Origin: a virus
IMG/VR virus record: IMGVR_UViG_3300020054_000644
Coordinates: 1 to 26,462 of that record
Direction: 5' to 3' (one strand)
Length of the DNA stretch: 26,462 nucleotides
The notes beneath the pieces are model-generated. The model was not told the DNA's origin and made no database searches. It worked only from the letters and a program-made list of their open reading frames with translations. The position numbers and the translations under genes were made by a program. This document shows positions 1 through 26,462 of this stretch, piece after piece. The stretch's first letter is position 1; each line of letters starts with the position of its first letter.

Positions 1-1109
1 TAGATGATGAAGAACAAAGATTAGCTTTTTATCAAAAGCACAGTAATGGTAAAGCAATAAGATCTGTACCACAGATTTGGATTGATGATAAACATATTGG
101 AACATATAACGATTTAATGGCAATTGCTGATACTCTTGTAAAGAAACAAGGTGGCCTTATGGAATTTAGTGAAACATATAAACCATTTCACTATCCTTGG
201 GCTGTCGATATTACAACAAGACATGAAAAAGCACATTGGATTGAAGATGAATTAGATTTATCAGAAGATGTGTCTGATTGGAAAGGTGGAAAAATCATTC
301 CAATCGAAAAAGAATATATTACAAATATCTTAAGATTGTTTACTCAGTCTGATGTTGCTGTAGGTCAAAACTATTATGATCAATTTATTCCTAAGTTTAA
401 GAATAATGAAATTCGTAATATGTTAGGTTCGTTTGCTGCTCGAGAAGGTATTCACCAAAGAGCGTATGCATTATTAAATGAAACTCTTGGATTACCTGAT
501 AGTGAATATCATGCATTCTTAGAATATTCAGAAATGGCAGATAAGATTGAATATATGCGTAAGGCAGATACAAATACTTTACGTGGTCTTGGGTTATCTC
601 TCGCTAAATCTGTATTTAATGAAGGTGTTGCTCTCTTTGCATCTTTCGTTATGTTACTTAACTTTCAACGTTTCGGTAAAATGAAAGGTATGGGTAAAGT
701 TGTTGAATGGTCTATTCGTGATGAGTCTATTCACGTTGAAGGCAATTCAAAACTATTTAAAGCTTTTTGTAAAGAACATAGTCGTATTGTTGATAATGAT
801 TTCAAACGAGAAATTTATGAAATGTCAAAAGATATTGTAGATCTTGAAGATAAGTTTATTGATCTTGCATATGAGATGGGAGAAATCGATGGTCTCCAAA
901 AATCTGAAGTAAAACAATATATAAGATATATTACAGACAGAAGGCTGCTTCAGCTTGGTATGAAAACTAACTTTAAGGTAAAAGAAAATCCATTACCTTG
1001 GTTAGAGTGGGTTCTAAATGGAGCTGATCATACAAACTTCTTCGAAAACCGTGTAACTGAATATGAAGTTGCTGGCTTATCAGGAAATTGGGACGAAGCT
1101 TACGCCTAA
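1..1109 (+). CDS. nrdB: Glutaredoxin-NrdB fusion (ribonucleotide reductase beta subunit), 5' partial
   Basis: Class I ribonucleotide reductase small subunit, which makes the di-iron/tyrosyl radical used to reduce ribonucleotides for DNA synthesis. Di-iron ligands are visible: an Asp in TQSDVAVGQ, REGIH (ExxH) with a Tyr four residues after the His (REGIHQRAY, the usual radical Tyr), and a second ExxH in RDESIH. The frame is open from base 3, and the upstream residues read as the C-terminal half of a glutaredoxin (SVPQIWIDDKHIGTYNDL, with the cis-Pro of VPQ); its CxxC would lie before the window. There is no stop between the two domains, so the simplest reading is an N-terminal glutaredoxin-NrdB fusion. 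Internal starts are possible at 117 or at 159, the latter with AAGGTGG upstream. Glutaredoxin is the natural reductant of class I enzymes, and fused Grx-NrdB proteins are known. The hemA start follows 10 bases after the stop. Confidence 0.9.
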   Translation, partial: DDEEQRLAFYQKHSNGKAIRSVPQIWIDDKHIGTYNDLMAIADTLVKKQGGLMEFSETYKPFHYPWAVDITTRHEKAHWIEDELDLSEDVSDWKGGKIIPIEKEYITNILRLFTQSDVAVGQNYYDQFIPKFKNNEIRNMLGSFAAREGIHQRAYALLNETLGLPDSEYHAFLEYSEMADKIEYMRKADTNTLRGLGLSLAKSVFNEGVALFASFVMLLNFQRFGKMKGMGKVVEWSIRDESIHVEGNSKLFKAFCKEHSRIVDNDFKREIYEMSKDIVDLEDKFIDLAYEMGEIDGLQKSEVKQYIRYITDRRLLQLGMKTNFKVKENPLPWLEWVLNGADHTNFFENRVTEYEVAGLSGNWDEAYA

Positions 1110-1119
1110 AAGGTGAGCG

Positions 1120-2328
1120 ATGATTGACAAAAATTATTTTCAAGATGTAATCGATACTCTTAAGCACGAAGGTAAGTATCGTGTTTTTAATGATATAGTA
1201 CGAGAAAAAGGCAATTTTCCTAAAGCAACTTGGTATGGCAAATACTCTCCCAAGTCTATAGTTAATTGGTGTTCGAATGACTATCTTTGCATGGGTCAAA
1301 ATCAATTTGTTATTGATGCCATGCAAACTGCATTAGATAAAACTGGAAGTGGTAGTGGAGGTACACGTAATATTGGTGGTACTTCTCATTTTCACGTAAC
1401 ACTCGAAAAAACTCTTGCACAATTGCATCAAAAAGAATCTGGACTTCTATTCACTTCTGCTTATGTAGCAAATGAATGGACAATGATTGCTTTGTCTCGT
1501 ATTATTCCAAATATTTGTTTTGTTTCTGATAATAAAAATCATGCATCTATTATTATGGGAATTAAACATTCTCGAGCTAATAAGATTATTTGGGAACACA
1601 ATAATATGGAAGAGCTAGAATTGGCATTACAAACATGTCAAATGGCTGATCAAACACCATGTATTGTATTTGAAAGCGTCTATAGTATGGACGGTGATAT
1701 TGCACCTATCAAGAAAATTTGTGACCTCGCAGACAAATATAATGCAATTACATATATTGATGAAGTACATGCGGTTGGTTTATATGGAATAACAGGAGCA
1801 GGATATTGTGAAAAACTCGGACTCTCAGACAGAATCGACATCATCAACGGAACATTGGGTAAAGCGTTTGGCTGCCAAGGTGGATATATCGCCGGTGATG
1901 GAATTGTTCTTGATGCTATTCGTTCCGTTGCTTCTGGTTTTATATTTACTACTAGCATATCTCCGGTAATGTGTGCAGGAGCAATTGCTTCTATAAGATA
2001 TTTACAGGAACATCATGAGTTAAGAGAACAACATCAAGAAAGAGCTCAAACACTGCGTGAACTTTTTATAGATAATAATATAGAAGTACATGAAGCTTCT
2101 ACAACGCATATTCTTCCCGTAATGGTAAGAAATGCAAAAGCATGTAAAGCAATGTCAGATAGGTTATTAAACGATTATGGAATTTATATTCAACCAATTA
2201 ATTATCCAACAGTCGATGTTGGTACTGAACGGCTTAGAATTACACCAACACCATTACACACCAATGGTATGATGGAGGATCTAGTTATTGCGTTAAGAAA
2301 AACGTTTAAACAAGAATTACAATTATGA
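1120..2328 (+). CDS. hemA: 5-aminolevulinate synthase (Shemin pathway)
   Basis: PLP enzyme condensing glycine and succinyl-CoA to 5-aminolevulinate, the first step of haem synthesis in Alphaproteobacteria. The 402-residue protein is full length and collinear with the bacterial enzyme: glycine-rich [13 protein letters not shown] near residue 75-90, His141 in NKNHASI, Asp214 and His217 in YIDEVHAVG, and the PLP lysine K248 in NGTLGKAFG, so it looks catalytically intact. The start has AAGGTGAGCG just upstream. Its stop overlaps the next start (ATGA), so translation is probably coupled to the membrane protein. The related enzymes KBL and BioF share the fold, but the NGTLGKAFG and [10 protein letters not shown] motifs and the overall match favour ALA synthase. 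It carries no frameshift and its base composition matches its neighbours, so it appears long resident in this genome. It sits beside nrdB and upstream of a DUF454 gene; the benefit to the phage is unknown. Confidence 0.95.
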
Positions 2329-3149
2329 AATGGTTAACACTTTTCACTTCACTTACACTCGCAGGTACCGCTGCGTATTTTAGTATTATTGGTCTTATGA
2401 CAATATTTAGTGGTGCTGCCTTATCAATTGCTTTTATGGCGAGTGTTTTAGAATTTGGTAAAATCGTATCAGCCGCATGGTTGCATTACGAATGGGATAG
2501 AATTAATAATTTAATAAGAGCATATTTTACTACAGCAGTACTGGTACTTATGCTCATTACAAGTATGGGTATTTTCGGATACTTATCAAAAGCACATATC
2601 GATAGTTCATTGACTTCAGATAGCTATTCACTTGAAGCAAGCATTGTTGATAAAAGATTAGAAGGAAAACAATTACAGCTCAATAATTTAACAGGAAGAT
2701 TAGAAAATTTAGATTATGTTCTTCAAACAAGTAGACCTGAAGATAGAAATTATGTGAACAGAGTACAAACAGAAGAACGAAATGAAATTAATGCGGAGAT
2801 AGATATATTAGTTTCAGAAATAGTCTCTTTAAACGAACAAAAAATGCCTATTCAAAAACTTCAACTTGAACAAGAAGCTGAATTAGGCCCAGTAAAATAT
2901 ATTGCAGATATGATTTACGGAGAAGAAGCAGCATCGTATTATGACAACGCAGTACGATGGGTTATTCTTACAATCATATTTGTATTTGATCCTCTTGCGA
3001 TTATGTTGTTGATAGTTTCAACAGCAGCATTTAAAAGAGATCGTGAACGCCCTGCGAAACCTTTGGTTGACGAAAAACAAATAATGAATATGGAAATCGA
3101 AGAAAAACGTGGTGGATTAACAACAACAATGAGTAGGAGACCGATATAA
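2325..3149 (+). CDS. Membrane protein with a large coiled-coil loop
   Basis: No family recognised. The 274-residue protein has two or three hydrophobic segments in the first ~90 residues (one is [17 protein letters not shown]), a long charged, Leu/Glu-rich stretch from about 100 to 195 that looks coiled-coil, and a further membrane segment near 215-240 ([20 protein letters not shown]). The C-terminal ~35 residues are polar and probably cytoplasmic. The start overlaps the hemA stop (ATGA), and its own stop is followed at once by the DUF454 gene, so three genes form a coupled hemA-membrane-membrane block. Phages often carry proteins with this plan, but its function (envelope remodelling, lysis timing, superinfection exclusion or transport) cannot be read from the sequence. 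Confidence 0.8.
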
Positions 3150-3565
3150 TGAATTTGAAAAAAGCGGGTTGGCTGGGTTTAGGATTTTTAAGTTTAGGAG
3201 TAGCATACATTGGAGTCGTAATGCCAGGAATACCTTTTAGTATTCCAGCAGTATTTGCAGCATATTGTTTTGCAAAGAGTTCAGATAAAATGCATGCATG
3301 GTTATACAATCATAAATTGTTTGGACCATTCCTTACAAACTGGGAACAGAAAAAAGTGTTTCCACTTAAAGCAAAATATGCTATGGTAAGCTTTATGACA
3401 TTAGCATTAATTATCATGTGGTTCACCACAGGTAATATTAAAGCTTTAATGTGGTCGGGAGCCTTTATGGCATTTGGTGCATGGTGGGGTTGGCAATATC
3501 CGTCAAGTCCAGAAGAATATGATCAAAGAGTTAAAGAAGGCAAAAAGATAGGTCTATTTAAGTAA
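3149..3565 (+). CDS. DUF454 (YbaN-like) inner-membrane protein
   Basis: Small inner-membrane protein of the DUF454/YbaN family. Family signs are the opening GWLGLGFLSLGVAYIGVVMP with a Pro-Gly-Ile-Pro turn, the AAYCFAKSSDKMHAWLYNHK block, FGPFL plus a Trp, and a second hydrophobic hairpin near residues 75-110 (MTLALIIMWF, then a Trp/Gly-rich segment). Length (138 aa) is close to the bacterial family norm. It starts one base into the upstream stop codon (TAATG), so it is translated with the coiled-coil membrane protein. The molecular role of DUF454 is not established. Its presence in a three-gene block with hemA is the only functional hint here and is inference. Confidence 0.8.
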   Translation: MNLKKAGWLGLGFLSLGVAYIGVVMPGIPFSIPAVFAAYCFAKSSDKMHAWLYNHKLFGPFLTNWEQKKVFPLKAKYAMVSFMTLALIIMWFTTGNIKALMWSGAFMAFGAWWGWQYPSSPEEYDQRVKEGKKIGLFK

Positions 3566-3579
3566 CAAGGAGAAACGTC

Positions 3580-3804
3580 ATGCCTGAAGAACATTTCAGA
3601 GAACCTGGTAAGTTACCTGGTAAGATGACACCTTATGAATTTTACAAAGCATTACATAGAATGCATTATGCTCATCGAATTGCCGATGAATTAGAAACAC
3701 TCGACCAAATCGATGCAGTAGTTGATATGATGGATGATTATCCTGAAGCAGAATTTATAATTCAAAAAATATTAAGGAGATTATATAATGACAGACATTT
3801 TTGA
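3580..3804 (+). CDS. Small hypothetical phage protein
   Basis: Not recognised beyond a likely conserved phage protein. It is 74 residues, soluble, mostly helical and charged, with an acidic middle (ETLDQIDAVVDMMDDYPEAE) and a basic end. A good ribosome site (AAGGAG) lies 9 bases before the ATG. Its last 17 bases overlap the next gene, whose ribosome site (AAGGAG, about 3775-3780) lies inside this coding sequence. Confidence 0.75.
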   Translation: MPEEHFREPGKLPGKMTPYEFYKALHRMHYAHRIADELETLDQIDAVVDMMDDYPEAEFIIQKILRRLYNDRHF

Positions 3805-3976
3805 AAGTCCTGATAAAGGAAAAACTGTTTATAAGCGGCCATTTGGTGCACCATACACAGAACGTGTTTTAGTAGAAACAAAAAGGCCAATTACAAATAA
3901 TCGAGAAATTGAAAGCGGTAATGAGTTTGAATCAGCTCGCAACCAAAGTAAAACTTGGAGCATGGAGCAAGACTAA
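3788..3976 (+). CDS. Small hypothetical phage protein
   Basis: Unrecognised 62-residue polar protein with no membrane segment, probably poorly structured (rich in Lys, Glu, Asn, Arg). Start chosen from AAGGAG 8 bases upstream. It overlaps the previous gene by 17 bases. Its 3' end carries a GGAG that could serve the TTG start at 3978. Confidence 0.65.
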   Translation: MTDIFESPDKGKTVYKRPFGAPYTERVLVETKRPITNNREIESGNEFESARNQSKTWSMEQD

Positions 3977-3977
3977 A

Positions 3978-4082
3978 TTGATAATTGATTACGAGAGAAA
4001 ATCTTTTCGTAAAGATTTATTATTTGTTTGTTCTATTGGATTAAATATAGGGTTTATATTAGGTATCCTATACATTTTATAA
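3978..4082 (+). CDS. Putative 34-residue single-span membrane peptide (TTG start)
   Basis: A short frame fills the gap between two firm genes. It begins at TTG with GGAG about 10 bases upstream, has a charged head (DYERKSFRKD), then one clear hydrophobic span ending ILGILYIL just before the stop. No ATG start is available, so the TTG call is the weak point. Its size and plan match the many one-span peptides elsewhere in this window. Function unknown. Confidence 0.45.
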   Translation: MIIDYERKSFRKDLLFVCSIGLNIGFILGILYIL

Positions 4083-4097
4083 TTATTGGAGTATATT

Positions 4098-4469
4098 ATG
4101 AAAGACAAATACGTTAAGGTCGATTTGATATCTTCTTTTCGACAAAGCTACATAATTCCTTATGAAGCTCTACAAGAAATGAACGAAAAGGTTCGTTTAA
4201 CAGACGAGCTCGCTATGCAGTGGGCAGAAGAAAGTGTTATGTGTGAAGAAGTAAAAGAATTTTCCCAGAAATGGATTGGTGAAAATGTTGTTGATGTAGA
4301 TATCATCAATACAGAAAAAGCTTTAGAATTATTTAAAAGAGATAATAAGGTTTTATCAGAAGAGTGGAGTACTTCTAAACAATTAGACTATATCAATAAT
4401 TGGAAAGATCCACTTAAAGATAAAATAAAAAAACCATCAGAAGAGAATGAGAAAAGAAGAACTGATTGA
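4098..4469 (+). CDS. Hypothetical phage protein
   Basis: A 123-residue soluble, acidic to mixed-charge protein with a very charged tail. Not recognised. ATG 4098 is chosen over the in-frame ATG at 4086 because GGAG (4088-4091) sits 6 bases before 4098. The 3' end overlaps the next gene by 23 bases. Confidence 0.7.
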   Translation: MKDKYVKVDLISSFRQSYIIPYEALQEMNEKVRLTDELAMQWAEESVMCEEVKEFSQKWIGENVVDVDIINTEKALELFKRDNKVLSEEWSTSKQLDYINNWKDPLKDKIKKPSEENEKRRTD

Positions 4470-4686
4470 ATTAATCAACAACTTACATCCTGAAGATACA
4501 ACAGGAGAACTAACAGGAGTATTCATTGGACGACATGGAGAAACTATTACTACCGATAGTATTCGCATTGATATGGACGGTGGTCGTGTTATACTTGCTC
4601 AAAAAGGAAGTGGAGAAGCGGAGACAAATAAAAGGAATTGGGAAAGAGAATTGGAGTTTGTTAGAAATGGCAGGAAAAGGAAGTAG
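4447..4686 (+). CDS. Hypothetical phage protein with a small beta-rich core
   Basis: A 79-residue protein. The helical start (EELIELINNLHPED) leads into a beta-like, Gly-rich stretch (GVFIGRHGETITTDSIRID). Codon choice (GGT, CGT, GAT) matches neighbouring genes, which supports this frame over the competing one across the same bases. It overlaps the previous gene by 23 bases and the next by 20. Function unknown. Confidence 0.6.
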   Translation: MRKEELIELINNLHPEDTTGELTGVFIGRHGETITTDSIRIDMDGGRVILAQKGSGEAETNKRNWERELEFVRNGRKRK

Positions 4687-4861
4687 ACCTAGACCTATAC
4701 CAAATAGAGAAAAGTTTGAATCAGAATGGGATCGTATCTTTGGTAAGAATAAACCAAGTCATGATGCAATGGAAGTTGTTCATACAGTAGATTCCCGATT
4801 TGCGCACCCAGCTTATACAAGATATCCTCATCTAAAAGAAAAAGAGGAAAATCAAGAGTGA
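4667..4861 (+). CDS. Short conserved phage protein (KGSRPRPI ... WDRIFGK type)
   Basis: A small protein opening MAGKGSRPRPIPNREKFESE and then WDRIFGK, a pattern I recall from short conserved proteins in many tailed phages. The start at 4667 has GGAG (4653-4656) upstream and gives the usual N-terminus for that group. The same frame is open upstream to about 4526 and would add a hydrophobic segment; that extension overlaps the previous gene and is not favoured. Function unknown. The stop overlaps the GTG start of the next gene (GTGA). Confidence 0.65.
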   Translation: MAGKGSRPRPIPNREKFESEWDRIFGKNKPSHDAMEVVHTVDSRFAHPAYTRYPHLKEKEENQE

Positions 4862-5100
4862 TAGTTACGATATATGGTACCTCAAGCTGTGGTGCTTGTA
4901 TTTCTGCAATGGAATTGTGTAAAAAGAAAGGCGTAAAATTTAGTTACAAAGATATTGGAATTAGTAAATATTATATTGAACTACAAGAACATTTAGTAGG
5001 TACAGATATAGAAATGACAAAAATTCCTCACATAATGGTTGACAAACGCTACATTGGATGTTATAATAGACTCAAAGAATTTTTTTGGGAGTTAGTATAA
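4858..5100 (+). CDS. Glutaredoxin
   Basis: An 80-residue thiol-disulfide oxidoreductase of the glutaredoxin fold. The redox motif is CGAC at about residues 11-14 (YGTSSCGACISAMELC), the cis-Pro is in KIPHI, and the closing GC.YNRLKEF helix matches the family. It probably reduces ribonucleotide reductase or other phage or host disulfides. The start is GTG, overlapping the previous stop (GTGA), with GAGG about 10 bases upstream. A consensus sigma70 promoter lies inside its 3' part (5039-5067). This is a second glutaredoxin, separate from the one fused to NrdB. Confidence 0.88.
   Translation: MIVTIYGTSSCGACISAMELCKKKGVKFSYKDIGISKYYIELQEHLVGTDIEMTKIPHIMVDKRYIGCYNRLKEFFWELV
5039..5067 (+). promoter_or_regulatory. 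Consensus sigma70-type promoter inside the glutaredoxin gene
   Basis: TTGACA (5039-5044), 17-base spacer, TATAAT (5062-5067), all within codons for VDKRYIGCYNR. Both hexamers match the consensus exactly. Transcription would begin near 5074 and serve the gene at 5100. Confidence 0.6.
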
Positions 5101-5381
5101 TGGGAAAGTGGCCTAAATCAGAACCTTGGCACGGAGGCGAAAGAAAGCATTGGAAATTTGATAATGGATATGAAATTTCTTTAGTAAGATTTAAAGGTTC
5201 CTATGGTTATGCAGATAGGTTATGGGAACTTGCAATTATGTATGATGGTTTATTTGTAGATCCGCCTGCAGATAGAATGGAAAATATATTAGATGACTAC
5301 CATAGAGCCGATGAAGGCATTTACGGGTGGTTAAAAGATCCTGATGCGGACAGGATTATAGAAATGGTAAGGAGACTATGA
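5100..5381 (+). CDS. Conserved phage hypothetical protein (NGYEISLVR type)
   Basis: A 93-residue protein with the pattern NGYEISLVRFKGSYGYADRL followed by WELAIMYDG, resembling a small conserved family of unknown function common in T4-like and other marine phages. The start at 5100 shares a base with the glutaredoxin stop (TAATG) and has GGGAG upstream; the in-frame ATG 15 bases earlier is less likely. It is soluble and acidic, with a C-terminal helix. Confidence 0.75.
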   Translation: MGKWPKSEPWHGGERKHWKFDNGYEISLVRFKGSYGYADRLWELAIMYDGLFVDPPADRMENILDDYHRADEGIYGWLKDPDADRIIEMVRRL

Positions 5382-5593
5382 TGCCAATTAAAATAGGCAA
5401 ATCGGCCAGGAAGGTCATAAGAGGAGCTGCAAGACCAAGTTTTGAATATACGCATGATTATATCAAAGAACATACAACTGCAGATCTTATTGAAATGTAT
5501 AATGGAAATACAATTCCAAAAAAGAAAAGAAAAATCAAAGTAGAGCTTGAAAGAAGAAATAAACTTGGAAAAGCAAACGTTGTTTTTAATTAA
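5378..5593 (+). CDS. Small basic hypothetical protein
   Basis: A 71-residue, strongly basic protein (KKKRKIKVELERRNK near the end). The start overlaps the previous stop (ATGA) and has AAGGAG 5 bases upstream. A second ATG follows immediately at 5381. The basic charge suggests nucleic-acid contact, but no domain is recognised. Confidence 0.65.
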   Translation: MMPIKIGKSARKVIRGAARPSFEYTHDYIKEHTTADLIEMYNGNTIPKKKRKIKVELERRNKLGKANVVFN

Positions 5594-5611
5594 TTTTGTA
5601 TATATAAGTGA

Positions 5612-5803
5612 ATGGATAATTTAATCGATAAAATCAATCTTTGGATATGGAACTTCCTCATTTGGTTTGGTGTAGGGTTTGCAGCGTTCATGGTTTGTTT
5701 TGGAATATATTCAATGATAACTTCTGAAGATAAAATAGTCGGTTATACATATCATGGAACACCAATATATTCAAGTGAGGTAGATGATGGCAGCGAAAAG
5801 TAG
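5612..5803 (+). CDS. Single-span membrane protein
   Basis: A 63-residue protein with one clear transmembrane segment at about residues 12-36 (IWNFLIWFGVGFAAFMVCFG) and a short polar tail. The ribosome site is poor (GTG just before the ATG). The tail overlaps the next gene by 17 bases. Function unknown. Confidence 0.6.
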   Translation: MDNLIDKINLWIWNFLIWFGVGFAAFMVCFGIYSMITSEDKIVGYTYHGTPIYSSEVDDGSEK

Positions 5804-5930
5804 TGCATTTCAATCAAAACATACACCTATTAAAAAAGGTACATCTATAGGAAATAGACCCAAAAGTCGCGCGACTATGAATAAAGCTAAAAAAAGAAGC
5901 TTTAAGAAATATCGCGGCCAAGGTAGATGA
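5787..5930 (+). CDS. Short basic conserved phage protein (TSIGN ... KKYRGQG type)
   Basis: A 47-residue, Lys/Arg-rich protein containing TSIGNRPKSRATMNK and ending KKRSFKKYRGQGR. I recall very similar tiny proteins in many T4-like marine phages. GAGG lies 6 bases before the ATG. The stop overlaps the next start (ATGA). A nucleic-acid or virion-associated role is possible but unproven. Confidence 0.65.
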   Translation: MAAKSSAFQSKHTPIKKGTSIGNRPKSRATMNKAKKRSFKKYRGQGR

Positions 5931-6514
5931 AAGCTCTTATTTTAGGTAATGGAGAATCTCGAAAGGGATTTGATTATAGAAAAGAATATCCAAATGCATT
6001 CGTATATGGATGTAATGGTGCATATAAAGAAGAACCTGATGCACTTATTGTAACAGATATCGCAATGCAACAAATAGTATACGACACCGGATATTGTAAA
6101 AATCACGTATGCTATTTCTCTCAGTGGAATCCTATTCCTGGAGACCTCGTAGAAAATCTTATAGAATCATTAGATAAACCTATATCTCAAACCTCAAGAG
6201 GTAATAGAGATTTAGCAGTAGTTAATGGTGATGAAAAAAATACTTATATTACTTGGATTGATGACGAAGATGAAGTTGTCAGCGTAGAAGATATGTCAAT
6301 TTCTTCTGGAAGTCGTGCTTTATTAATAGCCTGTGAAGATGGAAGATTTGATGAAATCATTTTAATAGGTTTTGATGGTATGGGAGCACGTAATTATTAT
6401 CAAGACGATCCAGGTTATGAAAATTCAACACCACGAGATATATGGATAAAAGAAAGAATGATCATAAAAGGTTTACATTCACACATAAAATTTCATGAAA
6501 TTAACACCTTATAA
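5927..6514 (+). CDS. Rossmann-like protein resembling DUF115/MptE-type enzymes
   Basis: A 195-residue protein. It opens ALILGNGESRKGFDY, a nucleotide-binding-like beta-turn, followed by VYGCNGAYKEEPDALIVTD. Near residues 125-150 comes SISSGSRALLIACEDG and then EIILIGFDGMG. The NG.S / SG..AL..A..G...I.L.GfD pattern resembles DUF115/MptE-like and some sialyltransferase-like proteins that handle cell-surface sugars. The match is from memory and weak, so a specific reaction should not be assumed. It is coupled to the tiny basic protein upstream (ATGA). Confidence 0.5.
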   Translation: MKALILGNGESRKGFDYRKEYPNAFVYGCNGAYKEEPDALIVTDIAMQQIVYDTGYCKNHVCYFSQWNPIPGDLVENLIESLDKPISQTSRGNRDLAVVNGDEKNTYITWIDDEDEVVSVEDMSISSGSRALLIACEDGRFDEIILIGFDGMGARNYYQDDPGYENSTPRDIWIKERMIIKGLHSHIKFHEINTL

Positions 6515-6590
6515 TAGATTGAGATCAGCAGCATACGGAGAAGGCAAAAGGTACTTTCGGTGGTGGTTACAATGGACCGGAAGAAGATAG
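6495..6590 (+). CDS. Putative 31-residue basic peptide
   Basis: A short frame starting inside the end of the previous gene: MKLTPYNRLRSAAYGEGKRY followed by FRWWLQ and a basic end. Its aromatic and basic residues do not look random, and it fills the gap before iscU. It has no clear ribosome site, so it would depend on coupling. Function unknown. Confidence 0.4.
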   Translation: MKLTPYNRLRSAAYGEGKRYFRWWLQWTGRR

Positions 6591-6592
6591 AA

Positions 6593-6600
6593 GATAAATA
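6593..6600 (+). promoter_or_regulatory. Possible T4-type late promoter (GATAAATA)
   Basis: GATAAATA matches the NATAAATA form of T4-like late promoters. A start site 6 bases downstream would fall on the iscU ATG at 6606, giving a leaderless message; no good ribosome site is seen there. AT-rich sequence gives such matches by chance. Confidence 0.3.
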
Positions 6601-6605
6601 ACCGT

Positions 6606-7052
6606 ATGCCTTATTCCAAGAAAGTATTAGACAGATTCGAAGCAGTAACTAATAATCCACAGGCACATGGAGTCGGAAGGTTTGATCCTAACGATCCTAC
6701 TGTTGCAACTGGATTAACAGGTGCACCTGCGTGTGGCGATGTTATGAAATTGGATTTAAAATTAAATCCTGAGACTGAAGTCATCGAAGACGTTAAATTT
6801 AAAACTTATGGATGTGGTTCTGCTATCGCTTCAAGCAGTATGTTCGTCGAAATGTTAAAAGGTAAAACTATTGAAGAAGCAAAATTAATTAAAGATAAAG
6901 AAATTGCGGAAGCTTTAGAATTGCCTCCAATTAAAATTCATTGTTCTGTATTGGCAGAAGATTCAATCAAAAGAGCAATACAAGATTGGGAAGAAAAGAA
7001 AGCAGGTCGTAACGAATCGTGGTTGGAAAAAATGACCAAAAAGGAAGATTAA
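6606..7052 (+). CDS. iscU: IscU-type Fe-S cluster scaffold protein
   Basis: Scaffold on which [2Fe-2S] clusters are built from cysteine-derived sulfur and then passed to apoproteins. All three cluster cysteines are present: C43 in GAPACGDVM with Asp45, C70 in TYGCGSAIASSS, and C113 in KIHCSVLAED with His112. The LPPIK motif (106-110) is the site recognised by the HscA chaperone in cellular IscU, so the phage protein should fit host machinery. Length (148 aa) is slightly above the usual ~128, from a C-terminal charged tail (KKAGRNESWLEKMTKKED). No IscS, HscA or ferredoxin gene is nearby, so it would plug into the host ISC system. The next gene follows two bases after the stop. Confidence 0.93.
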   Translation: MPYSKKVLDRFEAVTNNPQAHGVGRFDPNDPTVATGLTGAPACGDVMKLDLKLNPETEVIEDVKFKTYGCGSAIASSSMFVEMLKGKTIEEAKLIKDKEIAEALELPPIKIHCSVLAEDSIKRAIQDWEEKKAGRNESWLEKMTKKED

Positions 7053-7054
7053 AA

Positions 7055-7525
7055 ATGTATGAATATAAAACAAAATTATTAAAAGTTATTGATGGTGATA
7101 CAGTCGATGTAGATATCGATTTAGGTTTTGGTGTATGGTTAAGAAATGAACGTGTACGTATTATGGGAATTGATACTCCTGAAAGCAGAACTTCAGATAA
7201 AGTTGAAAAACTGTTTGGACTTGCTGCAAAGAAAAGACTAAAAGAATTATTGGGTCCAAATCCAGTTTTGAAAACACAAGTTGGAAAAGGTGGAGAAGAC
7301 ATGAAAGGTAAGTTCGGACGTATCTTAGGCGACTTTACTGTATTCGATGCCAAAAATGACAGATGGTGTTGTGCAACAGAAGTTTTAATCGAAGAAGGCC
7401 ATTGTGTAGAATACTGGGGTCAAGCTAAAGAAGACGTAGCAGATGAACATCTTAAAAATAGAGAAAAACTCTTAGAAGAAGGTGTCGTCGATAAGAAAGC
7501 ATACTTTAAACTTTTACCTAAATGA
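7055..7525 (+). CDS. Thermonuclease (SNase-like) family nuclease
   Basis: Staphylococcal-nuclease-fold protein. Family marks are VIDGDTVDVDIDLGFGVW, then RVRIMGIDTPESR with the catalytic-type Arg and Glu, and GKFGRILGDF in the second half. It would cleave DNA or RNA in a Ca2+-dependent manner if active. The 156-residue form from ATG 7055 is preferred (AAGGAAG upstream) over an in-frame start 36 bases earlier inside iscU. No signal peptide is visible, so it should act in the cytoplasm, for example in host DNA breakdown. The stop overlaps the next start. Confidence 0.85.
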   Translation: MYEYKTKLLKVIDGDTVDVDIDLGFGVWLRNERVRIMGIDTPESRTSDKVEKLFGLAAKKRLKELLGPNPVLKTQVGKGGEDMKGKFGRILGDFTVFDAKNDRWCCATEVLIEEGHCVEYWGQAKEDVADEHLKNREKLLEEGVVDKKAYFKLLPK

Positions 7526-7620
7526 GTATTGAAGCATTAGTAGCATATATCATAATTAGTTTGCTTATTCCATTCTCTTGGTGGGCAGCTGGTAAGCTTC
7601 AAGATCATTTTGACAATTAA
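7522..7620 (+). CDS. Putative 32-residue membrane peptide
   Basis: MSIEALVAYIIISLLIPFSW followed by WAAGKLQDHFDN: one hydrophobic span and a polar tail. The ATG overlaps the nuclease stop (ATGA), which supports translation. It ends 12 bases before the first of two tandem promoters. Function unknown. Confidence 0.5.
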   Translation: MSIEALVAYIIISLLIPFSWWAAGKLQDHFDN

Positions 7621-7632
7621 TGAAAAAAACAG

Positions 7633-7661
7633 TTGACATTTGTTATGAAATGATGTATAAT
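7633..7661 (+). promoter_or_regulatory. Family A promoter upstream of bS21
   Basis: TTGACA (7633-7638), 17-base spacer ending GATG, TATAAT (7656-7661), preceded by an A-tract. The spacer resembles those at 18682, 19279, 20908 and 21946. The expected start near 7668 lies just before an ATG at 7672 that opens an 18-codon frame. Confidence 0.8.
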
Positions 7662-7705
7662 AGTACAGTAAATGGAAATATACACAAAAATAATGAAAAA
7701 AACAG

Positions 7706-7734
7706 TTGACATTTACGAGAAACTGTGATATATT
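7706..7734 (+). promoter_or_regulatory. Family B promoter directly before bS21
   Basis: TTGACA (7706-7711), 17-base spacer TTTACGAGAAACTGTGA, TATATT (7729-7734). The expected start, about 7 bases on, falls at 7741, two bases before the bS21 ATG, so the message should be leaderless. ACAGTT and AACTGT form an inverted repeat around the -35 and spacer. Confidence 0.75.
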
Positions 7735-7742
7735 AATAAAAT

Positions 7743-8036
7743 ATGAGATATAAAGATAACAATGTGCAGGGTACAAGTGTTTATTTAGCACCAAGGAGAA
7801 GGCACCCTAAAGATAAAAAACCTCCTCAACCGATGCCTTTTGATGTAGCATTAAGGAAATTTAAGAAAGCTGTTGAAAAAGCAGGTATACTTAAAGAGCT
7901 TAAGAAAAGAGAATACTACGAAAAACCTACAGCGGTAAGAAAGCGTAAAAAAGCTGAAGGTATTAAAAGACATCAAAAATCTAGAGCTAAAGATATGGCA
8001 ATGAGTAATCTACCAAGAGGTTTTAGAAGATACTAA
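7743..8036 (+). CDS. rpsU: Phage ribosomal protein bS21, extended
   Basis: Homologue of small-subunit protein bS21, which sits near the anti-Shine-Dalgarno end of 16S rRNA and affects start-site choice. The core from about residue 31 matches bacterial bS21: [20 protein letters not shown], then [22 protein letters not shown]. Cellular bS21 is about 60-71 residues. This 97-residue protein adds an N-terminal ~30-residue extension ([16 protein letters not shown]) and a C-terminal tail ending NLPRGFRRY. No Shine-Dalgarno sequence precedes the ATG, and the nearest promoter would start transcription about 2 bases upstream. Phage bS21 is known, notably in phages of marine SAR11 bacteria. A structured RNA element begins 6 bases after the stop. 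It could bias host ribosomes toward phage messages; that is inference. Confidence 0.9.
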
Positions 8037-8041
8037 GTTAC

Positions 8042-8177
8042 GGTTCAGTGGGAATAAACCATGACGGCGAGAGCAATCTAGGACCCACGACGGCTACCGA
8101 GTCCGGGAGCAACTTTTGAACTACCGATATACTGAGTAGGAATATAACGCCAAAGGACCGACCACTGAACTCTTTTT
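8042..8177 (+). ncRNA. Structured RNA element after bS21, unknown class, ending in a T-run
   Basis: A non-coding stretch of about 52% GC (hand count over 8041-8160) in clearly AT-rich surroundings. GTTCAGTGG (8043-8051) pairs exactly with CCACTGAAC (8162-8170), nine pairs plus a G-T, followed by TTTTT (8173-8177), so it is closed by a helix and ends like a terminator. Inside are possible helices: GGCG 8066-8069 with CGCC 8148-8151, GGAC 8081-8084 with GTCC 8101-8104 enclosing CGG-CTA-CCG, and CTAC 8121-8124 with GTAG 8136-8139. GACGGC and GAGCAA each occur twice. CGGTTC (8041-8046) can alternatively pair with GGACCG (8155-8160), hinting at a switch. There is no tRNA, tmRNA or group I intron core that I recognise. 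It may be a 3' UTR structure of the bS21 message or a stable phage RNA. Confidence 0.65.
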
Positions 8178-8194
8178 AGAATGAAGTTTATATT

Positions 8195-8614
8195 ATGGCA
8201 ATAATTCGTGGAATGACAACGCTTAACACTCGTAAGCGCAAATTAAAAATTACGAAAGCAAAATATAAAGAGCTTGAACTGCAATGGCGAGCTTATAATC
8301 GTAATATGAAAAGCAAAGGTATGCATAATCTACGATATGATACCCTTGAAGATTATATTGCATATTGCTATGGTTTGATCAAACATAAACCAGCTTTCGA
8401 AAGCAAACCTATTCCAAAACCAGAACCCTATCGAAGAGAAACTGTACATTATCCATCACTCGTTTCTAAAGAAGGTGGTGGCCACGGTACAAAGAAAGAA
8501 TCACCTAAATATACTGGGACTCTTATCAAAGGCATTGCTACCATGCATAAAAGCAATGCTGTCCCAGTTATTAATCAAAAAGAAGCTGAAGAAATCAGCA
8601 GGATGGCGAGATGA
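8195..8614 (+). CDS. Conserved T4-like phage protein of unknown function
   Basis: A 139-residue basic protein. The opening GMTTLNTRKRK, the segment TLEDYIAYCYGLIK and the ending GIATMHKSNAVPVINQKEAE match a protein I recall as conserved in T4-like cyanophages and relatives. No enzyme motif is visible. The ribosome site is weak (GAAG about 10 bases upstream). It is the first gene after the structured RNA. The next gene overlaps its stop (ATGA). Confidence 0.75.
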   Translation: MAIIRGMTTLNTRKRKLKITKAKYKELELQWRAYNRNMKSKGMHNLRYDTLEDYIAYCYGLIKHKPAFESKPIPKPEPYRRETVHYPSLVSKEGGGHGTKKESPKYTGTLIKGIATMHKSNAVPVINQKEAEEISRMAR

Positions 8615-8781
8615 AAATTGACTATCCTATCCACAAGTTTTCCTGCTCCATCTGCGGAAAACATTTCGAAATGTTATTATATTATAAAGTAGAACCAAAT
8701 GGGCACCACAGTCAAGTGTATTGTAGCCCAGAATGCAGTGTTAAAGGTCATGCTGTATTCTTAAGGAGACCTGAACGATGA
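8611..8781 (+). CDS. Small zinc-finger-like protein
   Basis: A 56-residue protein with CSICGKHF near the start and YCSPECSVKGH near the end, that is CxxC and CxxxC pairs plus His residues, a likely zinc-binding treble-clef or ribbon. The start overlaps the previous stop and the stop overlaps the next start (both ATGA). It may bind nucleic acid or act as an adaptor; the specific role is unknown. Confidence 0.7.
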   Translation: MKIDYPIHKFSCSICGKHFEMLLYYKVEPNGHHSQVYCSPECSVKGHAVFLRRPER

Positions 8782-8987
8782 GTGAAATTGATTTAAATGC
8801 GAGAATCCAAGAAAGAATGGATAAACTTGAAAATCTAATGAAAGCAAATAAGCATATTGGTCATGCAGAAGCTGCTATGGATTTTACAACTGAAATTACA
8901 AAGTTTTGGAGTATATTGTCAGAAGAAGATAGAGATTTTCTTCAAGGAGTACAATATGCTATAGAAGAACAAGTTCCTTGGGAGTAA
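8778..8987 (+). CDS. Small conserved phage protein (FWSILSEEDRDFLQ type)
   Basis: A 69-residue helical, acidic protein. FWSILSEEDRDFLQGVQYAI followed by EEQVPWE resembles a conserved small protein of T4-like marine phages with no known function. AAGGAG lies about 10 bases before the start. Confidence 0.7.
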   Translation: MSEIDLNARIQERMDKLENLMKANKHIGHAEAAMDFTTEITKFWSILSEEDRDFLQGVQYAIEEQVPWE

Positions 8988-8993
8988 TAAAAT

Positions 8994-9266
8994 ATGACGC
9001 AATATAAAGAAGAAGTGCAAAGACAAAAGGATTTGCTAAAAGCAGAAGAATGGGCAAACGGTGTTGAGTGTTTACATATTCATGGCCTTAGTTCAATGTG
9101 GTATGATAATAGACCAGAAGATACCGCAGATGGTAAAATGGTTACTGACAAAACATTCAATAGTGGTCTTATTGAAAGAACATTGGAAAATGGCTCAATT
9201 GTCCATTTTGGAAACAAATTACAAGGTGATGAATTAATTTGGAAATATAAAGCTGTTCACGCATAA
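8994..9266 (+). CDS. Hypothetical phage protein
   Basis: A 90-residue soluble protein not recognised as a family. Helical start (YKEEVQRQKDLLKAEEWANG) then a likely beta region (GSIVHFGNKLQGDELIWKYK). GGGAG upstream supports the ATG. Confidence 0.65.
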   Translation: MTQYKEEVQRQKDLLKAEEWANGVECLHIHGLSSMWYDNRPEDTADGKMVTDKTFNSGLIERTLENGSIVHFGNKLQGDELIWKYKAVHA

Positions 9267-9282
9267 TACAACGGAGGTTTGT

Positions 9283-9792
9283 ATGAAACGTTTATTATTA
9301 TTGAACTTTTTAATTATATCTGGATTAGCATCAGGAATAGAACATGATGAACCATACGTTCTTTCAGAAGATGAAAGATGTATGGCACTAAACATTTATC
9401 ATGAAAGTAGATCTGAAAATATGGCAGGAAAATTTGCCGTAGCTGATGTTGTTTTAAATAGAGTAAATGACAGAAGATATCCAAACACAATATGTGCTGT
9501 AGTAAAACAAGCAAAACTTTCAGAGTGGTGGTTAGAACAAGGACGAGAAGTTCCAGTAAGAAATGCTTGTCAATTTAGTTGGTATTGTGATGGTCTTAAA
9601 GACGATCCTACTGATAGTGATGCATGGAGAGATGCAGTATTAATTACATATCAAATTATGAATAACGATATGTATAGAGGCATCACAGAAGGCAGTACTC
9701 ATTACCATGCAGATTATATCAATCCTCATTGGGCTGATAGTTTACATTTAATTGGTAGAGTAGGATCTCATATTTTCTATCGACAAGATTAA
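9283..9792 (+). CDS. Cell wall hydrolase, SleB/Hydrolase_2 family (likely endolysin) with signal sequence
   Basis: Peptidoglycan hydrolase of the SleB type. The catalytic-type Glu is in NIYHESRSE, followed by AGKFAVADVVLNRVNDRRYP and later FSWYCDG and THYHADYINPHW, all family marks. The first ~18 residues (KRLLLLNFLIISGLASG) form a hydrophobic export signal or signal anchor, so it should reach the periplasm by the Sec route without a classical holin pore. Length (169 aa) fits the domain plus signal. A strong ribosome site (GGAGG) lies 6 bases before the ATG. It is followed by a late-promoter-like octamer and a hairpin. Confidence 0.85.
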   Translation: MKRLLLLNFLIISGLASGIEHDEPYVLSEDERCMALNIYHESRSENMAGKFAVADVVLNRVNDRRYPNTICAVVKQAKLSEWWLEQGREVPVRNACQFSWYCDGLKDDPTDSDAWRDAVLITYQIMNNDMYRGITEGSTHYHADYINPHWADSLHLIGRVGSHIFYRQD

Positions 9793-9799
9793 ATAAATA
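9792..9799 (+). promoter_or_regulatory. Possible T4-type late promoter (AATAAATA)
   Basis: AATAAATA fits the NATAAATA late-promoter form; a start would fall near 9805, inside the hairpin at 9801-9823. It overlaps the TAA stop of the SleB gene. One short motif in AT-rich DNA is weak evidence. Confidence 0.3.
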
Positions 9800-9800
9800 T

Positions 9801-9823
9801 CTCTATGAATGCTAAACATAGAG
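9801..9823 (+). promoter_or_regulatory. Hairpin covering the ribosome site of the RuvC-like gene
   Basis: CTCTATG (9801-9807) pairs exactly with CATAGAG (9817-9823) around a 9-base loop. The GAG of the GAGGT ribosome site (9821-9825) lies in the 3' arm, so the folded form would hide it from ribosomes on read-through transcripts. Confidence 0.5.
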
Positions 9824-9830
9824 GTATATT

Positions 9831-10400
9831 ATGGTTATTGCAGGCATAGACTATAGTTTAACTAGTCCTGCACTTTGTATACATGAAGGCAAAGAATGGA
9901 GTTATGAAAATTGCACATTCTATTATCTTGTAAACAAAGAGAAACATCTCGAGCGTGAGGATAAAAAGTATATTCCAACTTTATATCCACAGTATAGAGA
10001 TGATATGGAAAGATTTGAAAAATTATCTGAATGGACTTTAGGTAATTGTTTAAATCATGGAGTAGAACTTGTTGCTTTAGAAGGTTATGCTTTTGGAGCA
10101 GTTGGAAGAGTTTTCCAGATTGCAGAAAATGCAGGACTACTCAAGTATAAATTATGGGAACAAGAAATTATAGTAGATATTTTTGCTCCAACAATGATAA
10201 AAAAATATGCTACTGATAAAGGTAATGCGAATAAAGAACTTATGGTTGAAGCATTTGAACGTGAAACAAAGGTTGACATTCGCGAGAAATGTGGTATAAT
10301 AAACAAACAATGGAATCCTATAAGTGATATAGTTGATTCCTATTATATTGCAAAATTTGGATTTAAAGAAATTTTTAATAATTTGGAAAAAGAACTATGA
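9831..10400 (+). CDS. RuvC-like Holliday junction resolvase (RNase H fold)
   Basis: Predicted structure-specific nuclease resolving branched DNA during phage recombination and packaging. RNase H-fold acidic residues sit in the expected order: Asp in GIDYSLTSPA, Glu in VALEGYAFGAVGR, and a late Asp in ISDIVDSYYIAKFG. Length (189 aa) is near that of RuvC (about 160-190). Phages of this group often use a RuvC-type enzyme. A consensus promoter is embedded at 10273-10300 (codons for TKVDIREKCGII). The stop overlaps the next start (ATGA). Confidence 0.78.
   Translation: MVIAGIDYSLTSPALCIHEGKEWSYENCTFYYLVNKEKHLEREDKKYIPTLYPQYRDDMERFEKLSEWTLGNCLNHGVELVALEGYAFGAVGRVFQIAENAGLLKYKLWEQEIIVDIFAPTMIKKYATDKGNANKELMVEAFERETKVDIREKCGIINKQWNPISDIVDSYYIAKFGFKEIFNNLEKEL
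10273..10300 (+). promoter_or_regulatory. Promoter inside the RuvC-like gene
   Basis: TTGACA (10273-10278), 16-base spacer TTCGCGAGAAATGTGG, TATAAT (10295-10300). The spacer resembles family B (TTTACGAGAAACTGTGA). The start near 10307 would give the kinase gene a leader of about 90 bases. Confidence 0.55.
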
Positions 10401-11050
10401 TAGTAATTTTCAATGGCCCGCCCGGATCAGGTAAGGATGAAGCTGCTTCTTTATTTAAAGAAACATTTGGATTCCAAAATCTGAGTTTTAAATATCAATT
10501 GTTTAAAGAAACAATTGCACACTTCGAAGTAGATAAAGAATGGTTTATGGAAGGTTATGATAACCGAGAAGTAAAAGAAAAGAAAGAATTTGCTTTGAAT
10601 GAAATGTCTCGAAGAGAAGCAATGATTCACGTGTCTGAAGATATTGTAAAACCTAAAAAAGGTTTAGATTATTTTGGCCGTATGGTTGCTGAAGAAATTG
10701 AAGAAGGTAAACATTACGCAATTGCAGATGGTGGATTCGTAGAAGAGCTCGAACCTCTTATCGAAAAAGTAGGAGCAGATAATATAGTACTCGTACAAAT
10801 CACAAGAGAAGGACATGATTATTCAACAGATTCTAGAAGATATTTCAATGGAAGATTGTATAAAGAATTTACAATTGGACATGAAACACCAATTGATAAT
10901 GCTTATGTTTTAGATGAGTCATTCGATATTAAAACATATAGGATTCACAATAATGGTACACTTCGTGGTTTTCGTAATACACTTTTAAATATTTTTGGTG
11001 AATTAGACTTAGATAATGAATTCGAAACTCCAGAACATACCAAAGCCTAA
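10397..11050 (+). CDS. P-loop nucleotide kinase, probably deoxynucleoside monophosphate kinase-like
   Basis: A 217-residue P-loop protein. Walker A is IFNGPPGSGKDEAA at the N-terminus, followed by NLSFKYQLFKETIA, a region resembling T4 gp1-type dNMP kinases, and YAIADGGFVEELEPL then IVLVQITREGHDYSTDSRRY with Arg residues typical of a lid. Likely role: phosphorylating dNMPs from degraded host DNA, in line with the neighbouring nucleases and ribonucleotide reductase. Substrate cannot be read from the sequence, and another small-molecule kinase is possible. It overlaps the upstream gene (ATGA) and the downstream gene by 35 bases. Confidence 0.65.
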   Translation: MIVIFNGPPGSGKDEAASLFKETFGFQNLSFKYQLFKETIAHFEVDKEWFMEGYDNREVKEKKEFALNEMSRREAMIHVSEDIVKPKKGLDYFGRMVAEEIEEGKHYAIADGGFVEELEPLIEKVGADNIVLVQITREGHDYSTDSRRYFNGRLYKEFTIGHETPIDNAYVLDESFDIKTYRIHNNGTLRGFRNTLLNIFGELDLDNEFETPEHTKA

Positions 11051-11807
11051 CGTAATTAATCTTAAAGAGTGTCCTGATAGAAAACGCTATACAATTTCTG
11101 AATGGGAAAAGTATGGCGGAGAAACTCTTGAGATACATTCTTATGATCGTTATGTAGAAGGTGAATCGATTCCTTTTGCTGGTGATGAAGAATTACTTAA
11201 AAAGGCAACAAAAGGTGTAGCATCTTCTCATTTACTTACAATTAAAAAGTGGTATGAGACTACGGATGAACCGTATGGTATTTTTTTAGAAGATGATGTT
11301 GATTATTCAACTATCGAACATTGGAATTTTACTCTATCAGAGTTTATAGAAAAATGTAATGATTATGCATGGAGTGCTTTACAACTTGGATTAGTATTTG
11401 AATATCCGTATGACATATATCGCGAATATCCTCTTATGGCTCCAAGACGTAGAAATATATGGGATCATGGATTACAATGTTATGTCCTAAAAAGAGAATG
11501 CGCTCAAAAGATAGTACAATTTTATTTTAGTTTTGAAGAAGCATTAACTGGAAAACAGGTGATTAACTATAGTATGCCATTAAATGCACCCGATGCGTTT
11601 GAAAATAATGTATTACATGGATTTGGAAAGGTAATTGTGTTTCCTCTGTTCAATCATAATGTTACAGACTTTAGATCAAAGAATATATATTATTACAATC
11701 AAATGGCTGCAAGTGCTATCTACTCTTATGAGTTTTTAAAGGACTGGTGGGAAAAGAAAGGAAGTTCAAAATCCTTAGAAGAAATTTTTGAAAATGCTCA
11801 ATTATAA
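11016..11807 (+). CDS. Glycosyltransferase, GT25-like
   Basis: A 263-residue protein with the GT25 (LPS/procollagen galactosyltransferase-like) layout: INLKECPDRKR near the start, KGVASSHLLTIKKWYETTDE, then PYGIFLEDDVDY, where EDDVD is the metal/nucleotide-sugar motif, and WDHGLQCYVLKRECAQKI in the middle. It probably transfers a sugar onto a surface glycan, a virion protein or phage DNA. The start lies 35 bases inside the kinase gene. With the GT4 protein two genes on it forms a small sugar-modification cluster. Confidence 0.78.
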   Translation: MNSKLQNIPKPNVINLKECPDRKRYTISEWEKYGGETLEIHSYDRYVEGESIPFAGDEELLKKATKGVASSHLLTIKKWYETTDEPYGIFLEDDVDYSTIEHWNFTLSEFIEKCNDYAWSALQLGLVFEYPYDIYREYPLMAPRRRNIWDHGLQCYVLKRECAQKIVQFYFSFEEALTGKQVINYSMPLNAPDAFENNVLHGFGKVIVFPLFNHNVTDFRSKNIYYYNQMAASAIYSYEFLKDWWEKKGSSKSLEEIFENAQL

Positions 11808-11818
11808 TGGAGAAAAAA

Positions 11819-12040
11819 ATGAATATTGATGAATTAACTAAACTAAAAGTAATATGGGAATTGATTGATGATCTTAAAGATCAAATTAAATTTCAAGCAA
11901 GTGGTCATATATACACGACTATTGGTGTACTAGAAAACGAAGCAAGTAAAGTAGAAAAAAATATTAAAGCTTCTTTGTCTCATAAAGATCCACATTTTGA
12001 AGATGCTGTTCAAAGCGTTGCTCCGGAGTTAGTACAATGA
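11819..12040 (+). CDS. Small helical hypothetical protein
   Basis: A 73-residue protein, mostly helical (MNIDELTKLKVIWELIDDLK), placed between two glycosyltransferases. The start at 11819 has GGAG 6 bases upstream and is preferred over ATG 11807, which overlaps the previous stop. The stop overlaps the next start (ATGA). Confidence 0.65.
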   Translation: MNIDELTKLKVIWELIDDLKDQIKFQASGHIYTTIGVLENEASKVEKNIKASLSHKDPHFEDAVQSVAPELVQ

Positions 12041-13011
12041 GTGTAGTATATAAAGGTGAAATAATTAACTCTGAAATCTCAAAGAATTCTAAAGGCGGAA
12101 CTGAGATGATGCGTCAACGTTTAGTTGACAATGTTGATAAAGATCTTTTAAATCAAGTTGCTATTCATTTATCAAGACCACGTCAAGATTACGAAGATGT
12201 TCCTAATATTATGTGGTGCCATGATTTAGCAGAAGATCCTGAAAATAAAATTTTAGAGAATGGAGAATGGAATAAATTTGATCATTTTGTTTTTGTAACT
12301 GCTTGGCAAAGAGATCAATATATTATTAGATATGGTATTCCATATAGTAAATGTTCGGTTATCCATAACGCAGTAGAAAAAGAATACAGTCCTACTGAAA
12401 AAGATATGGAAACTATTCGATTTGTTTATCATACTACACCACACCGTGGATTAGAACTTGTTGTTCCAATCTTTGATGCTTTATGTAATGATTTCGACAA
12501 CATTCATTTAGATGTATATAGTTCATTCGATATTTACGGTTGGCCACAAAGAGATGAGCCTTATTCTGGCTTATTTAAAAATATTGAAGCTCATGAAAAA
12601 ATGACTTATCATGGTGCTGTTTCAAACGAAGAAGTTTTAGAAGCATTAAGTAAGTCTCATATTTTTATGTATCCTAACATTTGGAAAGAAACATCTTGTA
12701 TTGCATTGATTGAAGCAATTAAATCACAGATGATCTGTATTCATCCAAATTATGGTGCATTACCAGAAACATCTTCAAATGCAACAATTATGTATGACTT
12801 TAATGAAAATAATCAAGCACATGCAAACTATTGTTATGCAGTCACAAAACAGGTGCTAAATAGTATGAAACAAGATCCAAACTATTTTCACGGGTTTACT
12901 TTTTCAGATCGTTTTAACTTAGCTCGAAACAATATCGCTTCGTTTAAAGTTATGTGGGAAACGCTCTTAAGGAATATTATTCATGTCAAAGGACAAGAAG
13001 AAACCAAATAA
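12037..13011 (+). CDS. Glycosyltransferase, GT4-like (GT-B fold)
   Basis: A 324-residue protein with a GT-B plan. GGTEMMRQRLVDNV near the N-terminus is the usual nucleotide-sugar glycine loop, VFVTAWQRDQYIIRYGIP and VIHNAVEKEY mark the linker region, and WKETSCIALIEAIKS carries the E-x7-E motif of retaining GT4 enzymes. Sugar donor and acceptor are unknown. Phage roles include altering host surface glycans or modifying virion proteins or DNA. It overlaps the upstream gene (ATGA) and the downstream gene by 29 bases. Confidence 0.8.
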   Translation: MSVVYKGEIINSEISKNSKGGTEMMRQRLVDNVDKDLLNQVAIHLSRPRQDYEDVPNIMWCHDLAEDPENKILENGEWNKFDHFVFVTAWQRDQYIIRYGIPYSKCSVIHNAVEKEYSPTEKDMETIRFVYHTTPHRGLELVVPIFDALCNDFDNIHLDVYSSFDIYGWPQRDEPYSGLFKNIEAHEKMTYHGAVSNEEVLEALSKSHIFMYPNIWKETSCIALIEAIKSQMICIHPNYGALPETSSNATIMYDFNENNQAHANYCYAVTKQVLNSMKQDPNYFHGFTFSDRFNLARNNIASFKVMWETLLRNIIHVKGQEETK

Positions 13012-13381
13012 CGTTATAGAATTTCCTAAAATACATATTGATAATCCTCCTCTATCTCCTGAAGATGTTCAAGATAGATTATTGAGATACAAAGAAAGTT
13101 ATTCTACAGAATTAGCAGAAATACTATGGGAAAATGTACTAGGAGAAATGACACGATCCGGATGTGATTTTGATTCAGACATGGATAAGTATTTTCCAAG
13201 TATGATATTAGTATTCGAATCTATTAAATCACTTCATTCATTAACTATGGGCTTAGATCATCCTCTACAAAGGTTTGCAGAAGAAAATGTTGTCGTTATC
13301 GATAGTAATGAAATGCAAACTATGGGTGGTTTGAAAAAAGATTTGAAAAAAACAGTTGACAATGACGAAGAAATAGATTAA
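12983..13381 (+). CDS. Conserved T4-like phage hypothetical protein
   Basis: A 132-residue acidic protein. The middle (ELAEILWENVLGEM, then MILVFESIKSLHSLTMGLDH followed by PLQ) resembles a conserved protein next to RNase H in T4-like marine phages; no function is known. AAGGA lies upstream of the start. The last codons overlap a promoter whose -10 begins in the TAA stop. Confidence 0.68.
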   Translation: MSKDKKKPNNVIEFPKIHIDNPPLSPEDVQDRLLRYKESYSTELAEILWENVLGEMTRSGCDFDSDMDKYFPSMILVFESIKSLHSLTMGLDHPLQRFAEENVVVIDSNEMQTMGGLKKDLKKTVDNDEEID

Positions 13382-13384
13382 AAT
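13356..13384 (+). promoter_or_regulatory. Promoter for the RNase H gene, overlapping the upstream stop codon
   Basis: TTGACA (13356-13361), 17-base spacer, TAAAAT (13379-13384). It is preceded by the AAAAAACAG tract seen at 7701 and 18001. The start near 13391 gives a leader of about 24 bases. Confidence 0.65.
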
Positions 13385-13414
13385 ATACTATTAAATTAAA
13401 TTTGGACTTAAATT

Positions 13415-14272
13415 ATGATATTAGTTGACTACAATCAGATGATGCTTTCATCATTGTTTGCTCAGATTGGAAACCATACTGACATTGATTTAGATGAAAA
13501 TCTACTTCGTCATATGTTTCTAAACTCACTTCGTTTCAATAGGAAAAAATTCTATGAAGAATATGGTGAGATTGTAATATGCGCAGACAATAAAAATGTA
13601 TGGAGACGTGATTATTTTCCGTATTATAAAGCAAATCGTAAAAAAAATCGAGATGAATCCGAAATGGATTGGAACAAACTCTTTGAGTGTGTTCATAAAA
13701 TACGTGATGAACTTGCTGAACACTTTCCTTATAAAGTACTTTATATAGATCGTTGTGAAGCCGATGACATTATTGCTACAATTGTTCATTCAGAAGGTCA
13801 GTTGCTTTATGGTGGTGGCGAAAAAATCTTAATCCTATCAGGAGATAAAGATTTTATGCAATTACATACATACGCAAATGTTGACCAATATAACCCAACT
13901 ATGAAAAGATGGGTACGAACAGATGATCCTAATAAATATTTACAAGAACATATATTGAAAGGTGATGTAGGTGACGGTATTCCAAATATTCTTAGTGCTG
14001 ATAATTGTCTTGCTATTGGTGAACGCCAAAGGCCATTAACTAAGAAAAAGATTACTGCTTTTACTACTGAACCTTCATCTATGGACGAAGAAACAAAGTT
14101 ACGTTTTAATCGTAATAAAAAGATGATTGATCTAGGTGAAATTCCACAAGAATACAAAGATAAAATTCTAGAGGAATATCGTAAAGATAGTCCTGTAGGT
14201 AGAGAACATCTTTTTAATTTTTTCGTAAAAGCAAAATTGAAGAACTTAATTACTGATATACAGGATTTTTAA
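13415..14272 (+). CDS. rnh: RNase H / 5'-3' exonuclease of the T4 rnh type
   Basis: FEN1-like 5' nuclease that removes RNA primers and flaps during lagging-strand synthesis. Conserved acidic sites run in order: VDYNQM at the N-terminus, CADNKNVWRRDYFPYYKANR, CEADDIIATIVHSEG, LSGDKDFMQLHTYA and GDVGDGIPNILS, which together are the metal-binding cluster and the helix-hairpin region. Length (285 aa) is close to the T4 protein (305). It follows its own promoter and is coupled to a DUF6433-like gene one base after the stop. Confidence 0.9.
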   Translation: MILVDYNQMMLSSLFAQIGNHTDIDLDENLLRHMFLNSLRFNRKKFYEEYGEIVICADNKNVWRRDYFPYYKANRKKNRDESEMDWNKLFECVHKIRDELAEHFPYKVLYIDRCEADDIIATIVHSEGQLLYGGGEKILILSGDKDFMQLHTYANVDQYNPTMKRWVRTDDPNKYLQEHILKGDVGDGIPNILSADNCLAIGERQRPLTKKKITAFTTEPSSMDEETKLRFNRNKKMIDLGEIPQEYKDKILEEYRKDSPVGREHLFNFFVKAKLKNLITDIQDF

Positions 14273-14273
14273 A

Positions 14274-14711
14274 ATGGCAATTAAATTATCAATTTCTGAG
14301 ATTGTAACAAAATGCTCAGAATTTAAATCAAAAAAAGAAAAAATAGAATGGCTTCAAAAAAATGATGCAGTTCCACTTCGTACAGTATTGAGACTCATTT
14401 ATGATCAAGATATAGAGTTTTTAATACCTGACACACCACCTCCTTGGAAGAAAAATAACTATCCAGACGCTACAACTATGCTTTATAGAGAAGCTCGTCG
14501 TCTCAAAATTTTCTTTAAGGGTGGAGGATATGACAACTTACAACAGGTAAAAAGAGAATCATTATTCATTTCTTTACTAGAAGATATTGAAGATAATGAT
14601 GCTGATCTTTTAGCAAATCATATGATTTCTCATACTCCAGTTAAAGGTGTTACTCGAAAAACTATAGAAGAAGCATTTCCTACTTTATTCACTGACCCGT
14701 TACGGGTTTAA
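14274..14711 (+). CDS. Conserved phage protein, DUF6433-like
   Basis: A 145-residue protein downstream of RNase H. KKEKIEWLQKNDAVPLRTVL followed by RLIYDQDIEFLIPDTPPPW, and EAFPTLFTDPLRV at the end, resemble the T4-like family now called DUF6433. No catalytic motif is seen; conserved placement next to rnh suggests a replication role, which is inference. A small inverted repeat sits at its stop codon. Confidence 0.68.
   Translation: MAIKLSISEIVTKCSEFKSKKEKIEWLQKNDAVPLRTVLRLIYDQDIEFLIPDTPPPWKKNNYPDATTMLYREARRLKIFFKGGGYDNLQQVKRESLFISLLEDIEDNDADLLANHMISHTPVKGVTRKTIEEAFPTLFTDPLRV
14695..14709 (+). terminator. Weak terminator-like hairpin
   Basis: ACCCG (14695-14699) and CGGGT (14703-14707) around TTA, followed only by TT. 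Five pairs and a short T-run make it a weak candidate. It overlaps the end of the DUF6433-like gene. Confidence 0.35.
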
Positions 14712-14741
14712 CTTCCACTAGACAAAAGGACGATATGGTAA

Positions 14742-14915
14742 ATGTCACGCAAGAGATTTCGATCCTTCCGCGATAAGAATATGGACGAATGGAGTGAATA
14801 CTCCAAAAGAGAAGACCGCAGGTCTGAGCGCAAGAAAAAGAATCGAAGAACTACACGAAAAGATCGTTTAAACGAAAAGTTTAAAAACTTTAAAGCTTGG
14901 AAAAATGATGAATAA
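14742..14915 (+). CDS. Small highly basic protein
   Basis: A 57-residue protein dominated by Arg, Lys, Asp and Glu (RRSERKKNRRTTRKDR). AAGGA lies about 12 bases upstream. It fills the space between the DUF6433-like gene and the next promoter. The charge suggests RNA or DNA binding; no domain is recognised. Confidence 0.6.
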   Translation: MSRKRFRSFRDKNMDEWSEYSKREDRRSERKKKNRRTTRKDRLNEKFKNFKAWKNDE

Positions 14916-14919
14916 ACTG

Positions 14920-14948
14920 TTGACATACTGAAAAAAGTGTGTTATAAT
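14920..14948 (+). promoter_or_regulatory. Consensus promoter for the HAD-type gene
   Basis: TTGACA (14920-14925), 17-base spacer, TATAAT (14943-14948), preceded by AAACTG. The start near 14955 would give a short leader containing a 14-codon frame from 14959 that overlaps the start at 14990. Confidence 0.75.
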
Positions 14949-14989
14949 ATGTTTTTAAATGATGAAATGTTATGAGTACGTGGAGAAAT

Positions 14990-15571
14990 ATGGAATTAAG
15001 TGACAAGGTTATCCTTGTAGATTGTGATGGTGTTTTACTTGATTGGGAGTATAGCTTTTACAAATTTATGATTAGTAAAGGATATACAGTTAAAGAAGCA
15101 GGACATTATAAAATCAATGAAAGCTTTGGTATTCCATACGATGAAGGTAAAAGATTAATTACTCACTTTAATGAAAGTGCTAACATTGGTTTCTTATATC
15201 CTTTTAGAGATGCCGTTAAATATGTAAGAAAGCTTCATGAAGAACATGGGTACATATTTCATTGTATTACCTCATTATCCACTGATCCGTTTGCTAAAAA
15301 ACTTAGAATTCAAAACCTTGAAAATGTGTTTGGAAAAGGCATATTTGAAGAAGTGGTCTGTCTAGGTTGCGGAGACGATAAAGATGAGGCTTTAGAGCCT
15401 TACAGAGACACTGGATGTTTTTGGATAGAGGATAAACCAGCAAACGCAGAACTAGGCCTCAGATTAGGTCTGGTGCCCTTTTTAATTGAACATGAACACA
15501 ATAAAGATTACGTAAATGATAATTTTCAGAAAGTTAAAACCTGGAAAGAAATTTACGAATTTGTTGTATAA
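14990..15571 (+). CDS. HAD-superfamily phosphatase, nucleotidase-like
   Basis: HAD hydrolase conserved in T4-like marine phages. Motif I is VDCDGVLLDWE (nucleophile Asp and DxD), motif II the Ser/Thr in CITSLSTDPFAKK, and motifs III/IV are around DKDEALEPYRDTGCFWIEDK followed by PANAELGL. It may dephosphorylate nucleotides, possibly 5'-deoxynucleotides, but substrate is not determined. ATG 14990 gives the family-typical N-terminus and has GGAG 4 bases upstream; an in-frame ATG at 14972 without a ribosome site would add six residues. A late-promoter match overlaps the stop codon. Confidence 0.75.
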   Translation: MELSDKVILVDCDGVLLDWEYSFYKFMISKGYTVKEAGHYKINESFGIPYDEGKRLITHFNESANIGFLYPFRDAVKYVRKLHEEHGYIFHCITSLSTDPFAKKLRIQNLENVFGKGIFEEVVCLGCGDDKDEALEPYRDTGCFWIEDKPANAELGLRLGLVPFLIEHEHNKDYVNDNFQKVKTWKEIYEFVV

Positions 15572-15574
15572 ATA
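15567..15574 (+). promoter_or_regulatory. T4-type late promoter, exact TATAAATA
   Basis: Exact match to the T4 late-promoter octamer, overlapping the HAD gene stop. A start near 15580 gives the MPTYEF-type gene a leader of about 24 bases. It is the best late-promoter candidate in the window. Confidence 0.55.
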
Positions 15575-15603
15575 AAGATATGATAGATTGGAATATTTAA
15601 TTA

Positions 15604-15846
15604 ATGCCAACATACGAATTCAAAGACACCAATACAGGTGAAATCTTCGAGAAGATCCTCAAAATCTCGGAGCGAGAATCCTTCCTCGAAAAAAACCCTC
15701 ATTTAAAACAAATTATTAGCGGACAAACTGTGATTGAGTCTGCGCGTCTTGGTCGTATGAAACCCGACCAAGGCTTTCGTGATTTGCTTTCTGATATGAA
15801 AAACAATAAAAGCTATACAGGAAATAAAATCAACGATTGGAAGTAA
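15604..15846 (+). CDS. Conserved T4-like MPTYEF protein
   Basis: An 80-residue protein beginning MPTYEFKDTNTGEIFEKIL, with ISERESFLEKNPHLKQIISG and a tail GFRDLLSDMKNNK. This layout is conserved in T4-like phages. The N-terminus resembles FmdB zinc-ribbon proteins but the zinc cysteines are absent, so it should not bind zinc that way. Function unknown; the exact late promoter before it suggests late expression. Confidence 0.75.
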   Translation: MPTYEFKDTNTGEIFEKILKISERESFLEKNPHLKQIISGQTVIESARLGRMKPDQGFRDLLSDMKNNKSYTGNKINDWK

Positions 15847-15887
15847 CTCGTATATTATGATGTTGATTTGCCATAAGGAGGTTATAT

Positions 15888-16658
15888 ATGTCGAAACAAC
15901 GTCGTATTTCTCAGAAGGAGAGACGAAGATTAGAACGTGAAGTGAGATCTGGAACATTAAATTCCAAGTTTAGTATGAGGCCTATCAAACCAATTACAAT
16001 CACACAAGAAGATATGTTTGATTCATATCGTGCAGGATATAATATTGCTGCAATTGGTACAGCTGGAACAGGTAAAACTATGTGCGCTATGTACTTAGGA
16101 TTAAAGGATGTTCTTGAATCAGAAAAATACGAACAACTTATTATCGTTCGTTCTGCTGTACAAACAAGAGAACAAGGGTTCATGCCAGGAACTCAAGCTC
16201 AAAAAGAAGCAGTATATTCTACACCATACGCAGACATTACATGTGATTTATTTGGTAGAGGAGATGCTTGGGAAATCCTAAAGCAAAAAAGGCAGGTTAA
16301 ATTTATGACGTCTTCCTTTGTGAGAGGATTAACATTTGACAACTCTATTATTGTAGTTGATGAATGTCAATCTATGACGTATCATGAACTTGATAGTATC
16401 ATAACAAGAGTAGGAGAATCATCAAAGATTATATTCTGTGGAGATACTAAACAAGATGACTTAGCTGGTTCGAGAAATCGAAACGATGTTTCCGGCCTAG
16501 GTGGTTTTATAGATGTTATTAATAGAATGCATAAGTCTTTTAGGACTATAACATTTACAACAGATGACATTGTAAGATCAGGTCTAGTTAAAGAATATAT
16601 AATAGCAAAGGAGACAATTAACACAAAAGGTTATGTTCCACAATTTGCTGTAGCATAA
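15888..16658 (+). CDS. phoH: PhoH-like P-loop ATPase
   Basis: PhoH family ATPase, very common in marine phages. Walker A is IGTAGTGKTMCAM near residue 60, Walker B is SIIVVDECQSMTYHEL, and FCGDTKQDDLAGSR carries the sensor region. Length (256 aa) is normal for phage PhoH. The true role is unsettled; RNA or nucleotide metabolism and phosphate starvation have been proposed. An ideal ribosome site (AAGGAGG) precedes the ATG, and a strong terminator follows, so this gene ends a transcription unit. Confidence 0.93.
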   Translation: MSKQRRISQKERRRLEREVRSGTLNSKFSMRPIKPITITQEDMFDSYRAGYNIAAIGTAGTGKTMCAMYLGLKDVLESEKYEQLIIVRSAVQTREQGFMPGTQAQKEAVYSTPYADITCDLFGRGDAWEILKQKRQVKFMTSSFVRGLTFDNSIIVVDECQSMTYHELDSIITRVGESSKIIFCGDTKQDDLAGSRNRNDVSGLGGFIDVINRMHKSFRTITFTTDDIVRSGLVKEYIIAKETINTKGYVPQFAVA

Positions 16659-16671
16659 CATAGGGGGAGAG

Positions 16672-16700
16672 TGGCGGAGTCCATCTCCGCCATTTCTTTT
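16672..16700 (+). terminator. Rho-independent terminator after phoH
   Basis: TGGCGGAG (16672-16679) and CTCCGCCA (16685-16692) pair perfectly around a 5-base loop, followed by TTTCTTTT. A textbook intrinsic terminator, one of the strongest in the window. Confidence 0.9.
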
Positions 16701-16714
16701 ATAGAGATAATATT

Positions 16715-16966
16715 ATGACACAAGAAATTCAAGATTACAAACTCAATTGGTTAAGGAAATCCTCTTATAGAGTAAAACTTCCTAAAGACCAAAATTCACA
16801 AGAGTGCTTAGCCTGGTGCACAGACACGCTCGAAGAAAAAGTATGGGATTATTCTTTAAATCCAGAAAATGAACAATATACATTTTTCTTTAATTCACCA
16901 TCATTAGCTGAAAGATTTAAATCAACATTCAAAAATGGAGATACACGAACAGTCGATTTAGCTTAA
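16715..16966 (+). CDS. Hypothetical phage protein
   Basis: An 83-residue soluble protein (LNWLRKSSYRVKLPKDQNSQ ... YTFFFNSPSLAERFKS). Unrecognised. It comes after the phoH terminator, yet no good sigma70 promoter is visible before it, so read-through or an unrecognised promoter is needed. The ribosome site is weak (TAGAG upstream). Confidence 0.65.
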   Translation: MTQEIQDYKLNWLRKSSYRVKLPKDQNSQECLAWCTDTLEEKVWDYSLNPENEQYTFFFNSPSLAERFKSTFKNGDTRTVDLA

Positions 16967-16988
16967 ACCTTTCCAAGGAAACTATATT

Positions 16989-17678
16989 ATGTTATTTGAA
17001 CACTACGATCATCAGATCGAATTACCACCACTTACAAGAAAAACTACAGAAAATGGAAGAAGATATTTTACACCAACAGGTGAAGCGTATCCTTCTGTAA
17101 CCACTGTTTTAGGAATCTTAGGTAAAGCGTCATTAATGGCGTGGCGCAAAAGAGTTGGAGAAGAAGAAGCTAATCGTATTAGTTCTCAGGCAGCACGACG
17201 CGGTACAGCGGTTCATAAACTTTGTGAAAACTATTTAGATAATAAAGAAGATTATAAAGATGGTCAACAACCCGCAAATATCTTCATGTTTAATACAATT
17301 AAACCAGTATTAGACAAAAAGATAAATAATATATGGTTCCAGGAAGCTTTTCTCTATAGTGATGAATTACAAACTGCGGGCCAGGTAGATTGTATTGCAG
17401 AATACGATGGTAAACTGTCAGTGATTGATTTTAAAACATCGAGAAAGTTAAAATCAGTCGAACATATTCAAAATTACTTTATGCAGGTTTCTTTTTATGC
17501 AAAAGCATTTGAAGAAAGAACAGGACAAGCAATACATCAAGGTGTTGTACTTATCGGTGTTGATGATGCTGAACCTCAAGAGTTTTTTATTGATCCCGAT
17601 GATTACATCGAACACTTTAAAGCTGTAAGGGAGACATATAAAACTCTATATGAAAAAGACACGGTACATAATAATTGA
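16989..17678 (+). CDS. PD-(D/E)XK exonuclease (Cas4/RecB-like)
   Basis: A 229-residue nuclease of the restriction-endonuclease fold. TAGQVDCIAEYDGKLSVIDF followed by KTS gives the D...(D)xK active site, AARRGTAVHKLCENYL is the helix with the conserved His, and IQNYFMQVSFYAKAFEER the QxxxY-type helix seen in RecB/Cas4-like exonucleases. It probably takes part in phage recombination or host DNA degradation. AAGGA precedes the ATG. The next gene overlaps its end by 29 bases. Confidence 0.82.
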   Translation: MLFEHYDHQIELPPLTRKTTENGRRYFTPTGEAYPSVTTVLGILGKASLMAWRKRVGEEEANRISSQAARRGTAVHKLCENYLDNKEDYKDGQQPANIFMFNTIKPVLDKKINNIWFQEAFLYSDELQTAGQVDCIAEYDGKLSVIDFKTSRKLKSVEHIQNYFMQVSFYAKAFEERTGQAIHQGVVLIGVDDAEPQEFFIDPDDYIEHFKAVRETYKTLYEKDTVHNN

Positions 17679-17997
17679 TAAAGATATGGGTGTCTTTTTA
17701 GGTACCTATGATGGTGCCTCATTAGGACAACATGACGATAATAGAATCTATGCATGCTTTGCTGCAAACAATCCATTTGGATTGACAACAGCATGTTCTT
17801 TTAAAAGTGATAGAGCAGCAAATTTTTATATAAGAGATATGTTTCATGAAACAAAAAGAAGCGATCTTATAACAGTACCAGTTGAATGTGATACAGAATT
17901 TCCATCTGTAATTGATATAATCAAAGCAGGACATGCAGATAAAGTGCATGATATGTCAGATACTTTATTTGAAATGGGTAACCAAACAGTTCATTAA
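17650..17997 (+). CDS. Conserved phage hypothetical protein
   Basis: A 115-residue protein beginning KKTRYIIIDKDMGVFLGTYD. The N-terminus recalls small T4-like proteins that follow the exonuclease, but no function is known. The stop lies 8 bases before the -35 of the next promoter. Confidence 0.68.
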   Translation: MKKTRYIIIDKDMGVFLGTYDGASLGQHDDNRIYACFAANNPFGLTTACSFKSDRAANFYIRDMFHETKRSDLITVPVECDTEFPSVIDIIKAGHADKVHDMSDTLFEMGNQTVH

Positions 17998-18005
17998 AAA
18001 AACAG

Positions 18006-18034
18006 TTGACATTTACGAAGAACTGTGATAATAT
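18006..18034 (+). promoter_or_regulatory. Family B promoter for the ppGpp hydrolase gene
   Basis: TTGACA (18006-18011), 17-base spacer TTTACGAAGAACTGTGA, TAATAT (18029-18034). The spacer nearly matches the bS21 promoter at 7706. The start near 18041 is one base from the ATG at 18042: leaderless. ACAGTT / AACTGT again form an inverted repeat. Confidence 0.75.
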
Positions 18035-18041
18035 AAGAAAA

Positions 18042-18572
18042 ATGACAGATAAAAAATTAATTAGTGAAGCTCTCATGTTTGCGGTAAAAGCACATGGAGA
18101 TCAAAGAAGAAAATACACAGGTGAACCTTATATCGTTCATCCAGTTGGTGTCGCGAAAATTATAGAAGATTCCGTAGAACATACAACTGAAATGATAGTA
18201 GCAGCTTTACTTCATGATGTAGTAGAAGATACTGCAGTTACTTTCTCAGATATATCAGAAAAGTTCGGTACAAAAGTAGCTGAACTTGTCCACTATCTCA
18301 CAAACGTCTCAGAAAAAGAAGATGGTAATCGTGCATTTCGAAAGAAAATGGATGCAGATCATTTTGCTTTGGGACCAGCTGAGAGTCAAACTATAAAGGT
18401 CGCAGACCTTATTCATAACAGTGAAACGATCATCCCTCATGATCAAAAATTCTTTCACAAAGCATATAAACACGAAAAACAATACCTTTTAAGTGTATTG
18501 ACAAAAGCAGACCCAATTTTATTGGATAGAGCACAAACAATCCTTTCAGATGCCTGGGATCCAGCAAATTAG
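18042..18572 (+). CDS. HD-domain small alarmone hydrolase (SpoT/MESH1-like ppGpp hydrolase)
   Basis: Predicted (p)ppGpp 3'-pyrophosphohydrolase: the hydrolase half of RelA/SpoT only. Family motifs from ATG 18042: AHGDQRRKYTGEPYIVHPVG (His18, His33), ALLHDVVEDT with the HD pair His58-Asp59 and the E62-D63 pair typical of active hydrolases, and IKVADLIHN with the last metal-binding Asp. The 176-residue length fits stand-alone small alarmone hydrolases; there is no synthetase or regulatory domain. Removing ppGpp would counter the host stringent response and keep host ribosome and nucleotide synthesis running. The in-frame ATG at 18006 lies inside the promoter -35 region and is not used here. The message should be leaderless, and a hairpin ends the unit. 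Nucleotide substrate other than ppGpp (for example pGpp or NADPH, as for MESH1) is possible. Confidence 0.85.
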   Translation: MTDKKLISEALMFAVKAHGDQRRKYTGEPYIVHPVGVAKIIEDSVEHTTEMIVAALLHDVVEDTAVTFSDISEKFGTKVAELVHYLTNVSEKEDGNRAFRKKMDADHFALGPAESQTIKVADLIHNSETIIPHDQKFFHKAYKHEKQYLLSVLTKADPILLDRAQTILSDAWDPAN

Positions 18573-18599
18573 TCAAAAAACCTTAAAATAAATTAGTAA

Positions 18600-18645
18600 T
18601 AAAATCAATAACTTAGATATGTGTGTTTCTAAGTGGTTGATTTTA
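18600..18645 (+). terminator. Long hairpin, probable bidirectional terminator
   Basis: AAAATCAA (18601-18608) pairs with TTGATTTT (18637-18644), with CTTAGA (18612-18617) and TCTAAG (18628-18633) as the inner stem. It ends the hydrolase unit just before the next promoter. The T-run is the stem's own 3' end. Confidence 0.6.
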
Positions 18646-18656
18646 AAAGGAAAAAT

Positions 18657-18733
18657 AATTGAACTTTTTTCACAAAAAGGGTTGACATTTGCTTTGAGAT
18701 GATGTACAATAGCTACATAAATTAGGAAAAGGA
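18657..18733 (+). repeat. 77-bp direct repeat, copy 1 (promoter cassette)
   Basis: Identical over 77 bases to 21921-21997: an A/T upstream dyad, the whole promoter at 18682-18710 and the start of the leader with AGGAAAAGGA. Different genes follow the two copies. Confidence 0.9.
18682..18710 (+). promoter_or_regulatory. Family A promoter
   Basis: TTGACA (18682-18687), 17-base spacer TTTGCTTTGAGATGATG, TACAAT (18705-18710). The start near 18717 gives the gene at 18741 a leader of about 24 bases with AGGAAAAGGA. Confidence 0.85.
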
Positions 18734-18740
18734 ATAAATT

Positions 18741-19106
18741 ATGAAAACATTTACAGTAAAGCAGATCAAGTTCAACGAAGTAGAATCTGAGTATCCTAAC
18801 GAGTTTGGTTGGGACGGTGCTGTTGCTCGTTCAGAGAAGTGGAGAGCAAAGATGGACTACATGCACTTTCAGGCAGATGAAGGTGATGTGTTCAAAGTAG
18901 AGGACATTGATCTGTACAACGATACGTTCCTAGTACAAGCAGAAGATTTGGACCATGTGTTCCATCTGACTAATGTGTGGAACGATATGGATAAAGTTCA
19001 CATGTATGAGCAAGGTCATTCAACAAGTGTTGGTGACCTGATTGTTGATAACGATAGTGGCGATACATTTATGGTCGCTAGCTTTGGTTTTGATAAGGTA
19101 GCTTAA
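18741..19106 (+). CDS. Hypothetical early protein
   Basis: A 121-residue acidic protein. The ending HSTSVGDLIVDNDSGDTFMV followed by ASFGF resembles small phage and plasmid proteins with an SVGD...GF ending, function unknown. It is preceded by a promoter and an AGGAAAAGGA ribosome site. Its G/C-rich synonymous codons are slightly more frequent than in its neighbours, which may indicate separate origin. Confidence 0.7.
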   Translation: MKTFTVKQIKFNEVESEYPNEFGWDGAVARSEKWRAKMDYMHFQADEGDVFKVEDIDLYNDTFLVQAEDLDHVFHLTNVWNDMDKVHMYEQGHSTSVGDLIVDNDSGDTFMVASFGFDKVA

Positions 19107-19107
19107 T

Positions 19108-19263
19108 ATGAAATTACAAGAATATTTTGATTTTTTAGATGCACTTCGTGAGAGTGGTTCGATTAATATGTTTGGAGCTCCTAAGGTGCTTCAAGAAGAG
19201 TTTGGTTTGAGTAAAGGAGAATCTTTTGAGATTTTCACTGCTTGGACAGAAAAATTTAAATAA
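19108..19263 (+). CDS. Small conserved phage protein (NMFGAPKVLQEEFGLSKGE type)
   Basis: A 51-residue protein, FDFLDALRESGSINMFGAPK then VLQEEFGLSKGESFEIFTAW. I recall close small proteins in many phages that share the SG..NMFGA...L...FGL pattern. Starts one base after the previous stop. Ends 15 bases before the next promoter. Function unknown. Confidence 0.7.
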   Translation: MKLQEYFDFLDALRESGSINMFGAPKVLQEEFGLSKGESFEIFTAWTEKFK

Positions 19264-19278
19264 AAGTGAAAAAAACTG

Positions 19279-19307
19279 TTGACATTTGCTTTTAAATGAT
19301 GTATAAT
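19279..19307 (+). promoter_or_regulatory. Family A promoter for the DUF932 gene
   Basis: TTGACA (19279-19284), 17-base spacer, TATAAT (19302-19307), both hexamers exact. The upstream AAAAGTGAAAAAAACTG stretch is also found at 20908. The start near 19314 gives a ~29-base leader with GGAG. Confidence 0.88.
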
Positions 19308-19342
19308 AGTCTAGTAAATTAAATTAATGGAGAAAATTTGTT

Positions 19343-20299
19343 ATGGCACATAATATTGAAATAATCGATGGTCAAGCTCAAATGGCTTACCGTCTAAGCG
19401 CTGGAGTACCTTGGCATGGTCTTGGAGTTCCAGTAGAAGATGATATGACTCCTGCGGAGATGATGAAAGCTGCTGGTCTTGATTGGACTGTTAAGCTTGT
19501 TGATTCTTTTGTAGAGTCTAATGGAGTGAAAGTTCCTACTGGAATGCAATCACTTATTCGTGAAACTGACAACAAAATTCTCACCAATGTTGGTGGAAAT
19601 TGGAATCCTTGTCAAAACGCTGAAGCTTTCGATTTCTTTTCGGATTTCGTAAAAGCAGGTGATATGGTAATGGATACTGCTGGTTCACTTAAAGATGGTC
19701 AAATCGTTTTTGCTGCTGCTGATGTGAAAGATGGTTTCACACTTTTTGGTGGCGACGAAGTGAAAGGTTACCTTCTTTTTTCTAATCCTCACAAATACGG
19801 ACACTCTATCGATGTCAAATTCGTAATGACTCGAGTTGTTTGTAATAATACTCTCTCAATGGCATTGACTGAGCGTGGTCAACCTGCTATTAGAGTATCA
19901 CACAGGAATCAATTTGACGCTGAAAAGGTTAAAGAACTTCTTGGTATTTCACACACAAGGATTGAACAGTTTAAAGGTGCTGCTGAGTTCCTTGGTTCTA
20001 AGCAATATAAAGATCAAACTTTCCAAGATTTTCTTGGTCAAGTATTTGGTACTTCATCTCAAGAAGGTAAAACTCTTAGTAGGACTGCTGAAAGAGCACT
20101 TGAAATTGTTGAAACACAACCTGGTGCAAACTTCAAACCTGGTTCTTGGTGGAATGCTTACAATGCAGTTACTTACATGACTGACCATGAGCTTGGTAGA
20201 ACTGCTGATGCTCGAGCTACTTCAGCTTGGTATGGTGTTAACGCAAAAAGAAAGCTTAAAGCTCTCGACCTTGCGGTAGAAATGGCGGAGGCTGCGTAA
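19343..20299 (+). CDS. DUF932 phage/plasmid-like protein
   Basis: A 318-residue DUF932 family protein (TIGR03299-like), common on phages and plasmids. Family features include VPWHGLGVPVEDDMTPAEMM near the start, PYFLFSNPHK-type FSNPHKYGHSIDVKFVMTRV then VCNNTLSMAL, and SWWNAYNAVTYMTDHELGR at the end. The activity is unknown; such proteins are often early and abundant. It has its own near-consensus promoter, a good ribosome site and a terminator overlapping its stop codon, so it is a one-gene unit likely expressed strongly and early. The codon choice is notably rich in GGT, GCT and CTT, as in highly expressed genes; this is a visual impression only. Confidence 0.88.
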   Translation: MAHNIEIIDGQAQMAYRLSAGVPWHGLGVPVEDDMTPAEMMKAAGLDWTVKLVDSFVESNGVKVPTGMQSLIRETDNKILTNVGGNWNPCQNAEAFDFFSDFVKAGDMVMDTAGSLKDGQIVFAAADVKDGFTLFGGDEVKGYLLFSNPHKYGHSIDVKFVMTRVVCNNTLSMALTERGQPAIRVSHRNQFDAEKVKELLGISHTRIEQFKGAAEFLGSKQYKDQTFQDFLGQVFGTSSQEGKTLSRTAERALEIVETQPGANFKPGSWWNAYNAVTYMTDHELGRTADARATSAWYGVNAKRKLKALDLAVEMAEAA

Positions 20300-20316
20300 G
20301 CAGCTTCCATTTTTTT
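20287..20316 (+). terminator. Rho-independent terminator at the DUF932 stop
   Basis: GGAGGCTGC (20287-20295) pairs with GCAGCTTCC (20300-20308), nine pairs with one G-T, loop GTAA, then seven T (20310-20316). The stop codon lies in the loop region. Confidence 0.88.
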
Positions 20317-20339
20317 AATTATTAGGAAAAGGAAAAATT

Positions 20340-20669
20340 ATGGTAAAATTAGATAAAAAAGGAAAAATTAGAACTGACGCTTATGTTGGAACATTTGACA
20401 CTGGTTGTGCTGGTGATATGTTAGAAGTAGAATCAATCAGAACTTTAGTCAAAGGTTTGAATCAAGAGCTTAAAAATTCTGGTGCTGTTTGTAAGTACGG
20501 TAGAGATTTAAGGTTCAGAGTAGATGTAAAAGGTAGAAAGCCAATTCATAAACCAAGAAAAACTCCAGCTGGAAACTATACTGGTTGGACTTGGGGTGGT
20601 GACGTCATTGGTGGTCTTTCAAACGCTGGTGCTGTTGATGTCTACATTCACAGAAGGTACACATGGTAA
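20340..20669 (+). CDS. Hypothetical early protein
   Basis: A 109-residue basic, Gly-rich protein (GRKPIHKPRKTPAGNYTGWT, then WGGDVIGGLSNAGAVDVYIH). Unrecognised. AGGAAAAGGA before the ATG is the same ribosome leader seen at 18721 and 21985. No promoter is visible between the DUF932 terminator and this gene, so read-through may supply it. Confidence 0.65.
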   Translation: MVKLDKKGKIRTDAYVGTFDTGCAGDMLEVESIRTLVKGLNQELKNSGAVCKYGRDLRFRVDVKGRKPIHKPRKTPAGNYTGWTWGGDVIGGLSNAGAVDVYIHRRYTW

Positions 20670-20680
20670 GTTGGTTGTTT

Positions 20681-20703
20681 GGCTGGTGTGATATCAGCTT
20701 TTT
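20681..20703 (+). terminator. Terminator-like hairpin
   Basis: GGCTGGT (20681-20687) with ATCAGCT (20693-20699), seven pairs including two G-T, then TTTTT (20699-20703). It follows the gene ending at 20669. Confidence 0.65.
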
Positions 20704-20721
20704 AAAAGATAAAGGAATTCT

Positions 20722-20841
20722 ATGAAAATTAAAGTAGAAATCGAGCTTGACACAATAAGAGATAAAGAAGAGCTCGATGAACTGATAAGACTCATCAATA
20801 GCATCAGAAATAAAGATGATGATGATGAATATTATGATTAG
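20722..20841 (+). CDS. Small acidic protein
   Basis: A 39-residue protein, MKIKVEIELDTIRDKEELDE then LIRLINSIRNKDDDDEYYD, with a strand-helix outline and an acidic tail. AAGG upstream of the ATG. Comparable tiny proteins are common in phages. It is placed between a terminator and a promoter. Function unknown. Confidence 0.6.
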   Translation: MKIKVEIELDTIRDKEELDELIRLINSIRNKDDDDEYYD

Positions 20842-20879
20842 TTATAAGGATATAACGAAATTGTATAAAAAAAGTCACA

Positions 20880-20896
20880 CTTTTTGTGAAAAAAGT
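20880..20896 (+). repeat. 17-bp A/T dyad element upstream of a promoter
   Basis: CTTTTTGTGAAAAAAGT; the same 17 bases occur on the opposite strand at 18663-18679 and 21927-21943, each close upstream of a family A promoter. It could be an operator, an upstream promoter element or a terminator-like hairpin (CTTTTT / AAAAAG). Confidence 0.6.
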
Positions 20897-20907
20897 GAAA
20901 AAAACTG

Positions 20908-20936
20908 TTGACATTTCATTTTAGATGATGTATAAT
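20908..20936 (+). promoter_or_regulatory. Family A promoter
   Basis: TTGACA (20908-20913), 17-base spacer ending GATGATG, TATAAT (20931-20936), both exact. The start near 20943 gives a leader of about 37 bases to 20980, with GGAG. Confidence 0.88.
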
Positions 20937-20979
20937 AGTTCTATAAATTGGTAATATAACGCAATACGGAGAAAATACT

Positions 20980-21261
20980 ATGAACTTAACTCAAACTGAA
21001 ATCAAAAAATTTACTGACATTGTAAACAAAATGGATAGTGAAGATTCTCAACTTCTGATTCAAATTTGGAAAAATGCTCAAAACATGAAATCTGCCAATA
21101 AAGCTGCAGAGTTTAGGAAAGGAAATAACGTTCAATTCAAGAACAAATATGGTGAAAAGATTGTTGGTGTCGTAACTAAAGTCAACAGAAAAACTATTGC
21201 TGTTTCGACTTCAGAAGGCAATTGGAAAGTATCACCTAATCTTCTTAGTTTAGCGAGTTAA
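20980..21261 (+). CDS. Hypothetical phage protein with KOW/SH3-like C-terminus
   Basis: A 93-residue protein. The first half is helical; the second half is a likely small beta-barrel (KGNNVQFKNKYGEKIVGVVT followed by KVNRKTIAVST and GNWKVSPNLL) resembling KOW-like or SH3-like nucleic-acid or protein-binding segments of small phage proteins. Comparable proteins are common in phages with no known activity. It has its own promoter and a GGAG site. Confidence 0.7.
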   Translation: MNLTQTEIKKFTDIVNKMDSEDSQLLIQIWKNAQNMKSANKAAEFRKGNNVQFKNKYGEKIVGVVTKVNRKTIAVSTSEGNWKVSPNLLSLAS

Positions 21262-21264
21262 GTC

Positions 21265-21558
21265 GTGATCGAAATTCTTCAGGAAATTACTGAGTGGGAT
21301 AGTCCTGTGAAAAACGGGACTTACCACATAAATAGTGCAGGACATCTTGTCCAATTCAATGACACTATATTCAAAGCTCCTCTAAAAGGATTCAGCAAAG
21401 CAAGACGAAAATTTAAAAAAATTGGTGAAAGACCAGACATGTCAATGCCTACTATGAAAACTGTTGTAGGCTCAACTGGAAAAATTTACGTTATCAATAA
21501 TGGTGAATGCAGTTGTCCTGGCTTTCAATTTAGAGGAAAATGTAAACACATTCTATAA
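21265..21558 (+). CDS. Small SWIM-zinc-finger-like protein (GTG start)
   Basis: A 97-residue protein with a C-terminal CSCPGFQFRGKCKHIL motif (CxC...CxH), the pattern of a SWIM-type zinc finger that binds nucleic acid or protein. The middle is Lys-rich (FSKARRKFKKIGERPD). The start is GTG four bases after the previous stop, with only a weak ribosome site, so it probably depends on coupling. Function inferred only from the motif. Confidence 0.65.
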   Translation: MIEILQEITEWDSPVKNGTYHINSAGHLVQFNDTIFKAPLKGFSKARRKFKKIGERPDMSMPTMKTVVGSTGKIYVINNGECSCPGFQFRGKCKHIL

Positions 21559-21567
21559 GGAGAAACT

Positions 21568-21735
21568 ATGGAAAATTTAATAGCTTATTTAATTCTTGGT
21601 TTTATGTTACTATTGACATATATTGGATTTCATATGGCTTGTGAAAAAGATGCAGGAAAATACATTCCTTTGCTTTGGGAAAAAGGCGGAGCTTTAAACA
21701 AGACATATCATAAACTATTTGATAAGTGGAGATAA
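21568..21735 (+). CDS. Single-span membrane protein
   Basis: A 55-residue protein with a hydrophobic N-terminus (ENLIAYLILGFMLLLTYIGF) and a polar C-terminal region containing a Cys. AAGGAG lies 6 bases before the ATG. Function unknown. Confidence 0.65.
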   Translation: MENLIAYLILGFMLLLTYIGFHMACEKDAGKYIPLLWEKGGALNKTYHKLFDKWR

Positions 21736-21741
21736 CACTTG

Positions 21742-21921
21742 ATGAAATTTGAAATTTTATCCGATCGTAAAGTACTAAAGAAATGGGGAAAAATTGCATT
21801 AGTAATTCTTCCTGTACTTTTTTGGACTGCGTGGTACTACAGTATCAAATACATTTCAAAATTTAATGAGTTTGTTCAAAACTACGGTGATGAATGGCTT
21901 GAAGATTTTATGAGAGACTAA
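21742..21921 (+). CDS. Single-span membrane protein
   Basis: A 59-residue protein with a basic start (DRKVLKKWGK), one span (IALVILPVLFWTAWYYSI) and an acidic end. GGAG lies 10 bases before the ATG. The last base overlaps the second promoter cassette. It forms a pair with the preceding membrane protein. Confidence 0.62.
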   Translation: MKFEILSDRKVLKKWGKIALVILPVLFWTAWYYSIKYISKFNEFVQNYGDEWLEDFMRD

Positions 21922-21997
21922 ATTGAACTTTTTTCACAAAAAGGGTTGACATTTGCTTTGAGATGATGTACAATAGCTACATAAATTAGGAAAAGGA
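21921..21997 (+). repeat. 77-bp direct repeat, copy 2 (promoter cassette)
   Basis: Exact copy of 18657-18733. The junctions fall just after the upstream gene and in the leader of the next, as if a complete promoter-plus-ribosome-site cassette had been duplicated. Confidence 0.9.
21946..21974 (+). promoter_or_regulatory. Family A promoter
   Basis: TTGACA (21946-21951), 17-base spacer TTTGCTTTGAGATGATG, TACAAT (21969-21974), identical to that at 18682. Start near 21981; leader of about 23 bases with AGGAAAAGGAG. Confidence 0.85.
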
Positions 21998-22003
21998 GAA
22001 AAT

Positions 22004-22132
22004 ATGTATAAAGTGATAATAGGTGATATTGTTTATCTGTATGATAATATCAAAGATGCAAGGAAGGCCTTTCATATTGCAGTCAGTAAGAATGGTATCA
22101 ATAACGTGAAGGCGACCTATCAGAGTAAATAA
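22004..22132 (+). CDS. Small hypothetical early protein
   Basis: A 42-residue protein, MYKVIIGDIVYLYDNIKDAR followed by KAFHIAVSKNGINNVKATYQ. It has its own promoter and a GGAG site. Unrecognised. The GMP reductase gene starts 3 bases after it, so the two are probably cotranscribed. Confidence 0.62.
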   Translation: MYKVIIGDIVYLYDNIKDARKAFHIAVSKNGINNVKATYQSK

Positions 22133-22134
22133 AA

Positions 22135-23286
22135 ATGCGTATTGATAATGAAATCAAACTTGACTATAAAGATGTTTTGATTCGTCCAAAAAGATCAACA
22201 CTTGGAAGCAGAAAAGAAGTAGATCTATATCGTGAGTTTAATTATAGGAATTCTGAGCATTATGAAATGAGTATGAATGCTTTACGACCTGAAATGCCAG
22301 ATTATCGTGGTATTCCTATTATGGCTTCGAACATGGATGGAGTTGGTACATTTGAAATGGCAGATGTACTTTCGAAACATGGATTGTTTACCTGTCTTGT
22401 AAAAACTTATTCTAAAGAAGATCTAATTAAATTCTTTAATTCAGGAAAAATTCTTCGTACAGAACACTGTGCATATAGCATGGGTATTTCAATTGAAGAG
22501 CTTACTAAGTTTATTGAAGTATATCAACATGACCGAGAAGCAATTAAGTATGTATGTGTAGATGTTGCCAATGGATATAGTAATCGTTTTAGAGACTATA
22601 TCGCAACACTAAGAGAAAAAGCACCACATATTGTGATTATTGCTGGTAATGTTGTAACTGGTGAAATGACAGAAGAACTTATACTGAGTGGAGCAGATAT
22701 TGTTAAAGTTGGAATTGGACCTGGTAGTGTTTGCACTACTCGTATTCAAACTGGTGTGGGTTATCCTCAACTTTCAGCGGTCATTGAATGCGCTGATGCT
22801 GCACATGGTCTTGGTGGACATATTATTGCTGATGGTGGTTGTGTATCACCTGGTGATGTAGCAAAGGCATTTGCCGCAGGAGCAGATTTTGTAATGTTGG
22901 GTGGAATGCTCGCAGGACATGATGAAGGTGGTGGTAATGTAATTACTGAATCTATTATTTCAAACGTGCAGGCGCCCGCTACGTCCGCGGGGATTGGTAA
23001 ACGTATTGAGAAACAATTTGTAGAGTTTTATGGTATGAGTTCTAAGTCTGCTAATGATAAACACTTTGGTGGTCTTAAAGACTACAGATCCTCAGAAGGT
23101 CGTACAGTGGTGGTACCATATAAAGGACCAGTACTTAATACAGTACAGGACATTCTAGGTGGTTTACGTAGTGCGTGTACATATGCTGGTGCAGAAAAGC
23201 TTAAAAATTTAAGTAAATGTACAACCTTTGTTCGCTGCACTCAAACGCACAATCAAGTTTATGAAAGTTCAACAATAGGAGTATAA
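22135..23286 (+). CDS. guaC: GMP reductase
   Basis: NADPH-dependent reduction of GMP to IMP, recycling guanine nucleotides toward the adenine branch. The catalytic loop is VGIGPGSVCTTRIQTGVGYP with the active Cys. KLDYKDVLIRPKRSTLGSR at the N-terminus, HIIADGGCVSPGDVAKAF, LGGMLAGHDE and EFYGMSS also match GuaC rather than IMP dehydrogenase; there is no CBS pair. Length (383 aa) exceeds the usual ~346. Extra residues lie after the FNYRNS segment and in the loop before FYGMSS, where NVQAPATSAGIGKR is encoded by a GC-rich patch (22965-22993) unlike its surroundings. Cotranscribed with the small gene upstream. Confidence 0.92.
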   Translation: MRIDNEIKLDYKDVLIRPKRSTLGSRKEVDLYREFNYRNSEHYEMSMNALRPEMPDYRGIPIMASNMDGVGTFEMADVLSKHGLFTCLVKTYSKEDLIKFFNSGKILRTEHCAYSMGISIEELTKFIEVYQHDREAIKYVCVDVANGYSNRFRDYIATLREKAPHIVIIAGNVVTGEMTEELILSGADIVKVGIGPGSVCTTRIQTGVGYPQLSAVIECADAAHGLGGHIIADGGCVSPGDVAKAFAAGADFVMLGGMLAGHDEGGGNVITESIISNVQAPATSAGIGKRIEKQFVEFYGMSSKSANDKHFGGLKDYRSSEGRTVVVPYKGPVLNTVQDILGGLRSACTYAGAEKLKNLSKCTTFVRCTQTHNQVYESSTIGV

Positions 23287-23287
23287 T

Positions 23288-23497
23288 ATGGATAGAGCTA
23301 CAGTAATGGAGTTGCAATTGTCTAGAGCATTAGGCAGAGAAATTCAATGGGTGATTGATTCAGGTGGAGTTATGCCAGTTCAAATTCGTAAAAAATATGA
23401 CGAATTGAAAGCATTTTATGATACTCAAATCGCTAATGAAGAGTATAAACAAACAACTTTGTTTCCTGAATACGAACAAACTGAATTGTTTTCGTAA
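23288..23497 (+). CDS. Small hypothetical protein
   Basis: A 69-residue protein beginning two bases after the guaC stop, so probably part of the same unit. The core is helical (VMELQLSRALGREIQWVIDS), and the end carries repeated QTTLF / QTELF motifs of the PIP/clamp-like aromatic kind, which could bind a sliding clamp; this is speculative. Confidence 0.6.
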   Translation: MDRATVMELQLSRALGREIQWVIDSGGVMPVQIRKKYDELKAFYDTQIANEEYKQTTLFPEYEQTELFS

Positions 23498-23557
23498 TTG
23501 TAACAAAATATATGACTTTTTTATAACGTATTATAAAAATTTCGTATATATATTATC

Positions 23558-23580
23558 GTATAACTTTTGTTTTGTTATAC
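23558..23580 (+). other. Perfect 7-bp inverted repeat in an AT-rich gap
   Basis: GTATAAC (23558-23564) and GTTATAC (23574-23580) around TTTTGTTTT. It lies in the ~100-base gap 23498-23597, which is very AT-rich and holds no other gene. It could be an operator or a weak terminator; no T-run follows on the + strand. Confidence 0.5.
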
Positions 23581-23597
23581 TAACTGGGATGATCTAA

Positions 23598-23768
23598 TTG
23601 AAAAGAGAAACAGCACTAAAAATAATGAACCTCTCACCAGGAGTACACCCTATTGAGAAGTTAGTTGATATGCACCCAATGCGTCAAGTCGTATATGCTT
23701 CAATCTTACAAGTAGTTGTATTAGGATTTATGTTAGGCACGATGGCATTAGTAAATCTTTTTGTTTGA
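23598..23768 (+). CDS. Putative small membrane protein (TTG start)
   Basis: A 56-residue frame from TTG 23598, or 47 residues from ATG 23625. LSPGVHPIEKLVDMHPMRQV followed by a hydrophobic span (VVVLGFMLGTMALVNLFV). The HPIE...HPMR pattern seems non-random and similar short proteins occur in T4-like phages. No clear ribosome site for the TTG. Confidence 0.5.
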   Translation: MKRETALKIMNLSPGVHPIEKLVDMHPMRQVVYASILQVVVLGFMLGTMALVNLFV

Positions 23769-23790
23769 TTATTCTATTATAAGGAACACA

Positions 23791-24045
23791 ATGAATAACA
23801 AATTTATGATAGCAATTGCTGCTTGCTTAATTGCAGCACCAGCATACGCTGACTGGAGAATGGAGCGATTCGATTTGAATGGTGACAAACTAATCAGCAT
23901 AGAAGAACTTAAAGCATCCGAGTGCACCGTTAAAAAAGGTCTTTGGAAGCATGCAGATAAAAACAAAGATGGATTTTTAAATGTGAAAGAAGCAAGAAAT
24001 GCTTCTGAGTATATTTTTAGAGCCAACTGTCCTAAAAAGGTATAA
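23791..24045 (+). CDS. Secreted EF-hand calcium-binding protein
   Basis: An 84-residue protein with a clear Sec signal peptide (NNKFMIAIAACLIAAPAYA, cleavage after AYA) and two EF-hand loops: FDLNGDKLISIEE and ADKNKDGFLNVKE, both with Asp/Asn at positions 1, 3 and 5 and Glu at 12. The mature ~64-residue protein would be a periplasmic Ca2+ binder. Two Cys (SEC and ANC) could form a disulfide. AAGGA lies 6 bases before ATG 23791; an in-frame TTG at 23761 is disfavoured. Such proteins are common in bacteria but odd in phages. It may stabilise the envelope or sense Ca2+ during infection. Confidence 0.82.
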   Translation: MNNKFMIAIAACLIAAPAYADWRMERFDLNGDKLISIEELKASECTVKKGLWKHADKNKDGFLNVKEARNASEYIFRANCPKKV

Positions 24046-24137
24046 TGAACGATATAGAAAGATTAAAAGAGAAATTAGAAGTTGTACTTTTATGTGCAAT
24101 ATTTCTTGTTACATTATATGGAGTAAACCCAGTATAA
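24045..24137 (+). CDS. 30-residue membrane peptide
   Basis: MNDIERLKEKLEVVLLCAIF then LVTLYGVNPV: charged helix and one span. ATG shares a base with the EF-hand stop (TAATG) and its stop with the next start (TAATG), so translation is probably coupled. Function unknown. Confidence 0.55.
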   Translation: MNDIERLKEKLEVVLLCAIFLVTLYGVNPV

Positions 24138-24196
24138 TGAATACATTTTTCAAATATTGGATTCTACCTTGGTGTGGACTAATTCGTAAAAACTAA
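24137..24196 (+). CDS. Putative 19-residue membrane peptide
   Basis: MNTFFKYWILPWCGLIRKN: a Trp-rich amphipathic or hydrophobic peptide, linked by TAATG to the genes on both sides. Its tiny size makes it uncertain, but the unbroken coupling supports it. Confidence 0.4.
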   Translation: MNTFFKYWILPWCGLIRKN

Positions 24197-24324
24197 TGGA
24201 ATATTTAATAATACCTCTGGCTTTGCTTGTAACCTATGGCTTTTTAAAATTTGCACCTATGCACGACATAAAGTACGCGCTTTATGCAGAAAAAGTTCGT
24301 AAACTCAACAAACACAATCAATAA
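24196..24324 (+). CDS. 42-residue membrane peptide
   Basis: MEYLIIPLALLVTYGFLKFA then a basic, helical tail (DIKYALYAEKVRKLNKHNQ). Starts by TAATG coupling. One N-terminal span, cytoplasmic basic tail by the positive-inside rule. Function unknown. Confidence 0.55.
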   Translation: MEYLIIPLALLVTYGFLKFAPMHDIKYALYAEKVRKLNKHNQ

Positions 24325-24335
24325 GGAACACTGTT

Positions 24336-24446
24336 ATGAGAGCAATCATCAAAGGATTGCGATTGAACGGCGAGATTTGTGTTGAATGCTTGTTAGTAAC
24401 CACTTTCTTAGGAATGATGGTCTACAGCGTTAGTACGATAGTCTAG
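24336..24446 (+). CDS. 36-residue membrane peptide
   Basis: MRAIIKGLRLNGEICVECLL then VTTFLGMMVYSVSTIV: basic head, one span, two Cys (CVEC). AAGGA lies 8 bases upstream. It ends the + strand cluster, just before the bidirectional terminator. Confidence 0.5.
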   Translation: MRAIIKGLRLNGEICVECLLVTTFLGMMVYSVSTIV

Positions 24447-24471
24447 ACTTCAAAACTGCAATCCAAACAGC

Positions 24472-24499
24472 AAGGGACTCGAAAGGGTCCCTTATCTTT
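24472..24499. terminator. Bidirectional terminator between convergent genes
   Basis: AAGGGACTC (24472-24480) pairs with GGGTCCCTT (24485-24493), nine pairs with one G-T, closed by a GAAA tetraloop, followed by ATCTTTT. It lies between + and - strand genes and overlaps the end of the minus-strand coding sequence. Confidence 0.85.
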
Positions 24500-25043
24500 T
24501 ATTACAATGTTTTTTTGCTTTTTCGAGTACTCTAAGATTACTGTGAACAACAACAGAAGTTAACATAAGTGTAGGCATCAAGATTTCATTTGTGATTGTT
24601 TGTCTTTTTTGAATCTCTGGTAATATAGATCCAAATATTGCTGTTTTAAGAAGTACCATTTCATGTATCTCTGGCACTCTTGGTAATAAAGGATTCAATT
24701 CATATACACAATCGTAAGCGAGGGCTTTTTTGGTAGACCAGATATCTGCAGCTTGAACGAGAAAAAAGATCGTCCAGGTGGCTAAGCTGGCAGGTTCCTC
24801 CTCTGTTATTTTAAATTCAGGAAAAATTAATGTTGATTGAATGTGAGATGGATGTGGTAAATTAACAATTGAGCCATTAGGCATTATTCTTGCTTGACCT
24901 ATAATAACTCTTTGAACATATTCGTCATTGTATGGTGCAGTATAACCTGCTTCAAACATTACTCTTTGTATATCAGTGTACCCTGCATATACTGGAAAAC
25001 TTAAAAAAAGTAATCCGATAAGTAATTTATTTAGTAGTCGCAA
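24492..25043 (-). CDS. Exported/membrane protein, DUF5658-like
   Basis: A 183-residue minus-strand protein with a signal peptide (RLLNKLLIGLLFLSFPVYA, cleavage after VYA). In the second half LVQAADIWSTKKALAYDCVY followed by ELNPLLPRVPEIHE resembles the D..ST...G..ENPL pattern of DUF5658, with membrane helices around (VLLKTAIFGSILP). The start is TTG, with GGGA upstream, and overlaps the cyclase gene by 17 bases, so it is cotranscribed with it. Function unknown; the coupling suggests it works with the cyclase or its sensor. Confidence 0.68.
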   Translation of the reverse strand: MRLLNKLLIGLLFLSFPVYAGYTDIQRVMFEAGYTAPYNDEYVQRVIIGQARIMPNGSIVNLPHPSHIQSTLIFPEFKITEEEPASLATWTIFFLVQAADIWSTKKALAYDCVYELNPLLPRVPEIHEMVLLKTAIFGSILPEIQKRQTITNEILMPTLMLTSVVVHSNLRVLEKAKKHCNKR

Positions 25044-26462
25044 TGAAAATCCCGTCCCAATCTTTGGGTAGATCTTGCGTTTTCATATATTCACAACGCT
25101 CTATCCACATGGTATAATATCCAGCCATCTGACCTTCAAAACATTCCATTAAATCATTACATATTTTTATGGCTTTATCAAAGTTTTGTTTTCTATAATT
25201 CATATGCATAGCTTCATGCATCTCAGCCGGTTTAATATATTTATCCTTATTTAAATCTAAAACTGTGTATATCTCAATGCCTACTGATTTGCCCTTTACA
25301 GCAAGATCATCTACTTTCAAAAAGAAAAAGTCATTTCGACATCTTTCAACAGTTGCGCCACCTACTAAAAGCAAACAACCATATTCTTTACATTTAGATT
25401 CTATTCGTGCTGCTGTTGATACTGCATCTCCAAGAACATCATAACTATGTCGCTCTGTAGAACCCATTTCACCAAGATATCCGAGACCAGTATTAATACC
25501 GGCACCCATACCAATTGGTGGTCTTCCTTCAGCAATAATCTTTTTATTAAATTCTTCTACAGATTTAAGCATGTTCAATCCAGTTTGAACAGCAGTTTTA
25601 GGGTGGTCAGGATCTTCTATAGGTGCGTTGTGGATGTGCATCGACGCATCGCCTATATATTTAATAATCATTCCATCAGCGTTAAGGACAGGCTCAGTGA
25701 TTGAATCCATATATCCATTCATTAATTTCGTTAATCCTTGTACGTCATCTCCAAAGCTTTCACCTAAAGGTGTAAATCCTCTTAAATCAGAAAAACAAAT
25801 ACTAATTTCTTTTTTCATTCCCTCTTTAACGAGAGAAGGATTCTCTTGGAGTAAACGAACGACTGTAGGAGAAGCATACCCAGCAAATTGTTTTGCTAGT
25901 TGACGTTTCTCTAAAAACGTGATAAAATACTTGTTAAAACTTGATTGAGCAAATACTACTAAGGAAGCAAATGAACTCATTGTGGCGTCAACGAATAGCA
26001 GCGAATCAGTCCATAAATAATATGATATTAATGAAGAGGAAGCGAGCAGAAATAAACTCGTTGTCAATCCAAGAATTGTGGGCAAAATATAGACCGCTCC
26101 AAGGATACCTAGACTCAGTAAGACCAGAAGAAGCAGCTCGACTATTGGCTGCCAGTCGGGAATCTGTATTTCAACTCCTGAAAGGACGGTCTGAACCAGG
26201 TGTGCTTGAACTTCGTGAGGATACTTTGCACCCGTTGGGGTTGCGACTGGATTAGCATATCCTTCTGCTGTAATACCAAATATTAATACCTTTCCATCTG
26301 GTAAAGGATCAAGTATACTTACTTGTTCAAATTCGTTCCAGAAAGCAATTGGTATTTCGGCAAAACTATTTGTTGTGATAGGATCTTGACGACCCATACG
26401 AATCCACTCAACTCCGAGTGGACCTACTTTCATTTGATAACTGGGTTCTCCTGTGAACACTC
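25027..26462 (-). CDS. CHASE2-like class III adenylate/guanylate cyclase, N-terminally truncated by the window
   Basis: Membrane sensor cyclase. The visible N-terminal part is a CHASE2-like extracytoplasmic domain (VLIFGITAEGYANPVATPTG then AKYPHEVQAHLVQTVLSG), followed by several transmembrane helices, then the catalytic domain: ISICFSDLRGFTPLGES (metal Asp), GMIIKYIGDASMHIHNA (Lys and second metal Asp) and SYDVLGDAVSTAARIES. The Lys and the Asp of YDVLGD fit ATP specificity. In the last motif the usual transition-state Asn is Ser, while the Arg is kept, so activity is uncertain. The C-terminal end (MNYRKQNFDKAIKICNDLM ... DLPKDWDGIFIATTK) is the standard tail of bacterial CHASE2 cyclases. 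The frame is open to the window edge, so no start is assigned. A substrate of GTP or another nucleotide is not excluded. Confidence 0.85.
   Translation of the reverse strand, partial: VFTGEPSYQMKVGPLGVEWIRMGRQDPITTNSFAEIPIAFWNEFEQVSILDPLPDGKVLIFGITAEGYANPVATPTGAKYPHEVQAHLVQTVLSGVEIQIPDWQPIVELLLLVLLSLGILGAVYILPTILGLTTSLFLLASSSLISYYLWTDSLLFVDATMSSFASLVVFAQSSFNKYFITFLEKRQLAKQFAGYASPTVVRLLQENPSLVKEGMKKEISICFSDLRGFTPLGESFGDDVQGLTKLMNGYMDSITEPVLNADGMIIKYIGDASMHIHNAPIEDPDHPKTAVQTGLNMLKSVEEFNKKIIAEGRPPIGMGAGINTGLGYLGEMGSTERHSYDVLGDAVSTAARIESKCKEYGCLLLVGGATVERCRNDFFFLKVDDLAVKGKSVGIEIYTVLDLNKDKYIKPAEMHEAMHMNYRKQNFDKAIKICNDLMECFEGQMAGYYTMWIERCEYMKTQDLPKDWDGIFIATTK

Follow-up and report, generated by a model that had tools for sequence, protein, structure and literature searches.

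GOLLD and ROOL are orphan structured RNAs carried by phages, and we know of few structured phage RNAs with a known job. Both are large and ornate, and their structures have been described (PMC12286853). Among T4-like phages, T4 carries rnaC and rnaD (species 1 and 2), two stable RNAs of about 120–140 nt, distinct from tRNAs, that are annotated in NC_000866 and adjoin the T4 tRNA genes, and the marine Methylophilales phage Melnitz carries structured RNAs of other kinds, a glutamine riboswitch and a two-piece tmRNA (PMC9004378). Ribosomal protein bS21 is linked to a structured non-coding RNA in the Bacillota, the OLE RNA, which it has been found to bind in Halalkalibacterium (PMC12054373). The parts of two reports on phage bS21 retrieved by keyword (PMC9723584, PMC6375957) mention no RNA of the kind considered here.

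The window analyzed in this work, by which we mean the whole stretch of 26,462 bases, is an IMG/VR virus record in which a candidate RNA lies between the gene for bS21 (7743–8036; PF01165, E 1.2e-16) and a gene for a 139-aa protein (8195–8614) that matches PHROG 27048, a family whose label names no function. These genes, the RNA and its parts are all on the + strand. A first-pass annotation of the locus had described a GC-rich island closed by a long helix, matching no protein and no RNA family known to it, and had proposed that the element either regulates the bS21 message or is a stable RNA acting on the ribosome.

Materials and Methods

Homologues were gathered by protein-neighbour and DNA-pattern scans of IMG/VR, and a covariance model, R1, was built from 11 of the homologous contigs. 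For the covariation test, 34 unique rows were aligned with MAFFT and the null was generated by tree-based shuffling of substitutions, with code that we wrote along the lines of R-scape.

Results

The search for homologues that the first-pass annotation had called for returned 39 further distinct variants on about 80 IMG/VR contigs. R1 recovers all 80 searched sources at E ≤ 5e-8, yielding 40 distinct aligned rows, and scores the predicted mature region of the window RNA, from P1 to P1 (8042–8171), at 153 bits. No viral record searched, contigs of 137 kb and 156 kb included, has more than one copy. The carriers are a group of uncultivated marine T4-like phages that also have bS21, heme and Fe–S genes. 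In the window, a ribonucleotide reductase small subunit gene (117–1109) occupies the same region as genes for a protein of the aminotransferase fold resembling 5-aminolevulinate synthase (1120–2328) and a NifU-like Fe–S scaffold (6606–7052). Elsewhere the window encodes an HD_4 domain protein (18006–18572; PF13328) similar to the hydrolase portion of enzymes of the RelA/SpoT type. At the contig end it encodes a class III adenylate/guanylate cyclase with a CHASE2 domain (25027–26460, − strand; PF00211, PF05226), which is unusual for a phage; the gene may serve phage signalling or may mark the edge of an assembly.

The first-pass statement that the element belongs to no known RNA family agrees with the Rfam 15 scans, which gave no match at the gathering threshold for the window, nothing at E up to 10 for the RNA itself and none at E up to 2 for 15 homologous loci; ARAGORN reported neither a tRNA nor a tmRNA, the two-piece form included, for the RNA. 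No blastn match to it was found among the 50,697 phage records of INPHARED, and 397 of 398 sampled Pseudomonadota genomes were likewise negative, the sole positive being one MAG with two matches, both in a phage-like setting, one of them having the sequence that viral contig L260 also carries. Genome contigs gave no match to a first pattern and, with a second, one phage contig in a Rhodobacteraceae MAG together with chance coding matches; the new matches to a loosened core pattern all fell in coding-type DNA, mostly GC-rich, without the rest of the RNA. Two different phage-like contigs carrying the RNA, L374 (FZLS01000007) and G021:C76, were binned in one Rhodobacteraceae MAG, which is a possible but weak hint of the host. 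The view that no protein is encoded also held, as no reading frame is conserved across the variants: the short frame opened by ATGACGGCGAG... in some of them is interrupted or lacks an ATG in others.

The element stands out in GC content as first described (0.51 over 8042–8171 against about 0.33 in its surroundings), and the perfect 9-bp helix reported to close it is exact, pairing GTTCAGTGG (8043–8051) with CCACTGAAC (8162–8170) across 110 bases. Its minimum free energy is not unusual (z = −0.61 for 8037–8180 and −1.65 for 8042–8171), and the case therefore rests on comparison, through covariation and the covariance-model score. Pairs 8101/8158 in P3 and 8044/8169 in P1 exceed all null values in the covariation test, the former occurring as GC, UA, CG and AU with E about 0. 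In the seed alignment, 95.6% of cells are paired and double-sided changes number 33, where shuffles give 8.7; the 40-row fitted alignment, which leans towards the model, has 95.1% of cells paired and 171 double-sided changes against 47, and sliding the partners by 1–3 columns as a control leaves 22–46% paired.

The compensatory changes that the first-pass annotation had proposed to look for are present in P1, P3 and P4. P1 (8042–8051 with 8162–8171), which the covariation test and pairing counts support, shows double-sided change at nine of its ten pairs across 40 variants. P3 (GTCC at 8101–8104, GGAC at 8155–8158), backed by the same two measures, has the strongest covariation and takes the forms GTCC/GGAC, GTTC/GAAC, ATTA/TAAT, TTCC/GGAA, CTTC/GAAG, GTAC/GTAC and CTGT/GCAG. 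P4, a CTAC...GTAG hairpin (8121–8139) with the conserved loop CGAYATACTGA, is found as CTAC/GTAG, CTGT/ACAG, CTGC/GCAG and GCAC/GTGT; it is the site of an optional extension in relatives and is linked to P3 by the junction GGGAGCAAC (8105–8113), conserved among homologues. Judged by comparison among these sequences, the feature of the window is genuine and consists of a structured RNA.

On the 5′ side of this core lies an optional domain based on P2a, in which CC (8059–8060) pairs with GG (8092–8093) and which appears as CG, GC or UA with 100% of cells paired in the fitted alignment. The domain includes an internal-loop motif, GACGGCGAG (8063–8071), near-invariant wherever the domain is present; the P2b hairpin AGA-GCAA-TCT (8070–8079), a GNRA tetraloop in the window that is replaced by other hairpins in relatives; and, on its 3′ side, the motif GGACCCACGACGG (8081–8093), conserved among homologues. 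Two repeats had been noted in the element. The GACGGC repeat is real: where homologues possess the 5′ domain, nearly all of them keep it as GACGGCGAG...GGACCCACGACGG; the GAGCAA repeat is not conserved, its 5′ copy being only the tetraloop region particular to the window. The terminal T-run of the first description is found at 8173–8177, directly 3′ of P1 and terminator-like, and recurs in most homologues; L056, L257 and L225 have a weak one or none.

Several other pairings fail on comparison. The alternative pairing of CGGTTC with GGACCG suggested at first pass is not upheld, as the five positions tested pair in only 15–31 of about 39 variants. A pairing of GGCG (8066–8069) with CGCC (8149–8152) predicted by RNAalifold has no compensatory change, CGCC becoming CACC, and its 3′ motif persists when the 5′ domain is absent. 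Pairing of GUGGG (8048–8052) with CCCAC competes with P1, to which the compensatory changes belong, and was rejected for that reason. CC at 8115–8116 and GG at 8144–8145 co-vary strongly (E 0.05–0.15); in half of the variants UU stands opposite C/U, and the two can at most form a non-standard contact rather than standard pairs. The five GGA of the window form were also considered as a CsrA decoy, and those in P3 are not conserved.

The comparison among variants indicates that the RNA is modular: its minimal core measures 92 nt, the 5′ domain may be present or absent, and the hairpin tips can be exchanged. The whole 5′ domain is absent in L225 and its relatives (92 nt) and in L276 and its relatives (96 nt), and in L056, L061, L085 and L111 the 5′ domain and the core each have a separate closing helix. 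At the tip of P2, some variants have a hairpin of the GNRA type and others a different short hairpin, a hardly varying hairpin of about 33 nt or a branched insert of about 60 nt; at the tip of P4, either of two insertions may be present, or neither. The hairpin GATGGAATCACGGAGTTAATAGCTCTACCATT is identical letter for letter at the P2 tip of L044, L048, L050, L058, L060, L112, L206, L214 and L222. The RNAs that share it have strongly differing backbones, and its identity suggests either module exchange or a strong sequence-specific role.

A perfect (12/12) TTGACA-17-TATAAT promoter lies shortly before P1 in 29 of the 39 variants with enough upstream sequence, ending 4–8 nt from P1, or 13 nt in L257, L260 and L383, where P1 is longer. 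Three large contigs contain 25, 16 and 13 perfect copies of this promoter, against 0 for the reversed control, and it is therefore likely to be the early-promoter type of these phages. Perfect copies recur in the window at 5039, 7633, 14920, 19279 and 20908, and sites with up to two mismatches number 22 against 9.3 expected. In about a quarter of the variants, the window included, the RNA has no promoter of its own and sits directly after a coding gene, an arrangement that would fit a 3′ UTR element too. In the window, L002, the L021–L033 group, L214 and L244 it follows the bS21 stop codon shortly, and in L276 it follows another gene. Upstream of bS21, the window has a perfect sigma70-type promoter (7633–7661) and a second with one mismatch (7706–7734). 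A fresh perfect promoter stands between the RNA and the next gene in the L021–L033 group, L050, L214 and L244, where the RNA is therefore not the leader of that gene.

The RNA occupies at least four genomic locations across its carriers. Most copies lie between bS21 and PHROG 27048. In the L056 group (L056, L061, L085 and L111) the RNA follows a PHROG 1811 gene, and a 107.8-kb contig with this type of location, which may be incomplete, has no bS21 gene. In L257, L260 and L383 it lies between two small membrane-protein-like genes, and in the L276 group a gene resembling PHROG 27048 lies a few genes downstream of the RNA, which has no bS21 alongside. Conversely, L003–L005 have a bS21 gene 83% identical to that of the window that is followed directly by the 139-aa gene, with no RNA, and many more distant bS21 genes likewise lack it. 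L233 has a tRNA-Thr(UGU) gene (2906–2981) directly 3′ of the RNA, and L218 has a tRNA (97–172) preceded only by remnants of the RNA.

Discussion

The explanation that we favor, with a probability of about 0.6, is that this element is a free-standing, early-made small RNA gene of these phages that acts in trans. A stable trans-acting non-coding RNA fits best because of its own early promoter, the start at P1, the stem followed by a T-run, the change of location and the conserved junctions. Comparative support comes from the homologues, the covarying helices, the promoter position, the modular anatomy and the several genomic locations. Under this reading, host sigma70 RNA polymerase would transcribe the RNA early from a strong promoter, with transcription predicted to begin at or near the first base of P1, and the transcript would fold into a core of P3 and P4 closed by P1, with conserved junction nucleotides and usually the 5′ domain (P2), and end at the T-run after P1, for a predicted size of about 95 to 200 nt. 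In the lineage of the window, which has no separate promoter, the early bS21 transcript would have the RNA at its 3′ end. The RNA would then accumulate as a stable species and work in trans, and its conserved junctions and loops would bind one partner, a protein or an RNA, for host takeover. The first-pass suggestion of a stable RNA acting on the ribosome is thereby divided: the stable RNA fits well, and action on the ribosome is not supported by antisense matches to E. coli rRNA, which show no excess.

The arrangement after P1 could also be read as a cis-acting leader of the downstream operon, whether an attenuator, a riboswitch or a put-like antiterminator, in which P1 would double as the terminator stem. 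In most variants the predicted start at P1 and the T-run after it are followed by the next start codon within 20–40 nt, and the conserved junction nucleotides have a riboswitch-like look. However, the gene downstream varies with location, so that the RNA holds no constant position, a perfect promoter separates the two in the groups named above, the RNA trails bS21 in the window, and L003–L005 have the same downstream gene without it; we regard a leader as unlikely. The position after bS21, which most copies share, might instead point to an RNA bound by the phage protein, which would regulate its own message or form an RNP altering translation initiation, by analogy with the binding of OLE RNA by bS21 (PMC12054373). 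The copies at loci without bS21, the 107.8-kb contig without any such gene, and the bS21 genes, from 83% identical to far more distant, that have no RNA beside them all speak against this, as does the lack of a conserved SD/anti-SD mimic, and such binding seems improbable to us. Autoregulation of the bS21 message, the other first-pass proposal, is itself unlikely, because the RNA is found at three loci away from bS21 and close bS21 relatives lack it; in most homologues, moreover, the RNA has its own promoter downstream of bS21. Finally, the invariant single-stranded motifs, the 3′ T-run and the 3′ UTR position in the window would suit a base-pairing regulatory RNA, free or derived from a 3′ UTR, whose invariant loops would target messages of the host or the phage. 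What is conserved, nevertheless, is a set of structured junctions and not a single seed, and antisense matches to E. coli 16S, 23S and 5S rRNA are not above those of shuffles, which leaves such a role very improbable.

A more ambitious form of the trans-acting small RNA would be a new class of RNA machine, in which the modular early RNA would join phage bS21 or another takeover protein in an RNP and so reprogram the ribosomes or another machine of the host, with swappable hairpin tips tuned to the host; this we regard as a long shot. The RNA constitutes a well-supported structured family without a database entry in marine T4-like phages. It is compact, with a natural 92-nt minimal form, natural domain deletions and swaps, and a clear early promoter, and hence its structure and partner are directly testable. 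The locus also illustrates how a neat neighborhood, here beside bS21, can mislead, since related phages have the RNA elsewhere.

Comparison with the known systems sets this RNA apart from each. T4 rnaC and rnaD, although similar as stable RNAs of a T4-like phage, reach a best cmsearch score of 8.4 bits (E 1.3, filters off) and adjoin tRNA genes, whereas the new RNA is usually a separate early transcription unit; only L233 has a tRNA gene next to it, with remnants suggesting that L218 perhaps once did. The OLE RNA is about 600 nt long and binds bS21 through an SD/anti-SD mimic (PMC12054373), whereas the new RNA has no Rfam match and no conserved mimic, the junction GGGAG becoming GAAAG in L276, TATGG in L214 and L056b and TAGGG in L021, and its link to bS21 consists in frequent adjacency only. 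Unlike the structured RNAs of Melnitz, it is neither a tmRNA according to ARAGORN nor a glnA motif according to Rfam. Covariance-model search found no copy in the Melnitz genome, where a 15-bit match inside the tail-assembly chaperone gene is due to chance. GOLLD and ROOL measure several hundred nucleotides against the 92–96 nt of the core described here, and no Rfam model matches the new RNA. On these sequence comparisons, the new RNA resembles none of the known phage RNAs tested. It is new as an RNA family without a database entry, and it belongs to a kind already known, the orphan structured RNAs encoded by phages.
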